Of a DNA stretch of 64,000 nucleotides, positions 1 through 64,000 are shown piece after piece (the first letter of the stretch is position 1; each line of letters begins with the position of its first letter). The position numbers and the translations under genes are program-made. The DNA comes from Trichocoleus desertorum NBK24 (GTDB lineage Bacteria; Cyanobacteriota; Cyanobacteriia; FACHB-46): the NCBI RefSeq assembly GCF_030409055.1, contig NZ_CP116619.1:4007628-4071627 (forward strand), in the 5' to 3' direction. The notes below the pieces were generated by a model. It saw only the letters and a list, made by a program, of their open reading frames with translations. It did not search any database and was not told the origin of the DNA.

Positions 1-609
1 ACCTTGTTTTTCTCGCAGGTTAACTCAACCTTCCGGAAGCGTCATGTGGTCATAGGGCAGTACCTAGGCTTTATGGTGCTCATTGTGGCGAGCTTGCCAG
101 GGTTTTTAGGTGGCTTGGTGATTTCTTCTGCCTGGGTGGGGCTGCTAGGACTGGTTCCGATCGCCTTGGGGATCAACCAATTATGGCATCGTGAATCCGC
201 AACGAGTGATGGGCAGGCTATCCACCTGGTTAGTGATAGCTCGGCTAGTGGCTCTCCGGCTGCATCCCCTCAAGTAGCGGCTTCTACCGATTGGCGGAGT
301 TTTTTTAATCCCAAAATTTACGCAGTTGCAGTCACCACGATTGCGAATGGGGGTGACAACATTGGCATCTATGTCCCCTTATTTGCCAGTAGCGATCGCC
401 ACGGTTTGGGGATCATACTTTTAGTCTTTTTGGGGCTAGTAGGACTTTGGTGTTTGATCGCACAACAGTTAACTCGTCACCCTTCAGTCATCCAATTAAT
501 TACCCGTTATGGTAATACATTTGTTCCAATTATTTTGATTTGCTTAGGTGTTTTTATCATGTTTGAAAGAGGGACTTTTAACTTGTTTTTCCCATCTTTA
601 GGTAGCTGA
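1..609 (+). CDS. CadD-family cadmium/cation resistance transporter (5' truncated by window edge)
   Basis: Integral membrane protein of the CadD/LysE-like superfamily, expected to export or sequester divalent cations such as cadmium. The reading frame is open from base 1 (codons for Thr-Leu-Phe-Phe-Ser-Gln), so the true start and first helix, which normally carries a DNI/DDI-type motif, lie before the window. Visible are several hydrophobic helices and a second acidic motif, ANGGDNIGIYVPLF, at about residues 113-126, typical of the family's second half. A Ser/Ala-rich loop (about residues 70-95) separates the two halves. Family membership is clear from motif and topology; the actual substrate is inference. 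Confidence 0.75.
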   Translation, partial: TLFFSQVNSTFRKRHVVIGQYLGFMVLIVASLPGFLGGLVISSAWVGLLGLVPIALGINQLWHRESATSDGQAIHLVSDSSASGSPAASPQVAASTDWRSFFNPKIYAVAVTTIANGGDNIGIYVPLFASSDRHGLGIILLVFLGLVGLWCLIAQQLTRHPSVIQLITRYGNTFVPIILICLGVFIMFERGTFNLFFPSLGS

Positions 610-668
610 TCAGCAGGTGGCTAATCAGCAGTATGAATCAGCCGTTGCTTAGCAGCCAAACTCAGCTA

Positions 669-962
669 TTAACTCCAATCATCTCGTTGGGAGCCACGAC
701 CCTTATAAACCTGAGCCGCAGCATGAATGTCTCTGGTTTTGGCAAATAACTCTTCCTCGCTTAGTTGCCACTGGGCCAGAGCTTTGTCGAGGTCTGCCTG
801 AATATCCCGTGCGCCGGGAAAGCCTTTGTAGCGAATGCGTAGCCGTGCTAGCTCAACCAAGTTATAGTCACTGGCTTCTGCTTCGATTAAGCCACTAATG
901 ACTTGGCGATCGCGACTCCATAGGGGGTGTTGCTGGTCTTTGCTTTCTGAGTTGGCGGCCAT
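669..962 (-). CDS. DUF3288 family protein
   Basis: Small soluble protein of unknown function (97 residues) matching the cyanobacterial DUF3288 pattern: an N-terminal KDQQHPLWSRDR segment, then an AELARLRIRY-like stretch (here VELARLRIRYKGFPGARD) and a C-terminal helical part ending in a basic tail. The frame stays open upstream to 1037, but the family normally begins just before the KDQQHP motif. The ATG at 962 is therefore preferred and the extra 25 residues are treated as untranslated. It stands alone between the CadD-like gene and the division genes. No biochemical role is known to me. Confidence 0.75.
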   Translation of the reverse strand: MAANSESKDQQHPLWSRDRQVISGLIEAEASDYNLVELARLRIRYKGFPGARDIQADLDKALAQWQLSEEELFAKTRDIHAAAQVYKGRGSQRDDWS

Positions 963-1390
963 AAGATTAGGGTGGATTCGCAGGACTGTAGTCGTTATTT
1001 CAAAAAAATCTTCCTTTAGATTTATTTGAAATTCCAATTAGATAGTAGACTGAGCAATTGCATATTTATACTTCGTAATTTTATTGATTCTAGAAGCCAA
1101 ACTGGAAAGTAAGGAAAACTTAGGGAAAACTAAAACCGTTAGGGTGAATTGAGTGGAAGTAATGGGGCTAAGATAACAGCAATTCTGCTGTGCGGCCCTC
1201 GCTGAAGACTCTACTAAAAACCTGTCCACAGCCTCAGAGAATATCTAGTTGTCAACACTGAGTGAAGGTGCGAACAGGTCTTAAGAGGTCCGTAGAGTTC
1301 GGATGGCTGATGAGTGTGGGTGTATGAATTTAATTTGGCGGCACAAAACTACTCAAACTTTGCCGCGTTGCTGCTTTAGGAGTGAGGTCT
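963..1390. other. 428-bp intergenic region
   Basis: Divergent gap between the DUF3288 gene (minus) and the FtsL-like gene (plus), so it should hold both promoters. A minus-strand open frame at 1038-1229 has no family features and is not called. I recognise no tRNA, riboswitch or known ncRNA here. The last bases form a good ribosome binding site (AGGAG at 1379-1383) for the ATG at 1391. Confidence 0.5.
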
Positions 1391-1945
1391 ATGGCTGTTG
1401 GTCTAAAATCTAGAATTCCCCCTCGACGTTTGCCCCCCAGTCAACTGAGTCAAACGAGTCAAATTAATCAAACCGTAATTTATCCAAGTGGCGCGAAAGT
1501 CACTCCGATTACAAAACTACAGCCAACCATTGTTCCTCGTCGGGGCCAGTCTCCTAACGTTAAGCGCTTACCCAACAATCGCCAGTTACCTCTATGGTTG
1601 CGATCGCTCATTGGAGCCCAGCGTAGTTTGTCAATTTTGACTGGGACGCTCTCCATTGCTGTGCTCTCTGTTTATGGTCAGACGGTGTACTCGCAGCAGC
1701 TATGGAGCCAGGAGTACCGCAAACTAGAAAACTTGCAGCGCAATGAGCGCCAATTGACAGCAGCCAGCGAAGTACTGAAGAATCAAATTGCCCAACAAGC
1801 AGAAACTTCTAGAGCAGGACTGGTGCCTTCTAATCCAGCAAATACAATTTTTCTGCAACCTGCGCCTCAGCGTCCTGCCCCTGTTGCTACGCCGATTGCG
1901 CCACAGGACGCAAAACCTACCGCATTTTCGCCGCTGGGCTATTAG
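1391..1945 (+). CDS. FtsL-like single-pass membrane protein upstream of ftsI
   Basis: Protein of 184 residues with a long basic, Pro/Ser-rich cytoplasmic N terminus (1-70), one hydrophobic helix (about 79-99), a short heptad-like coiled coil (about 103-138, rich in Leu/Glu/Gln) and a Pro/Ala-rich tail. A short protein with one helix and a periplasmic coiled coil placed directly before ftsI is the arrangement of the division protein FtsL. The start is the ATG at 1391, 7 bases after AGGAG; the GTG at 1382 overlaps that ribosome site and is unlikely. The gap to ftsI is 68 bp, so co-transcription is probable. Sequence similarity to characterised FtsL is not evident, so the assignment rests on topology and position. 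Confidence 0.55.
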   Translation: MAVGLKSRIPPRRLPPSQLSQTSQINQTVIYPSGAKVTPITKLQPTIVPRRGQSPNVKRLPNNRQLPLWLRSLIGAQRSLSILTGTLSIAVLSVYGQTVYSQQLWSQEYRKLENLQRNERQLTAASEVLKNQIAQQAETSRAGLVPSNPANTIFLQPAPQRPAPVATPIAPQDAKPTAFSPLGY

Positions 1946-2013
1946 CAGCGATCTGTATCTCATTGCCTGAATCTTGTTGCCTAACTTTGCTGTCCTGCTA
2001 ACGTGTTGGATTT

Positions 2014-3945
2014 ATGGCCTCTTCTGTTCCTCCTTCCACCCCCGACTCTCCTCAAACTCGCCGTTTTGAAGCGGGGGATGAGTCTTGGCGAGATGTAGGA
2101 GGTCGTTGGCGTTCGTTGCCTCCTGTTCAGGCTCAGCCCTCCCAGCTTCGGTTGGTGTTGGTATGGATTGTGTTGATGACGAGTGGGTTAGGACTGGTCG
2201 CCAATTTGTTTCGTTTGCAAATTGTAGAGGCTGAGAAGCTAAAGGTTCGGGCGCAAGATCAACAAATGATCTATTTGCGACCCTTTGTTCCCCGGCGGCC
2301 TATTGTGGATCGCGGCGGCAATGTTTTAGCGATCGACCAACCTGTTTACACGCTCTACGCCCATCCTCGCTTATTTAGTGAGACGAAAGAGGCGATCGCG
2401 GCTAAGTTGGCACCATTACTCAAGCAATCGTCCGCTAAACTAACTCAGCAATTCAATCGAACTGATACTGGCATCCAAGTAGAGTACTCCCTGACTGAAG
2501 ATGTTGCAGATCAAATTAAAGATTTGCAGATCGATGGGGTTGAGTTGCTTCGTCATCAGCAGCGACTCTATCCTCAACAAGACTTGTTTGCCGATGTGGT
2601 TGGCTATGTCAATCTCGATCGCAAGGGTCAAGCGGGGGTGGAATATAGCCAGCAAAAGTTATTGGAGCGCTCGGTGCAAGCAGTTCGGCTCAGTCGTACG
2701 GGCAGCGGGGCTTTAATTCCTGACCAGGTTCCTGGTGGTTTTCTCCATGTGGATGATCTACGGCTCCAACTCACGCTCGATAGCCGTTTGCAACGCGCTG
2801 CTCGGTTTTCGCTCCAGCAGCAAATCAAGCAGTTTAACGGCAAGCGAGGCAGTGTCATCGTCATGGATGCGCGCGATGGCTCCTTACTCTCGTTTGTCTC
2901 AGAGCCTTCCTACGATCCCAACCAGTACTACAAGTTCAATGTAGAGCTGTTTAAGAACTGGGCACTGACCGACCTGTACGAACCTGGGTCTACCTTTAAG
3001 CCGTTGAATGTGGCAATCGCCCTAGAGTCTGGGGCGATCCAACCCAATAGTGTGTTCAACGACGAAGGCAAGATTTACGTCGATGGTTGGCCGATCGCTG
3101 ACTATGACTACGATTATGTGGGAGCAAGAGGGCCACTGTCGATCGCTCAAATTCTGCAATACTCCAGCAACGTAGGCATGGTGCGTATGGTGCAGCAGAT
3201 GCCGCCAGATATTTACTACAGTTGGTTGCAGCGCTTGGGTTTGGGGCAAACGGTTGGGATTGATTTACCGTTTGAAATTGCTGGATCTCTGAAGCCGCGA
3301 TCGCAGTTTGCGAGTTCACCCATTGAGCCAGCGACAACTTCTTTTGGTCAAGGTTTCTCTCTCACGCCTATCCAGTTAGTACAGCTACACGGAGCCTTAG
3401 CCAATGGTGGTAAGTTAGTCACCCCTCATTTAGTGCGTGGCTTGTTTAACACAGAAGGACAACCTTATTGGCAGCCTTCTCTGCCTGCACCGCAACAGAT
3501 TTTTTCGCCAGAAACCTCGCGAACCGTCCTAGCCATGATGGAGTCAGTGGTGGCTCAAGGTACAGGGAAATCTGCCCAAATTCCTGGTTATCGCATTGCG
3601 GGTAAAACCGGAACCGCGCAAAAAGCGAATCCGAATGGTGGCTATTATGAGCGTGCTAAAATCACTAGCTTTGTCGGCATCTTCCCTGTCGAAGCGCCGC
3701 GCTATGTGGTGGTAGCGGTTATTGATGAGCCGCAAGGAGATGATGCCTTCGGTTCTACGGTGGCAGCACCCATTGTCAAAGCGGTGATGGAAGCCTTGAT
3801 TACCATCGAACGGATTCCGCCCAGTCAGCCTGTAGCGAACCAACCTTGGAATACACCGATGATGCCCACATCGCCCGCCGCTCCTCCTGCTGGAAACATG
3901 CCTACTCCTCCCCGCCCCACTGCCCCACCGCAACCAACTCCCTAG
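2014..3945 (+). CDS. ftsI: Peptidoglycan D,D-transpeptidase FtsI (PBP3/PBP2-like class B)
   Basis: Class B penicillin-binding protein that cross-links septal peptidoglycan on the outer face of the cytoplasmic membrane, 643 residues. Order: cytoplasmic N terminus, one membrane anchor (about residues 46-66), PBP dimer domain starting with the [13 protein letters not shown] motif, then the transpeptidase domain. All three active-site motifs are present: PGSTFK with the acylated Ser326, SSN at 384-386, and KTGT at 531-534. The C terminus is a Pro-rich tail of about 50 residues, longer than in most homologues. It follows the FtsL-like gene by 68 bp, supporting a small division operon. Confidence 0.95.
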
Positions 3946-4071
3946 TTAGATGCGATGCCGTCTCACCTTGGGACTTCAGATAGAAGTGCTGGCTGAGCCA
4001 AATTCTTAATTTGAAGTAGCAATCTGAAACGCCGCAAGATTTGGTGCAGATGGTAATGGAGTCATAGGGAT

Positions 4072-4149
4072 ATGGAGTACGTGATGTATTGCTTCATGGT
4101 GTTTTCTCTGTTGGGATGGGCGCTGTGTGAGTGCTTGCTATTTCTCTAG
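4072..4149 (+). CDS. Possible 25-residue hydrophobic micropeptide
   Basis: In the 263-bp gap between the convergent ftsI and DUF255 genes, an ATG at 4072 opens a 25-codon frame encoding a mostly hydrophobic peptide rich in Leu, Phe, Met and Cys, with stop TAG at 4147-4149. GGAG lies about 10 bases upstream and AGGGA immediately upstream. It resembles a single short membrane helix. No known small photosystem or cytochrome subunit is recognised, and chance occurrence is quite possible. Confidence 0.2.
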   Translation: MEYVMYCFMVFSLLGWALCECLLFL

Positions 4150-4208
4150 CTGAGAGCTTATAAGCAACTGCACACAGCGATCGCCCTTGCTTGGAACTGG
4201 TTCACGGA

Positions 4209-6281
4209 CTAGACCGTAGTTCGCATTTGGCTTTGCAGCAGTTGTTCCCACAGTTGCTCGAAGCTGGTCGCAGGCCCCTTGCAGCTCAACCCTTGACAGA
4301 CCAAGCCAATTGCAGCGGTTGGCAAGTTCGTTTCAGCCATGTAAACCGCTGTGGGTAGATACTGGAGGGCAATCTGACCGAGGAGATCGTTGGTGGTGCG
4401 GACTAAGGTTTGGTTGCGATACCAATCGAGGGCGACAAACAAACTAGGACAAGCTTGTGGTGCAGTTTCCATAATGCTGCTAAAGGCTTGTAACGCTTGC
4501 TCAGCCCGATCCAAATACTCTAAGTTTTCGGTTAGGAGTGCTAGACGAACCAAGTTAGCGATCGCCACCCCATTAGCCGCAGGCGTAGCATTGTCGGCGT
4601 AACTGCGCTCCCGCACCAGTAGATCTTGGCTAGCATCACTGGCGGTGTTGTAGTAGCCACCCAGCTCAGGACTCCATAGGCGATCGTCAAATTCTTGTTG
4701 CACTTGTACCGCTGCTTCTAGCCAAGTCTGAGACTCTACAGAATCATCTGCACTCAGCCGAGCCTGATGGAGATCCAGCAATGCCTTGATGAAAAGGGCA
4801 TAATCTTCCGATTGAGCAGGAACGTGAGCTTGTCCGTCATAGTTGAGGCGGTGGAAGCGTCCCTCGGCCCATTGCTGTTGGCGAATGAAATTAGCTGCCT
4901 GAATCGCTAGTTGCAAATATTCGGGTTGATTGAAGACAGTGGCCGCACGCGCTAATCCCGAAATCATCAAGCTGTTCCAAGCGGCAATCATCTTCGTATC
5001 AGTCACCGCAGGAATGCGACCAGGCCAGTCTTGGGTTTTAGCTTCCTGGTTGTTGCGTGCAGGAGGAAAGGTCGTGAGCGATCGCGGCTCGGCTCCGTAA
5101 CGCACCTGGAACAGTTTGACGATCGTGGCTTCTACGGTGTCACTGAGTACTCCGGGTTGGCGACGCTGCAACACATTCTGGCCCTCGAAGTTACCGTTGC
5201 GTGTCACGGTAAACTGCTGGGTCAGTTCCGCGAGTTCCTCCGCGCTCAGGAGTTGTTCGAGTTCGTTGTAGCTCCACACATAGAAAGCACCTTCTTCGGG
5301 TTCCACTTCATCTGGGGTCGTAAAGCTATCGGCATCCTGAGCGGCATAAAAGTAACCTTGGGGTGCAGTCATTTCTCGCTTCAACCATTGCACCGTCCCC
5401 GCGATCGCTCGTTCAAACGCAGGTTCGTGCATGCCTGCGCTCCACAAATTCGCCAAATACTCCACAATTTGCCCGTTGTCGTAGAGCATCTTTTCAAAGT
5501 GAGGCACCGTCCAAGTGGGGTCTACCGTGTAGCGATGGAAGCCGCCTCCCACATGGTCATAAATTCCGCCCAGAGCCAGGTTTAAACCACGTTTGGTACA
5601 AGTGTCGGTCGCGTCGTACTTGAGATGATCCTGAAACCGTACGGCATGCAGCGCCATATCGGCATAAGGAATCATCGGGAAACTGGGGCCATGTCCCTCC
5701 GATGTGAGCACCCCAGTGTTGTACTCCAACCCTTGCCGCAACAACTCGTCATTCAACTCTTGGCCTGGATTCAACAAGGCAGAGCTTTGCAGATGCCCCA
5801 ACAATTCTTCCTTGAGCGCCTGCACTTTCTGAGGTTCGTTGTCGTAATAGCGGCGGATCGCTTGCAACACCTGCATAAATCCAGGGCGACCATACCGCGC
5901 TTCGAGGGGGAAGTAAGTACCGCCATAAAAAGGGATCAGGTCGTCGGGAGCCAAGAACACATTTAACGGCCAACCGCCTTGCCCCGTCATCATCTGGACG
6001 GTTTGCATATAGATGCTGTCGAGGTCTGGGCGTTCTTCGCGATCGACTTTGATCGGCAGGAAGTTGGCGTTCATGTAGTCCGCGATCGCTGCATCAGAAA
6101 AGGCCTCTCCTTCCATGACGGTGCACCAGTGGCAACTGGAGTAGCCCACCGACAAAAAGATGGGTTTGTTGTCTCGCCGTGCTGTTTCCAACGCTTCCTC
6201 ACACCAAGGCCACCAGTCAATCGGGTTCTCAGCATGTTTCCGCAAGTAGAGGCTTTGGGCTTGAGCCAGGCGATTCGTCAT
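4209..6281 (-). CDS. Thioredoxin-domain protein of the DUF255 / YyaL / SSP411 family
   Basis: Large soluble protein of 690 residues. The N-terminal thioredoxin-like domain carries the family signatures HAENPIDWWPW (about residues 16-26) and C50-H-W-C53 in the context SVGYSSCHWC, followed by a conserved GGWPLNVFL stretch. The rest is an (alpha/alpha)6-barrel-like region similar to glycan-processing or epimerase enzymes, including HDHVGGGFHRY-like residues near 242-252 and PHFEKMLYDN. Members occur in all domains of life, but the reaction is not established; a redox or cell-wall/sugar role is only inferred. The gene is monocistronic and convergent with ftsI. Confidence 0.9.
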   Translation of the reverse strand: MTNRLAQAQSLYLRKHAENPIDWWPWCEEALETARRDNKPIFLSVGYSSCHWCTVMEGEAFSDAAIADYMNANFLPIKVDREERPDLDSIYMQTVQMMTGQGGWPLNVFLAPDDLIPFYGGTYFPLEARYGRPGFMQVLQAIRRYYDNEPQKVQALKEELLGHLQSSALLNPGQELNDELLRQGLEYNTGVLTSEGHGPSFPMIPYADMALHAVRFQDHLKYDATDTCTKRGLNLALGGIYDHVGGGFHRYTVDPTWTVPHFEKMLYDNGQIVEYLANLWSAGMHEPAFERAIAGTVQWLKREMTAPQGYFYAAQDADSFTTPDEVEPEEGAFYVWSYNELEQLLSAEELAELTQQFTVTRNGNFEGQNVLQRRQPGVLSDTVEATIVKLFQVRYGAEPRSLTTFPPARNNQEAKTQDWPGRIPAVTDTKMIAAWNSLMISGLARAATVFNQPEYLQLAIQAANFIRQQQWAEGRFHRLNYDGQAHVPAQSEDYALFIKALLDLHQARLSADDSVESQTWLEAAVQVQQEFDDRLWSPELGGYYNTASDASQDLLVRERSYADNATPAANGVAIANLVRLALLTENLEYLDRAEQALQAFSSIMETAPQACPSLFVALDWYRNQTLVRTTNDLLGQIALQYLPTAVYMAETNLPTAAIGLVCQGLSCKGPATSFEQLWEQLLQSQMRTTV

Positions 6282-6451
6282 AGGGGCTGATTCTAGAACT
6301 CAATAGGGGCATACCTTCGACAGTTTATCGCGCCCAAGCTGAGAGGGGCTGTACCTTGGGGGCGATCGCTCAACTCCTTTCGGCAAAGCGATTAGAATAT
6401 GAGCCAAACCCGGAGGTCTGTTAACGGTGGCAGACAGTTGAGGCGTGAATC

Positions 6452-6904
6452 ATGCAAGCACAACCAGATTGGGCGTTTCTGGCAGCAAGTTCTCCTTATC
6501 AAACTGCGATCGCGGTGCAAAAGCTATTGCAGGAGGGCAAATCGATGGAAGCGGGCGAAGGACTCCATGCACTGATTGATTCTATGGGCAGGTCAGAAAA
6601 ACGGGCACTGAAAAGCCAACTGACTCGGTTAATGAGCCATGTAATTAAATGGAAGTGTCAACCAGAGCGGCGATCGCCAAGTTGGGCAATTACAATTCGC
6701 GATGCCCGGACGGAAATTGCTGACAGCCAAGAAGAATTTCCCAGCCTCAACCGAGATCACATTGAGTCGATTTGGCCAAAATGCTTCGACAGAGCCATCA
6801 AAGATGCTGAAGACGAAATGGGGATGCGGTGTTCCTTAAATTCCCTATCTTGGACTGAAGTCTTTGAGGAAGAATACACGTTACTAAAACCCGAAGCAGA
6901 ATAA
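6452..6904 (+). CDS. DUF29 family protein
   Basis: Protein of 150 residues with the DUF29 pattern: an N-terminal helix pair, the LIDSMGRSEKRALKSQL core (about residues 42-58), LMSHVIKWKCQPERRSPSW and a C-terminal helical segment. DUF29 proteins are abundant in cyanobacteria, often near mobile elements, and their function is unknown. This copy departs from the usual N-terminal YEQDFYLW-type start and reads as a diverged member. It precedes the interrupted pentapeptide-repeat gene by 96 bp on the same strand. Confidence 0.75.
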   Translation: MQAQPDWAFLAASSPYQTAIAVQKLLQEGKSMEAGEGLHALIDSMGRSEKRALKSQLTRLMSHVIKWKCQPERRSPSWAITIRDARTEIADSQEEFPSLNRDHIESIWPKCFDRAIKDAEDEMGMRCSLNSLSWTEVFEEEYTLLKPEAE

Positions 6905-7000
6905 CTTCCCCATTTGTTCATACCGCTTTTTATGCTATCCCTGTAACAAAAACACTCCGCCCACTTTCATCCCTCATCCTTCCTCCTTCATCCCTCCCCT

Positions 7001-7927
7001 ATGGACTTCTCCGGACAAAACCTCCGAGGCCGCAACTTCAAAGGTCAAGACCTCACCGGAGCCAACTTCAGCTACGCCGACATCCGGGGCGCAAACTTCA
7101 CTAGTGCCATTTTGCAAGGGGCAAATTTTACAGGGGTCAAAGCAGGTTTACTTCCAAGTTGGAGCGCATGTTTATTTATAGTTTCAATTACCTTGTCTAT
7201 TTTAGGACTAGGAACTTCTGTTGTTTCTGTCAACCTTTTTTCATCTGCTGATGTAGTTCACTGGTCCGAAGTCATAATGGCTTCAGAGAACCCATTACGA
7301 GTAGACGTAAAATTTCCTATTCTTGAATTAGTAATTTTTGTCTTCTGCTTCACAAGCATAATGGCTGGACAATTCATTGGAGAGTTTGCGGACAAAACGC
7401 AGATTTCAATGGAGCTATTTGGCTCGTCTCGAATGTCCCGAATGAAGTCAAAGCTTTTAGCAAAAACATTTTTTATATGCACTTTTATTATTTGGGCAGT
7501 TTTCTTCTTAACAGAAACCTCAAAAGTTATTTATGCATTATTATTATGGATGACTCTAGGGCTCTTTCCGGGCTTGTGTCTTGCGGCTTTTATAGGTCTT
7601 GTCTTCGCATATCCTATATCCTCTAGAAACGTACTGTTTGATGGCAAAAGAACAATTTTTCGAAATTCCGATTTAACTGATGCTGACTTTACAAGGGCAT
7701 CACTAACATATGTTGACTTCAGGAAATCCAATTTAGTTCGTACTTGCTGGTTTCAAGCTTGGACTGTCAAAGATGCATGGATCAAGGACACGTACTTAGA
7801 AGATCTTTATTTATATCGGCTGTTGACAACAAAACAAGGCGCTAATCAAATAATTTATAACACCAAAAAGACAAGAGATATTAATCTGGAGAACGCCAAC
7901 TTAACTAGTAGACTCTGGCTGGAGTAG
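7001..7927 (+). CDS. 5' fragment of the interrupted pentapeptide-repeat protein
   Basis: Frame of 308 codons; residues 1-302 are original and the last six come from the insertion sequence terminus. The first 45 residues are A(D/N)LXX-type pentapeptide repeats (DLTGANF, ADIRGANF, AILQGANF), which fold as a right-handed quadrilateral beta helix. Hydrophobic helices follow around residues 52-78, 104-125, 150-175 and 180-205, then further repeats (DLTDADF, SNLVRT, NLENANL). The protein would be membrane-anchored with repeats on both sides of the hydrophobic block. It ends at a stop inside the IS left end, so the C-terminal region is lost. Confidence 0.8.
   Translation: MDFSGQNLRGRNFKGQDLTGANFSYADIRGANFTSAILQGANFTGVKAGLLPSWSACLFIVSITLSILGLGTSVVSVNLFSSADVVHWSEVIMASENPLRVDVKFPILELVIFVFCFTSIMAGQFIGEFADKTQISMELFGSSRMSRMKSKLLAKTFFICTFIIWAVFFLTETSKVIYALLLWMTLGLFPGLCLAAFIGLVFAYPISSRNVLFDGKRTIFRNSDLTDADFTRASLTYVDFRKSNLVRTCWFQAWTVKDAWIKDTYLEDLYLYRLLTTKQGANQIIYNTKKTRDINLENANLTSRLWLE
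7906..7907. repeat. Left copy of the TA target-site duplication
   Basis: The dinucleotide TA at 7906-7907 directly flanks the left terminal repeat and is repeated at 9201-9202 after the right terminal repeat. TA duplication is the hallmark of IS630/Tc1-mariner insertion. The undamaged target reads ACTAGT in the context of the host reading frame. Confidence 0.85.
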
Positions 7928-7934
7928 AGCTACC
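7908..7934 (+). repeat. IS630 left terminal inverted repeat
   Basis: Begins GTAGACTCTGG next to TA and pairs imperfectly with 9174-9200 on the other strand (18 of 27 bases). Confidence 0.8.
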
Positions 7935-7966
7935 ATTTAGGCAGGGTTACCAATGAGGGTAGAACC

Positions 7967-9168
7967 ATGCCTAGACTTGCTCCAACACCCTTGCGACTCA
8001 CTGAGACAGAACGAGAGCAACTTCAACAGGCGATCAAACGCCATAGCACTCCCCAGCAAATTGCCATCAGAGCCAACATCATTGTGCGGGCCGACGCAGG
8101 ACTCAACCCTCGAGACATTGCACGCGAACTCAATATCAGCCGCGATATGGCAAGACTGTGGCGGAATCGATGGTTGGAGTTGAGCCACCCAAACATTCCT
8201 GCGCTGGAACGATTAGTCGATGCGCCCCGACCTGGAGGACCTTCTACCTTCAGTTTGGAGCAGATTCTGCAACTCTTTGCGATTGCTTGTGAGAAGCCGC
8301 AAACCTATGGACGACCTATCAGTCATTGGACTTCTAGAGAACTGGCTGATGAAATGAGGCAGCAAGGCATTGTTGAGAGCATTTCTCCTCGTCATGTGGG
8401 GCGATTGATGAACGAAGCAGACTTAAAACCGCATCAGTCGCAGTACTGGTTGAATCCCCCCCCGACTCTCAATTCGATGAAAAGGTCAAAGACCTCTGTG
8501 AGGTCTACCTGAACGCGATTGAGCGTGCCCAGGTGGGAGAGCGAACGGTTTCGGTTGATGAAATGACAGCAATTCAAGCCACAGAACGGAAATCCGTCAC
8601 CCAAGCGATGCGTCCTGGCAAACGAGAACGACGAGAATTTGAGTACATTCGCCACGGGACGCAAACGTTGATTGCCAGTTTTGATGTCGCTCAAGGTCGG
8701 GTGGTGGAAGCAAGCGTGGGAGACAGACGTACCGAAGCGGACTACCTCAAGCATATTCAACAGTTGATCGCCACAGACCCCAAGGCCCTAAAATGGCATC
8801 TGGTGATGGATTGCTTAAATATTCATCAATCTGAATCATTGGTGCGATTTGTGGCACAAACCGAGGGCTTGGAGATCGATTTGGGACTCAAAGGGGAGTC
8901 TGGCATTCTCAAATCCATGCAAACTAGGGCAGATTTCTTGCGTAACCCCAGCCATCAGATCGTGTTTCACTTCACCCCCAAGCATTGTTCCTGGTTAAAT
9001 CAGATTGAAATCTGGTTCAGTATCTTGGTGCGTAAATTGCTTAGACGAGCAGACTTTGCGAGTAAGGCGCAACTCAAAACTCGTATTCTTGAGTTCGTGG
9101 ATTACTTCAACCGCACCATGGCAAAACCATTCAAATGGACTTATCAAGGCAAAGCACTGAAACAGTGA
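7967..9168 (+). CDS. IS630-family transposase, expressed by -1 frameshift (orfA 7967-8512, orfB joined at a C8 run)
   Basis: DDE transposase. The first frame (7967-8512) encodes the helix-turn-helix DNA-binding half: [20 protein letters not shown] at about residues 45-64, and a second winged-helix-like part. The catalytic half lies in the -1 frame. Slipping back one base at the run of eight C (8456-8463) continues as [16 protein letters not shown] and leads into [10 protein letters not shown] (first Asp), [13 protein letters not shown] (second Asp) and [11 protein letters not shown] (Glu). The joined product would be about 400 residues, normal for the family. The slip may be programmed, as in other two-frame IS630 members, or may be an inactivating mutation; the sequence alone cannot decide. 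Confidence 0.85.
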
Positions 9169-9173
9169 CTAAG

Positions 9174-9200
9174 GGTGGGTAGACTCACGCCTGGTTCTAC
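9174..9200 (-). repeat. IS630 right terminal inverted repeat
   Basis: Read on the minus strand it begins GTAGAACCAGG and ends beside the second TA copy at 9201-9202. It contains the GTG at 9175 that opens the downstream host-gene fragment. Confidence 0.8.
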
Positions 9201-10281
9201 TAGTGCCATTTTTATGGACTCAGATCTAAGTCAAGCTAATTTACGAGGAGCCGATTTTAGCAGGGCAAACCTTATTCGAACAAGACTAGATCAAGCTGAC
9301 TTAACAGGTGCCTGTTTAACTGGAGCATTTATTCAGGATTGGGGTATTAAAACGACAACTAAGTTTTCTGGCGTTAAATGTGAATATGTTTATATGCGAC
9401 TGCCAACTAGGGAAAATCCAGATCCCTTGAGAAAGCCAGACAACAGAAATGAAATCTTTGCAGAAGGTGACTTTGAGGATTTCATCAAGCCGTTAACTGA
9501 CACACTCGACCTCTACCACAACCAAGGGGTTGACCCACGAGCTATTGCGATCGCTTTCAAAAATTTGGTAGAAGACAACCCAGAAGCCGAGCTGGAAATT
9601 GTGGCACTGGAGAAGCGGGGTAAAGATAAATTCCTACTGCGTGCTAAAACTGCTCCAGGGATAAATAAGTCAGATCTGAGCCAAGCATATTTTGAAGACT
9701 ACAATCAACTCAAGGCTTTACCAGCAAATCATCCCTTGAGACTACTACTTGATGAGAAAGACGATCGCATTCGTAGTTTAGAAAATATGGTAGAAACGGC
9801 TCTCAAGCAGCCCAAATTTTATACAGAGAACTATCATCATCGAGGAGATGTCATGCCAGAAAATAGCGGAGTCAATATTAATGCTGGTGGCAATATTGGC
9901 GACATTAGCGGTTTAGTCGGTGGTGATGTCAGTGGTGTTATGAGCCTCGGTGAGATTAGCGGCAATGTCACCAACACCATCAATCAACTACCCGCTTCCC
10001 CACAACCTGATGAACCTGGCATCAAAGAATTGCTAGAACAACTGCACCGAGCCATTGAAAGTGCTGACGACCTCAAACCTGAAGACAAAGCCGAAGCGCT
10101 GAAGCAAGTGCAAGCCTTAGCCGAAGCAGGAAAAGATCCCGCAGAACCTGAGAAGAAAAATGGAGCGAAATCAGCGATCAGGTGGCTCAAGGGGATGTTA
10201 ACCGAACTCGCCGAACCCAGCGCGATCGTGCAACTTTGCAAACACGTATTGCCCCAAATCGCTGGCATCTTTGGTCTATAA
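9175..10281 (+). CDS. 3' fragment of the interrupted pentapeptide-repeat protein with cyanobacterial C-terminal module
   Basis: Frame of 368 codons opening at a GTG inside the IS right end; original host sequence starts at 9202. Pentapeptide repeats (SDLSQANL, ADFSRANL, ADLTGACL) occupy about residues 14-48. A predicted helical region follows (about 95-210). Next is a Gly/Asn-rich beta segment around residues 227-265 (NINAGGN, GGDVSGV, ISGNVTNTINQLP), then a helical stretch (LLEQLHRAIESA) and a hydrophobic end (about 335-368). This C-terminal arrangement recurs in cyanobacterial pentapeptide and other multidomain proteins and looks like a transferable output module. No function is established. 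Whether the fragment is still expressed, for instance from an outward IS promoter, is unknown. Confidence 0.75.
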   Translation: MGRLTPGSTSAIFMDSDLSQANLRGADFSRANLIRTRLDQADLTGACLTGAFIQDWGIKTTTKFSGVKCEYVYMRLPTRENPDPLRKPDNRNEIFAEGDFEDFIKPLTDTLDLYHNQGVDPRAIAIAFKNLVEDNPEAELEIVALEKRGKDKFLLRAKTAPGINKSDLSQAYFEDYNQLKALPANHPLRLLLDEKDDRIRSLENMVETALKQPKFYTENYHHRGDVMPENSGVNINAGGNIGDISGLVGGDVSGVMSLGEISGNVTNTINQLPASPQPDEPGIKELLEQLHRAIESADDLKPEDKAEALKQVQALAEAGKDPAEPEKKNGAKSAIRWLKGMLTELAEPSAIVQLCKHVLPQIAGIFGL

Positions 10282-10379
10282 GGCGAAATTGAGGCGATCG
10301 CGCCCTTACACCGACCGTAACCCCACCAAAATCAGTTCAATCGGTAGAATGGGGAAAAATGCGTAGACAGGCAAATTGC

Positions 10380-10988
10380 ATGATTCCTACCGTTATTGAA
10401 CCCTCTGGACGTGGCGATCGCGCCTTTGACATCTACTCTCGGCTACTACGGGATCGGATCATCTTCTTAGGCACCGCCATCGACTCTGATGTCGCCAACC
10501 TGATCGTGGCTCAGTTGCTCCTGTTGGACGCAGAAGACCCAGAAAAAGACATTTACCTCTACATCAACTCCCCCGGCGGTTCTGTCACCGCTGGTATGGG
10601 CATTTACGACACCATTAAGCACATCCGAGCTGATGTTTCCACCATCTGTCTCGGTTTGGCAGCTAGCATGGGCGCGTTTCTGCTCAGCGCGGGCACCAAA
10701 GGCAAGCGGGTCAGCCTTCCCCACTCCCGGATCATGATTCACCAACCTCTTGGTGGTGCTCAAGGCCAAGCTACCGATATCGAAATTCAGGCTAAGGAAA
10801 TCCTTTACCACAAGCAACGCCTGAACGAGATGCTGGCTGAGCACACCGGACAACCTTTGGAGAAAATCGCCGAAGATACCGAGCGCGACTTCTTCATGTC
10901 AGCCCATGAGTCTAAGGAGTACGGCCTGATTGACCAAGTGATCGAGCGCCGTCCCTCGGCTCAAAACCCGATCGCTGCGGTGAACTAA
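10380..10988 (+). CDS. clpP: ATP-dependent Clp protease proteolytic subunit
   Basis: Serine peptidase that forms the barrel of the Clp protease and degrades proteins fed by Clp ATPases in the cytosol; 202 residues. The catalytic triad is visible: Ser96 in LAASMGAF, His121 in SRIMIHQP and Asp170 in TERDFFMS. The family start MIPTVIE is at 10380, preceded at a suitable distance by ACAGG. An in-frame ATG at 10359 with GGGGA upstream would add 7 residues, so both starts are possible. Cyanobacteria have several ClpP paralogues; the complete triad shows this is a catalytic one, not ClpR. It is convergent with the next gene across a strong palindrome. Confidence 0.95.
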
Positions 10989-10994
10989 CGCTTT

Positions 10995-11030
10995 CCTCTA
11001 CAAATCCCCCCTTTTTAAGGGGGGTAGAGG
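10995..11030. terminator. Bidirectional terminator-like palindrome
   Basis: CCCCCCTT at 11006-11013 pairs with AAGGGGGG at 11017-11024 around a three-base loop. An outer CCTCTA/TAGAGG stem (10995-11000 and 11025-11030) extends it across a bulge. It sits between the convergent clpP and the minus-strand gene ending at 11033, so it can serve both. Confidence 0.7.
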
Positions 11031-11032
11031 GT

Positions 11033-12049
11033 TCAAAACGGAGATTCGTTGGGAGAGGGTTGCGATCGCAAGTATTCCAAGAACTCCAACAACTCCTCGT
11101 CGGTAAGGTGTTGACGCGATCGCTTGCCATAGGTGCGTTGCAAGTGGGTACGACCTTGCACGTCAGTCCAGCCTAAACGCTTAATTTCCACACTGGTTTG
11201 GGCGATCGCTTCCGACAAATCCATTGGTTCTCGACTGCGTTCGGGCGGTGCTGGTTCTGGCACCCCTTCACGAGCCTTGACTGCACTCTTGCCGTTGCGC
11301 CCATTGCTACGAGGTGCAGGTTGCACTTCTGGGTGGCTAGGAACAACAGGTTCAGCGATCGCCGCCGTATCTATATCAATATCTGTATAAGAGTCTCGAT
11401 AAGAATCTGTATAGGTGTGATCGAATAGCTCGCCCGAAAAGTCACCTGAGAAAGTAGAAGCGGGTTCTGGCGCGATCGCCGGAATTCCCAGTGCTGATTC
11501 TGGTAACGGCTGAGGTCTTTGCGATTGGGCTGAGAGCTGCCTAACTTCTCGGTAGTTACCTACATCAGCCAAGCGAGGTTGGGGCGAAAACTCCCCTTCG
11601 CTCTGGTGATTGGTCATTAAGTGCACCTGCACCTCATAAGCTGAGGGAGAAACAGGGGGCTGGGGTGGCTGTGGAGCTTGAATACCTAACACTTCCAAAG
11701 CCCGCAATCTAGCGCGATCTTCTGCCACTTCAAGGCTGGTAGCTGCTGCCATCCCGGTGGCTAGAACGTTGCCGCCCATCTGAACTGAAGCTTTGACAAT
11801 GTAGTTGTCTCCCCGAATGTCTAGCAAGTCAGCCGTCAAGCTACCCATCGGATAACGAGCTTGAAACTGTGACAAAGCCAACGACTGCCCAGACCGCTCA
11901 GCTAGCGGTGCAGCATCAGGTTGATTAATATGGCTGAGTTCAAAGCGTGGGGAATTCGCAGAACCGCTTCCATTTTGATCCCTGGGGTTATGCATTGCAG
12001 CACCGGGAGTCTGATATCGCAGGGCTAAGTTAACCCCAAACACGTCCAT
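11033..12049 (-). CDS. Cyanobacterial protein of unknown function with disordered centre
   Basis: About 338 residues. An N-terminal folded part (about residues 55-120, containing TADLLDIRGDNYIVKASV and an alpha-helical ARLRALEVLGI) resembles a small alpha/beta nucleic-acid-binding fold. A long Pro/Ser/Gln/Asp-rich disordered linker follows. A C-terminal two-helix module (LSEAIAQTSVEIKRLGW, then GKRSRQHLTDEELLEFLEYL) ends the protein. That end resembles helical tails I recall from cyanobacterial Rad52/DdrA-type annealing proteins, so a DNA-related role is possible but unproven. The start is uncertain: a GTG at 12076 would add 9 residues and an ATG 18 codons downstream of 12049 is also available. 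Confidence 0.6.
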   Translation of the reverse strand: MDVFGVNLALRYQTPGAAMHNPRDQNGSGSANSPRFELSHINQPDAAPLAERSGQSLALSQFQARYPMGSLTADLLDIRGDNYIVKASVQMGGNVLATGMAAATSLEVAEDRARLRALEVLGIQAPQPPQPPVSPSAYEVQVHLMTNHQSEGEFSPQPRLADVGNYREVRQLSAQSQRPQPLPESALGIPAIAPEPASTFSGDFSGELFDHTYTDSYRDSYTDIDIDTAAIAEPVVPSHPEVQPAPRSNGRNGKSAVKAREGVPEPAPPERSREPMDLSEAIAQTSVEIKRLGWTDVQGRTHLQRTYGKRSRQHLTDEELLEFLEYLRSQPSPNESPF

Positions 12050-12386
12050 TTTATGCGTGGTTTGCCTCAATTGCACCTTAACTTTATCTGGGTAAACTAA
12101 GTGAGTGGGTTGATGGATGTCAGGCGTTGTCTAAGAGAACTTTTGACTCGCGGTTTCTATCGCGCCCATTCGCGGATCTGTCTGGGTGGTTTAGTGTAAC
12201 CTGCAAGAGGGATCTCTGAATAGAGGGTGGTGGATAGAACCGAATCTCTAACCCAAAGGGGATACGGCAGCAGATCAAGTTAAGCGCTAAGCTAAGAGAA
12301 TAAGCAATAATTCTTAATAACCTGTCCGACTCGCTTGGCTTCAGCTGAAAGTATTCCCAATTGCTCACTTTTTCAAAAATCTATTA
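12050..12386. other. 337-bp divergent intergenic region
   Basis: Lies between the minus-strand unknown gene and the TerC-type gene and should contain both promoters. I looked for a yybP-ykoY (manganese) riboswitch before the TerC gene; CAAAGGGGATACGGCAGC near 12255 is suggestive in base content, but the conserved partner elements are not seen. A minus-strand 82-codon frame (12120-12368) has no family features and is not called. Confidence 0.4.
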
Positions 12387-13121
12387 ATGCTAGACCACTT
12401 GTTAAACACTCCGATGAACTTTGGGTACGACACCCTCTTGCTCTTACCAGTCTTGGTGGTGCTAGAAGCAGTTCTGTCAGCCGATAACGCGATCGCCCTG
12501 GCTGCGATCGCTCAAGGACTGGAGGGAAGTACCTTGCAACGTCGAGCGCTTAACCTGGGTTTGGTCTGTGCCTTTGTCTTGCGCGTAGTCCTGATTCTGA
12601 CCGCAACCTGGGTGACGAAGTACTGGCAATTTGAGTTGGCGGGTGCCGCCTACTTGCTGTGGTTGGTGTTTCAGTATTTCAGCACTCCAGAAGACAGTGA
12701 GAATGCTCATCATGGCCCCCGCTTTGCCACACTTTGGCAAGCCATTCCGGTCATTGCCTTCACCGATTTAGCGTTCTCTTTAGATAGTGTGACGACAGCG
12801 ATCGCGATCTCCAAAGAAACCTGGCTAGTCATTACAGGTGGCTTAATTGGAGTGATTGCGCTGCGGTTTATGGCGGGTCTATTTATTCGCTGGCTAGACG
12901 AGTTCACACATCTAGAAGATGCAGGCTACGTTACTGTCGCTTTAGTTGGCTTGCGATTGTTGTTGCGAGTGATTAATGAAGCCCTGGTGCCGCCAGAGTG
13001 GTTGATGATTAGTGCGATCGGCCTACTATTCCTCTGGGGTTTCTCTGAGAAAGCCGAACCAGAGGTGGAAGTGAGTAGTGAAGCCGTTGAAGTGCGATCG
13101 CCAAGCGAAGTGAAAAAATAA
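12387..13121 (+). CDS. TerC family integral membrane protein (YkoY/YceF type)
   Basis: Membrane protein of 244 residues with about seven hydrophobic helices and the two acidic membrane motifs of the TerC family: LEAVLSADNAIALA (about residues 27-40) and FTDLAFSLDSVTTAIA (about residues 124-139). A charged cytoplasmic tail rich in Glu closes it. TerC proteins of this type are linked to manganese export or to metal loading of exported proteins; the specific role here is inferred. The ATG at 12387 has no strong ribosome site and the ATG at 12414 is a possible alternative. It is convergent with ndk. Confidence 0.85.
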   Translation: MLDHLLNTPMNFGYDTLLLLPVLVVLEAVLSADNAIALAAIAQGLEGSTLQRRALNLGLVCAFVLRVVLILTATWVTKYWQFELAGAAYLLWLVFQYFSTPEDSENAHHGPRFATLWQAIPVIAFTDLAFSLDSVTTAIAISKETWLVITGGLIGVIALRFMAGLFIRWLDEFTHLEDAGYVTVALVGLRLLLRVINEALVPPEWLMISAIGLLFLWGFSEKAEPEVEVSSEAVEVRSPSEVKK

Positions 13122-13155
13122 CGACATAGTAGACCTTCTGCACTGGCCCCTCAGT

Positions 13156-13204
13156 CCCCCAATACTGGGGGAAGCAAGAATGTATTTCCCCCCAGTATTG
13201 GGGG
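13156..13204. terminator. Double palindrome between convergent genes
   Basis: CCCCCAATACTGGGGG (13156-13171) and its exact reverse complement CCCCCAGTATTGGGGG (13189-13204) are separated by 17 bases. They can form a 16-bp stem or two small self-hairpins. The site lies between the ends of the TerC gene and ndk and probably terminates both. Confidence 0.7.
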
Positions 13205-13241
13205 GATAGGGGGGATAGGCTCAAGGCTGGGGGTTAGGGCT

Positions 13242-13691
13242 TTATTCGCGAGTCCAGGGCATGAGAGTAGGTTCCCAGTTCGCGATTTCTTCCTCTTTGA
13301 ACCAGAGGGCAATTTCTCGTTGAGCCGTTTCGATCGCGTCGGAACCGTGGATTAGGTTGCGGCCAATGTTGACCCCGAAGTCACCACGAATCGTACCAGG
13401 CTCAGCAGCGAGGGGGTTGGTGGCACCAATGATTTTACGAGCCGAAGAAACTACGCCTTCGCCTTCCCATACCATTGCCACCACGGGGCCAGAAGTGATG
13501 AACTCGACGAGGCCAGCGAAGAAGGGTCTTTCCTTGTGGACATCGTAGTGCTGCTCGGCCAACTCGCGGCTCACATTGAGGATCTTGAGGCCCACTAGGG
13601 TGAAGCCTTTGGTTTCAAAGCGACGAATGATTTCACCGACTAATTTCCGCTGCACACCGTCGGGCTTAATTGCCAAAAATGTCCGTTCCAA
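13242..13691 (-). CDS. ndk: Nucleoside diphosphate kinase
   Basis: Transfers the gamma phosphate of ATP to nucleoside diphosphates through a phosphohistidine; cytosolic, 149 residues. The active His115 lies in NLIHGSDA; the N-terminal [14 protein letters not shown] and [16 protein letters not shown] segments are typical. The start is best placed at a TTG (13691), because AGGAG lies 6 bases before it and the product then begins [12 protein letters not shown] and has the exact family length. The ATG at 13712 would add 7 residues and has no ribosome site; the frame itself opens at a TTG at 13715. Convergent with the TerC gene; upstream neighbour speA is divergent. Confidence 0.95.
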
Positions 13692-13902
13692 GGGGTACTC
13701 CTGATATTTCATCAACTGTTACAAAGTCCAGATTACCCCAGAAAGTCTCTGCCAGAAGGTGAGGCTGAAAGTGCGCTAGATGATCATTTAGCATCAGATG
13801 AATGCGCTAGACTGGCATTCGAAGTAAAGTCTGATTTTGCCAGCAGCGAGTCAAGATCAGGCTTTTCTTTATGTCTAGAAGGATACTCAGAGGGAAGGCA
13901 GG

Positions 13903-15930
13903 ATGGGTGGACGGCCAGCAGCGAAAATGGGGAAGGGTGCTAATAATGGAGCCAACAAAACTCAGCTAGAAAGCAGTCATGCTGGGCCAGAACTAGAACC
14001 TTTGGGTTTAGCGAAGCCAACAGAAACTTTGAATCTCCGTAAATCTTGGACGATTGAAGATAGCGAAGAACTCTATCGCATTCAAGGTTGGGGTGAACCT
14101 TACTTTTCCATTAATGCTGCGGGCCACATTACGGTGTCTCCCAAAGGCGATCGCGGCGGCTCTTTAGATTTGTTTGAGCTGGTGAATGCTCTCAAGCTGC
14201 GAAACCTTGGCTTACCGCTGCTGATTCGCTTCTCCGATATTCTGGAAGACCGCATTGAGCGCCTCAACGCTGCTTTTGGCAGGGCGATCGCTCGGTACAA
14301 CTACCCAGGCACCTACCGAGGTGTGTTTCCGGTCAAGTGCAACCAACAACGGCACTTGGTCGAAAGCTTAGTCAAATTTGGTAAGCCGCATCAGTTTGGT
14401 TTGGAGGCAGGTTCCAAGCCTGAGCTGATGATTGCTTTAGCGACGTTGGACACCCCCGGCGCTTTGCTGATTTGTAACGGCTACAAAGACCGCGAGTATA
14501 TTGAGACGGCAATTCTGGCGCAACGCTTGGGCCAAACCCCGATCATTGTGCTGGAGCAAGCAGAAGAAGTAGAGTTGGCGATCGCGGCAGGACGCAAACT
14601 GGGCATTCAACCGATTTTGGGCGTGCGGGCAAAGCTGAGTGCCAAAGGGATTGGACGCTGGGGCAGTTCAGCGGGCGATCGCGCCAAGTTTGGCCTCACC
14701 ATCCCCGAAATTCTCCATGCAGTCGAGCAATTAAAAGCCGCTGATATGTTGGGTTCGTTGCAACTGCTGCACTTCCACATTGGTTCGCAAATTTCTTCGA
14801 TCAATGTGGTCAAGGATGCGATTCGCGAAGCTAGCCAAATCTACGTGGAGTTGGCCCAGCTCGGAGCCGATATGAAATATATTGACGTGGGCGGCGGTCT
14901 GGGCGTGGACTACGACGGTTCTAAGACCAACTTCTACGCCTCCAAAAACTACAACATGCAGAACTACGCCAATGATGTAGTCGCGGAGATCAAAGAAACC
15001 TGTGCCGAACGCAATCTACCTGTACCCACCATTGTGAGCGAAAGTGGTCGAGCGATCGCCTCTCACCAATCTGTCTTGGTCTTCGATGTCTTGGGCACCA
15101 GCGAACCGCCGTCAGAAACGCCGAAACCCGCCCACGAAGACGAGCATTTGATTATTCGCAATCTCTACGACACCTACTCGGCCATTACTGCTGAGAATTA
15201 CCAAGAGGCTTACCACGACGCGACGCAGTTCAAAGAAGAAGCGGTGAGTTTGTTTGGCTTTGGCTACGTTAGCCTGAGCGAGCGAGCGAGAGCTGAGCGC
15301 TTGTACTGGGCCTGCTGCGAGAAGATCTTGGAAGTTGCTCGCCAGCAAGATTATGTGCCGGATGATCTCGAAGATTTAGAGAAAATCATGGCCTCGATCT
15401 ATTACATCAACTTGTCGGTGTTTCAGTCAGCCCCCGACAGTTGGGCGATCGATCAGCTCTTTCCCATCATGCCAGTTCATCGCTTGAATGAGGAACCGAC
15501 TCGACGGGCCACGCTAGCGGATCTCACCTGTGACAGCGATGGCAAAATTGACCAGTTTATTGATCTGCGCGATGTCAAATCTGTTCTGGAGTTACATACC
15601 CTCAAACCAGGGGAGCCATATTACTTAGCCATGTTCCTGGGTGGGGCGTACCAAGAGATCATGGGCAATCTGCACAATTTGTTCGGCGACACCAACGCTG
15701 TGCATATCAGCCTCACGCCCAAAGGCTACCGGATTGAGCATGTGGTTAAGGGCGACACGATGCACGAAGTGTTGGGCTACGTCCAGTACGATGCCGAAGA
15801 TTTAATCGAAAACATTCGCCAGCAAACCGAACATGCGCTGCAAGAAAAGCGAATCACGCTCGAAGAATCTCAACTGCTGCTGCAAAACTACGAGCGCAGC
15901 TTGAGCAGCTACACCTATCTCTCCTCCTGA
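13903..15930 (+). CDS. speA: Biosynthetic arginine decarboxylase
   Basis: PLP enzyme converting arginine to agmatine, the first step of polyamine synthesis; 675 residues, matching bacterial SpeA. The PLP lysine is probably Lys145 in FPVKCNQQRHLVE. Other landmarks are LHFHIGSQ (about 289-296), the DVGGGLGVDYDG loop and SESGRAIASHQS. The C-terminal barrel and oligomerisation insert is complete up to a Ser-rich end. The ATG at 13903 is preceded by AAGGCAGG. A 30-residue polar N-terminal extension precedes the conserved core, which is common in cyanobacteria. Confidence 0.95.
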   Translation: MGGRPAAKMGKGANNGANKTQLESSHAGPELEPLGLAKPTETLNLRKSWTIEDSEELYRIQGWGEPYFSINAAGHITVSPKGDRGGSLDLFELVNALKLRNLGLPLLIRFSDILEDRIERLNAAFGRAIARYNYPGTYRGVFPVKCNQQRHLVESLVKFGKPHQFGLEAGSKPELMIALATLDTPGALLICNGYKDREYIETAILAQRLGQTPIIVLEQAEEVELAIAAGRKLGIQPILGVRAKLSAKGIGRWGSSAGDRAKFGLTIPEILHAVEQLKAADMLGSLQLLHFHIGSQISSINVVKDAIREASQIYVELAQLGADMKYIDVGGGLGVDYDGSKTNFYASKNYNMQNYANDVVAEIKETCAERNLPVPTIVSESGRAIASHQSVLVFDVLGTSEPPSETPKPAHEDEHLIIRNLYDTYSAITAENYQEAYHDATQFKEEAVSLFGFGYVSLSERARAERLYWACCEKILEVARQQDYVPDDLEDLEKIMASIYYINLSVFQSAPDSWAIDQLFPIMPVHRLNEEPTRRATLADLTCDSDGKIDQFIDLRDVKSVLELHTLKPGEPYYLAMFLGGAYQEIMGNLHNLFGDTNAVHISLTPKGYRIEHVVKGDTMHEVLGYVQYDAEDLIENIRQQTEHALQEKRITLEESQLLLQNYERSLSSYTYLSS

Positions 15931-16200
15931 CAATTGCACAGGTTTGAACGGTAGGGTTCTGAGTTCCATCAGCTCCTTTAAACTTGCCACTCAACCAAAT
16001 TGGCTCAGTAGAAATCCGGATTTGCAGAACCGCCCTTTGGAATCAAGAGGGGAAGTGCAACGTCCGGTTTCTCGGGTCTAGCTATCTATTTCACCTGTTG
16101 CGATCGCGCTTGGCACTTCATGAACAATTTGCAAAAGCTTCCGTCATTTCACGTAGAACGCTGACCTAAGCAAAATTTAGATCAACAGGAATAAAATCTC

Positions 16201-16434
16201 ATGAAGACAACAGAGCGCTATAGCCTGATGTTCAAATTGGCTTGCGAAACTTTCAAATATTTCTTTCTCAGCTTGTTTACTTTTTCCATTTTTTGCATCG
16301 TCTTGGCGGGGCTGGGAGCTAATTCCCTCGTAGCGATTTTATTAACGGTAGTAGGTGGCTGGTTCTTGCGGGTTGCCGCGATCGCCCTCTGTTTCATGGC
16401 GAGTGCCATTATCTTTGAATCGTTGCGCTTTTAG
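16201..16434 (+). CDS. Small membrane protein of unknown function
   Basis: Encodes 77 residues with two hydrophobic segments (about 20-40 and 44-70) and a short basic N terminus. An AGGA lies about 10 bases before the ATG. I do not recognise a family. It sits alone between speA and glgP on the same strand. The minus-strand frame over it is its shadow. Confidence 0.5.
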   Translation: MKTTERYSLMFKLACETFKYFFLSLFTFSIFCIVLAGLGANSLVAILLTVVGGWFLRVAAIALCFMASAIIFESLRF

Positions 16435-16593
16435 CTTGCGTCGTGAATGCTAATGGGTTGCAGCAAGGGAAGCGCGATCGCCCTAGAAAATTAGCTCTTT
16501 CAAGCTCCCTGCCTCAAGACAGTGTTAAGAGTACCGGACTTTCGAGGAAACTGGGGGACAATAGCCCTAGCTGGACTTGGAGTTTGCTCGATC

Positions 16594-19161
16594 ATGCGGC
16601 CCATTCGTACTTTCAATGTCTCTCCCTCCCTGCCTTCCCGTCTGGAACCTCTGCGGAAGTTGGCTTACAACCTTCATTGGGACTGGAACTTTGAAACGAA
16701 AGACTTATTCCGCCGTTTAGACCGAGACCTCTGGGAGTCTAGCCGTCACAACCCTGTGCTGATGCTTGGCACCATTAGCCAAGATCGCCTGCGTGAAGTA
16801 GCCGAAGACGAAGGATTTCTGGCTCATATGGAGCGGGCTGTCCGTCAACTAGATGGCTATGTGACTGAGCGGACTTGGTACCGTAAGCAAAAAGCTAAGG
16901 ATCAACAAGCTTGCTACGCCTACTTCTCCGCAGAGTTTGGCCTCACCGATAGCCTTCCCATCTATTCAGGGGGATTGGGTGTTCTAGCCGGAGATCATCT
17001 TAAATCTGCGAGTGATTTGGGTTTACCCTTGGTTGCAGTAGGTTTGCTGTACCAAGAAGGGTACTTTGCCCAATACCTGAATGCGGATGGCTGGCAACAA
17101 GAGCGCTATCCCATCAACGACTTCTACAACATGCCGCTGGAGTTAGAATGCCATCCAGACGGCTCAGAGATCCGAATTTCTGTAGAGTATCCTGGTCGGA
17201 CGGTCTATGCCAGAGTGTGGCGGGTGCAGGTAGGCACAGTGCCACTTTATTTGCTTGACACCAACATTGAACCGAACAGCCCCTACGACCACGACATCAC
17301 CGATGAGTTGTATGGTGGCGACATCGATATGCGAATTCACCAGGAAATGATGCTGGGCATTGGTGGCGTTCGCATGTTGGAAGCTTTAGGGCTGAAGCCG
17401 ACCGTTTACCACATGAACGAGGGACACTCGGCGTTTCTGGCTTTGGAGCGGATTCGCAAGATGATTCAAGCAGATGGTTTGACCTTCACTGAAGCGAGCC
17501 AAGTGGCCCAGTCTACTCAGGTGTTTACGACACACACGCCTGTTGCGGCAGGAATTGACCTGTTTCCGCCAGACAAGATCATGCATTATCTGGGGCGCTA
17601 CGCTGAAATTTTTGGCTTTCCTAGAGAAGAGTTTCTTGCCCTTGGTCGGGAGAATACGGGCGATTTCTCCTCACCTTTCAGCATGGCGATCCTAGCAATC
17701 AAGATGGCGACCTTTATTAATGGCGTTAGTCAATTGCATGGGGAAGTTTCTCGCCACATGTTCCAAAGCTTGTGGACCAATTTTCCGCTCAAGGAACTGC
17801 CCATTACTGCCATTACCAATGGGGTTCATGCTCGGAGTTGTGTCGCCAAGCCTACTCAAGAGCTATACGATCGCTACCTCGGCCCTAGTTGGTCAGATGC
17901 GCCGCCCGATCATCCGCTGTGGGACCGGGTGGAGTCGATTCCTGATGAGGAACTTTGGCGTAACCACGAACGCTGCCGCTCAGAATTGGTGGTGTTTGTG
18001 CGCGATCGCCTGCAAAAAAATGTCCGCGATCGCGGTGGTTCCCTGAGCGAGTTAGCGCAAGCTCAAGAGGTGCTCGACCCCACCGTTCTCACCATTGGCT
18101 TTGCCCGTCGCTTTGCTACTTACAAGCGGGCCAGTTTGTTCCTCCGTAATTTGGAGCGCATTAAAGAAATTTTGCAGGGCGGCTCTAAGCATCGGGCGGT
18201 GCAATTTGTGATCGCAGGTAAAGCGCATCCCAAAGATATTCCGGGTAAAGAGCTGATTCGCCAAATTGTTCACTTCATTCGCGCAGAAGGCATGAGCCGC
18301 CATGTGGTGTTCATCCCTGACTACGACATTCATGTGGCTCGGCTAATGGTGGCAGGTTGTGATGTGTGGCTGAATACGCCTCGCCGACCTCGTGAAGCTT
18401 CGGGTACTAGCGGCATGAAAGCGGCGATGAATGGCTTGCCCAACCTCAGCATCTTGGATGGTTGGTGGGATGAAGCCGATTACGTTAAAACAGGCTGGCC
18501 GATTGGGCACGGGGAAGACTACGAAGACCCCAACTACCAAGATGATGTGGAAGCTAATGCCCTCTACGATCTGTTAGAGCAACAGATTGTGCCGCTGTTC
18601 TACGATCGCGATGCCGACGGATTGCCGCGTGGTTGGATTGCCAAGATGAAACATGCGATCCAACTTAACTGTCCTCGGTTCAATACCGCTCGAATGGTGC
18701 GTGATTATGCCATGCAGGCTTACTTTCCAGCTAGCGATCGCCACCGCGCAATGGTAGAAAACCAATATGCCGCTGCTAAAGAGCTATCCCACTGGAAAGC
18801 GCACCTGTTTGAGCATTGGTACGACATGAAGATTGAGGATATTGATATCTCTCAACCTGCGGATATTCAGGTCAACCAAACCATTAGCGTCAAGGCTCGT
18901 CTGAATTTGGGAGCTTTAACCCCCGCTGATGTACAGGTGGAACTGTATCAAGGTGCAGTCAACGCCGAAGGTGAGATCGCCGAGGGTGTGCCTGTGGTCA
19001 TGGAATACCAAGGTCAAGACCCCAACCAGCACAGCATCTACACGGTTGATGTCAGTTACTCCAGTAGTGGCTTACAAGGGTTATCTCTGCGAGTGCTACC
19101 CAAAAACGAATACCTCAGCAGTCCTTATGAGCCAGGGTTGATTCTCTGGGCAGAAGCGTAG
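16594..19161 (+). CDS. glgP: Alpha-glucan (glycogen) phosphorylase, DUF3417-containing type
   Basis: GT35 enzyme releasing glucose-1-phosphate from glycogen, needed for dark catabolism of stored glycogen; 855 residues. The N terminus (NLHWDWNFETKDLF) is the DUF3417 domain that marks this short phosphorylase type. The core shows SAEFGLTDSLPIYSGGLGVLAGDHLK, MNEGHSAFL, FTTHTPVAAG and, near the end, RPREASGTSGMKAAMNG, which contains the PLP-site lysine region. The frame is open from 16522, but homologues start at MRPIRTFNV, giving ATG 16594. The 3' end overlaps the convergent DUF429 gene by 47 bp. Confidence 0.92.
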   Translation: MRPIRTFNVSPSLPSRLEPLRKLAYNLHWDWNFETKDLFRRLDRDLWESSRHNPVLMLGTISQDRLREVAEDEGFLAHMERAVRQLDGYVTERTWYRKQKAKDQQACYAYFSAEFGLTDSLPIYSGGLGVLAGDHLKSASDLGLPLVAVGLLYQEGYFAQYLNADGWQQERYPINDFYNMPLELECHPDGSEIRISVEYPGRTVYARVWRVQVGTVPLYLLDTNIEPNSPYDHDITDELYGGDIDMRIHQEMMLGIGGVRMLEALGLKPTVYHMNEGHSAFLALERIRKMIQADGLTFTEASQVAQSTQVFTTHTPVAAGIDLFPPDKIMHYLGRYAEIFGFPREEFLALGRENTGDFSSPFSMAILAIKMATFINGVSQLHGEVSRHMFQSLWTNFPLKELPITAITNGVHARSCVAKPTQELYDRYLGPSWSDAPPDHPLWDRVESIPDEELWRNHERCRSELVVFVRDRLQKNVRDRGGSLSELAQAQEVLDPTVLTIGFARRFATYKRASLFLRNLERIKEILQGGSKHRAVQFVIAGKAHPKDIPGKELIRQIVHFIRAEGMSRHVVFIPDYDIHVARLMVAGCDVWLNTPRRPREASGTSGMKAAMNGLPNLSILDGWWDEADYVKTGWPIGHGEDYEDPNYQDDVEANALYDLLEQQIVPLFYDRDADGLPRGWIAKMKHAIQLNCPRFNTARMVRDYAMQAYFPASDRHRAMVENQYAAAKELSHWKAHLFEHWYDMKIEDIDISQPADIQVNQTISVKARLNLGALTPADVQVELYQGAVNAEGEIAEGVPVVMEYQGQDPNQHSIYTVDVSYSSSGLQGLSLRVLPKNEYLSSPYEPGLILWAEA

Positions 19162-19876
19162 GGACTACAATGTAGCCCGATTCGCGATCGCCTAAAACCA
19201 AATTTCGCTCTAGTCCCCAGTACCACCAATGAGCAACGACATAGGCACAAATTAAAGCGTCCAGTTGATCTTCCACAGCTTTCATCTCTGTACCTTTGCT
19301 GGGAATTTCTGGAATTGTGGTTGGGTTTGGTAGAGATAAGCTTGGTTCCAAGGTGGGCAAGTCTTGCAGAATGTGCTGACGTAGTTTCAGTAGTTCTAGT
19401 CGGCGATCGCTCAGCTTACCTTTCTTGTATTTCAAAATCTGCGACAAGCCAAACAGGTAGATCATCGCTGGATGGGGAAACACTTCAATTTGGTACCGTC
19501 CTAGTTGTTGCGCTGTTAGGGCTGACGCATGAGCAAACCCTCGCGCCTCTAGCCTCAGACCAAAAGCCACGGTTCTTTCGGCAAACGGTAAACCCAAATT
19601 AGCAGGATAGCAGCCTGCATGATATCGCCCAAAATGCCTGTGAGTCAGGCGATCGGGCAGGCGCATCCCTGTTGCATTGGGAATTAAGGTGGGGGCATCT
19701 ACAGCGACCATTACGTCTGTGTCATTCGGTGCCCAATGGTCTACCCAAGCCAAAACATCAGCGATCGCTTCCAACCGCTTTAAATTCCGTAGATGTAGTT
19801 TGCCATCTTGCCATTCTAGACAACACAGACCTGTAGGCTGCGATCGCCACCCCAAGTCAACTCCTAAAAATTTCAT
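19115..19876 (-). CDS. DUF429 family protein (predicted RNase H-like nuclease fold)
   Basis: Encodes 253 residues. The opening MKFLGVDLGWRSQPTGLCCLEW, the VAVDAPT motif (about residues 57-63), RLPDRLTHRHFGRYHAGCYP and the C-terminal DQLDALICAYVV helix are the DUF429 signature, with acidic residues placed as in the RNase H-like superfamily. Nuclease activity is predicted for the family but not demonstrated to my knowledge. The C-terminal 15 codons overlap the end of glgP on the other strand. Confidence 0.8.
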   Translation of the reverse strand: MKFLGVDLGWRSQPTGLCCLEWQDGKLHLRNLKRLEAIADVLAWVDHWAPNDTDVMVAVDAPTLIPNATGMRLPDRLTHRHFGRYHAGCYPANLGLPFAERTVAFGLRLEARGFAHASALTAQQLGRYQIEVFPHPAMIYLFGLSQILKYKKGKLSDRRLELLKLRQHILQDLPTLEPSLSLPNPTTIPEIPSKGTEMKAVEDQLDALICAYVVAHWWYWGLERNLVLGDRESGYIVVPTLLPRESTLAHKDC

Positions 19877-19979
19877 TACTCTAGATTAACTAGTCAAGGT
19901 TGAGGTAGGGCGGGTGAGCGATCATCGACGTTACTATACTCAAAGCGAAATCTCTGAAAATCCGCCACCTTGAGGGCAC

Positions 19980-20648
19980 ATGCTCACCGTCCACCATCTC
20001 AACGTCTCTCAGTCCGAGAGAGTAATCTGGCTACTCGAAGAACTAGAGTTGCCATACGAGCTAAAAGTATACCAGCGCGATCCATCTACTCAATTTGCGC
20101 CAGAAAAACTGCGCTCCATTCATCCCCTTGGGAGTGCGCCTGTGCTTTGTGATGGTGAAGTTGTGCTGGCTGAGTCTGGAGCCATCCTTGAGTATGTGCT
20201 GGCTCGCTACGGAGATGGACGGCTCACAGTACCAGTCACAGCGCCTCAATACCCTGACTATTTGTACTGGTTCCACTATGCCAACGCCAGTCTCATGAAT
20301 CAGATGAGCCTGCACTGGATCGCGACAATGGCTACGGGTGCAGATAGTAGCTCTCCACTGCTACCCATGCTCCAAGAACGGCGCGATCGCCACCTGCAAT
20401 GGGTCGAAACTCGCCTATCCCAAGTACCCTACTTTGCGGGTGATGAGTTCACAGCAGCTAACATCATGATGCACTTTCCCTTCAGCACCATGAAAGCCTT
20501 CTATAACGTAGGTCTTGACAACCGCCCTAACATTCAAGCGTGGCTTGCGAGAATCAGTCAGCGTGCTGGCTATCAGCGTGGAATGAAGGCAGCCGGACAC
20601 GATCGCGACCCAGCATTGGAGGGGGGCGAAACGCGACAGGTACTTTAA
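19980..20648 (+). CDS. Glutathione S-transferase family protein
   Basis: Encodes 222 residues. The N-terminal thioredoxin-like domain reads LTVHHLNVSQSERVIWLLEEL, then HPLGSAPVL with the cis-proline and AESGAILEYV (glutathione gamma-Glu contact). The C-terminal part is the all-helical domain with the DEFTAANIMMHFP motif. This is the bacterial GstA-like type that conjugates or reduces with glutathione in the cytosol. The last dozen codons fall in one arm of an 18-bp inverted repeat, so the extreme C terminus may not be ancestral. Substrate unknown. Confidence 0.85.
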   Translation: MLTVHHLNVSQSERVIWLLEELELPYELKVYQRDPSTQFAPEKLRSIHPLGSAPVLCDGEVVLAESGAILEYVLARYGDGRLTVPVTAPQYPDYLYWFHYANASLMNQMSLHWIATMATGADSSSPLLPMLQERRDRHLQWVETRLSQVPYFAGDEFTAANIMMHFPFSTMKAFYNVGLDNRPNIQAWLARISQRAGYQRGMKAAGHDRDPALEGGETRQVL

Positions 20649-20698
20649 AGTAGTGTGCTACGGCGGTTAGGGCGGAGCGGGCGATCGTGTCCGGCTGC
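20589..20698. repeat. 18-bp perfect inverted repeat across the GST stop codon
   Basis: GCAGCCGGACACGATCGC at 20589-20606 is repeated exactly in reverse complement at 20681-20698, 74 bases apart. The self-complementary TACTTTAAAGTA (20641-20652) lies between them. It may fold as a large hairpin at the end of the transcript or represent a small non-autonomous inverted-repeat element. Confidence 0.75.
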
Positions 20699-20910
20699 TA
20701 CTCAAAGCGAAAAGTAAAGAAAATAATTGAAGGACACGGCAAAGCCATGTCCCAGTCATACCCGGCTGAAGGAATTAGGAGTCAATCTCAAGTTAAAAAG
20801 TTTGACGTCCACCTATGGCTTTAACGATAACGACCCTGAAGAGCTTAGGTTGTTATTAATACTACATATTGAAAAAATTCTAGTTAGGAATAGCGATTGC
20901 CTGCTAAAAA

Positions 20911-21819
20911 TTAGTGTTTATGCTGGTATCGACTAAAAGCAGGCCCATAAGCAGCCAACAGATTTTGCGGGGATAAAGCGACCTCTGGTTGTCCATGACA
21001 AATGAGGCGTTGATTGACACACAACACGCGATCGCAATGGCGACTGACCATATCTAAATCGTGAGACACCTGTAGCACAGTCCACTGTTGTTCTTGCTTA
21101 AGTTCATGCAACAAGGCGTAAAAGTCGGCCTCCCCCTGAGCATCCACTCCTGCAAAGGCTTCATCCAACACCAAAAGTTTGCGAGGCATTACGAGACAGT
21201 AAGCTAGCAACACTCGCTTCAGTTGTCCGGTGCTGAGGGTGCCAATGGGCCGCTGGCGCAGGTGATAGGCATCCACTCGTTGTAGGGCTTGAGCGATCGC
21301 GACTTGTCGTCTTTGCTGGCGATCGCGTTTCATGACCAGAGCTTCTAGGCTCCGTCTCCAGGCTTGGACTTGTTTGGCTGGGGAGGTTTCAATTGGCAAA
21401 TCAACCCAGCCTAGCCTTACCAGCTCACTCACCGAAATCGGAAAGCTGCGATCGAAGACAAAATTTTGTGGCACATAACCAATCTGGTGCCGTAAATTTC
21501 CCAGACGAGACAGGGGACGACCAAAAATCTGGATTGTGCCTTGCTGATGCGGCAATAAACCCAGAATTGCTTGAATTAAAGTGCTTTTCCCAGCTCCATT
21601 TGGCCCTACAACGGCTGTATCTGTACCGGGGTGCAACTCAAATGAGACATCCTGAACCGCCGAATGCTGCCCTTGATAAACGACTAAGTGCTCAGCTCGC
21701 AGAGTGGGCGTTTTCCCTTCCTGACTAGTTTTTTCTGGCTTTGGCCAATCTAGGTTTTGCCAAGACTGTGCTTCAGAGTCGAAATGTGGTTGCTCGGAGT
21801 TCATCAATCCTACTGACAT
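20911..21819 (-). CDS. znuC: Zinc/manganese ABC transporter ATP-binding protein
   Basis: ATPase of a metal-uptake ABC transporter, 302 residues. Walker A GPNGAGKST (about 72-80), Q-loop GYVPQNF, ABC signature LSTGQLKR and Walker B LLVLDEAF are all intact, followed by the switch His in VSHDLDMV. A non-conserved polar N-terminal extension of about 40 residues precedes the domain. The frame opens at an ATG overlapping the znuA stop by 10 bases; the ATG at 21804 is an alternative with AGGA close upstream. Translational coupling to znuA is likely. No permease gene follows. Confidence 0.88.
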   Translation of the reverse strand: MSVGLMNSEQPHFDSEAQSWQNLDWPKPEKTSQEGKTPTLRAEHLVVYQGQHSAVQDVSFELHPGTDTAVVGPNGAGKSTLIQAILGLLPHQQGTIQIFGRPLSRLGNLRHQIGYVPQNFVFDRSFPISVSELVRLGWVDLPIETSPAKQVQAWRRSLEALVMKRDRQQRRQVAIAQALQRVDAYHLRQRPIGTLSTGQLKRVLLAYCLVMPRKLLVLDEAFAGVDAQGEADFYALLHELKQEQQWTVLQVSHDLDMVSRHCDRVLCVNQRLICHGQPEVALSPQNLLAAYGPAFSRYQHKH

Positions 21820-22820
21820 GCAGCTTCGAGAGTTTGGAGGTTTTTTTGCATCGCGGTGAAGTAATACTGCGGGTCTAGAGAACCAGCTTCTAGAGAATCT
21901 AGGGGACGCAAGGGGAGGTTCAAGTCTTGGGCCAAGCTTTGCAATAGCTTGTTATCAGTACCTGGTTCACCAAACAAAGCTTTCACTTTGTACTGCTTTA
22001 CAGTGGCGATCGCATTTTGCACATCGGCAGGCGACAAATTATCTTCGGGTAGCTCCACCACGGCAACTTGCTGCAACTGATACCGCCGGGCTAAATAAGG
22101 GTAAGCATTGTGGAACGTGACAAAAGTACAGTTGGGATATTTTTGGAGCGTTTGTTGAAATTGTTGATCTAGCGTTTCTAATTGCTGGATGTATGCGGTG
22201 GCGTTGGCTGTATAAGTGGATTGATTGGGTGGATCGACCTTAATTAATTCATCCCGAATATTGGCAATTTGTTGCTTAACGAGGGTTGGATCTAACCAGA
22301 CATGGGGATTGCCTTCTGGATGGGAATGACCTGCTGCCTCTGTTTTGTGGTCGTTTCCAGCTTCGGCGTGCCCATGCTCATCCGATTCATGATGATTAGG
22401 AGCCACTTCACCAATCGGTGTAATGCCTCGACTCGCGTCAATGATTACCAGCTTAGAATTCTGAGCACTTTTTATAGTATCCCCCAGGAAGGATTCCAGC
22501 CCTAAGCCATTCTCGACCAACACGTCTGCTTGAGCGATTGCCTGTACATCCCCTGGCTTCGATTGATATTCGTGAACTTCGGTTCCCGGCGGAATCAGCA
22601 CCTTTACGTCTGCCGCATCTCCTGCTACCGCTTTAGTAAATAAGTACATGGGCAAGAAAGTTGCCATGACTTGCAGACGCTCGGAGGATGCCGCCGACCC
22701 AGAGGGCTCAGCGCTAGGGGAGGAAGGAGAGCCTGAGTTGGGCTGGCTACACCCCATCAGCGCCAACAGGGGCAGCAGGGGCAAGGTTTGTAGCAGCGAT
22801 CGCAAGTTGGCATTCAGCAC
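21810..22820 (-). CDS. znuA: Zinc ABC transporter substrate-binding lipoprotein
   Basis: Periplasmic cluster A-I solute-binding protein for Zn(II). With a GTG start at 22820 (GGAG 8 bases upstream) it has 336 residues and an ideal lipoprotein signal ending LLALMGC. The longer frame to a TTG at 22871 would run through the putative operator. Metal ligands are visible: EVHEYQ, NPHVWLDP and VTFHNAYPYLARRY, with a C-terminal acidic ligand in EPGTDNK. A His/Asp-rich loop between the first two (HHESDEHGHAEAG) marks it as zinc- rather than manganese-type. Couples to znuC; probably repressed by Zur through the upstream palindromes. Confidence 0.9.
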   Translation of the reverse strand: MLNANLRSLLQTLPLLPLLALMGCSQPNSGSPSSPSAEPSGSAASSERLQVMATFLPMYLFTKAVAGDAADVKVLIPPGTEVHEYQSKPGDVQAIAQADVLVENGLGLESFLGDTIKSAQNSKLVIIDASRGITPIGEVAPNHHESDEHGHAEAGNDHKTEAAGHSHPEGNPHVWLDPTLVKQQIANIRDELIKVDPPNQSTYTANATAYIQQLETLDQQFQQTLQKYPNCTFVTFHNAYPYLARRYQLQQVAVVELPEDNLSPADVQNAIATVKQYKVKALFGEPGTDNKLLQSLAQDLNLPLRPLDSLEAGSLDPQYYFTAMQKNLQTLEAACQ

Positions 22821-22856
22821 AGCTTTTCTCCAGAGATACCAGCTTGCCACTGGCAC

Positions 22857-22906
22857 GAAAATGATAATCAATCTTATTCTAGTCGATTGAGAATGAATCT
22901 TATTCT
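22857..22906. promoter_or_regulatory. Candidate Zur/Fur-type operator upstream of znuA
   Basis: GAAAATGATAATCAATCTT (22857-22875) matches the classical Fur-box string GATAATGATAATCATTATC at 15 of 19 positions. A second palindromic segment GAATGAATCTTATTC lies at 22891-22905. The 11-mer AATCTTATTCT occurs twice (22870-22880 and 22896-22906), 26 bases apart. The position, 37-86 bases before the znuA GTG, fits a zinc-responsive repressor site. Binding by Zur is inference. Confidence 0.5.
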
Positions 22907-22963
22907 GGAAAAAATCTGTGAATTTGCTGATAGCTTCACTCCAGGCTCTCCTTCTACGCTTGG

Positions 22964-24865
22964 CTAAAACCCGCGATCGCGCCCAGTTCCAGTGAACTGG
23001 AGTTGCCGTGGGGGTTCCTTATCGGCTGCAACAGAGGCTGGATTAGACAAATCGAGGGAACTTCTAAACCACAGGGCTTGTTGCGGAGACCCAATCGCAA
23101 TCTCAGCTTCGTCTAGGGCGTACTTGAGGCGACGACGAAATTCGCGGGCAACCTTCCACTGTTGTAGAGGTTGAGTTTTGAGCCAAACCCGAATGAGGAT
23201 TCCGGCGTGATCCAGCTTATCAATGCCCAGTACTTCCGGAGCTTCGGGCATTTTCGTACGCCATTCGCGATCGCTGTACATGGCTTCTCCGACTTGGCGA
23301 ATGGTCTCTATGGCACAATCGGGGTCTGTGCCATAGGCAATATCAATGGCGATATCTACCCGAGACCAGTCTTTGGAAAGGTTCTGCACAATCGCGATCG
23401 CACTGTTAGGAATGGTGATCAAGCGGCCCTCGTTATTACGAAGTTGCGTGATCCGTAGATTCATATTTTCGACGAAACCTGAGACTTCCCCCACGGTGAT
23501 CACGTCGCCTACAGCGTACTGATCTTCTAGCAAAATCAGAAAGCCGTTGATCACATCTTTGATAATGCTTTGAGAAGCGAAAGAAATCGCTAGACCAATG
23601 ATCCCAGCCCCTGCGAGTAAGGGGATCAGATCCACTCCGACGACTGACAAAGCTGCCAAGCCACCCGCGAAGGTGCAAACAATCGTGACCACACTTTTGA
23701 AGACTCGCGAAAAAGTAGACACTCGTAACGCCAAACGCTGGGAAGCTTCTGGTTCTAAAAGTTGCCCTTCGGCGATCGCGTCTAAAAACTGATCAATTAA
23801 AACTTCAGCCGCGCGGACTGCGACATAAGTTAGGAGGCCAATTCCTAAAACTTGTAAGGGAGCCGAGAACAACAGTGGTTGCAACCAGCGACTCTGAGGA
23901 AACAAGCCCAGAATCACATAGGTGCTGCCACCCCACAACCCTACTTGGGCACTCTCCACTAAGCGGCGTTTAATATCGTAGACGTTGTGCTGCTGTCGAG
24001 TCGTCAATTGCTGTTCAACCGTCGCAGTAGTTTCAAGCTGCTCACTGGTAGAGGAACTGGGATCGGCTGCGCTGACTGCATCTGGTAATACTTCTGCTTG
24101 GGTGGGAATCTGCGCTTGCAGCCGTATCTGCTTAGCCCTAAGGCGGCGTTGCAGACGATTGAGCCCATAGCTGCCGACAATTACCACAAGCACAATCCCA
24201 TCTGCGATGAGAGCTTGGCGCAGCAGAAATTGGGGTTGCCGTTCCTGCTGTGCCCGAATCAGGGCATTGCGAATAATGTCAGTGAGTTGATTAGCCCAGC
24301 GTTCTGGGGTGCGACCTTGCAACTGGGAATCTAAGGTTGTGACTGTCATCAACCACTGATCATTCACGTAGATGACAGGCAACCCACTTTGCCGATCAAT
24401 CGCGCTTGTGACTTGCAACTTGGCTGGATCAAATTTCTTGTAGGTAAAGCGTTGCAAGGCCGTCTCAATATCTTTTGCCCGTTGTTGCACTGGCGTGGTT
24501 TGACCTGATTTTTGGGCTACCTCTGGTAGCGCGATCGAGAAGAGGGTTCTGCCATCTAAGCGCACTTCACCCGTTGCTACATCAGCGCTATCATCCTGAG
24601 GTCTGGATTCAGTTAAGAAACTGTCTAGCTTTTGGACATTGGGGCTGAGTGTCTGGGATAGCTGAGCAGTGGCAGGTTGAGTAGTAGCAGGTTGAGTCGT
24701 AATAGGTTGAGTACTAGCAGGCTGAGCCGTAACAGGTGATAGGGAGATGGGCATTACGCTCAGCGCGATCGCTCCCACCATCACTCCTCGGAAATGATCA
24801 CACCGAGGCCAGCGGCGCACTTGTTTTGAATCTTTTGAATCTATGTTCCATTGAAAAAAGCTCAT
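22964..24865 (-). CDS. MscS family mechanosensitive ion channel with N-terminal secreted domain
   Basis: Encodes 633 residues. A signal peptide is followed by a short Thr/Gln/Pro/Ala repeat stretch (about residues 48-68, TQPATTQPAT-like), then a soluble domain of about 140 residues and several membrane helices. The MscS pore helix and beta domain follow: GVDLIPLLAGAGIIGLAISF, SQSIIKDVINGF and QYAVGDVITVGEVSGFVENM. MscS channels release solutes on hypo-osmotic shock; plant-like and cyanobacterial versions with large N-terminal domains have other proposed roles. Same strand as znuA but 143 bp apart, probably a separate unit. Confidence 0.88.
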   Translation of the reverse strand: MSFFQWNIDSKDSKQVRRWPRCDHFRGVMVGAIALSVMPISLSPVTAQPASTQPITTQPATTQPATAQLSQTLSPNVQKLDSFLTESRPQDDSADVATGEVRLDGRTLFSIALPEVAQKSGQTTPVQQRAKDIETALQRFTYKKFDPAKLQVTSAIDRQSGLPVIYVNDQWLMTVTTLDSQLQGRTPERWANQLTDIIRNALIRAQQERQPQFLLRQALIADGIVLVVIVGSYGLNRLQRRLRAKQIRLQAQIPTQAEVLPDAVSAADPSSSTSEQLETTATVEQQLTTRQQHNVYDIKRRLVESAQVGLWGGSTYVILGLFPQSRWLQPLLFSAPLQVLGIGLLTYVAVRAAEVLIDQFLDAIAEGQLLEPEASQRLALRVSTFSRVFKSVVTIVCTFAGGLAALSVVGVDLIPLLAGAGIIGLAISFASQSIIKDVINGFLILLEDQYAVGDVITVGEVSGFVENMNLRITQLRNNEGRLITIPNSAIAIVQNLSKDWSRVDIAIDIAYGTDPDCAIETIRQVGEAMYSDREWRTKMPEAPEVLGIDKLDHAGILIRVWLKTQPLQQWKVAREFRRRLKYALDEAEIAIGSPQQALWFRSSLDLSNPASVAADKEPPRQLQFTGTGRDRGF

Positions 24866-25047
24866 ATGGAAACCGACTGAAATAGGACAGGATCTGAAGT
24901 TTGTGAATTTGTAACGCTTGGTTACAATGCGACTCTCCTAGTCTAACGACGCGATCGCCCTGCAACTTTATCCCTAGGGGGAGTAACGAGAATGTCAAAC
25001 TAAGGAAAGATTTTTCTCTGGATATTGAACGCGGTTCGGAGGCGGCT

Positions 25048-26238
25048 TTGGATTCTGGACGTTTTGACCCCATTAACTCAACTGGCCATCAGAGTAAAGG
25101 ATTTGCCTCGGTTGCAGCGGTAGACAATGCCAGCATCGGAACGGTGTTCGATCGCGCCATGATGCAACGCTGCTTAGAACTCGCTCGCCGTGCCTTAGGC
25201 CGAACCGCACCCAATCCTTTAGTGGGGGCTGTCATCGTCAAAGATGGTGAGATTATTGGCGAAGGGTTTCACCCGAAAGCAGGACAACCCCACGCTGAAG
25301 TATTTGCCCTTCGAGAAGCAGGCGATCGCGCCCAAGGAGCCACCCTTTATGTCAACCTAGAGCCTTGCAACCATCACGGGCGAACTCCTCCTTGCTCCGA
25401 AGCAGTGGTGACAGCGGGTCTCGCTAAAGTGGTGGTAGGGATGGTAGACCCCAACCCCAAAGTGGCAGGAAGTGGCATTGCCCGACTCCAAGGCGCAGGC
25501 ATCGAAGTGGTGACAGAGGTAGAAGAAGCGGCTTGCCAGGAATTAAACGAAGCTTTTGTGCATCGGATTCTTTACCATCGACCCTTTGGCATTTTCAAAT
25601 ATGCCATGACTTTAGACGGCAAAATTGCTACCAATAGTGGGCACAGTGCCTGGATTACGGGGCAAGCAGCCAGGGCAGAAGTGTTTCAACTGCGAGCCGC
25701 TTGTGATGCTGTGATCGTTGGTGGCAATACTGTACGGCTCGACAATCCACTGCTCACCAGCCGTCAAGTTGATGGCCCTCATCCGTTGCGGGTCGTGATG
25801 AGCCGCACCCTAAATTTGCCAGAGCAAGCTCATCTGTGGCAAACCACAGCCGCACCTACTCTGGTGATCACAGAGCCAGGAGTGAAGCCTGAGTTCCAAG
25901 CATTGCTAAGACAACTCGGAGTAGAGGTGGTAGAGTTGTCCCCGCTTACCCCTGCCCAAGTTATGACCCACCTTTACGATCGCGGCTTTTTGTCGGTGTT
26001 GTGGGAATGTGGCGGCACCTTGGCTGCTCAAGCGATCGCAGAGGGGACGGTGCAAAAAGTCTTAGCCTTTATCGCCCCCAAAATTGTCGGTGGCAGCACA
26101 GCCCCTTCCCCGGTGGGCGACCTAGGCTTCCTCACCATGCCTGAAGCCTTGCCTTTAGAAAAACTGCGCTGGCGATCGGTAGGGCCAGATCTATTAATAG
26201 AGGGGTATCTACCCCAAAGCATTGCCAAGGCTCGCTAG
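25048..26238 (+). CDS. ribD: Bifunctional riboflavin biosynthesis protein RibD
   Basis: Two-domain enzyme carrying out the second and third steps of riboflavin synthesis: deamination of the pyrimidine, then reduction of the ribosyl group. The zinc-dependent deaminase motif is H82-A83-E84 in PHAEVFAL with C107 and C116 in PCNHHGRTPPC. The reductase domain begins about residue 185 (FGIFKYAMTLDGKIATNSGHS). The start is a TTG at 25048 with GGAGG 5 bases before it, giving 396 residues. The 37-residue N-terminal extension is polar and variable in cyanobacteria, and an internal ATG (25159) before MQRCLELARRALGRTAPN is the alternative. Confidence 0.93.
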   Translation: MDSGRFDPINSTGHQSKGFASVAAVDNASIGTVFDRAMMQRCLELARRALGRTAPNPLVGAVIVKDGEIIGEGFHPKAGQPHAEVFALREAGDRAQGATLYVNLEPCNHHGRTPPCSEAVVTAGLAKVVVGMVDPNPKVAGSGIARLQGAGIEVVTEVEEAACQELNEAFVHRILYHRPFGIFKYAMTLDGKIATNSGHSAWITGQAARAEVFQLRAACDAVIVGGNTVRLDNPLLTSRQVDGPHPLRVVMSRTLNLPEQAHLWQTTAAPTLVITEPGVKPEFQALLRQLGVEVVELSPLTPAQVMTHLYDRGFLSVLWECGGTLAAQAIAEGTVQKVLAFIAPKIVGGSTAPSPVGDLGFLTMPEALPLEKLRWRSVGPDLLIEGYLPQSIAKAR

Positions 26239-26449
26239 AAGCGGTAGAGGAAGCGATCGCGCTGGCCCTGCATCCTGGCCCTGAATCTGTATTGCAAATG
26301 TCAAAAACCCATGACCAAGTATGGGAGCTTAAAACAGGTTTAAACTTCAGCAATATCTGCTATATTCGCGCTAACTCAATTCAGCAACGGTGCTTTCAAA
26401 CAGGCTCGAATTCCGGATTTACCAATGAATCCAGGTAGGAAATAAAGAT

Positions 26450-27124
26450 ATGTTGGAAATCACGGTTTTGAGCTTATTCGTTGGCAGCTTGGGGGCTCAA
26501 GCAACCCTCTTAGGGAATTGGTTGCGCTGGCAGCAGGTAATTTTGGGGCAGCAAAGTGAGGAGGAAGAAATTTTGACCCGCTACGAGACGAAAGAAGATA
26601 TTGCCAAAACGGGCCACGGGAATACCACTGCTCCACGCCAAACCGCTAATGGCCAAATTGCAAATGGTCAAGCTGCAAATGGTCAAACCGTTAATGTAGC
26701 CGCCAAGGAAGCTCAGCGCGACCCACGCTTAATGGGTTGGGAATTCAAAATTGTCCGGGCGAGTCGGGATTTGTTTCGTGACCCAGCCGTATTTCAGCGC
26801 ATGTGCCAGGAAGAATCGGACGCAGGCTGGATCATGCTAGAGAAACTGGACGATCGCCGAGTCCGCTTCAAGCGCCCGATCGCCATGCGAGAAATCATCA
26901 AGGGTGATTACCTCAACTACGACCCCTACCGCTGTCACTATGGCCCCACCCATAACTCGGTGACTTGGCTCAGTGCGATCGCGGCTTTAGTCGCAATTTT
27001 GCTGCCTGCCTACTTGGGCTACACCCTGGTTTCTATGCGCTTTACTAAAACTCCTGCCAAGCCTGCTGCCACGGCTGTTCCGGGCATACAAGCGCTGCCT
27101 TCGGATCTGTTATCTAAGCCTTAG
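26450..27124 (+). CDS. Conserved cyanobacterial membrane protein of unknown function
   Basis: Encodes 224 residues: an N-terminal hydrophobic helix (about 1-22), a polar linker containing a tandem repeat of Ala-Asn-Gly-Gln units (about residues 66-80), then a soluble module (WEFKIVRASRDLFRDP and CQEESDAGWIMLEKL, about 99-130) and a second hydrophobic helix (about 168-193) followed by a Pro/Ala tail. The soluble module recurs in cyanobacterial hypothetical proteins, where a small conserved domain faces the cytosol. AGGA precedes the ATG by 9 bases. No function known. Confidence 0.65.
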   Translation: MLEITVLSLFVGSLGAQATLLGNWLRWQQVILGQQSEEEEILTRYETKEDIAKTGHGNTTAPRQTANGQIANGQAANGQTVNVAAKEAQRDPRLMGWEFKIVRASRDLFRDPAVFQRMCQEESDAGWIMLEKLDDRRVRFKRPIAMREIIKGDYLNYDPYRCHYGPTHNSVTWLSAIAALVAILLPAYLGYTLVSMRFTKTPAKPAATAVPGIQALPSDLLSKP

Positions 27125-27155
27125 GGTGGAGACCGGAGGTAGGAATAGTGAAACG

Positions 27156-27884
27156 CTACAAAATCTGAGCCAAAAACTGACGAGTGCGCTCCTCGCGGGG
27201 ATTCTGGAAAAACTCGGTGGGGGTTCCCGACTCGATCAAGGTGCCGCCATCCATCAAGATGATGCGATCGGCGACTTCCCGCGCAAACCCTACCTCGTGG
27301 CTGACCACCACCATCGTCATTCCAGACTCAGCCAGCGATCGCATGACATCCAGCACTTCGCGCACCATTTCGGGGTCGAGGGCAGAGGTGGGTTCATCAA
27401 ACAGCATGATTTTGGGTTGCATCGCTAGGGCACGGGCGATCGCGACTCGTTGCTGCTGCCCACCTGAGAGTTGACCCGGATACTTATGGGCTTGCTCTAA
27501 AATGCCGACTCGCTCCAGTAGCTGCATCGCTACATCTTCGGCTTGGGTTTTGGGCCACTTCCGCACCCATTTTGGGGCTAGCGTAATATTCTGTACCACA
27601 GTCAGATGCGGAAACAGGTTGAACTGTTGAAACACCATCCCCACTTCCTGCCGAATCGTTTCGATGTTCCGCAGATCGTGGGATAGCTCAATCCCATCTA
27701 TTTCAATCCGACCCTTCTGATACTCTTCTAGTGCATTAAAGGTGCGGATAAAGGTAGATTTGCCAGAGCCAGAAGGCCCCATAATGACGACAACTTCCCC
27801 ACGCTCCACAGTCAGGCTCGCGCCCCGCAAGACATGAAACTTGCCGTACCACTTGTGTACCTCTTCCGCCACAATCATGCTCAT
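27156..27884 (-). CDS. aapP: Polar amino-acid ABC transporter ATP-binding protein (AapP/GlnQ/BgtA type)
   Basis: ATPase of 242 residues energising amino-acid uptake. Walker [11 protein letters not shown]-loop [12 protein letters not shown], signature [15 protein letters not shown], Walker [13 protein letters not shown] and the VVVSHE switch are all complete. It is very close in pattern to GlnQ/HisP/AapP. The matching binding protein and permeases lie 3 kb away (30911-34315, same strand). In Anabaena the equivalent ATPase, BgtA, serves more than one transporter, so physical separation need not abolish function. Confidence 0.92.
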
Positions 27885-28009
27885 CGCTTCTCAGCCAGCC
27901 CCCATATTCCTAAGTGATGCCCTTACAACTCAACTACCAAAACAGTTATAAACTTCTCTTGTACTTCTGATTCGTGCCTAAGTCAGCGTAAATCCTAACG
28001 TAACGAACA

Positions 28010-28351
28010 TTAAGTCCCTAATTGTCTTATCCGTTGCAATGCTTCTGCTGTTGGATATCGTCCAATATCACGCAATGCTTGTCGCTCCAGCAAGCGCTCA
28101 ACACTATTGAACTCCAGAATTCGGGCTGTCACCTGACCGATATTATCTAGAGGGACGATCGTAAATCCATCAGAATCATCTAAGGCAAAGTGTTCAGCCC
28201 AAAAATTATGACGTGGGTTAAAGAACCGACTGAAAACACCACTATCTATTGGCAGGACGATGGAGCCAATGTCACTGCCTTTATTTCGGTTACAAGTCAT
28301 GCAAGCATACGCTAAGTGGCGAAGCTCTGCACTAATATAAGTCGTACTCAA
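28010..28351 (-). CDS. HNH endonuclease remnant with internal deletion
   Basis: Frame of 113 codons opening at TTG. The beginning STTYISAELR is the usual N terminus of a common cyanobacterial HNH protein, and the rest (LAYACMTCNRNKGSDIGS, FFNPRHNFWAEHF, VTARILEFN) is its C-terminal half. The roughly 40-50 residues that should lie between, with the first Cys pair and the Asp-His-Ile catalytic core, are missing, while the frame is kept. A functional nuclease is therefore unlikely. The preceding small gene ends 5 bases upstream, the normal arrangement for this pair. Confidence 0.7.
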   Translation of the reverse strand: MSTTYISAELRHLAYACMTCNRNKGSDIGSIVLPIDSGVFSRFFNPRHNFWAEHFALDDSDGFTIVPLDNIGQVTARILEFNSVERLLERQALRDIGRYPTAEALQRIRQLGT

Positions 28352-28356
28352 GGCTT

Positions 28357-28596
28357 TTAGATAGAGAGATACTTACGGGCACGGGCTTTAGCAAGACGCA
28401 TTAAATGCTCCAGTTGCATGTAATGCTCTAACTCAGAACGCTCATCTGGTGCAAGTTCAGTTGTCTTTTTTCGACGAATCAGATCGACAACCCGCTGTTT
28501 TGTTGCTTCTGAAGGGCGGAACGAAACGACATTATCCGGAGTGGTGCCCGCCGCAATAAAATCGATGACTTCTTCGTAGGCTCGTAATAAGGTCAT
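28357..28596 (-). CDS. Small helical protein paired with HNH endonuclease
   Basis: Encodes 79 residues: EVIDFIAAGTTPDNVVSFRPSE, then VVDLIRRKKTTELAPDE and EHLMRLAKARARKYL. In cyanobacteria I recall this small all-helical protein being encoded directly before an HNH endonuclease, with a similar few-base spacing. The pair looks like a two-gene module, possibly toxin-antitoxin-like, but that is inference. The start ATG at 28596 has no strong ribosome site. The frame appears intact although its partner is internally deleted. Confidence 0.7.
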   Translation of the reverse strand: MTLLRAYEEVIDFIAAGTTPDNVVSFRPSEATKQRVVDLIRRKKTTELAPDERSELEHYMQLEHLMRLAKARARKYLSI

Positions 28597-28854
28597 AGAT
28601 ATCTAAGTTTTTAGAATTGCGAGAAAAAACTGAGCTAGGGCTGAAACATTTAAGTTGTAAGTTTAGCGATCGCTCTAAGCCTATGTATCTTCTCGATCCT
28701 AGTCCACAATCCCTTATCCCTTGCTGAAGTGCGATCGCCTCTGGAGTACTAATCTCTAAAACCTCAGACTTTCAGAAAGCACGAAAACTTGTCAGTAGAT
28801 TTAGCTTATTTCGCCTGAGGGGGCGATCGCTCCCATCAAGGAACTTGCCCTAGT

Positions 28855-29169
28855 TTACTCCTTAGACTCCATAGCGATGTAGCGAATTGAAAGTGGAGTA
28901 GTTTTTGAGAAAAGCCAAAGTCCAAAGCTTATAAAAGGGGCAAAGAATACTGTAAAAATCATACTCATGAATAGACCTATAAATGGCGAGGCAATTAGGC
29001 CAGATACGCCAGTCAAGGGTTGATCGTTCCACATTAGAGTCGAGGAGCCAAATAGGCTAAGTATTCCTGAAAAAATACAAAACGGAGTTATAGAGAAGAA
29101 TATTCCAAATGTTACAAGTCTGAGGGCCGTATCAAGGGTCATTCGCTTCACTCGAATCTTGCGTCTCAT
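28855..29169 (-). CDS. Small membrane protein of unknown function
   Basis: Encodes 104 residues: a basic N terminus (RRKIRVKR), then hydrophobic helices at about 15-42, 52-78 and 75-90 with a short charged C terminus. I do not recognise the family. Composition is AT-rich compared with neighbours, consistent with accessory DNA between the amino-acid transporter genes. Confidence 0.5.
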   Translation of the reverse strand: MRRKIRVKRMTLDTALRLVTFGIFFSITPFCIFSGILSLFGSSTLMWNDQPLTGVSGLIASPFIGLFMSMIFTVFFAPFISFGLWLFSKTTPLSIRYIAMESKE

Positions 29170-29534
29170 TATTTGTTTCCTAGTGTCAACAGACTATTGC
29201 TTAGTACGAGAAATAGCGATCTAAAGCACATGTTTCTATTACAAGGCTGTTCCAAGAGGAAACAGCGGTGCTATCTCTACCCGCTTATCAGTCTGTGCCT
29301 ACACTATTTCTCTCTTTAGCAATAATTTGTTACCCTGCTCGGTCATTACTAAAATGCGGTCAGTAATTAAACCGAGCTTGTATTAGCTAGTACAGCGAAA
29401 TTAGCTTTGTCCTGCTCAGCACTACCTTTTAGACTAGTTCAATAGATTGATGCAGGCTTTTCAGAAGCACGCGAACATAGTCACTAGTTCAGTCTTAACA
29501 ATTTTCAACAATTTACCAAAACAAACTTAGACCT
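29170..29534. other. 365-bp intergenic region with a two-part hairpin
   Basis: Divergent gap. It contains an inverted repeat: GCTCGGT (29337-29343) with ACCGAGC (29371-29377) outside, and ATTACT (29345-29350) with AGTAAT (29362-29367) inside. The structure could act in the leader of the plus-strand gene at 29535 or as a DNA-binding site. No other feature is recognised. Confidence 0.5.
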
Positions 29535-29747
29535 ATGAGTACTCAAGCCAAGCAACGAAATACCAGCCGCATCGATAAAACCAAAGCTTACGACGGAGCC
29601 GACGGTCCCAAGGTTACCAAACCTGCTGAGAATGTGATGACCAAAGAGACCGAGCCTTCTTGGGCCTTTGGTTTAGGGGTTGGCGTTGTCTTTTTAGCCA
29701 TAAACTTCTTCGTCGCAGCCATTTACTTCGGCATCATCAATCCTTAG
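29535..29747 (+). CDS. Small single-pass membrane protein
   Basis: Encodes 70 residues: a polar, charged N terminus of about 42 residues and one C-terminal hydrophobic helix (about 44-67, FGLGVGVVFLAINFF). It lacks the ExxNGRxAM motif of high-light-inducible proteins. The layout resembles small thylakoid or photosystem-associated proteins, but no family is assigned. It is the only plus-strand gene between 27,125 and 40,190. Confidence 0.55.
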   Translation: MSTQAKQRNTSRIDKTKAYDGADGPKVTKPAENVMTKETEPSWAFGLGVGVVFLAINFFVAAIYFGIINP

Positions 29748-29756
29748 GTTCTTCTA

Positions 29757-29789
29757 TAGCCGACGCCTAGAGCAGCATCTGGGTGTCGG
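29757..29789 (+). repeat. 33-bp copy of the 3' end of the AapM gene, inverted
   Basis: This stretch matches 30927-30959 on the opposite strand at 31 of 33 positions; both plus-strand copies are followed by CTAGCGATCG or close to it. The sequence is also nearly palindromic (GCCGACGCC against GGTGTCGGC) and may terminate the small plus-strand gene. Confidence 0.7.
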
Positions 29790-29808
29790 CTAGCGATCGC
29801 CCTTGAGA

Positions 29809-29861
29809 ATTTAATCTGCTTACTGTTCTATCTAGCTAGTAGAACAGTAAGCAGATTAAAT
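29809..29861. terminator. 22-bp perfect inverted repeat with 9-base loop
   Basis: Positions 29809-29830 are the exact reverse complement of 29840-29861, with loop TCTAGCTAG. Located between the convergent small gene and the hydrolase gene, it probably acts as a bidirectional terminator. The stem is AT-rich (ATTTAATCTGC start), unlike the G/C palindromes elsewhere in the window. Confidence 0.65.
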
Positions 29862-29885
29862 GAGGGCAGGATTGAGTCGCCTAGA

Positions 29886-30869
29886 CTACTTGCATTCAAA
29901 AGCCGCCACTAACGGATTCGGAGATCCTAGGAATTGATGTAGGGCAGTTACAGCAACGGGTTGAGAACGGACGTGAGCATCAATAAAGAAACCAATCGCT
30001 TCTGCTGCAAGCTCTCGGAGTTGTTCCTCCGGTTGAGTAGCGGGAAAATCTACAAGGGGCTGGCTTGTAGTGGTATCCAAGGGAGACGCTATAGAGAAAT
30101 GGTTTGCCCCCTCTAGCAGCAGGAGATAGCTATCTCTTCTTTCACCTGCGATCGCGATTTGGAAAGTCTGCTGAACCGGAGTTGTTGCCTGTTCCCAAGT
30201 CACACCATAGCGATCGCTGCTATTCGCAATCACGCCATCACAAGTACCTCCGATTAGCAAGAGCGGCAAAGCATCTGGCAGAGGTAAGATTGTGCCCGGT
30301 GAAAACCCTAGTTGCACCGCCCCTGCCGTATGCGCTCCATAGGCAAAAGCAGCCACAACCTGAGGAAAAAACTTCGGATTTGCGCTTTCAATAGCGACTC
30401 TTCCTCCAGCCGAATGTCCTCCCAAAATCACCCGTTCTAAATCCAGGGAGCCAGCCAACAATCCTTCACACTGTAAACGCTCCAATGCGGCTAGCAGCGT
30501 AGGCAAGGCAGAGGCAGTGGGGCCAGAACCATAGGTGTTTGGAGCTAACTTTTTAATATCTACTCCTGGAGTCAAACCTACAATTCCAGGAAGATTTTCG
30601 GCGACCCAAGCAAACATAACGACGACTAATCCCCGTTCGGCCAACTTAACTGCTAGCCACTGATACAGCTCAGGCCCACAATTAATACCATTGAAAAAAA
30701 TCACGACCGGAAAAGGAGGCCGTTGGGTCTCAGCAGCAACAATCTCTAGATTCGTTTCCTGGTTGCTGTCTGACAGTTGAGCTGGATAGAAAACTTTCAG
30801 GTGAATGGTGTCATAGGGGGACGAAGCCTCTGTAACCTTGGCAGCTTGGAAAAGTGCTTGGACGTTCAT
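29886..30869 (-). CDS. Alpha/beta hydrolase, chlorophyllase/PAF-acetylhydrolase-like
   Basis: Encodes 327 residues. It has the alpha/beta-hydrolase core with the nucleophile elbow GGHSAGG (about residues 150-156), an oxyanion-hole region FPVVIFFNGINCG and the catalytic His in GANHFSI (about 256-262). The acid is probably the Asp in GGTCDGVI. No signal peptide is present. The overall pattern is like chlorophyllase or dienelactone hydrolase-type esterases; substrate unknown. It sits between the permease and ATPase genes of the amino-acid transporter. Confidence 0.75.
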   Translation of the reverse strand: MNVQALFQAAKVTEASSPYDTIHLKVFYPAQLSDSNQETNLEIVAAETQRPPFPVVIFFNGINCGPELYQWLAVKLAERGLVVVMFAWVAENLPGIVGLTPGVDIKKLAPNTYGSGPTASALPTLLAALERLQCEGLLAGSLDLERVILGGHSAGGRVAIESANPKFFPQVVAAFAYGAHTAGAVQLGFSPGTILPLPDALPLLLIGGTCDGVIANSSDRYGVTWEQATTPVQQTFQIAIAGERRDSYLLLLEGANHFSIASPLDTTTSQPLVDFPATQPEEQLRELAAEAIGFFIDAHVRSQPVAVTALHQFLGSPNPLVAAFECK

Positions 30870-30910
30870 ATCACTACAACTTCAGTTACTGATCTGCCTG
30901 AATTACTGAT

Positions 30911-32110
30911 CTACCTGCGTTTTTGACCGACACCCAGATGTCGCTCTAGGCGTCGGCTAGCGATCGACATAGAATAGCAAAACACCCAATAGATTAGCCC
31001 TACAAAGAGATACACCTCAGCGTATCGCCCTAAAAACTGCGGTTGAGCCAAAACCGATCGCGCAATTCCGGTGAGTTCCACCAGGGCAAAGATTGAGAGT
31101 AGCGAGGTGTCTTTAAAGAGAGAAATAAACTGACCAACGATCGCGGGAATCACCACTCGTAAGGCTTGCGGTAACACAATCAGCCACAACACCCATAGAG
31201 GGTTGAGTCCCAAAGCACGAGCTGCTTCGCTTTGGCCCCTGGGTACAGCTTGCAGACCTGCCCGGACATTTTCTGCTAGGTAAGCCGCGTTAAAGAGCAC
31301 TAGTCCGGCGATCGCTCGCAACAATCGGTCTAGCCGTAACTCGACAGGCAGGATCAGCGGCAACATTACCTGAGCTAGAAACAGAATACCGATTAGGGGT
31401 AGACCGCGCACGATTTCCACAAACAGAGTGCAAAACCAGCGCACCACAGGTAAATTACTCTGCCGCCCTAGTGCTAGCAACACACTAAAGGGAAAAGCCA
31501 GCACAATACTGGTGGTTGCCAGCAACATCGTCAGCAACAGACCGTTCCAGAGATTTGTACTGACAGATCTGAGCCCTAGCCCGCCGCCAATTAGCCACAG
31601 CAGAATAGGAAAAGCACCTAGCCAAGCCCAAACTAGCTGAGGTTTCAGTAGAGTTGCAAAGCGTTTTCCTAAGCCAAAGCTGCCAAATAAGAGCAGGGCG
31701 ATCGCGCCTAACCAAAGACGGGGTGGTAGTGGCAAGGGCAACAGGATAGCCACTCCTAAGGCGATCGCTGTAACGATGCTGACTCCTCGCTTAAACCAAG
31801 GCGATCGCGGGGGGGCCAAGCTACCCCAAGAGAGTCCTGCTAAACCAACGACAGCCCCCAACACCAGCCAGATTCGCCAAGCCAAGTTGGGGGGATAGCG
31901 ACCTATGAAGAATAGGCGTAAGTTGGTTTGCACCACCGTCCACTGAGCTTGCGTAAACACCCATCCCAGAACCGCTTGCAACAGTTGAAAGAGTAGCCAC
32001 AGACAAACCAGCGTTAGCAGGCTGTTGTACCAAGTGTTGAATAAATTGCGGCGTAGCCAGTGCCACGGGGTAATAGATAAAGCGGGTGGGGGAGCGTCAT
32101 CTAGGGTCAT
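30911..32110 (-). CDS. aapM: Amino-acid ABC transporter permease (AapM / NatH type)
   Basis: Inner-membrane permease of the HAAT/PAAT family, 399 residues, with about eight hydrophobic segments. The long N-terminal membrane extension before the conserved core is typical of AapM. The EAA-type loop appears as SEAARALGLNPLWVLWLIVLPQALRVVIPA-like sequence near residues 295-325. The C terminus (SRRLERHLGVGQ) is encoded by a 33-bp stretch that has an inverted near-copy at 29757-29789. The start lies 8 bases after the AapQ stop. Confidence 0.9.
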   Translation of the reverse strand: MTLDDAPPPALSITPWHWLRRNLFNTWYNSLLTLVCLWLLFQLLQAVLGWVFTQAQWTVVQTNLRLFFIGRYPPNLAWRIWLVLGAVVGLAGLSWGSLAPPRSPWFKRGVSIVTAIALGVAILLPLPLPPRLWLGAIALLLFGSFGLGKRFATLLKPQLVWAWLGAFPILLWLIGGGLGLRSVSTNLWNGLLLTMLLATTSIVLAFPFSVLLALGRQSNLPVVRWFCTLFVEIVRGLPLIGILFLAQVMLPLILPVELRLDRLLRAIAGLVLFNAAYLAENVRAGLQAVPRGQSEAARALGLNPLWVLWLIVLPQALRVVIPAIVGQFISLFKDTSLLSIFALVELTGIARSVLAQPQFLGRYAEVYLFVGLIYWVFCYSMSIASRRLERHLGVGQKRR

Positions 32111-32118
32111 AGTTTTGT

Positions 32119-33276
32119 TTAGCGCTCCACCAACTGCACCGTGCGGTTATACCAATTGATCAGACTAGAAATTACCAAGCTGATCGATAGATAAGTGACT
32201 GAAATTAACACCATGACTTCTACCGCTCGGCCTGTCTGGTTATAGGTGGTAGAGGCCACCGCGTACAGGTCAGGATAGCCAATCGCGATCGCCAAGCTAG
32301 AATTCTTAGCGAGATTGAGGTATTGGTTGCCTAAGGAAGGCACGATCGATCGCAGGGCTTGCGGAAAAATCACCAGACGCAGAATATAGCCAGGTCTCAG
32401 ACCCAACGCCCGAGCTGCTTCCCATTGGCCCTGTGCCACCGACTGCACCCCACCCCGGACAATCTCAGCGATAAAGGTGGCGGTGTATAAACTCAAGCCC
32501 ACCAACAAAGCGCTAAACTCTGGCGAGAGTTGTAAACCATCTGCAATGTCTCTACCAACAATCCGGGGCGCATCCCAACACAGAAGTTCAGTTTCGGTCA
32601 CAGCCAGGGCGATCGCGACAGTTAAAGCGAGGGTGAACAGTTTCGGCAGTAAGGGCAAAGCGGGAGCGGCGGCTCTACTATCCCACCAATGCCAAGCCCA
32701 AACCAAAACTAAGTTAGCTCCTAACATCAAGAGCCAGATATTTGTATCACGGGTGGTGTGAAACCAGGGCAACGCCACCGTTTGCTGCGTTAAATAGATG
32801 GGTCCTGGCAACTGAATATGAGCAGGTAGACGCGGAAAACCAAGAAAAACTGCAAAGTACCAAAAAAACAGTTGCAAAAGCAAAGGCGTGTTGCGTAGCG
32901 TTTCCACATACACCAAAGCGATTTGCCGCACTAGCCAGTTGTCCGAGAGACGCGCGATGCCAGCGGTCACTCCCACAACGGTTGCCAAGACAATGCCAAA
33001 AACGGTGACCCGTAAAGAATTTACCAGCCCAACTTGTAACGCTCGTGCGTAGTTATCCGAAGGGAGATAGGAAATGGGAGTTTCGCCAATGTCAAAGGCG
33101 GCTTGCGAGTTGAGAAAGCCGAAGCCAAATTGAATTCCCAACTGTTGTAAGTTGCGGCTGAGATTGCTCCAGAAAATGGCGATCGCGATCGCAGTCAGTA
33201 GCACAACTAGCACCTGCCCGACGACCCACCAAAACCGCACGTCTCGCCAGAGGGGAATAGAACCCTGTGTTTTCAT
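32119..33276 (-). CDS. aapQ: Amino-acid ABC transporter permease (AapQ / NatG type)
   Basis: Partner permease of 385 residues with eight or so hydrophobic segments. An AapQ-type periplasmic insert is present, and the EAA loop reads QWEAARALGLRPGYILRLVIFPQALRSIVPSL in the C-terminal third. It forms the transmembrane heterodimer with AapM. The start ATG lies 7 bases after the binding-protein stop, so all three genes form one operon. Confidence 0.9.
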   Translation of the reverse strand: MKTQGSIPLWRDVRFWWVVGQVLVVLLTAIAIAIFWSNLSRNLQQLGIQFGFGFLNSQAAFDIGETPISYLPSDNYARALQVGLVNSLRVTVFGIVLATVVGVTAGIARLSDNWLVRQIALVYVETLRNTPLLLQLFFWYFAVFLGFPRLPAHIQLPGPIYLTQQTVALPWFHTTRDTNIWLLMLGANLVLVWAWHWWDSRAAAPALPLLPKLFTLALTVAIALAVTETELLCWDAPRIVGRDIADGLQLSPEFSALLVGLSLYTATFIAEIVRGGVQSVAQGQWEAARALGLRPGYILRLVIFPQALRSIVPSLGNQYLNLAKNSSLAIAIGYPDLYAVASTTYNQTGRAVEVMVLISVTYLSISLVISSLINWYNRTVQLVER

Positions 33277-33283
33277 CGATTGC

Positions 33284-34315
33284 TTATCTAAACGGGGGAG
33301 CGTAGAGCAGTCCCCCCTGATTCCATAATTGATTTTGGCCGCGCGGCAAGTTCAATTTAGTTTGTGGCCCTAAGTTGCGATCGTAAATCTCGCCATAGTT
33401 GCCCACATGCTTAATAATTCGCACCGTGAAATCATTGGGTAAACCTGCGCCTTCCCCTAAGTTTCCTTCTGCGCCTAAGAAGCGACGTACTCCCGGATCT
33501 TTGCTACTGCTGGCGAGTTGCGTGACATTTTTGGAGTTAATCCCCATTTCTTCGGCATTAATTAAGGTGTAGATCGCCCAACGCACCGCGTCATTCCACT
33601 TAGCATCTCCAGCAGCGACAGCGGGAGCTAGAGGCTCTTTGGAAACCACGTCGGTTAAAATTACATGCTCTTCGGGCTTGGGTAAAGCGCTACGTCGAGA
33701 AAGTAACTGCGAGCGATCGGATGTCACCGCATCACAACGACCCTCTTGATAGGTCGCAAACACGATATTGACATCTTCAAATACCACCGGAGTGTAGCTG
33801 ATGTTGCGCTTACGCATTTCATCTGCCAAATTCTGCTCGTTGGTGGTTCCGGTTTGGGTGCAAATCGAGCGTCCTTTGAGGTCAGCCAGAGTTTTGATGC
33901 CGCTATTTTGTTTCACCATCACCCCCTGCCCGTCGTAAAAGACCACTGGGGCAAATTCCAGACCAACGGAAGTATCACGGCTCATTGTCCAGGTGGTGTT
34001 GCGGCTGAGCACATCGACTTCGCCCGTCTGGACAGCGGTAAAGCGTTCTTTAGCGTTGAGGTTGCGGAATTCTACGGCGTCCGGGTTATCGAACAGGGCA
34101 GCGGCGATCGCTCGGCACACATCGACATCGAGTCCCGAATATTTGCCATCTTGCCCTACAAAACTAAATCCTGGTAGTTCGCCACTGACACCACAAACCA
34201 CATTGCCACGACTGATAATGGTGTCTAGTTGGCTTTGCCGCTGCTGTTGACTACACCCTGCTAAGGATAGCCCCATCAGCGCGATCGCCGTGATGAAAGA
34301 ATGCCATTGACGCAT
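33284..34315 (-). CDS. aapJ: General amino-acid ABC transporter substrate-binding lipoprotein (AapJ / NatF type)
   Basis: Periplasmic binding protein. The start is placed at ATG 34315, giving a clean lipoprotein signal (MRQWHSFITAIALMG, lipobox LAGC) and 343 residues; the frame extends upstream to 34378 without improving it. Family signatures include RGNVVCGVSGELPGF, the CRAIAAALF helix, RDTSVGLEFAPV, the hinge segment GRSICTQTGTTNEQNL and the C-terminal GNYGEIYDRNLG. AapJ/NatF proteins bind neutral and acidic L-amino acids. Nitrogen control is plausible, but no NtcA site (GTA-N8-TAC) was found in the upstream 170 bases. Confidence 0.9.
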   Translation of the reverse strand: MRQWHSFITAIALMGLSLAGCSQQQRQSQLDTIISRGNVVCGVSGELPGFSFVGQDGKYSGLDVDVCRAIAAALFDNPDAVEFRNLNAKERFTAVQTGEVDVLSRNTTWTMSRDTSVGLEFAPVVFYDGQGVMVKQNSGIKTLADLKGRSICTQTGTTNEQNLADEMRKRNISYTPVVFEDVNIVFATYQEGRCDAVTSDRSQLLSRRSALPKPEEHVILTDVVSKEPLAPAVAAGDAKWNDAVRWAIYTLINAEEMGINSKNVTQLASSSKDPGVRRFLGAEGNLGEGAGLPNDFTVRIIKHVGNYGEIYDRNLGPQTKLNLPRGQNQLWNQGGLLYAPPFR

Positions 34316-34488
34316 AAATGCAGCTTTACTCTCTTTGAATAGACCCCAGGGAGACAAGAGGTATAACCAGAAATGCAAGGTACTAGGTCTGGTTCTGGCC
34401 TCAAACCTTCGATCGAGTCTTATCTTACAGGCTTCAAAGAGTCTATTGCTGGCATTACGGTACTAAGTTCCGCAATATATCGAGAAAT

Positions 34489-34713
34489 CTAAGAATGAGT
34501 CACTATGCGCTCTTCGGCTAAATCACGGATGAGAGGCATTTTGGTCTGAATATAGGCATTCAACAGGTTGGTTTCATCAGAATCTAGCGATCTCTGAGCT
34601 TTTAATTGCCGTAGCAACCATTGAGCTAGGCTAGAGTCGTCCAAATTGAGCAATATTTGGGCTTGAGCTGACTCAACCACCGCCCACAACTGGCGAAGCA
34701 TTAAAGGAGTCAT
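34489..34713 (-). CDS. Small conserved protein of unknown function
   Basis: Encodes 74 residues, predicted all-helical and acidic: MTPLMLRQLWAVVESAQ, LAQWLLRQLKAQRSLDSDE, NAYIQTKMPLIRDLAEER. It resembles small cyanobacterial hypothetical proteins, but I cannot name a family. It lies between the amino-acid transporter and the orthocaspase gene on the same strand. Confidence 0.55.
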   Translation of the reverse strand: MTPLMLRQLWAVVESAQAQILLNLDDSSLAQWLLRQLKAQRSLDSDETNLLNAYIQTKMPLIRDLAEERIVTHS

Positions 34714-34845
34714 ACGTTCTTTTCCTTAATTGTCTTTTCACTTTTTAACCATATCTTGATCTGGAAATACCAAACTTGGGGTCACACAAGAAGACACAAG
34801 AGTTACAAAACACTTAACAAAGCGATCCATAAGTTGATTTGCTTT

Positions 34846-37326
34846 TCACAATTGCTTATTCGGCCTTTCGACGACTTGATACAAAAAGCTGAGTGTCGCC
34901 CAATGATTCACATCTAAGGCCCACACATCGGTTGGGATGTTGAGGGTTTGTGTGGGCACCACACTCGCTTGATGCAAATCTTGCAAAAGAGCTTGAGCAA
35001 CCTCTAGCGGGTTGGTAGGAGCACCCAATCGCTGTACTCCCCCCATGGGTCGCATTGCAGCTTCCAAAGTCGCTAAAGTTTGGCTAAAAGGCGCATCACT
35101 AAATATGAGATGAGTTTCGGCAAAGCCCGCTGGCCCTCTGACCGTCCATTGGAGAGAGTTTTTCACTTGTGGGACGCTCAGCGTTTCCCCAGGCGCGATC
35201 GCTTCCTGCTTCAAAATAGATTTAGCTTCGTCACCTTCTGTGGGCGGGGTGGCTTGGCTAGAGTAAAGCGCAACGAGGCTACCGCTGCTGTCTAAACTTA
35301 ACGCTACGACATAAATGGGACGATCGCTATAGTTAGAAACTTGGTAACGAATTTGGCTACCAATCGGCAAAGTCGGCACGCCTAACTCATTGAGTGGGGC
35401 TGGAGTCGCCCTCTGGCTCAAGGACTTGCTAGTTGCCCGCAGCGTAGAGCGGCTGAGAAGAATCGCAGGCTCAGGCGTAACGAGTTCTAAAACTGCTTTC
35501 ACGCCCAAGTGCGAAGCTGCTTCGTTAGCAGTGAGTCGCAGTAGTTTAGCCGCCAAGCGTGTTTTGAGGTGAGGCAATAGCCGCTGAATCGCTGACTTGA
35601 CCGCTTCTCCACCCTCTCCTAAGCTGTCTGGAATTAATTCCCGGCTGACTGAAAACAAGCCATAGCCCCGTGGAGCGGCGCTGAGGTCAATGCTACGACT
35701 GGTGCTGGCCTCAGTTGTGGCTATCTCAGCCGCTGCCCCAGTCGTTGCCCTAGTAGTAGAACGACTGGTTTCGCTAACCCGACCCAACAATGTATCCGCA
35801 GGTTGCTCTCCTGCCGTGACCACGGTGATATGAGGTGTGGCGGAAAAAGCGCTAGTTGCATCCACTCGTTCGATCCGCTCTAAGGTTGAGTCTAGGGCGA
35901 TCGCTAAATTTAGATTACGTGGGATCACCCGGACGGTTTCTTGCACCAGTTGCCCGACTTGGAGCTTGAGACTTGCCGCTGCATCCCCCACATTGGCAAT
36001 TCGAGCCTTCGCCGTCAGGCCGTTACGAGCATAAATCTGCACTTGTACGGGTTGAGCTTTGGTGGCAGTTGCCGAGGTGCTAGCAGTTTCAGAGAGGCTA
36101 GGGGCGATCGCGCTCGACTCAATCTGGGTAGGGGTGGCTGCTAAATCTGTGGAACTGGACGGTGAGACTACGCTGAGCACAGCATTCAAACCGTAAGCTT
36201 CCAGACCAGGGCTAAACAAACCACCCAGCCAAAGCTCACCTGCTCTACCATCGTCATCCACGCTGGTCACAATCCCTTCGGCTCCAATGCGATCGCTCGG
36301 CGCTGTGTAGTAGGTGAGTAAAGCTTGCTCGCGGCTTTGCAGCCCTATCAAAGTTGGCTGCTCTTTACCGACCCACTGAGCAATGCTGGCAGCAGCCCGA
36401 TTGAAGCTGACTTGAATGGTGGTAGGGGGAGCCATTGCCCATAGATATTGGGTCAAGGCATAGGTCAACAGCCCAGCGCTAAAGCCGCCCCATTGGGTTT
36501 CAAAAGCTTGCTCTTGAGCGGAGCTATAAGTCATAGCACTGACTAATTCATCTAAACTAGCTGCTGCTAAGACAACCCCAGGAATCTGTCCAGAGCGTCG
36601 TTGCACACCTACCTGCTCTCGCGATGCCTGGATACGGCTCAGGAGTTGATCCTGAAACGCCAGTTCATCTGGGCCGGGTTTGCCCAATTTAGGTTTGGGT
36701 CTGGCCCGCAGCCGCAAGTTGCCCTGTAAGGAACTACCGGGGTAAAGGTAGCTAGTGTCTAAAATCGTGGTCACTCGGTCAGTAGCCAGCGATCGCAGCA
36801 GCAACAGCAGGGTTTCTTCTAGCAAGTCGTTGACAATACCCTCGTCGTGGTCGCTCGATACAGTCGCATCAGCAGGAACTAGGCTACTCTGCACCGTTTC
36901 CGCTGAGTTATCTGTCTGGACTCGGCCCCCATAGCCGCTGAAATGGAACACCACGACATCCCCTGGACGTGCTTGCTCGCTCAGGTGCTCTAGAAACGCG
37001 GACTCAATGGCTTGGCGAGTGGCTTGGCGATCGGTCAGCGTCAGGATATCGCGATCGCTAAACCCGAACCGATGCACCAACAACTCTCGCTGCAACTCCA
37101 CATCGGTCACACATCCCGCCAAGGCCGAGCTGCGAGTGGCAGTCCGGTGATACAGACTGTCCGAATATTGGTTAATGCCGACCAGTAAGGCTAACTTTCG
37201 GGCGGTGGGTGCCGCCAAAGCTTGAGAGTAGCGATCGCTCAGTCGCAACAACCCCGCTTCACTCATGCCTAAGGCTGCCAAGGTTAAGCCAGCTTGTTGC
37301 AAAAAAGCTCGCCGCTTCAATCCCAT
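34846..37326 (-). CDS. Orthocaspase (peptidase C14 family) with substituted catalytic dyad, exported
   Basis: Encodes 826 residues. A twin-arginine signal (LKRRAFLQQAG, residues 3-13) predicts Tat export. A caspase-like p20 domain follows (about 42-210): KLALLVGINQYSD, LAGCVTDVELQRELL, VVFHFSGYGGR and TTILDTSY. The positions of the catalytic pair, normally the His of SGHG and the Cys of D(A/C)CHSG, are Tyr132 and Ser192. This matches the cyanobacterial YS-type orthocaspases described as lacking the active dyad. A long C-terminal region includes beta-rich DUF4384-like sequence around residues 655-760 (YQVSNYSDRPIYVVALSLD). It is probably a non-proteolytic scaffold or regulator. Confidence 0.85.
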   Translation of the reverse strand: MGLKRRAFLQQAGLTLAALGMSEAGLLRLSDRYSQALAAPTARKLALLVGINQYSDSLYHRTATRSSALAGCVTDVELQRELLVHRFGFSDRDILTLTDRQATRQAIESAFLEHLSEQARPGDVVVFHFSGYGGRVQTDNSAETVQSSLVPADATVSSDHDEGIVNDLLEETLLLLLRSLATDRVTTILDTSYLYPGSSLQGNLRLRARPKPKLGKPGPDELAFQDQLLSRIQASREQVGVQRRSGQIPGVVLAAASLDELVSAMTYSSAQEQAFETQWGGFSAGLLTYALTQYLWAMAPPTTIQVSFNRAAASIAQWVGKEQPTLIGLQSREQALLTYYTAPSDRIGAEGIVTSVDDDGRAGELWLGGLFSPGLEAYGLNAVLSVVSPSSSTDLAATPTQIESSAIAPSLSETASTSATATKAQPVQVQIYARNGLTAKARIANVGDAAASLKLQVGQLVQETVRVIPRNLNLAIALDSTLERIERVDATSAFSATPHITVVTAGEQPADTLLGRVSETSRSTTRATTGAAAEIATTEASTSRSIDLSAAPRGYGLFSVSRELIPDSLGEGGEAVKSAIQRLLPHLKTRLAAKLLRLTANEAASHLGVKAVLELVTPEPAILLSRSTLRATSKSLSQRATPAPLNELGVPTLPIGSQIRYQVSNYSDRPIYVVALSLDSSGSLVALYSSQATPPTEGDEAKSILKQEAIAPGETLSVPQVKNSLQWTVRGPAGFAETHLIFSDAPFSQTLATLEAAMRPMGGVQRLGAPTNPLEVAQALLQDLHQASVVPTQTLNIPTDVWALDVNHWATLSFLYQVVERPNKQL

Positions 37327-37557
37327 GCCTTTGTTTCCCCTACGGCTATCTAGATCTCACGTAAAAATGCTCTTTTGATCCTAGATGGATTTTGGGGCAC
37401 CTATGTGCCGCAGCCTCACAATTGACGTCGGCTGTAGCTGGGAGAATCCAGCCTTAACGACTGCCAGTATAAACGAAAAATAGGGATGCACTGCTGTACG
37501 CCCCTACACAAGGTTAATCAATGAGTCTGCAATGAGTCGGCAATTAGCTTGCAACGC

Positions 37558-38736
37558 TTACGCTTCGACGGGGACTCGCATGGCCCGCGCTAGCTCAGCC
37601 GCTACTTCGGGGCGAGAGAATTCGGGGGGTGGCAATTCACCGCGACGTAGCATCTCGCGGACTTTGGTGCCAGAGAGGTGAACTCGCTCCGCAGGAGAAC
37701 TGGGGCTAGTTTTGGTCGTCGCCATACCCTGCGTGCGAGTGCAGTAGAAAGCATGCTCAAACTTCATCGGAGTGATGCCCAACTCATCGGGTTCAAACTC
37801 ATCAAAGATGTGCTGAGCATCGTAGGTGCCGTAGTAGTCACCAACTCCAGCATGGTCACGGCCCACAATAAAGTGGGTGCAGCCGTAGTTCTTCCGCAAC
37901 AGGGCATGGAAGATTGCTTCGCGAGGGCCAGCGTAACGCATGGCAGCAGGGTTAATCGCCAAAATCACCCGATCTTGAGGATAGTAGTGCTCCAAAATAA
38001 TTTCGTAGCAGCGCATCCGCACATCTGCGGCGATGTCATCTTCCTTCGTAGCACCAACAAGGGGATGCAAGAACAGACCATCCACTGTTTCCATCGCACA
38101 CTTTTGAATGTATTCGTGAGCGCGGTGGATAGGGTTGCGGGTTTGGAAGCCCACAATAGTCTTCCAGCCCTTTTCCTTAAACATGGCCCGTGATGCGGCA
38201 GGGTCAATTTGGTATTGGGGGAACAGAGGGTGCGACTCTCGTTGCAGCAACCATACTGGCCCCGCTAAGTTCACTGGCCCTTGGTTGTAAACCACCTTCA
38301 CGCCGGGATGCTTTTCGTCATCGGTGCGGTAGACGTTGATGGCTTCGTGGGCTTTGTCGTAGGTATATTTCTGCGTCAGCTCCAGCACGCCAATAAATTG
38401 GCCTTGGGGATTGTCTAGGCGAACCAAGCTACCTTCCTGCAAAGGTGCTGCAACTTCTTCGGTGACAGACAGGGTGATGGGAATCGACCAAGGCAACCCA
38501 TTGGCTAGGCGCATGTTCTCGACCACATTAATGTAGTCGGCTTGTTCCATAAAACCAGTCAGAGGACTAAAGCCACCAATGGCAATCAATTCCAGATCGG
38601 AGGTGGCTCGCTCATCGAGTTGGACACGAGGCAAAGAGTCCGCTTTTTCTAGAAAGGTTTGTTTTTGCTCTGGCGTAACGATGCGATTGATCAGGTGGCC
38701 GCCGTGGGGTGCAATGCCGTCTGAATGGTGACTCAA
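37558..38736 (-). CDS. sat: Sulfate adenylyltransferase (ATP sulfurylase)
   Basis: Forms adenosine-5'-phosphosulfate from ATP and sulfate, the first step of assimilatory sulfate reduction; cytosolic, 392 residues, the usual cyanobacterial homomeric length. Nucleotide-binding motifs are clear: [24 protein letters not shown] and [12 protein letters not shown]. The PUA-like N-terminal domain carries [17 protein letters not shown]. Single gene, with no cysC or cysH neighbour. Confidence 0.95.
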
Positions 38737-38900
38737 GATAATTCCCTCTTCCTGGTTAGCTCAACGAGAAAATTGTTAATTTTTTCTAATTTTTATCCTA
38801 CCTTTCCCCGGTACCTCTGTGCGAATTTGAGCAATTGCTCTTGGAGCGATCGCACTTTGCTTCGTCAAGAAATTGACACATTGGTTGACCTCTCCCCCGT

Positions 38901-38923
38901 CCCCTCTCCTACTAGGAGAGGGG
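38901..38923. terminator. Perfect 10-bp hairpin downstream of mnmA
   Basis: CCCCTCTCCT (38901-38910) pairs exactly with AGGAGAGGGG (38914-38923) around a three-base loop. It lies just past the mnmA stop codon on the minus strand and upstream of sat. A poly-U tract is absent, as is usual in cyanobacteria. Confidence 0.6.
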
Positions 38924-38953
38924 TGCCGAAAGGCGGGGTGAGGTTTGTTCATC

Positions 38954-40057
38954 TTAGGAATTGGCAGTTTCTAAAGGCTCGATGATGCCGCCACCGAGCA
39001 ACACCTCTCCGTCGTACCAGACCGCAGCTTGACCGGGGGTGATACTAAACTGGGGATCATCAAACACCAGCTTGACGCGATCGCTTCCGTCCTGAGTTTC
39101 TAGCGGGATCACCGTTACTGGAACCGCAGGCGATCGATAGCGAATCTGGACTTCCGCGCGAATCGGAGCGGTGGGGGCTGCGATCGCTACCCAATTCACT
39201 CGATGCACCGTGCATTCTGGGTTCTGTGCTTCTGTGCGCTCGCCCACAATGACTCGATTTCGCCCCGCATCTAGGCCAATGACATATAGGGGGTGAGCGG
39301 CAGCAATGCCCAAGCCTTTGCGCTGACCAATCGTGTAGTGGTGTACACCTTCATGCTGGCCCAAGACTTGCCCTGCTTGATCGACAATGTCGCCTTTTTG
39401 CGGCGTGATGTACTGATCCAAAAACTTCTGCATCGAGCCATGTGCTTCAATCAAGCATAGATCTTGGCTTTCAGGCTTTTCAGCAGTGTAGAGACCCAAC
39501 TCGGCGGCAAGGCGACGGGTTTCGGTTTTAGGGTGTTCGCCTAGCGGAAATAGTACGCCTGCTAGAATTTCTTGGCTCAGGTCATACAAGAAATAGGTTT
39601 GGTCTTTGCTGCGATCGACGGCTCGGCGCAGTTGATAGCGTCCGGTGGTTTCGTCCACAGTAATTCGAGCATAGTGTCCTGTGGCAATGCGATCGATGCC
39701 AAAGTTTTCACGGGCATACTGGAGCATCGGCCCAAACTTCACGGCTTTGTTGCATTGTGAGCAAGGCAGCGGTGTGATTCCAGCGCTGTAACCAGACACT
39801 AAGTAATCAATAATGTAGGTTTGAAAGGTGTCTCGAATATCTACGATGTGGTGCGGAATTTCTAACTGTTCGCAAATTCGGGCAGCGTCCACCATGCCCT
39901 CAGAGCAGCATTGGCCTTTCCCCTTCATCAGCCACAGGGTCATGCCAACAACTTCATAGCCTTGCTGGTGGAGGATGGCGGCTGTAACGGAACTATCAAC
40001 TCCACCGGAGAGTCCTACCACAACTTTATTCATGGACTGCAAATACTGCCGCAACAT
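38954..40057 (-). CDS. mnmA: tRNA-specific 2-thiouridylase
   Basis: Adds sulfur to U34 of tRNA-Lys, Glu and Gln. The PP-loop GLSGGVDSS lies at about residues 14-22. The catalytic Cys pair is seen in [15 protein letters not shown] and in the later DLCLIEAHG segment. 367 residues. The frame reaches a TTG at 40105, but the ATG at 40057 has AGGAGAG 9 bases upstream and is preferred; the common family start [11 protein letters not shown] is 8 codons further in. Convergent neighbours are absent; sat follows on the same strand. Confidence 0.94.
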
Positions 40058-40189
40058 ATAAGCTAACTCTCCTAGGCTAACATTCTCTCGCCCCGAGCTT
40101 GTCAAGAGATAGAGCTTTTTCCGTGCTACACTAACCGCAAATTTTTATCGCCGAAAGTATTAGGAAATATTAATAGGGTTGCGATCGCT

Positions 40190-41020
40190 ATGACCATTCA
40201 TTCAGGCAAGAAATCTCAGAAATCTAATCAAAAACCTCAACGATGCTTGGTTGGAACCAAACCTAGTATGAAACCACAATGGGGTTGGACTGCACCTTTG
40301 GCCTTCCTAGTTTTTCAGGGTGGACTGGCAGTGGTAGCTCATGAACTGGCAGCTCATGAGGCGATCGCGGCTGAACCGACCAGCGTCTTAGTGGCGCAGG
40401 AATTTAATTTTGAGGCACCTCCACCTCCGCCATCTAGCCAATTTCCTGCGGTGATTGTGCCGCGTGACCCTACCCTGCCCACTTTGGAGCCTGCTCCTGC
40501 TCCTTTCCCAAATAGCCCAGCTCCAGTTTCAGCACCTCCCACCCGAGCATTGCCCTCGCAAACTTATTTGGTTTACGTCAATGGCAATAGCCCTTTGATA
40601 TTGGAGCAAGTGAGACGAGTGGAGCCAGAGGCGTTCCGCAAGGAATATCGGGGTCGTACTGTGATTCAAGTCGGGCAATTTATCGATCAATCCAATGCCA
40701 GACGACGAGCCGAAGCCTTGCAAGATCAAGGAATTCGAGCAGAGGTCGCGCAAGTTTCTGGCTCTGGCAGCGGCACAGCCCCAGACAACCCAAAGGGTTA
40801 CTATGTGGTGATTCCTGCTGGCAGTGGAGCGCTTGCTGCTGTTCAAGCCCAAGTAAAACGACTAGCAGGTGATTTAAGGGTGAGCGTGATCTCGCGCGAT
40901 CAGCCACGAGGCAACCATATTGCCGTTGGCCCTTTCACCAATTGGAATGCTGCCAATTCTTGGAACCGCTATGTCAACGATTTCGGCCTTACTAATGCAC
41001 GGGTCTATTACGGGCGCTAA
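40190..41020 (+). CDS. Secreted SPOR-like domain protein
   Basis: Encodes 276 residues: a basic N terminus, a hydrophobic signal segment (about 33-50), a Pro-rich linker (about 75-125) and two SPOR-like repeats (TVIQVGQFIDQSNARRRAEAL and HIAVGPFTNWNAANSWNRYV). SPOR domains bind denuded septal peptidoglycan, so a cell-wall or division role is a reasonable inference. The protein would be periplasmic or membrane-tethered. It starts 54 bp upstream of nnr. Confidence 0.65.
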   Translation: MTIHSGKKSQKSNQKPQRCLVGTKPSMKPQWGWTAPLAFLVFQGGLAVVAHELAAHEAIAAEPTSVLVAQEFNFEAPPPPPSSQFPAVIVPRDPTLPTLEPAPAPFPNSPAPVSAPPTRALPSQTYLVYVNGNSPLILEQVRRVEPEAFRKEYRGRTVIQVGQFIDQSNARRRAEALQDQGIRAEVAQVSGSGSGTAPDNPKGYYVVIPAGSGALAAVQAQVKRLAGDLRVSVISRDQPRGNHIAVGPFTNWNAANSWNRYVNDFGLTNARVYYGR

Positions 41021-41073
41021 TCCTAAACTGGCGATCGCTTGAATGGGGTTGATATGGGTGAGGGAATAGCACT

Positions 41074-42636
41074 GTGGCTCAGGGACAAAACAGGCTAGAG
41101 CAAATTCAGCAGTTTGTTGTGACTGCCGAGCAAATGCGGGCGATCGAGGGACGGGCCTTTGCGGCTGGGTTGCCTGTAGCTGCACTGATGGAAAAAGTGG
41201 CTGGCTTGATCACGCGACGGGTGCAAACACTCTATCCACTTCCGACTCATCAGAAAGTTGGGTTGCTGGTTGGGCCAGGACATAACGGTGGTGATGCCTT
41301 GGTAGTGGCGCGTGAGTTGCACTTACAGGGATACGAAGTTCTTCTTTATCGCCCATTTTCTAAGCTCAAAGAATTAACTCAGCAGCACGCCCAGTACGCC
41401 GGAAGTTTGGGGATTCCCTCGGTAGAGCAGATTGAAGCGCTGCAATCTTGTGATTGGTTGATTGATGGCCTGTTTGGGTTTGGGCTAGAGCGATCGCTCT
41501 CCGACTCCATCGCCGAGACGGTAAATCAGATCAATCAGTGGTCAGTGCCCGTCGTTAGCATTGATTTGCCCTCTGGTTTACACACCGATACAGGAGCCGT
41601 TTTAGGCACCGCTGTCCGAGCGACCCAAACGCTGTGTTTAGGGTTGTGGAAACTAGGGCTACTGCAAGACAACGCCTTAGAGTATGTCGGCACTGCGGAG
41701 CTGATTGATTTTGGCCTACCTCTAGCGGATATCGAGGCAGTATTGGCAGATTCCTCTCGGATTCATCGAATTACCCCGCACAGTGCGATCGCCAATCTAC
41801 CCCTACCTCGCCCTGCCACAAGTCACAAATACAAAATGGGGCATTTATTGGCTATCTGCGGCTCTCGTCGCTATACAGGGGGAGCCATTCTGACAGCGTT
41901 AGGGGCGCGGGGTAGTGGTGTAGGGATGCTTTCCGTAGCGGTGCCAGAGTCAATTAAGCCGTTGCTTTCCGCTCAGTTACCCGAAGCCCTCATCATTGGT
42001 TGCCCAGAAACAGCTAGTGGTGCGACCGCCCAGCTCCCCGAAAGTTTGGAACTCAGCTCCTACAATGCGATCGCTTGTGGCCCCGGTTTGACGATGGATG
42101 CTAGTGCTGTAGTTGAGCGAGTCATCGCTAGCGATCGCCCTTTAGTTTTAGATGCCGATGGCTTGAATGTGTTGGCTCAAGCAGACACCATCCCAACCCT
42201 CACTAAACGTCAAGCTCCTACAGTTCTTACACCCCACTTCGGGGAGTTTAGGCGGTTGTTTCCAGCCATTGCCGAAGGAATAACCAATCGAGCGATCGCA
42301 GTTCGAGAAGCGGCTCAAGAAACTGGAGCGGTGGTGTTGCTGAAAGGTGCGCGAGTGGCGATCGCAAATCCAAGCGGCACAGTTTGGATCAACCCAGCCA
42401 GTACACCTGCCTTAGCGCGGGGTGGTAGTGGTGATGTGCTAACAGGCTTGATTGGGGGACTGTTGGCGCAAGATGTGTTGCAGTCGGCTCCAGTCGAGGC
42501 AGCAGTGCAAACGGGAGTTTGGTGGCACGCCGAAGCAGGCCTTCTCGCTGCTCAGGAACGCACGGAATTGGGGGTTGATGCCTTTACGTTAACCCAATAT
42601 TTGATGCCAGCCTTGCGATCGCATTTGGAGACCTAA
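41074..42636 (+). CDS. nnr: Bifunctional NAD(P)H-hydrate repair enzyme
   Basis: Repairs hydrated NADH/NADPH: the N-terminal epimerase domain (YjeF-N, about residues 1-220, motif GPGHNGGDALVVARELH) interconverts epimers and the C-terminal ADP/ATP-dependent dehydratase (about 235-520) restores the cofactor. Dehydratase motifs include VLDADGLNVLAQ, LTPHFGEFRRLF and ARGGSGDVLTGLIGGLLAQ. 520 residues. The start is a GTG at 41074 with GTGAGGGA upstream. Convergent with the McdB-like gene. Confidence 0.93.
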   Translation: MAQGQNRLEQIQQFVVTAEQMRAIEGRAFAAGLPVAALMEKVAGLITRRVQTLYPLPTHQKVGLLVGPGHNGGDALVVARELHLQGYEVLLYRPFSKLKELTQQHAQYAGSLGIPSVEQIEALQSCDWLIDGLFGFGLERSLSDSIAETVNQINQWSVPVVSIDLPSGLHTDTGAVLGTAVRATQTLCLGLWKLGLLQDNALEYVGTAELIDFGLPLADIEAVLADSSRIHRITPHSAIANLPLPRPATSHKYKMGHLLAICGSRRYTGGAILTALGARGSGVGMLSVAVPESIKPLLSAQLPEALIIGCPETASGATAQLPESLELSSYNAIACGPGLTMDASAVVERVIASDRPLVLDADGLNVLAQADTIPTLTKRQAPTVLTPHFGEFRRLFPAIAEGITNRAIAVREAAQETGAVVLLKGARVAIANPSGTVWINPASTPALARGGSGDVLTGLIGGLLAQDVLQSAPVEAAVQTGVWWHAEAGLLAAQERTELGVDAFTLTQYLMPALRSHLET

Positions 42637-42643
42637 CCCCCAG

Positions 42644-42665
42644 CCCCTTCCCTGTAGGGAAGGGG
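42644..42665. terminator. Perfect 10-bp palindrome between convergent genes
   Basis: CCCCTTCCCT (42644-42653) and AGGGAAGGGG (42656-42665) flank a two-base loop just after nnr. A second, imperfect stem (TCCCT ... AGGGA around 42681-42703) follows. Likely a bidirectional terminator built from a dispersed repeat. Confidence 0.6.
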
Positions 42666-42824
42666 AGCCAGAGTTTCAAAGTCCCTCGCCTCTTAGGAGA
42701 GGGATTTAGGGAGAGGTCTGCATGGGGTAACTCGACTACAGACCTGAACTTGACCTTAGGTTAAAAAACGATCGCCCCTGTGCGAGAAGCGATCGCCTGT
42801 AAGTAACTCAATTGCAAATCAGCT

Positions 42825-43634
42825 TTAGTCAAACCAACCCAGGTCAGAATCGGAAGTGGTTTTGCTAGGATAGTGCTTGTGCATTGAGTGTTGAGGAATG
42901 CGCTCCTGTAGCACAATGCGATGCGATCGGTAGTCTCTATTATCGGGAGCAGGGCGTTGGTTTGTACGCGCCAGTTGTCCGCTTTGTGGTTTAGCAGGTT
43001 CCTTCTTTTCGGCTGGCTTTGCTGTGAGCGCTGACTTGGCTGCGGGTTCTGGCTTTGCTGCGGGTTCTGGCTTTGCGTTGGATTCAGTCAGTTGCAGAAT
43101 CACCTTCTTAGCTTCCTCTAGTTCAGATTCTAGCTTTTTGGTGTGTTTTACTTCAGCTTGCAGCTTATGAGCTAGCGACTTTTGCTCATCTAAATCTGAT
43201 TGGATCGCCGAGATCTTGTCTAGTAAGGACTTTTCAGTTTTCCGAGCCGCTTCCAGATTTTGCCGTAACTCCGCGATCGCCGCTTCTAACCCTGAAGTGT
43301 CAGGTGTATCTTGCTTAGCACTAGCATCACTCTCGCTAGCACTAGCCTTACTACTAGCTGTTTTCGTAGCCGCAGCTTTAGCAGTGGTAGACTTGCTAGT
43401 TGCACTAGAGCCACGCTTAGATTTAGCAACCGCATCATCTTCAGGCTGATCAGGAGCCGCAACGGGTTGAGCTTTGACATCTACAGTTTGTGCTGAGGCT
43501 GGCTCGGCATTCTTGGGGGTATTAGGGGACGTTTGCACCAACTCCGGACTCCTTTCAACAGTTCCAACTACTTCTGATTCTAGGGACTTCTGAGCCTCCT
43601 CTCGTAGCAAATCGCCTAAGCCTTTTTTCGCCAT
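42825..43634 (-). CDS. McdB-like coiled-coil partner of ParA
   Basis: Encodes 269 residues: a short conserved start ([16 protein letters not shown]), a low-complexity Ala/Ser/Thr/Lys-rich stretch (about 55-105), a central coiled coil (about 113-185), a Lys/Pro/Glu/Ala repeat segment with two KPEPAA units, and a C terminus ending in Gly-Trp-Phe-Asp. A disordered, coiled-coil protein with a C-terminal tryptophan encoded beside a ParA ATPase is what is described for McdB, the carboxysome adaptor. The start is the ATG at 43634, which shares a base with the parA stop (TGATG), with GGAGG 5 bases upstream. Assignment is by architecture, not by alignment. Confidence 0.6.
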   Translation of the reverse strand: MAKKGLGDLLREEAQKSLESEVVGTVERSPELVQTSPNTPKNAEPASAQTVDVKAQPVAAPDQPEDDAVAKSKRGSSATSKSTTAKAAATKTASSKASASESDASAKQDTPDTSGLEAAIAELRQNLEAARKTEKSLLDKISAIQSDLDEQKSLAHKLQAEVKHTKKLESELEEAKKVILQLTESNAKPEPAAKPEPAAKSALTAKPAEKKEPAKPQSGQLARTNQRPAPDNRDYRSHRIVLQERIPQHSMHKHYPSKTTSDSDLGWFD

Positions 43635-44284
43635 CACTTCCTCCAGTCTCTCTGTATTTCTTCTGCAACTCGACGGTAGTCTGCTTCAGCTTCACGAGCA
43701 TTTTTGCCCCGCCATTGCATAATGGATGCCCCATCTAGAGCCGCCCGCTCGTGAGCTTTATAGGCTCGAATAAAGGCATTGCAAGCAGGGATGCCTAACT
43801 CTAGTAAGGTGTTTTGAGCCTCTAGCGCTTCTGCCAAACTGCGCGGATCAACCCTGGTCAAGAGCACTCGATGCATTACCCCCGTGGGTTTCACCGCCGT
43901 TTTCACTGTTTCAATCAAGACCGTTAAATCCATTGGTGCAGGAGGGCTGGGAAGTACAAGATAATCTGCGGCTGGCACCACTGCTGCTAACGCATCCGAA
44001 CCGAGAGCAGGTGGCGTATCGACCACAATTAACTCGTAACCTTTTACTTTTCGCAGGTCTGCTAGGCGCGTGGCATCTGTCTCGCGTCTTAAATCAAAGC
44101 CAATGCCCTTTTCACTTCGCTCCACCCACCAACTGGCAGAATGTTGCGGATCTGAGTCTACTAGCAACACCCGGTACTTGTCCGAGAACGCTGCTGCCAG
44201 ATTAACTGCTGTAGTCGTCTTACCAACTCCGCCCTTTCCATTCAGTACAGCGAGGATCTTTTGTGGCGAGGACGCTGACTTCAA
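43634..44284 (-). CDS. ParA-family ATPase, McdA-like
   Basis: Encodes 216 residues, a minimal ParA/MinD-type ATPase without an N-terminal DNA-binding domain. The deviant Walker A is intact ([16 protein letters not shown], about residues 15-30), Walker A' reads [14 protein letters not shown] and Walker [14 protein letters not shown]. Such small ParAs position protein cargo on the nucleoid. The partner gene overlaps its stop codon, implying co-translation. In the published classification, McdA with the signature lysine present, as here, is the type-2 form. A plasmid-type partition role is less likely because the neighbours are chromosomal genes. Confidence 0.8.
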
Positions 44285-44572
44285 AGATGAATCTCCTTGC
44301 GTGCGGTCTAGAAGTTGGCTAGTTAAATGCTATCTAAGCACCTCTGAGGTCGAATATACCTCGTTCCTGAGGATAAAAATTGCTTGGTTTCGATTCTTAT
44401 TGGCTACCTTTGGCGAAAAACTTGTAAGGTTTATTCTCAATCTTGCTGTTTCCGCCTAGTCCATTCTGATAAGTTTATTAGGTTAATTTAATTACTAGTA
44501 CCTGCCTGCTCCCTGACAGATTTGACGCTACAACTGTTCACAGCAGAGTGGGAGGGTTGTGGGGTAAGGGTC

Positions 44573-46390
44573 ATGGCGCTGATTGTCCAGAAATACGGTG
44601 GAACGTCTGTCGGTTCAGTAGAACGCATTCAAGCAGTTGCTCAGCGAGTGGTGAAGGCGGCTAAAGCGGGCAATTCCTTGGTGGTGGTGGTTTCGGCAAT
44701 GGGCAAAACCACTGATGGTTTGGTCAAGTTAGCCCACGAAATTTCCACCCATCCCAACCGACGCGAGATGGATATGCTGCTCTCGACTGGGGAGCAAGTT
44801 TCGATCGCCCTGCTTAGTATGGCAATTCAAGAACTCGGTCAACCTGCCATTTCTATGACAGGGGCACAAGTGGGCATTGTCACCGAAGCTGAGCATAGCC
44901 GTGCCCGGATTCTGCACATTCAGCCCGATCGCGTAGAACGGCAATTAGAAGCAGGCAAAGTCGTCGTCGTAGCAGGGTTCCAAGGGGTTGCCAGTCGCGA
45001 AGAACTAGAGATTACCACATTGGGTCGGGGTGGTTCTGACACTTCAGCCGTGGCTTTGGCCGCAGCCCTACGAGCTGATGTCTGCGAAATTTATACCGAT
45101 GTCCCTGGCATTTTGACTACCGATCCGCGCTTGGTGCCAGACGCGCAACTGATGACCGAAATCACTTGCGACGAAATGTTGGAACTAGCAAGTTTGGGAG
45201 CCAAAGTTCTGCATCCTCGCGCGGTAGAGATCGCCCGGAACTATGGCGTGCCCCTAGTTGTACGCTCTAGCTGGACAGAGGAACCTGGCACCAGAGTGGT
45301 TTCCCCTACGCCCCAACCTCGCCCGCTAGAAAACCTAGAACTAGCACGTCCCGTCGATGGCGTGGAATTTGACACCGACCAAGCCAAGGTGGCTTTACTG
45401 CACATTCCCGATCGCCCTGGCGTTGCCGCCCGCTTGTTTGGCGAGATTGCCACTCAGGATTTGGATGTAGACCTGATCATCCAATCCATTCATGAAGGCA
45501 ACTCCAACGACATCGCCTTCACCGTCACCAAAAATTCCCTGAACCAAGCTGAAGCGGTTGCCGCCGCGATCGTACCTGCTTTGGGTGCTCAACTCGGCGC
45601 TGGCGCAGATGCCGCTGCTGTCATGGTGCAACGCCAAATTGCCAAAGTTAGCATTGCGGGCGCAGGCATGATTGGTCGCCCTGGGGTAGCCGCACAAATG
45701 TTCTCCACCTTGGCGGCTGCTAGCATCAACATTCAGATGATTTCCACTTCAGAAGTAAAGGTGAGCTGCGTCATTGATGCCGACGATTGCGATCGCGCTA
45801 TTGCCGCCCTGTGCGAAACCTTTGAAGTCCACAGTTCCTCCGCCAAGCTCACCCCCGCCGTAGAAGTTCACACCCCCGACGAACCCCCAGTACGTGGCGT
45901 AGCCTTAGACCTGAACCAAGCGCGTCTGGCCATTCGTCACGTCCCCGATCGCCCCGGCATGGCCGCAAAAATCTTCCAAATCTTGGCCGAGCAAAATATC
46001 AGCGTAGACATGATCATCCAGTCTCAGCGCTGCCGAGTGGTGAATGGAGCTAGCACCCGTGATATTGCCTGCACCGTAGCTCAGATCGATGCTGAAGCTG
46101 CTCGCGCTGTTCTAGAGAAAGCTGCTCCTGAGCTAGGCTGTGGCGAGATCGTCGTAGACTCTGCGATCGCTAAAGTCAGCATCGTTGGCACTGGCATGGT
46201 CGGCAAACCAGGCATCGCTGCTCAGATGTTTGAAGCGCTATCTCAGCACCAAATCAATATCCAGATGATCGCAACCTCCGAGATCAAGGTTAGCTGCGTC
46301 GTAGCCCAAGACCAAGGCGTCATCGCCCTTCAAGCCATCCACGCCGCTTTCAACCTCTCCGGTAGCCAAAAAATTCAAGTTCCTGCGTAG
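44573..46390 (+). CDS. lysC: Aspartate kinase with four ACT domains
   Basis: Phosphorylates aspartate, the entry to lysine, threonine and methionine synthesis; 605 residues. The kinase domain starts [14 protein letters not shown] and includes [19 protein letters not shown]. The C-terminal half carries two tandem pairs of ACT domains: [10 protein letters not shown] / [16 protein letters not shown] and [10 protein letters not shown] / [16 protein letters not shown]. This duplicated regulatory region is characteristic of cyanobacterial aspartate kinase and implies feedback control by lysine and threonine. The frame extends upstream to 44522, but the ATG at 44573 (after GGGGTAAGGG) matches the family start. 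Confidence 0.95.
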
Positions 46391-46630
46391 GAGCCTCAGA
46401 GAGAGGAGTGAGGAGTGACGCGTGAGGGGTAAGGAGCCAGGAGTTAATAGTTAAAAGCTACCAAAAATCAAGACTCGAAATACTCGCACTCAGCTTCGTT
46501 TGGAGGGGGTCTGGGGGACGCAACCGTCCTTCAGCGGGGTTTTGGGGGCAGGTGCCCCCAAGCTCTTGATTTTGTTGAAGTGCGACTTGATTTCAGTAAG
46601 TCAGAAACCACACAAAGCTCCACAAAAACC
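46391..46630. repeat. Repeat-rich gap with a 110-bp element bounded by 10-bp inverted repeats
   Basis: Between the convergent lysC and exbD genes. Direct repeats of GAGTGAGGAGTGA type occur at 46400-46432. AAAATCAAGA (46464-46473) and TCTTGATTTT (46564-46573) bound a 110-bp segment containing G-runs and the string GGGGGACGCAACCG, similar to dispersed intergenic repeats of filamentous cyanobacteria. Possible miniature mobile element; also may serve as terminator. Confidence 0.5.
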
Positions 46631-47323
46631 TTACTGAGGAGCAGCTTCAGGGGCGAGCGGTTGAGTCAAAGTCCCCGTTGAGTTTGGCCTTGTACCATTC
46701 GATCCAGCGCCATTCGGCCCAATACCATTTGGCTCCTGACCTGGACTGGGGAAAAGCGGCACATTGGGATTAAACGTGGGAGATGGATTCGCCCCTGGAG
46801 TGTCTGAAGGGTTGAACAGATAAGGAGCCGCTCCAGGTGACGGCGTTGCTCCAGGCAGAGGAGATAAACCAGGCAAAGTGGGATTGGCAGGATTCGTTTG
46901 ATTGCTTGCAGGATTCGGACTGCCGGGTAAGGTAGCTAGGGCCACGCGATCGCCCCCCACCGATCGCAACAAATCCAGCACCCGCACCACATCATCGTAA
47001 ATCGCCGTTTTGGGCGCATACAGCACAATCATGCCGCTGGGATTGGTCTGTTGATAGCCCAAGAGTTGCTGGTAGAGTCCAGCCTCCGTCACTGGATTTT
47101 GGTCGATGTAGGTTTGCCCTACGGAATCAATACTGACTACCAGCATTTCTCGCATTTGAGGAGCCGCTGTACCTGCTTTCGGCAAATCCACATTAATTCC
47201 TTGCTGCCGTGTCAGTTGCAAAGCCGCCAAAATAAAGAATGTCAGAATACAGAAGATGACATCAATCAGCGGAATAATCTGGATTTGAACTTCTTCGCCG
47301 GGGGACTCCAGGTTGATTTTCAT
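46631..47323 (-). CDS. exbD: Biopolymer transport protein ExbD/TolR
   Basis: Encodes 230 residues. One N-terminal membrane helix follows the motif VQIQIIPLIDVIFCILTFF, with the proton-carrying Asp in LIDVIF. A periplasmic ExbD/TolR domain runs to about residue 135. The C-terminal 90 residues are a Pro/Asn/Gly-rich low-complexity tail, unusually long for the family. Works with ExbB as the proton-driven motor that energises TonB-dependent uptake or Tol functions. Lies 27 bp downstream of exbB. Confidence 0.88.
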   Translation of the reverse strand: MKINLESPGEEVQIQIIPLIDVIFCILTFFILAALQLTRQQGINVDLPKAGTAAPQMREMLVVSIDSVGQTYIDQNPVTEAGLYQQLLGYQQTNPSGMIVLYAPKTAIYDDVVRVLDLLRSVGGDRVALATLPGSPNPASNQTNPANPTLPGLSPLPGATPSPGAAPYLFNPSDTPGANPSPTFNPNVPLFPSPGQEPNGIGPNGAGSNGTRPNSTGTLTQPLAPEAAPQ

Positions 47324-47350
47324 GACTTTGTGAAAATAAAGGCAGCAAAA

Positions 47351-48061
47351 TTAATAGTCAGTCAGATTGGGCTTATCCGTCTTTGCTTCCGAAGTATAGG
47401 TGGTGTCCGTTCTGCCTGCTAAAGGTGAAACTCCGTGGCTCTCTTGCCATTGCTGACGGTACAGCAACTCTAAGTCATTGCCAGCCTTACGAAATAGCTT
47501 TACTTGATTAAACAGCAGCCCTTGAAAGACCCGATAAAATACCAGCGCCAAAATTGCCACAATTAGACCAGCCGCCGTACTGATGAGGGCTTCACCAATA
47601 CCAGTGGTAACCCCAGCCGTAGAAGCGGTACCAATGTCGCCAATCCGAATCGATCGCAAGGATTGGATCAAGCCCACGACCGTTCCTAAAAGTCCTAAGA
47701 GTGGAGAGAGTGCAATCACCGCCTCCAATGCTTTGTCACCGCGACGCATTGCCGCTAGTTCTTCATCAGCCGAGGCTTCTAGTGCCAGCTTAAATAGCTC
47801 TGGATCTGGGTTTTGCAGCTTTAAAGGTGCATAGAGAAAATGCCCAACGGGTTGATCATCGGCTCTCCTAGCTATGTCGGCGGCCTTCCCCCAGTCGTGC
47901 GGAGCTGCATCCATTACCCGTTCTACAATTTCTTTCTCCTGGGTCAAGATGCGAGACCAGAACCACAAGCGCTCAATAATGGCACTCAGAGCAATGATCG
48001 ACAAGACCAGTAGCGGCCACATCGAAATTCCGCCCTTTTGAAATAGTTCTGCAATATTCAC
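47351..48061 (-). CDS. exbB: MotA/TolQ/ExbB proton channel family protein
   Basis: Encodes 236 residues with three membrane helices (about 13-35, 115-137 and 158-185). The conserved loop reads [18 protein letters not shown] and [17 protein letters not shown], as in ExbB. The GTG at 48061 is taken as start (GGAGG 12-13 bases upstream); the frame continues to a TTG at 48121 without support. Partner of ExbD. A tonB gene is not in this window. Confidence 0.88.
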
Positions 48062-48276
48062 AGTTATTTCTTGCCTCCGTGCATTCCTCAAGCCAGCGTT
48101 TTCTCTACAGGGTACCTGCAATTGGTGCCAAGTAGAGAGCGATCGCCTGTTGAAATAGTTTCTAGAAAATTAAAAGAGTTTGTAGGTAGAGCTTGCCAGA
48201 CCTGATACACCAGATATCCACACCGGAAGTTCTGCTGGAAATTTGCCAAGATCAAGATAACTTTAAGGACAAGCTT

Positions 48277-48597
48277 ATGAACTTCTCTATTCAAGGCGTT
48301 TACAACTGGTACCGTGACACCATCCGTAATCCCAAATATCGTTGGTGGATTATCCTGGGTTCGTTGCTGTACCTGTTCAGCCCAATTGATATTGCGCCCG
48401 ACTTTATTCCCGTCATTGGTTGGATTGACGATACCGTAATTCTGACCCTCTTGATTGGTGAAGTCTCCCAGATGTTAACTTCTCGCTTGAAGTCTGCCTC
48501 TAAGCCCACGGAGTCGGATGAAGGCTTTGACTATACCAATAATGTTGCTGCCACTGGTTCTAGCACGGTTGATGTGGATGCTGTTTCCGTCAAGTAG
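48277..48597 (+). CDS. DUF1232 (YkvA) family membrane protein
   Basis: Encodes 106 residues from the ATG at 48277, which has AAGGA 7 bases upstream; the longer frame to 48193 is not supported. The DUF1232 core reads LLYLFSPIDIAPDFIPVIGWIDD with one or two hydrophobic helices around it, then a polar tail rich in Ser/Thr/Asp. Function unknown. Divergent from exbB. Confidence 0.75.
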   Translation: MNFSIQGVYNWYRDTIRNPKYRWWIILGSLLYLFSPIDIAPDFIPVIGWIDDTVILTLLIGEVSQMLTSRLKSASKPTESDEGFDYTNNVAATGSSTVDVDAVSVK

Positions 48598-48927
48598 TGC
48601 AGTTCATTAGTGCGAACCCGCAGACGGCTAATGGCTAACTAAATATTGTGTTAGGCCGCGTGCTGAGCCGCGATATTGCGTGACGCAGTGTGTTAAGCCG
48701 CGATCGCACCCTCATTACAACTGCATATCTTTCAGAACCCCCTCCGGATTGGTGTCAGTTTGTGACCAGGCTAGAGGGGCTTTTGCTATGGTGTGTGATT
48801 TCTAACTTCGGGTCGAGCAGCGGTTGTAAAATAATCTCCAAATAAAGAGATCTAGAGCGATTTCTGCTAACTTAGCTAATCTTTACTAGCCTAGTAGGTG
48901 CATTGCTGTCGATAGCTGTGGTTTGAG
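48598..48927. other. 330-bp intergenic region
   Basis: Contains three GCCGCG-centred direct repeats (around 48656, 48668 and 48698, the last fused to a HIP1 site) and the hairpin annotated separately at 48738-48784. The remaining 140 bases before the kinase gene are AT-rich and probably carry its promoter. Confidence 0.4.
48738..48784 (+). terminator. Probable Rho-independent terminator of the DUF1232 gene
   Basis: CCCCTC (48739-48744) pairs with GAGGGG (48774-48779), with an inner TGGT/ACCA stem, and the structure is followed by CTTTT. Confidence 0.5.
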
Positions 48928-51615
48928 ATGACTTTCCCTAGCCGATTGGCTCAATTGAATCCCTCTCGTAGCCTTCAGGCGCGATTAGGGTTGGCAACGG
49001 GTGGCATTGTGCTGTTGCTATCAATCTTGCTGAGTTGGCTGGTGGGATATACCACAAGCATTCAGTTGCAGAATACTCAGGGGCAATCTCTGGCTGAGTT
49101 GGCTTATCAAATGGCTGACAAACTCGATCGCGGCATGTTTGAGCGCTACCGCGAGATTCAAATTTTGGCGGCGCTACCACCCATTCGCAACCCAAGTTAC
49201 TCATCTGCGGCTCAGCGATCGCTTTTAGAGAAATTGCAGTCTACCTTTCCTGACTACGCTTGGATTGGGCTACTGAATGCTCAGGGAGAAGTCCTAGCGA
49301 GTACGGGCGGTATTCTTGAGGGAGCCAATATTGCTTCTAGGGATGTGTTTCAGCAGGGACTCCGTAAACCCTTTGTGGGAGATGTTCACGAGGCCGTCCT
49401 GCTAGCAAAGTTGCTACCCCAGCCCGAGGGTGAACCTTTACGATTTCTGGACCTAGCCGCTCCGGTGCTCAGTGAGCAGGGACAGTTGCAAGGCGTGATT
49501 GCTGCGCATCTGAGTTGGGCTTGGGCGGACGAGGTCAAGAAGTCATTGCTGGAACCGATGGCCCAGCACAGCCAGGTTGAAATTTTTGTGTTGGATACGG
49601 CGGGTCAAGTCTTGCTCGGCCCTGATGCTTTGGTCGGAAAAACTTTGACTCTACCCAGCGTCCAAGCAGTTCAAGCTAACCAAAATCACTATGTATTGGA
49701 ATCTTGGCCGAGTGAGGAAAAGTTTTTAACTGGATTTGCCCGCACCCAAGGCTATCGCGATTATCCTGGCTTAGACTGGCTGGTGCTAGTGCGGCAAGAT
49801 GCAGATGTGGCTTTAGCTCCGGCGCGGCGGCTGCAAAATCAAATCTTAGGGCTAGGGCTAATTTCTGGCATTGGGTTTGCTATCCTCAGTTGGCTCAGTG
49901 CTAGCCTTATTGTCAATCCGATGCTGGAAATTGCGGCGATCGCCAATCGGATGCGGCAAGGCGATCAGCAAGTTGTGATTCCGCTGATGCAGGGGCGAGA
50001 CGAACTGTCTAAGCTCTCCCAATCCTTACGTTATTTGGTTTCTGCGCTGAGTGAGCAGCAAGAAGCGTCCTACCAAAGTGAAGAACGCTACCGACTACTA
50101 GCAGAAGCGCTACCGCAATTTGTTTGGCTGCTGGACACCACCGGACAAGTCGAATACTGCAATCACTATTGGTATGACTACACAGGCTTGAGCGAAGCCC
50201 AAACCCTAGGCTATGCCTGGGATGCAGCGTTACACCCAGATGACCAAGCTCGTATGAAGCGAGAGTGGCGGCAAGCTGCTAAGACAGGTAACCATTTCGA
50301 GATTGAATACCGGATTCGCTCCGCTACTGGGGAATACCGCTGGTACTTAGGCTCCCTGGGGCCTGCCCGCAATCAAGAAGGGCAGATTATCAAATGGGTA
50401 GGAACGGCGGTTGATATTGAATCTCGTAAGCGGGCCGAAACCGAACGGATAGAACTCCTTCATCGAGAGAAAGCGGCTCGTCAACAAGCAGAAACGGCGA
50501 ACCAACTGAAGGATGAATTTCTCGCGGTGTTGTCCCACGAATTGCGATCGCCTTTGAATCCAATTTTGGGTTGGGCTAAGCTGTTGCGAACTCGCCAGTT
50601 TGACGCCGAAACCACCGATCAAGCTTTGGAAACCATTGAGCGCAATGCGAAGCTCCAAGCCCAACTGGTAGAAGATCTGCTAGATGTTTCTCGGATTTTG
50701 CAGGGCAAGTTGAGCCTGAATATTGCTCCGGTGAATCTAGTGACGACGATTGAATCTGCGATCGAAACGGTGCGTTTAGCGGCAACAGCCAAGTCGATTG
50801 AGATCCACACCAAGCTAGATCAACGGGTAGGTTTGGTGGCAGGAGATGCAAACCGTCTCCAACAGGTGATGTGGAACTTGGTGTCTAATGCAGTCAAATT
50901 TACGCCTGCTGGAGGCCGTGTAGAAGTGCAGTTAGAGGCCATGTCTCCTTATGTCCAAATTCAAGTGGTTGATACAGGGAAAGGCATTCGTCCAGAATTC
51001 TTACCCCACGTGTTCGATCATTTTCGTCAGGCAGACAGTACCATCACCCGACAATTTGGAGGCTTAGGGCTGGGGCTGTCAATTGTGCGTCAAGTGGTGG
51101 AGCTGCATGGCGGTACAGTGCGAGTAGACAGTTTAGGGGAAGGTTTGGGATCAACTTTTACCGTGCAGTTGCCAATGATTCAAGGGGTTCCAGTCCTAGA
51201 GCCTGAGGAATCTCCAACCGAGCCAGAAATGAGTCTGGTTGGCATTAGAGTTTTAGTCGTAGATGACGAAGCGGATATGCGGAGGTTAGCCAGTACGGTT
51301 TTGGCTCAAGTAGGCGCGGAGGTTGAGGTGGCAGCTTCTGCCGCAGAGGCACTAGCGGTTTTACGCCAGTCAGAGGTAGATGTGTTAGTGAGTGACATTG
51401 GCATGTCTGAGATGGATGGCTATCGGCTGATTCGTCAAGTGCGAACGATCGCCCAAGCAGAAGCACCTATTCCTGCGATCGCGCTGACGGCTTACGCGGC
51501 TGAGTCTGACCAAAAGCAAGCCCTCTCCGCAGGTTTCCAAAAACATCTGGCTAAACCTGTAGAACCAGATGAGTTGATTCAAGCGATCGCCACCCTCGTA
51601 AGACGACCCCTCTAG
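48928..51615 (+). CDS. Hybrid sensor histidine kinase (Cache-HAMP-PAS-HisKA-HATPase-REC)
   Basis: Encodes 895 residues. Two membrane helices (about 23-45 and 303-325) bracket a periplasmic dCache-like sensor domain. HAMP (about 325-380) and one PAS/PAC pair (about 390-510) follow. The phosphoacceptor is His537 in LSHELRSPLNPILGW. The ATPase N, G1 and G2 boxes (NLVSNAVKFTPAGG, VDTGKGI, GGLGLGLSIV) are intact, and a receiver domain carries Asp823 in VSDIGMSEMDG. It senses an extracytoplasmic ligand of unknown identity. A single-domain response regulator gene follows 189 bp downstream. Confidence 0.92.
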   Translation: MTFPSRLAQLNPSRSLQARLGLATGGIVLLLSILLSWLVGYTTSIQLQNTQGQSLAELAYQMADKLDRGMFERYREIQILAALPPIRNPSYSSAAQRSLLEKLQSTFPDYAWIGLLNAQGEVLASTGGILEGANIASRDVFQQGLRKPFVGDVHEAVLLAKLLPQPEGEPLRFLDLAAPVLSEQGQLQGVIAAHLSWAWADEVKKSLLEPMAQHSQVEIFVLDTAGQVLLGPDALVGKTLTLPSVQAVQANQNHYVLESWPSEEKFLTGFARTQGYRDYPGLDWLVLVRQDADVALAPARRLQNQILGLGLISGIGFAILSWLSASLIVNPMLEIAAIANRMRQGDQQVVIPLMQGRDELSKLSQSLRYLVSALSEQQEASYQSEERYRLLAEALPQFVWLLDTTGQVEYCNHYWYDYTGLSEAQTLGYAWDAALHPDDQARMKREWRQAAKTGNHFEIEYRIRSATGEYRWYLGSLGPARNQEGQIIKWVGTAVDIESRKRAETERIELLHREKAARQQAETANQLKDEFLAVLSHELRSPLNPILGWAKLLRTRQFDAETTDQALETIERNAKLQAQLVEDLLDVSRILQGKLSLNIAPVNLVTTIESAIETVRLAATAKSIEIHTKLDQRVGLVAGDANRLQQVMWNLVSNAVKFTPAGGRVEVQLEAMSPYVQIQVVDTGKGIRPEFLPHVFDHFRQADSTITRQFGGLGLGLSIVRQVVELHGGTVRVDSLGEGLGSTFTVQLPMIQGVPVLEPEESPTEPEMSLVGIRVLVVDDEADMRRLASTVLAQVGAEVEVAASAAEALAVLRQSEVDVLVSDIGMSEMDGYRLIRQVRTIAQAEAPIPAIALTAYAAESDQKQALSAGFQKHLAKPVEPDELIQAIATLVRRPL

Positions 51616-51804
51616 AACGATCCGCTGCCTTTGCGTAATGGTGCCAAACTTGAGTACCTCGAAAGTAATAAAAAATACTTTGCAGCTTCATAAAAACTCC
51701 ACTCCTTGGGAGCTTTATTGCTGCCCGCAGAATGGGTAACTTAGCAGAAGTTCCCTTCATCGCCCTTGTGGACTGACAACTACAAGCGGCCTTTCATTTC
51801 TGCT

Positions 51805-52251
51805 ATGACAATCTTGCAAGACCAAAACTTAATTGAGCAAACTGAGCAGCCTTTACCGTTAGCAGATTTATGGTTGCTGCTGGTAGAGGATGAGCCAGAT
51901 ATTGCTGAGCTGCTCACTTTTTTATTAGAACAGTCTGGAGCGCGAGTGATCACTGCGGGTTCAGGTCGCGAAGCCCTCAAAACGGTGGAATGCTTTGTCC
52001 CCGATGTATTTATTAGTGATATTCGGTTGCCTGATACGGATGGTTGGTCCCTTCTCGCCGAGGTGAGAGCGTTAGAAAACCAAAAAGGGTTGCAGGTCGT
52101 TCCGGCGATCGCGATTACCAACTACAGTACGAAATTGCTAGACCAACAGGTGAACACGAAGGCGTTAGCCGCTGGGTTTCAGAAGTACTTCTCCAAACCT
52201 TTAGAGTTTGACGAGTTTGTAATGGCGGTGGCTGAGTTAGCTCATCGTTAG
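51805..52251 (+). CDS. Single-domain response regulator
   Basis: Encodes 148 residues, a receiver domain only: LLLVEDEPDIAELL at the acidic pocket, the phosphorylated Asp in VFISDIRLPDTDG, Thr in AITNYST and Lys in YFSKPLEFDEF. An unusual helix insert (about 103-120, LLDQQVNTKALAAG) is present. The ATG at 51805 is chosen; the frame opens at a TTG at 51766 with no ribosome site for either. It has no output domain, so it probably relays phosphate from the upstream hybrid kinase. Confidence 0.85.
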   Translation: MTILQDQNLIEQTEQPLPLADLWLLLVEDEPDIAELLTFLLEQSGARVITAGSGREALKTVECFVPDVFISDIRLPDTDGWSLLAEVRALENQKGLQVVPAIAITNYSTKLLDQQVNTKALAAGFQKYFSKPLEFDEFVMAVAELAHR

Positions 52252-52266
52252 TTCTAATCGTTAGGT

Positions 52267-54051
52267 CTAATTGAGGTCTGGAGCCTCATCATCTTTAGGC
52301 TGCTCCGAGTCTGGCGGCGAAATATTGCCGAGGGGTGAAGCACTAGAAGCCTCGGATTGGATTGGCTCAAATACAGGACAATACCCTTCTGGGGCTACTT
52401 TGAAACCAAACAGAGGCGATATTTGATTCCAGCAGCGCTGTCCTCGGTAATGCTGACAGTTGCCGCAACAGTCTAGCGCCATTGGGACAGGGCGATCGCT
52501 GGTTGGAGTCAGTAGCTCCCATTGCGGCAAGCCTCGCAACACCAATTCTTCCCCTTGCCAACGCGCTTCGATTAAGCCTGTATCTGCAAAATTGTGCCAG
52601 CGGGTATCGACAGTAATCGCATCGGGCAGCGTAATCGTAACTACAGTGCCAAGCTCTGTCAGTTCTCCTTCGTAACTGGTTTCAGGGGCTGCGGGTTGCA
52701 AAAAGGTTTCACCCACAGGCAGCTCAACCACCGTTCCTGCGGCAGGAGAATGTAAGTGATAGCGGTTGTGCAACTCATCCAGACTGGTCAGATCAGACAA
52801 ATAGGTGGGAGAGCTATGCACAAACACCACATGCTGAGGCCGCAAATTGTGGATCAGTTGCGTGGTGCCAGGGCCATCGCAGTGATCCGCCAGCAAGTAG
52901 GTTTCTACCGCCAATCGGCCTGCGCGAATTTCAACTTGCAATCTTCGTTCTACCGCCTTGGATGGAGATAGAACCAGTTGACGACGGGGCGATCGCCCAG
53001 ATTCTGTTGCGTTAACAGTGGTTAATTTTTGAGGCAGCAGGAGTAGCCAAGGCCCATTGTCTGGACGGCAATACTCACTTAAATCTGCCGTAGCATCCGT
53101 GAGAATAATACAGGGAGGCTGCAAATGAGCCGCACTTAACAGTTCAATGGGGTTGAGGGCAACCGCATCTTGTAACCGTCGCACCCGTGGGCGAACTCGC
53201 TCATCCCAGAACAGAGGCTGATGCTGAGCAAAATTCTGCACGGTTGTGGGCAGATGAGGTAGCAACTGGATATAGGCATCGCAAGCGGCTGCAACCATGC
53301 CACTAACCCAGATGTTGATGTCGCGTCCAGTAAAGTGGTGGTGACTCCGCAACAACATTAATAGCTCTTGCCCTAAACCCAAAGTAGGCGTGGGGAGCAA
53401 GACTGAATAACCTTCGGCGATCGCTTGGCTGACTCGCTCGGCTACTTGGTTTTCTTGTTGCCGCCGCCGGGGATGCCGTGAGGTGCCATAACTTCCCTCC
53501 AAGATCAAGACATCGGGGCGCAATCCGCGCAGTTCTTCTAGCGGAAACCCTTCTACCAAACGAGAGTTGGAAAGAAAGCAATCTCCTGTATAAAAAACGG
53601 TGTAGCTACGCTGCGGCGTAGTGTAGGTGAGTAAGAAGGCCGCAGCTCCGGGTAAATGACCCGCAGGCCATAACTCAGCTGTCAAACCTTCGTGAAACTC
53701 AATCGGCGATCGCCAAGGCAAAGCTTGACAGAACGGAGGAATCTCGGCTGGGTCTAGTCCGGGCCAGTTAAACGGCAATAACTCGGTGGTAACTTCGCTA
53801 GCATAGATGGGCAGTTGAGGAAATGCTTCGTGTAGGGCTAGCAGCCCTTGGGCATGGTCTGGATGGGCATGGGTGCACAAGACCAAATCGGCAGGCAGAA
53901 CGCGATCGCCATCATTGCCATCTAAGACTAGAGGTGAAATATCTTGGAGACCGCAATCTAACAAAATCCGATGAGGCCCCATCCGTACCAGCAAGCAAAC
54001 TCCTTCGTCTGCGTGACCAGCACCGTAGGGCAAACATTCCAGCTCAACCAC
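52267..54051 (-). CDS. MBL-fold metallo-hydrolase (beta-CASP-like) with C-terminal Cys cluster
   Basis: Encodes 594 residues. The metal site is THAHPDH (about residues 60-66) with later ligands in WPAGHLPGA and YTGDCFLS. A beta-CASP-like middle region and a later Ser/His segment (VFVHSSPTY) resemble RNA-processing MBL nucleases of the CPSF type, though diverged. The C terminus adds a Cys cluster (CCGNCQHYRGQRCW and GYCPVFEP) that could bind zinc or iron. Cyanobacterial members are annotated only as MBL-fold proteins. Convergent with the response regulator, 15 bp apart. Confidence 0.8.
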   Translation of the reverse strand: MVELECLPYGAGHADEGVCLLVRMGPHRILLDCGLQDISPLVLDGNDGDRVLPADLVLCTHAHPDHAQGLLALHEAFPQLPIYASEVTTELLPFNWPGLDPAEIPPFCQALPWRSPIEFHEGLTAELWPAGHLPGAAAFLLTYTTPQRSYTVFYTGDCFLSNSRLVEGFPLEELRGLRPDVLILEGSYGTSRHPRRRQQENQVAERVSQAIAEGYSVLLPTPTLGLGQELLMLLRSHHHFTGRDINIWVSGMVAAACDAYIQLLPHLPTTVQNFAQHQPLFWDERVRPRVRRLQDAVALNPIELLSAAHLQPPCIILTDATADLSEYCRPDNGPWLLLLPQKLTTVNATESGRSPRRQLVLSPSKAVERRLQVEIRAGRLAVETYLLADHCDGPGTTQLIHNLRPQHVVFVHSSPTYLSDLTSLDELHNRYHLHSPAAGTVVELPVGETFLQPAAPETSYEGELTELGTVVTITLPDAITVDTRWHNFADTGLIEARWQGEELVLRGLPQWELLTPTSDRPVPMALDCCGNCQHYRGQRCWNQISPLFGFKVAPEGYCPVFEPIQSEASSASPLGNISPPDSEQPKDDEAPDLN

Positions 54052-54062
54052 GTCCGTAGTTA

Positions 54063-54185
54063 TTAGTGTGCAGAGCCATTGCCGTGATAGTTGTCAGAAT
54101 CGTAGAAACCGTTTCGAGTGCCAAAAAACAAGCACGAAATTGTAAATACAACGGTTAGAACAGCCAAAATTAACTTAACGTCCAT
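54063..54185 (-). CDS. ndhP: Probable NDH-1 subunit NdhP (40-residue membrane peptide)
   Basis: A 40-codon frame with one membrane helix (about 2-22) and the polar end NGFYDSDNYHGNGSAH. The short length, single helix and this tail fit the cyanobacterial NDH-1 small subunit NdhP as I recall it; this is recognition from memory without alignment. The frame is open to 54260, but the added residues look like leader sequence. No strong ribosome site is visible. The complex works in the thylakoid membrane in cyclic electron flow. Confidence 0.5.
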   Translation of the reverse strand: MDVKLILAVLTVVFTISCLFFGTRNGFYDSDNYHGNGSAH

Positions 54186-54337
54186 ATTTATAAACAGGGT
54201 AAACAGCAGTAGCAGTAAAGGGATTAACTTATGGAATGTGCGAAGACCTTTGCAGGCCAAAGCAGAGCAAACTTGACGGCATTGTAGAACAAACTGATTA
54301 AAATCTTAGCGATCGCAACATTTTTGACACAATTGCC

Positions 54338-54955
54338 GTGAGTTCGATTTCCACTGCTCAGTTTATTCAGCCCTCCTGGTTAGCTCGTCCTTCTACAGAG
54401 GTAGCCCCAGACTTGTTGGGCTGCACTTTAGTCAGGCAAACCCTGGATGGCACAATTGTACGCGGTTTAATTGTGGAGACTGAGGCTTATGCACCTGGTG
54501 ATCCTGCTTGCCATGCCTATCGCCGCCGCACGACTCGGAATTCGGTTATGTTTGGCCCCGCCGGACTCAGCTATGTTTATCTGATCTACGGCATGTATCA
54601 CTGTTTCAATGTAGTCACTGATGCCGATCAGGTGCCCAGTGCCGTCCTCATTCGAGCCTTGGAATTGCATACAATCCCTGCTTGGATCGACCCCATTAAA
54701 GAACGCAAACCCGACCGAGTGGCAGCGGGACCCGGAAAACTTTGTCGCGCCCTGCAAATTGATCTGAGCTTGACGGCTCTGCCCTTCGCACCAGGCCAGC
54801 CCTTATGGTTGGAGCATCGTCATCCCAACTGGCAGGAAGATTTCGATCAAGGAGCGATCGCCTTTGTCCAAACCACTCGCATTGGTTTAACCCAAGGTGC
54901 CGATCTACCTTGGCGCTGGTACATCAAACAATGTCCTGCGGTGTCCAAGCTCTAG
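54338..54955 (+). CDS. mpg: DNA-3-methyladenine glycosylase (AAG/Mpg family)
   Basis: Removes alkylated purines in base excision repair; 205 residues. Family signatures are visible: LLGCTLVRQ, IVETEAYAPGDPACHAY (containing the catalytic Glu), MFGPAGLSYVYLIYGMYHC and AAGPGKLCRAL. The start is a GTG at 54338. Complete for the bacterial form. Neighbour of a GerMN lipoprotein gene on the other strand. Confidence 0.92.
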   Translation: MSSISTAQFIQPSWLARPSTEVAPDLLGCTLVRQTLDGTIVRGLIVETEAYAPGDPACHAYRRRTTRNSVMFGPAGLSYVYLIYGMYHCFNVVTDADQVPSAVLIRALELHTIPAWIDPIKERKPDRVAAGPGKLCRALQIDLSLTALPFAPGQPLWLEHRHPNWQEDFDQGAIAFVQTTRIGLTQGADLPWRWYIKQCPAVSKL

Positions 54956-54967
54956 AATCTAGAAACT

Positions 54968-55633
54968 TTAGAGCGCGACTTCCTCCCCTTTTTCTGTAAA
55001 GCGAACCGACTCAATTTTCCATTGGGGATTGGCGGTCAAAGTTTTGTTTACAGCTCCCAGCAGTGCGAGTTGCTCACAGCTAGAAAGAGATTCTAGTTGC
55101 CGCCTAGAGTTTGGGCTGACCCGGAGATCCACCGTAGCAACTCGGCTATCTGGATTGATACTGACGCGATAGCCTGTCAAGCTAAAATCGGCGGTATCCC
55201 ATTGCGCTAACGTTTGACTGATGGCTGCTTCTATGGGCTGTTGCGCCGACACGGTTGCTGGCTGTGGCACTAAAGTTTCGCAATTGCTGTCCACCTTGTA
55301 AATCGTGACGGGCACTGTATTCTGAGCATTAGTATTTTGAGTATTCGCTGTTGTCGTTGCAGCTACATTTCTGCTGGGTGTATTTCTGCTGGACGTATTG
55401 AGTGACTGACTGCGGGTCGCGGCAGTGGGAGCAGGGCTAGCCTTTGCCTGAGGAGTGGGAGTGATACTAGGCACCGCAGCGGGTGCTTGAATAGCGGATC
55501 GGTTAGTCTGCGAATTTGGTGTGGAGGAGTCAGTGCGATCGCTCGCTTGATCCGAAGGGCTGCAACTGCTCAATCCTAAGAGCACGCTACCAGTCGCTAA
55601 AACCGCTAAAGATATTTTATAAAAGTTGATCAT
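54968..55633 (-). CDS. GerMN-domain lipoprotein
   Basis: Encodes 221 residues: a lipoprotein signal (lipobox LSSC), a Ser/Thr/Pro/Gln-rich linker (about 25-105) and a GerMN domain (about 110-221: VTIYKVDSNCE, QQPIEAAISQTLAQW, ATVDLRVSPNSR). GerMN domains are beta-alpha folds on cell-envelope proteins. In cyanobacteria they are thought to be structural or wall-associated. The ATG at 55633 is chosen over 55648 because it gives a standard signal peptide. Confidence 0.78.
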   Translation of the reverse strand: MINFYKISLAVLATGSVLLGLSSCSPSDQASDRTDSSTPNSQTNRSAIQAPAAVPSITPTPQAKASPAPTAATRSQSLNTSSRNTPSRNVAATTTANTQNTNAQNTVPVTIYKVDSNCETLVPQPATVSAQQPIEAAISQTLAQWDTADFSLTGYRVSINPDSRVATVDLRVSPNSRRQLESLSSCEQLALLGAVNKTLTANPQWKIESVRFTEKGEEVAL

Positions 55634-55836
55634 TTTTCTGCCTGTCATTGAACAAACTTCGACCGGACTCTACCACCGAAAGCGGGAGAGGGTTAGCATA
55701 GAACGTAGCGATGCCCCTAATCGGTATCGATGTTGAGTTTTGTTGTTTTCATGGACTCTAGTCCAGTCCCTGGTAGTAGATATCTCCTCTAGCCTGGTGG
55801 CCAGTCTTCCAGCGCGGGGGAGACGTAGGAGGTTTT

Positions 55837-57195
55837 ATGCTTACTCAGGAAGGCCGTGCCCTGCTGTCCGATATTGCTGACTTAAACCAGCTCAAGTCTG
55901 AGCTGAACCAGTTGCCTGCTATAGATGTGGGAGACTACATTGTGGAACTCCCTCCTGAGCGGCGGGCGATCGCCTTTCGCTTACTCAACAAAGGCCAAGC
56001 TACCGATGTGTTTGAATATCTCCCCTCCGAAGTGCAGGAGGAATTGATTAATTCAATGCATGGTACCCAGGTTTGCCAAATTGTTGAATCGATGCGACCG
56101 GATGATCGCGCGGAGTTGTTTGATGAGTTGCCCGCTGGGGTGGTGAAACGGTTGTTGCAACAGCTCAGCCCTGTCGAACGACAAGCCACAGCGACTATTC
56201 TAGGCTACCCCGAAGGCACCGCCGGACGGGTGATGACCACCGAGTATGTCCGCCTGCGCCAAGGTTTAACGGTCGAGGAAGCGATTCGCAAAATCCGCCT
56301 AACTGACCAAGACAAGGAAACCATTTATTACGCCTATGTCACAGACAACAACCGCAAACTAGTACAGGTTGTATCTCTGCGCCAACTTCTCTTTTCAATC
56401 CCTAATGCCCTGATTCAGGATATTGCCAGCGATCGCGTCCTCAAAGCTCGCACCGAAATGCCCCAAGAAGAAGTGGCGCAACTGATGAAGCGCTACGACC
56501 TCTTGGCCTTGCCTGTGGTTGATCGAGAAGACCGTCTAGTGGGCATCATTACGATCGACGACGTGGTGGACATTTTAGAAGAAGAAGCCACTGAGGATAT
56601 TCAGCGGCTTGCTGGAGGGAGTGGTGGCGAGGAGTCATCGCTGTCAGCCCCGCTCGATAAGTTGCGGAACCGCCTGCCCTGGTTGATGGGAATCATGGCG
56701 CTCTATATTGGAGCCTCTAGTGCGATCGCCCCTTTCCAAGAAACCATTGCCCTAGTCCCCGTACTGGCGGTAATCATGCCACTGTTCTCCAACACAGGTG
56801 GCACCGTTGGCATTCAGGCCCTAACCGTCACCATCCGTTCGTTGGGTGTGGGAGAAGTGACACCCGCAGACACCTGGCAGATTCTCCGCAAAGAACTCTT
56901 GGCAGGATTGGGAACCGCTTTGGCGCTGGGCACGACAATGGTAATTCTGTCCCTAATTTGGACTCCGCCTCAAGAGCGTTGGGTGTCACTGGTTGCGGGC
57001 TTAGTCATGGCAACCAATACCATCGTGGCTGTTACCTTAGGAGCCTTGCTACCAATGGGACTAAAGCGCCTGAAGCTAGACCCTGCCTTGGTCAGTGGGC
57101 CTCTAGTCACCACCATGCTCGACACGATCGGCTTTATCCTGTTTCTATCTCTGATCACACTCAGCTTGAGGGTGCTTCACTTGCCAGGAGGTTGA
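55837..57195 (+). CDS. mgtE: Magnesium transporter MgtE
   Basis: Encodes 452 residues. The N-terminal MgtE_N helical domain (about 10-130), a pair of CBS domains (about 135-260, with VDREDRLVGIITIDDVVDIL) and five membrane helices (about 285-450) occur in the standard order. The pore motif GNTGGTVG-like sequence appears as SNTGGTVGIQALT. The cytoplasmic domains close the channel when internal Mg is high. No M-box riboswitch was recognised upstream. Ribosome site AGGAGG is 5 bases before the ATG. Confidence 0.94.
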   Translation: MLTQEGRALLSDIADLNQLKSELNQLPAIDVGDYIVELPPERRAIAFRLLNKGQATDVFEYLPSEVQEELINSMHGTQVCQIVESMRPDDRAELFDELPAGVVKRLLQQLSPVERQATATILGYPEGTAGRVMTTEYVRLRQGLTVEEAIRKIRLTDQDKETIYYAYVTDNNRKLVQVVSLRQLLFSIPNALIQDIASDRVLKARTEMPQEEVAQLMKRYDLLALPVVDREDRLVGIITIDDVVDILEEEATEDIQRLAGGSGGEESSLSAPLDKLRNRLPWLMGIMALYIGASSAIAPFQETIALVPVLAVIMPLFSNTGGTVGIQALTVTIRSLGVGEVTPADTWQILRKELLAGLGTALALGTTMVILSLIWTPPQERWVSLVAGLVMATNTIVAVTLGALLPMGLKRLKLDPALVSGPLVTTMLDTIGFILFLSLITLSLRVLHLPGG

Positions 57196-57215
57196 AAAGC
57201 ATCACGTTAAACCGT

Positions 57216-60200
57216 TTAGCTACGTAGCAGTTGCTGTAAGGTCTGCAACAGTTCCTTAGCTGTAAACGGCTTGGTGAGGAAGGTTTTGACCCCCGCATTG
57301 GCGGCAGCAGTTAGTTTATCGCTGGTGACTAAACCACTCATGGCAACGGTTTTGAGCTGGGGGTTAATCTTTTGCAGCGTCCGGATGGTGGTAGAGCCAT
57401 CCATTGCAGGCATCATCATGTCTACTAAGACAGCGCTAATTTCCTGCTTGTGTTGAGCATAGAGGGCGATCGCGTCAATGCCGTCGTGAGCCGTGAGCAC
57501 CCGATAGCCAAAGGCTTCCAGCGAGGTCTTAGTAATGTCTCGAATTGCGGCTTCATCATCGACCACTAAGATCTGCTCATTGTTGCCCCAAGGTAACTCA
57601 GTGTTTTCGGCGGTAGTTTGGGGTAACGTTGCTTCTGTGGCTGGCAAGAACACCCGGAAACGAGTGCCTTGCTGGAGCTTGCTCGTGACATGAATAAAGC
57701 CACCGTGGCTCTTGACAATTCCTACCACTGTTGAAAGCCCTAGCCCAGTGCCTTTACCTAGCTCTTTGGTGGTGAAAAAGGGTTCAAAGATGCGATCGAG
57801 AATTTCTGGCGGAATGCCCTTGCCTGTATCGGATACGGTTATCGCAATGTAAGGGCCAACTTGAGCATCCAGGTGCATCCGGGCATAGTTGTCATCAATC
57901 ACCAAATTCTCAGCGATGATGCTAAGCGTCCCTCCGTCAATCATGGCATCTCTCGCATTCACAGAGAGATTCATCAGGACTTGATGTAACTGAGTTGCAT
58001 CTCCAGAAACTGTCCACAATTCTTGAGGAATATCTGTGTAAATCTCAATTGATTTTGGAAATGTTTCTTTGGCGATTTTGGCGATTTCTAGAATCAGGTG
58101 CCTAGTTTGGAGTAAAGTCCGCTCTCCTTCTAAACCCCTAGCAAAGGATAGAACTTGCCTGACCAAATCCGCCCCTCGTTTAGCGTTCAGCTCAACCGTA
58201 TGAAGTAAGCGCTGACTCTGCTCATCTTGAAGTTTGCGTTCTAGTAGTTGCGTGGACATGAGAATGGGAGCCAAGACATTGTTTAAGTCGTGGGCAATGC
58301 CGCCTGCCAACGTGCCAATACTCTCCATCCGTTGCGCTCGCAGGAACTGAGCCTCAATCTGTTTTTTCTCAGTGATGTCTGTATTGACGACTAAAACTGA
58401 TTTCGGCTGATTTTGCTCATCTCGTAGCAAAGTCCAGCGACTGGCAACCATCACTTCTTCGTCGTTGCGCTTTACTTGGTGCAACTCGCCATACCACTCA
58501 CCCTGGGCAATTGTCTGTTGCCATGCGACTTGGAGCTGCGAAGTGGACTCTTTGGTCAAAAGTTGATTTGCAGTTTGACCGATCGCTTCTGCCACAGTCC
58601 AGCCATATAAAGTCTCTGCGCCACGATTCCAAACCAGAATTTGGCTGTTTAGGTCTTGTACCCAAATGGCATCTGTTGCCACTTCTAGCAGTGCCGCCTG
58701 TTCCCGAAATTTCTGTTCGGCCTGTTGGCGCTGAGTGATATCAGTTTGCACGCCTACAAAGTAAAGTAGCTCGCCTGCTTCCGAAAAAATGGGTGAAATC
58801 CGGAGTTCGTTCCAGAAGGGTTGTCCGTCTTTGCGGTAATTCAGTATTGTTGTTTGGACTTCACGTTGTTCGGCGATCGCCTGACGCATTTTTGTGACTT
58901 CTTTGGGGTCTGTATCTGGTCCTTGTAGGAACCGACAATTCTGCCCCATCACTTCCTCTGGTTCGTAGCCAGTCATCCGACAGAAGGCCGAATTGACATA
59001 CGTGATTGGATTGTCGAGTTGGTGCGGGTCGGTGATCAGAACGCCATCCGACACAGCCGCGATCGCTCGTGCCAGCCGTAGGTTCTCTATTGCCGCCTGT
59101 TTTAAGGCTTGTTCTTGCTGTTTTTGAGCGGCGATCGCGGCTTGCTGTTCCACCCAATTTTGCTGTTCGTTCTGCACCCGCTCTCGGTAGTCCGCAAAGA
59201 AATCTGCTAAGTTAGGTGCTTCTTCTAAAAGTGCCTGAAAATGCCCTAAAACCCGCTCATCTGTGGTGTAAGTGACCTCTGGATGGGCTTCCATCCAAAA
59301 ATGGCAAGTTTTGACATAGGCAATAAAAGTAATTAAGTGCTGATAGGTTTCTGGCCCTAACAATCGGCGTAGCTCTTGCCGACAAAATTCTGCTGCCTCA
59401 GAATTCAGAAAAATAAAGATGGAGCAGTACAGGAGAGCCGTTTCCACCTCGACATCCCCTCTAGACATCGCTGAGAGCAGTTCCGGATGGGTAGACAACA
59501 GGCTGATGTGCTTGTCTACTTCTAGCTCAGTTGGGGGCGGCGCTTCCAGCAAGGTCAGGATCTCTTGCGCCTGCACTCCTAAAGGACGCAAAGAGCAACT
59601 GTGGCAGATCATGCAGTAAGGAATGGCGCAATAACGAGAAAGATAGGCAGATAGTTTTTCTTTAAATATTGCTGATAAAGGATTACTTAAATAAGCCAAC
59701 TGAGTTTGATGCCACAAGTTTTCGATGACTTGAGGGTGGGTCTCGGCTGGGCTGAAAAAAGGCGGCACAAACCCCAGTTGCGAGAGAATATGAGCTTGGA
59801 TTTCCTCACTCGTCCGCAGTGCCTTTTGGCTGAATGGGTTTGGCACTGGAGGGGTGGTTGCAGAAATGAGGCTAAGGCGCTGCCGTCGTAGTTCTAGCTG
59901 AGCCACAACCTGGCGGGCAAGAACGCGCAATGCTTCAACTTGCTCTGCACTGATCTCCCTGGGAACATGATCAATTACACAAAGCGTGCCTAAGCTAAAG
60001 CCTTCTGACGTGGTGAGGGGCACTCCTGCATAAAAGCGGATATAAGGCTCGGTAATGACAAGAGGATTGCGCGCAAATCGCTCATCTGCCAAAGCATTGG
60101 GCACTACTAGAATGTCATTTTGTAAAATCGCATAGGCACAGAAGGCCAGATCACGAGGAGTTTGAGTAACTGTTAGTCCTATCTTGGACTTGAACCACTG

Positions 60201-60365
60201 GCGATCGCGATCAATCAAACTGACGAGGGCGATTGGGGTACTACAAATATGAGCTGCCAAACGAGTTAGCTCATCGAAAGCAGGGTCAGATTCTGTATCT
60301 AGAATCTGGTATTGCTGTAGAGACTGAAGTCTCGCTGTCTCATGCTCAGGACAGGCAGCTTTCAT
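57216..60365 (-). CDS. LOV-domain hybrid histidine kinase with GAF and AhpD/CMD-like domains
   Basis: Encodes 1049 residues, soluble. Order: GAF (about 10-165); an AhpD/carboxymuconolactone-decarboxylase-like helical domain (about 185-400) with C251-M-I-C254-H255; a LOV domain (about 425-545) with the photoactive Cys477 in GQNCRFLQ and the flavin contacts Asn (NYRKDG, FWNEL) and Gln (FVGVQTD); a PAS domain; HisKA with His692 in GGIAHDLNN; HATPase (NLSVNARDAM, DTGKGIP, GKGTGLGLS); and a receiver with Asp982. It probably reports blue light, perhaps gated by a redox signal. Convergent with mgtE. Confidence 0.93.
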   Translation of the reverse strand: MKAACPEHETARLQSLQQYQILDTESDPAFDELTRLAAHICSTPIALVSLIDRDRQWFKSKIGLTVTQTPRDLAFCAYAILQNDILVVPNALADERFARNPLVITEPYIRFYAGVPLTTSEGFSLGTLCVIDHVPREISAEQVEALRVLARQVVAQLELRRQRLSLISATTPPVPNPFSQKALRTSEEIQAHILSQLGFVPPFFSPAETHPQVIENLWHQTQLAYLSNPLSAIFKEKLSAYLSRYCAIPYCMICHSCSLRPLGVQAQEILTLLEAPPPTELEVDKHISLLSTHPELLSAMSRGDVEVETALLYCSIFIFLNSEAAEFCRQELRRLLGPETYQHLITFIAYVKTCHFWMEAHPEVTYTTDERVLGHFQALLEEAPNLADFFADYRERVQNEQQNWVEQQAAIAAQKQQEQALKQAAIENLRLARAIAAVSDGVLITDPHQLDNPITYVNSAFCRMTGYEPEEVMGQNCRFLQGPDTDPKEVTKMRQAIAEQREVQTTILNYRKDGQPFWNELRISPIFSEAGELLYFVGVQTDITQRQQAEQKFREQAALLEVATDAIWVQDLNSQILVWNRGAETLYGWTVAEAIGQTANQLLTKESTSQLQVAWQQTIAQGEWYGELHQVKRNDEEVMVASRWTLLRDEQNQPKSVLVVNTDITEKKQIEAQFLRAQRMESIGTLAGGIAHDLNNVLAPILMSTQLLERKLQDEQSQRLLHTVELNAKRGADLVRQVLSFARGLEGERTLLQTRHLILEIAKIAKETFPKSIEIYTDIPQELWTVSGDATQLHQVLMNLSVNARDAMIDGGTLSIIAENLVIDDNYARMHLDAQVGPYIAITVSDTGKGIPPEILDRIFEPFFTTKELGKGTGLGLSTVVGIVKSHGGFIHVTSKLQQGTRFRVFLPATEATLPQTTAENTELPWGNNEQILVVDDEAAIRDITKTSLEAFGYRVLTAHDGIDAIALYAQHKQEISAVLVDMMMPAMDGSTTIRTLQKINPQLKTVAMSGLVTSDKLTAAANAGVKTFLTKPFTAKELLQTLQQLLRS

Positions 60366-60676
60366 TGATTTTCGTTGTTCCTGAATAAGTAGTGCTTGGC
60401 TAAAGCGGCGAAAAGGGCCAATACAGGCAAATTTTGAACCGATCTCTAAAGCTTTTTGATGAATAACGAGTGGGTTGGCTAACGCAGATCAATCAGGGCT
60501 GGATTGATTGCATACTGCTAACTAGGCGGGTTTCTGTCGGCTATGTTTATAATGCCCATTTAGTGGCAGAGTTACCTTAGCTAGATGGCGGAACCTACTG
60601 CGTTAAAATCCTACTGATCCATTGGTTCCGCAAAGTTTTAAAGTTGGAACCTGAGACTATCGGGCTAACTACCAGC
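60366..60676. promoter_or_regulatory. Divergent promoter region and pyrB leader with alternative hairpins
   Basis: The 311-bp gap serves the LOV kinase (minus) and pyrB (plus). A good -10 box TATAAT lies at 60548-60553. In the leader, GCGGAACC (60588-60595) pairs perfectly with GGTTCCGC (60624-60631). The GGTTCC core can instead pair with GGAACC (60646-60651) just before the start codon. The two stems exclude each other. An inverted repeat ATCAATC/GATTGAT sits near 60490. Regulatory use is inference. Confidence 0.45.
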
Positions 60677-61666
60677 ATGGCTACTACAGCTTGGACTCGC
60701 CGTCACGTCATTTCTTTAATGGATTTTGTTCCCGCAGAGTACGACACAGTCTTACAAACTGCTGCCAGTTTTCGAGAGGTCTTATCTCGGCGAACTAAGA
60801 AAGTCCCCACGCTTCAGGGACAGGTGGTTGCAAATCTATTTTTTGAGCCTTCCACCCGCACTCGTAGCAGTTTTGAGCTGGCTGCCAAACGTTTATCTGC
60901 TGATACTCTTAATTTTACTCCGGGAAATTCTTCTTTAACAAAAGGAGAGACGATTCTCGATACGGCCAAAACCTACTTGGCAATGGGTACCGATTTAATG
61001 GTGATTCGTCATCAGCAGGCAGGAGTACCCCAAGCGATCGCGGATGAGATGGATCGTTTAGCTTCTCTGGTCGGCGTGCTGAATGCGGGAGATGGACAAC
61101 ACGAACATCCCTCCCAAGCCTTGCTTGATCTATTTACAATTTGTACGCTGCTTGATCCAGAACGACCCCGATTAGATTTACTCGTTGGCAAGAAAATCGC
61201 GATCGTCGGAGATATTTTGCATTCACGGGTGGCGCGATCGAATATTTGGAGCTTGACCGCTAGTGGTGCAGAAGTGCATTTGGCTGGGCCTCCCACGCTT
61301 TTGCCCCAACTGTTTGCTGACTGTGGTAAAGATCGAGCGGGTAAGCTATTTTTGCACTGGAACTTAGAGCCAGCCTTGCAAGATGCAGATTTTGTTATGA
61401 CGCTGCGGTTGCAAAAAGAACGCATGACCCAGCATTTATTGCCCAGCTTGCGCGAGTACCATCAACAATTTGGTATCACCCGCGATCGCCTCAAACTCTG
61501 CAAGCCAAATGTCAAGGTGCTCCATCCTGGCCCGGTGAACCGGGGTGTAGAGATTAGTTCTGACCTCATGGACGACCCAGAGTTCAGCTTGATTTCGCAG
61601 CAAGTCACCAGTGGCGTTGCGGTTCGCATGGCTTTACTGTATCTAATGGGCAGTGGCAAAGCTTAA
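60677..61666 (+). CDS. pyrB: Aspartate carbamoyltransferase catalytic subunit
   Basis: Condenses carbamoyl phosphate and aspartate in pyrimidine synthesis; 329 residues. Carbamoyl-phosphate site [26 protein letters not shown] and [11 protein letters not shown] are all present. Lys of [12 protein letters not shown] matches the 80s loop. The frame is open to a TTG at 60644, but the ATG at 60677 gives the usual cyanobacterial length. No regulatory pyrI follows, as is normal for cyanobacteria. Confidence 0.94.
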
Positions 61667-61792
61667 AGAGTCTCAATTTGAGAGCTTGAAGAGAGATTCT
61701 GCAATTTCAATTCAAGATTATCTCTGTTTAACCCAAAGATCCGCACAATAGAGGCAGGACGTTCTATAAAGCTCACCCCTAAAATCACCCGC

Positions 61793-62287
61793 ATGGATGC
61801 CGCTGCCACCTTAGCTATCTCTACCCCAACTTCCGTGGACACACGGGACAGTTTCGCCATGACGTTCGCGCCGTTATCGCTGGATGAGGTGTATCGGTTA
61901 GCGAACGATGCCGCCAATGGAGCGATCGTGGTCATGAGTGGCACGGTGCGGAACCAAACTGATGGCAAGCCTGTGGTGGCCCTAGAGTACCAAGCCTATG
62001 AACCAATGGCGCTGCGGGTTTTTCAGCAAATTGCGGCAGAAATTCGCCAACAATGGCCCGACGTACAACGAGTCGTAATTCATCACCGCACCGGACGTTT
62101 AGCGATCGGGGAGATTAGTGTACTAGTGGCAGTCGGTTGCCCCCACCGCTCAGAAGCTTTTGCTGCTTGCCAGTACGCGATCGACACCTTGAAACACAAC
62201 GCCCCCATCTGGAAAAAGGAGCATTGGGCCGATGGTTCTAGCAGTTGGGTCAGTATTGGTGCTTGTGAACAGTCTGAAGGGAATTGA
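61793..62287 (+). CDS. moaE: Molybdopterin synthase catalytic subunit
   Basis: Encodes 164 residues. MoaE motifs GAIVVMSGTVRNQTDGKPVV, LEYQAYEPMA, IHHRTGRLAIGEISVLVAV, and HRSEAFAACQYAIDTLKHNAPIWKKE with the catalytic lysines are intact. It transfers sulfur to precursor Z together with MoaD, for the molybdenum cofactor of nitrate reductase and similar enzymes. A 22-residue variable N terminus precedes the core; an ATG at 61859 is an alternative start. Last HIP1-bearing core gene before the AT-rich right edge. Confidence 0.93.
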   Translation: MDAAATLAISTPTSVDTRDSFAMTFAPLSLDEVYRLANDAANGAIVVMSGTVRNQTDGKPVVALEYQAYEPMALRVFQQIAAEIRQQWPDVQRVVIHHRTGRLAIGEISVLVAVGCPHRSEAFAACQYAIDTLKHNAPIWKKEHWADGSSSWVSIGACEQSEGN

Positions 62288-62696
62288 TAAGATCCCTGAA
62301 ATTATTGCTTATGCAACCCTGCATCATGCGAACAGACAGAAAATTCTGCTTAGTCTTATCTGTTAGCTAAGAATAACTTTCAAGTGGGATAACTCTGAAT
62401 TAAGGCTAGAATCTACTGGAGATTTCAGTCATCTTTGCTTGTATTTTGCCAAACATTATATTATGGATTTGATGCATTTGCACTGAGAAATCGTCTTATA
62501 CAATTGACAGGTTGGAAGGCAAAAGATAAATGGAGATTTGCTGTCTATCTAGCTCCAAGCAGCCATTACGTATCCTAATCTAAGCACCATCTTCTGAGAT
62601 GACAAAGCGAAATACTTCATGCATCCTCCACAAAAACATCAATGAATTGAATGTGGCAAATAATTTTTTGACAACAACTACCTCGAAGAAATTACT
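62288..62696. other. 409-bp AT-rich gap marking a composition boundary
   Basis: No gene recognised. A promoter-like TTGACA at 62504-62509 has TAAATG 17 bases downstream. From here to the window end there is no GCGATCGC site and the DNA is visibly AT-rich, unlike everything to the left. This suggests the junction with acquired DNA lies between moaE and 62,697. Confidence 0.5.
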
Positions 62697-64000
62697 GTGA
62701 TATTACATGATGCTATATTGCAAGTTTTGCGTGAGACAGAAAGACCTTTGTCTACACGTGAAATAGCAGATTATCTCAACCGAACGGGTCTGTATACTAG
62801 GGAAGATGGAACCCCTGTTGACAAAGAGCATATTCGACTTCACGTAATAAAACGCTCTGATATATTTGATAATCTTAACGGAAAAGTTGTTCTAACTTCT
62901 GACACGGGTTGGAAAAGCCTGTTAACTGCCTATTGGCAACTTTTTGATGTTCTTCGAAACTATTTCAGCCAGTCTGACCTACAATTTACGCTCGCTTCTT
63001 TGCTATTTTTGAAGCGAGCTTACGACATGAATAGCTTTGAATCAACATATCCAATACACAATGTTCCGAATCTATTTTCTGATCAACACACTGCATATGC
63101 TGAGAGATTAGTTCAAGAATTAGAGGATCTTGATAGACCTAATAATTCTCCTAGTATTTTTTCTGATTGTGCTCAACTACTGAAACGGCTTAATCAAGAA
63201 GCAAGAAAAACAATTCTTAGTGTTCTTGAGAGATTCGATACATCTAAGTATAGCGAAGAAGATTTTGGACCCATATTTGATTATTTTTTACACCAAATAT
63301 CTATAGAATTTTCAAATTCAACGACACCTTACACACCTAAGTATTTACAAAACCTTATGGTGGCTATTTTAGCTCCTGAGGCGGGTAAAAGACTTTATGA
63401 TCCTACATGTGGTTCAGGCGGTCTATTGATTGAGGCGCTAAGAGCTGTTGAGGGTAAACTAGATGCAAAAGGAACTGAAATAAATCACAGAATGGTCCAG
63501 TTTGGCTATATGAATCTGGTCATGAACGGTTTTTTTAATGTAGATTTAAGGACCACAGACTTTTTGGAGGAACTACATAGTAAAAGAACATACGACTATA
63601 TCATAGGAGATTTACCTTTAAACAGTGCCTACAAGCCAGATAGATATTATGACTTGTTTTATAAATGGGGAATGCAATCCCCAAAATCCGGAAAAGGATA
63701 TAGTGCCCCTGTACTTTTTGTGCTATCTAAAATGGCAGAAGATGGCAGGGCTGTTATTACAGTTTCTGAAAATTTATTGTTCAAAGGAGGTAAGGAAAAA
63801 GAGACTAGAGAATTATTAGTCCAGCAAGACATACTGGAGTGTGTAATCAGTTTACCTCAGGGGGCATTAAAACCTTATACTGATGCTAAATGTTCAATAT
63901 TAGTACTTAACAATAGAAAGCCACTAGAGCTTAAAAATAAAATTAAATTCATAGAAAGTACACTAACTTACAGTAATTCTAAGTCAATAGATGTAGATGC
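62697..64000 (+). CDS. HARE-HTH-like plus N6-adenine-methylase-fold protein (3' truncated by window edge)
   Basis: Open frame of 434 codons from a GTG at 62697 to the edge; an in-frame stop at 62661 limits the start. Residues 1-75 (ILHDAILQVLRETERPLSTR, EIADYLNRTGLY) form a winged-helix domain like HARE-HTH. A helical linker follows (about 75-210). From about 212 comes a type I HsdM-like methylase domain: TPKYLQNLMVAILAP, motif I DPTCGSGG at 235-242, and then GRAVITVSENLLFKGG. Motif IV, usually (N/D)PP(F/Y), reads Asp-Leu-Pro-Leu at 305-308, so methyl transfer is doubtful. No specificity or nuclease domain is visible before the edge. Probably part of a defence or restriction-related locus. 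Confidence 0.8.
   Translation, partial: MILHDAILQVLRETERPLSTREIADYLNRTGLYTREDGTPVDKEHIRLHVIKRSDIFDNLNGKVVLTSDTGWKSLLTAYWQLFDVLRNYFSQSDLQFTLASLLFLKRAYDMNSFESTYPIHNVPNLFSDQHTAYAERLVQELEDLDRPNNSPSIFSDCAQLLKRLNQEARKTILSVLERFDTSKYSEEDFGPIFDYFLHQISIEFSNSTTPYTPKYLQNLMVAILAPEAGKRLYDPTCGSGGLLIEALRAVEGKLDAKGTEINHRMVQFGYMNLVMNGFFNVDLRTTDFLEELHSKRTYDYIIGDLPLNSAYKPDRYYDLFYKWGMQSPKSGKGYSAPVLFVLSKMAEDGRAVITVSENLLFKGGKEKETRELLVQQDILECVISLPQGALKPYTDAKCSILVLNNRKPLELKNKIKFIESTLTYSNSKSIDVD

Follow-up and report, generated by a model that had tools for sequence, protein, structure and literature searches.

Two-component-like gene pairs linked to R-M are known as HEF_HK and Response_reg_2 (PF19191 and PF19192; PMC8011034). 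The family to which our cyanobacterial locus belongs resembles them in several respects: a soluble GHKL kinase-like gene stands beside a divergent receiver gene, the pairs occur in R-M neighbourhoods, and a two-component system is predicted. HEF_HK/Response_reg_2 pairs, however, mostly accompany type II R-M systems with C5 methylases, and their kinase is not fused to a methylase, whereas the cyanobacterial sensor (P0001) contains a methylase and a TRD within the kinase chain. Neither P0001 nor its partner regulator (P0002) matches PF19191 or PF19192 at E values up to 10, and the families listed for the relatives at E up to 1 include neither profile. Identity with HEF_HK/Response_reg_2 was therefore rejected for lack of a domain match. 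The divergence described for Response_reg_2 from Response_reg (PF00072) resembles that of P0002, which has no PF00072 match at E up to 10, its relatives having none at E up to 1.

The sensor is also similar to HsdM and HsdS, with which it shares an N6_Mtase domain and a Methylase_S TRD. In contrast to the type I proteins, it combines the M and S parts in a single chain, has lost motif IV, carries an additional histidine kinase and is not accompanied by hsdR. The preliminary description had tied the novelty of the locus to the genes downstream; on reading that DNA, we found neither hsdS nor hsdR beside the pair, the next gene being the response regulator, followed by native DNA. An ordinary hsdM of a type I operon was rejected because no hsdS/hsdR follows. 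MADS shows some similarity: the methylase part has Mad2 as its best PADLOC match, and the TRD is matched by Mad5. The NCBIfam scores (30.7 bits against a cut-off of 720 for Mad2, 28.3 against 400 for Mad5) fall far below the cut-offs and no other mad genes lie beside the two-gene locus, so MADS was rejected as well.

Detocs is a defence two-component system with a histidine kinase, a response regulator and a nucleosidase effector. The P0001/P0002 pair likewise consists of a histidine kinase and a response regulator, the components that Detocs uses in phage defence; the Detocs sensor is different, however, and its nucleosidase effector has no counterpart here. Since neither P0002 nor any relative contains a nucleosidase domain, we rejected Detocs; for BREX, the membership test failed or was not applicable. 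Receiver domains are also found in type III CRISPR loci, in Cam2 and other proteins (PMC11229360), much as in one of our relatives, L043. Cam2, however, is a membrane protein and lacks a partner kinase; in L043 the kinase and regulator genes are neighbours. PMC13092281 lists a predicted system of HATPase and REC, too briefly for comparison, and in the open-licence papers searched we found no description of a methylase–kinase fusion.

The features by which we assigned membership (an N6_Mtase domain, a HATPase_c domain, a phospho-acceptor histidine in a DHp helix pair and a receiver fold) are present in the cyanobacterial pair. We give a probability of roughly 55% to the reading that the two genes form a cytosolic two-component system of defence type, in which a methylase that no longer methylates would serve as a sensor of DNA or of the restriction state.

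The AT-rich insert at the right edge of the window

The window, that is, the whole stretch of DNA analysed, covers 64 kb (G000:C1:4007628-4071627) of a cyanobacterial chromosome that is complete at 5.46 Mb. We read the chromosome on beyond its right edge as L004, whose positions equal window positions minus 61372. The features discussed below are:

61793..62287, + strand: moaE, native, to the left of the insert
62288..64000, no strand: left part of the AT-rich, HIP1-free insert, which has a total length of about 4.4 kb and reaches to about L004:5296, beyond the window
62697..64000, + strand: 5' part of the sensor gene (P0001), GTG start; the full gene is L004:1325-4132, 935 aa
62697..62816, + strand: HARE-HTH-like wHTH (residues 1-40), scoring under the curated threshold
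63255..64000, + strand: N6_Mtase (HsdM-like) domain (residues 187-476), of which the window contains only the first part
63399..63422, + strand: motif I, DPTCGSGG (SAM-binding loop), residues 235-242
63609..63620, + strand: motif IV, DLPL rather than (N/D)PP(F/Y/W), residues 305-308
L004:4125-5000: response regulator gene (P0002), 291 aa, overlapping the sensor stop by 8 nt
L004:5297-5376 (window-equivalent 66669-66748): imperfect 80-bp copy of the moaE 3' end, 81% identical to 62207-62286

After the end of moaE (62287), the GC content falls from about 50% to 35%, and the insert as a whole stands at 35.0% compared with 50.6% in the remaining window, in agreement with the sharp change of composition reported in the preliminary description. 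The same description had reported that the HIP1 palindrome (GCGATCGC) disappears at this edge. The window contains 125 copies of HIP1, where dinucleotide shuffles predict 0.87; all copies lie within positions 1-61489, the final one at 61482, and to this extent the observation stands. The HIP1-free 2.5-kb window end is not unusual on its own, however, two other gaps in the window being equally long (2,877 and 2,516 bp), and we dropped it as stand-alone evidence. Only the full gap in the chromosome is unusual: it measures 5,403 bp, and 0.007 such gaps are expected among 148. Beyond the regulator gene, HIP1-rich native DNA is reached again, together with trm1.

The last 80 bp of moaE (62207-62286, corresponding to L004:835-914) recur at the far end of the insert, which suggests that recombination placed the insert at the 3' end of moaE. 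Both 80-bp copies are translatable as peptide, and the repeat at the insert ends is a possible integration site. No integrase gene is present in the insert. We compared the region to those of two genomes of the same genus (L048 and L049), in both of which pyrB, moaE and trm1 occur in the same order and the sensor–regulator pair is absent at moaE–trm1. The interval is variable within the genus, with Uma2 in one congener and Uma2 plus transporter-like genes in the other. Judged by its sequence, the two-gene locus is an acquired insert.

Domain build and signalling residues of the pair

The window ends within the sensor gene, whose stop codon lies a further 1,504 bp on. The complete protein has the domain order HARE-HTH-like, N6_Mtase, Methylase_S TRD, DHp and HATPase_c. 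The GTG start is backed by the relative L035, whose protein opens MTLHEAIETVLREN where the sensor opens MILHDAILQVLRET, and which likewise has a HARE-HTH-like start. The coupling of a HARE-HTH-like N terminus to an HsdM-like fold, proposed from the window sequence, was reproduced for the methylase (N6_Mtase, E = 8e-37 for the window ORF; PF02384, E = 1.4e-38 for the full protein), whereas the HARE-HTH score of the window ORF (24.3 bits) lies just under the curated cut-off of 25.9. The methylase fold matches HsdM and PacII MTases, including DNA-bound MTases, and its best solved relatives are HsdM structures; the full sensor has no match to HsdM_N (PF12161). The Methylase_S TRD (residues 489-657) follows in the same chain as the methylase. 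The HATPase_c domain (residues 820-929) scores 27.8 bits with PF02518, against a cut-off of 26.4. The AlphaFold model of the sensor shows two long helices, 674-712 and 744-769, the first of which holds His690; the CA fold comes after them. Every one of the 15 kinases has this phospho-acceptor histidine, and all relatives retain the N box and the G2 box. The G1 box reads NxG instead of the usual DxG.

The regulator has the receiver residues E8/D9, D54, T91 and K112, and among family regulators D9, D54 and K112 are invariant. Its AlphaFold model (mean pLDDT 86.6) consists of a receiver followed by four helices and matches solved receivers with TM scores, by target, of 0.7-0.8; a profile of the regulator family also finds receivers in the PDB. 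The four output helices span residues 154-168, 173-197, 240-257 and 269-290. R184 and E188 in the second of them are invariant, and H258 at the end of the third is nearly so. The HEPN layout is a four-helix bundle with an acidic residue in helix 2 and a histidine ending helix 3 (PMC3710099). The output domain matches no family, the arginine of the HEPN Rx4-6H motif is missing in most family members, and hhalign of the output domain to DUF4145-bearing HsdR N termini gave a P value of 0.43, which is not significant. We did not accept an assignment to DUF4145/HEPN, the residues being suggestive but the profile similarity not significant; that the output acts as an RNase is a guess. The regulators of L010, L013, L036 and L037 have an extra C-terminal tail of about 80 aa, described as OB/cold-shock-like from one weak Pfam match (S1CSD-TOTE-2), which is missing in the cyanobacterial clade.

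Kinase and regulator genes are adjacent in each of the 12 loci read out, and the main groups of the kinase tree are also those of the regulator tree. At the sequence level, it is well supported that the two genes are a co-inherited signalling pair, and we infer phosphotransfer from His690 to Asp54.

One could argue that the locus is decaying or a mere passenger, a fragment of a transferred R-M island that no longer works in the cyanobacterium. This would agree with its single occurrence (the pair is found in none other of 390 sampled Cyanobacteriia genomes), with the lack of an effector gene and with the variability of the site in the genus. Yet both of its genes, which make up the entire locus and include no nuclease gene, are intact and retain all signalling residues, the nearest relative found being 40-48% identical, so that we regard loss of function as improbable.

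Methylase motifs and a proposed sensing model

The cyanobacterial-type clade comprises P0001, L035, L039 and L044 (tree support 100/100), and the overall identity of the clade kinases to P0001 is 29-41%. The motifs read from the window were as first described: a perfect motif I and, in place of a standard motif IV, DLPL. Motif I is perfect across the clade. Aligning motif IV across homologues, as had been suggested, gave DLP in all four clade members ([AG]DLP[LSI]); the first proline and the aromatic residue are missing, and the flanking residues are conserved. In the R-M-linked relatives, motif I is lost (NPFAGLAS and similar), and motif IV ranges from NPPF, NPPL and NPPW, near normal in some, to unrecognisable. 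The complete standard motif set occurs in no family member, and we therefore argue that the methylase serves as a sensor. From the aligned motifs, catalysis appears not to have been lost by one single route across the family.

The preliminary description had proposed a methylase-fold sensor that does not methylate. The TRD, kinase and regulator found past the window edge fit a sensor, and the altered motif IV suggests that P0001 no longer methylates adenine. Some methylases tolerate unusual residues in motif IV, so inactivity is not proven. P0001 could instead be an orphan adenine methyltransferase that is fused but still active, its activity being regulated by phosphorylation via the accessory kinase. 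The intact SAM-binding motif of the clade and the match to folds of DNA-bound MTases would be expected of such an enzyme. We nevertheless give this idea little credence: none of the four clade members has the first proline and the aromatic residue of motif IV, and the R-M-linked relatives are without motif I yet have an intact hsdM next door.

In true HsdS proteins, the TRD is the most variable part. In the clade, it is the best-conserved domain, with a mean pairwise identity of 40% compared with 36% for the CA domain; the HsdS proteins neighbouring the relatives have a mean pairwise identity of 21%. This conservation suggests that what the TRD binds is constant, and not a target sequence that changes.

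In the mechanism we propose, the sensor would be a type I methylase module, formed by an HsdM-like part and one HsdS-type TRD, that has lost the residues for holding the flipped adenine and become joined to a kinase. The methylase/TRD clamp would most likely scan DNA, or a DNA-bound or DNA-mimicking ligand, with DNA as the probable ligand. Recognition would rearrange the kinase dimer and switch it on. The kinase would then phosphorylate its own His690, and the phosphoryl group would pass from there to Asp54 of the partner regulator. The four-helix, HEPN-like output would act in turn, either as a growth-arresting effector or as a switch of a partner restriction system. Because the cyanobacterial pair stands alone, its regulator is likely to be the effector itself or to act in trans.

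Relatives and their neighbourhoods

A tblastn search on plasmids returned one full-length relative, on a Myroides plasmid, with a receiver gene and an entire type I operon downstream, and a genome scan added a further locus of the same build in Flavobacteriaceae. By regulator-profile search, the family is present in 13 of 395 Bacteroidota genomes (about 3%); the Bacteroidota listing holds 15 genomes, two of which, with weak partial matches, were left out of this count. Nine weak cyanobacterial matches, as well as 13 weak matches in 398 genomes of the Acinetobacter phylum, were confined to the receiver or its fragments, and none was accepted. A phage or viral origin was rejected, since no relative was found in the viral contigs scanned and phage records gave ordinary methylases only. 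L012, L014 and L015 from the genome scan proved to be ordinary hsdM or generic kinases. The multiple alignment showed a TRD-like stretch in the L043 kinase, but profile comparison did not bear it out, aligning only the CA domain of this kinase.

Judged by inspection of the loci, the neighbourhood associations are strong, though they come without a P value. In nine loci (L010, L011, L013, L033, L034, L036, L037, L040 and L042), the pair is followed by both hsdM (with NPPF or NPPY) and hsdS, while either hsdR or GmrSD genes are mostly in reach and a WYL regulator is often upstream; in L038, WYL and hsdR genes lie beside the pair. L035 has a NACHT NTPase gene upstream, the neighbours in L041 include OLD-like AAA, PLD-like and UvrD-like genes, and in L043 the pair is part of a type III-A CRISPR operon, with csm5 on one side and a Csx1-like CARF gene on the other. 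In L044 (L044:1-6686, G683:C5), McrB-like and McrC genes follow the pair, and the regulator output is SLFN_AlbA_2 instead of the helical domain. By analogy, this would be an effector swap typical of defence systems, and L044 is a possible kinase-controlled type IV restriction system.

The defence role suggested at the outset is supported by the neighbourhoods of the homologues, where restriction, McrBC, NACHT and CRISPR genes occur; the cyanobacterial locus itself has two genes only. Since the relatives adjoin known anti-phage systems, the pair is probably a little-known DNA alarm, its role in defence being argued by analogy. More tentatively, and with slightly less than even odds, the relatives may make up an undescribed two-component family in which a dead methyltransferase/TRD sensor with swappable outputs (HEPN-like or Schlafen AlbA_2) is plugged into type I R-M, McrBC, NACHT and type III CRISPR systems as a shared alarm for DNA or infection. 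Two-component systems mostly respond to chemical or physical cues, and restriction is commonly regarded as working without signalling. If the proposal is true, a methylase/TRD clamp as input would couple DNA recognition straight to phosphorelay signalling and would offer a way for the rest of the cell to learn whether DNA is present at a restriction enzyme, or what state it is in.

Most Bacteroidota pairs are embedded between a WYL regulator and hsdM/hsdS/hsdR, and type I methylases naturally distinguish hemimethylated from unmethylated DNA. Both points would suit a sensor that reads the type I restriction state or the host methylome and tunes restriction, rather than detecting phage directly: the inactive methylase would compete for, or sense, unmethylated or hemimethylated sites, leading to alleviation or derepression. 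Such a role is less likely to account for the pair, as hsdM, hsdS and hsdR are absent from the operons of the cyanobacterial, L035, L039 and L044 copies, L043 lies in a CRISPR operon, and the TRD is not variable in the manner of HsdS. Moreover, the only other type I system seen in the cyanobacterial chromosome has a transposase-broken hsdM. A defence-type two-component system with a non-methylating sensor remains our preferred reading.

The order of genes in L044 is methylase-kinase, SLFN_AlbA_2 regulator, McrB-like and McrC. The L043 operon (L043:605-12188, G460:C124) contains Csm1/Cas10, small and RAMP-like genes and the Csx1-like CARF gene; the N terminus of its histidine kinase is unrecognised, and its response regulator belongs to the family. 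The other type I R-M locus of the cyanobacterial chromosome (hsdR, hsdM and hsdS) is located at L076:4096-11782 (G000:C1, about 970-978 kb), where a DDE transposase gene on the opposite strand splits hsdM.
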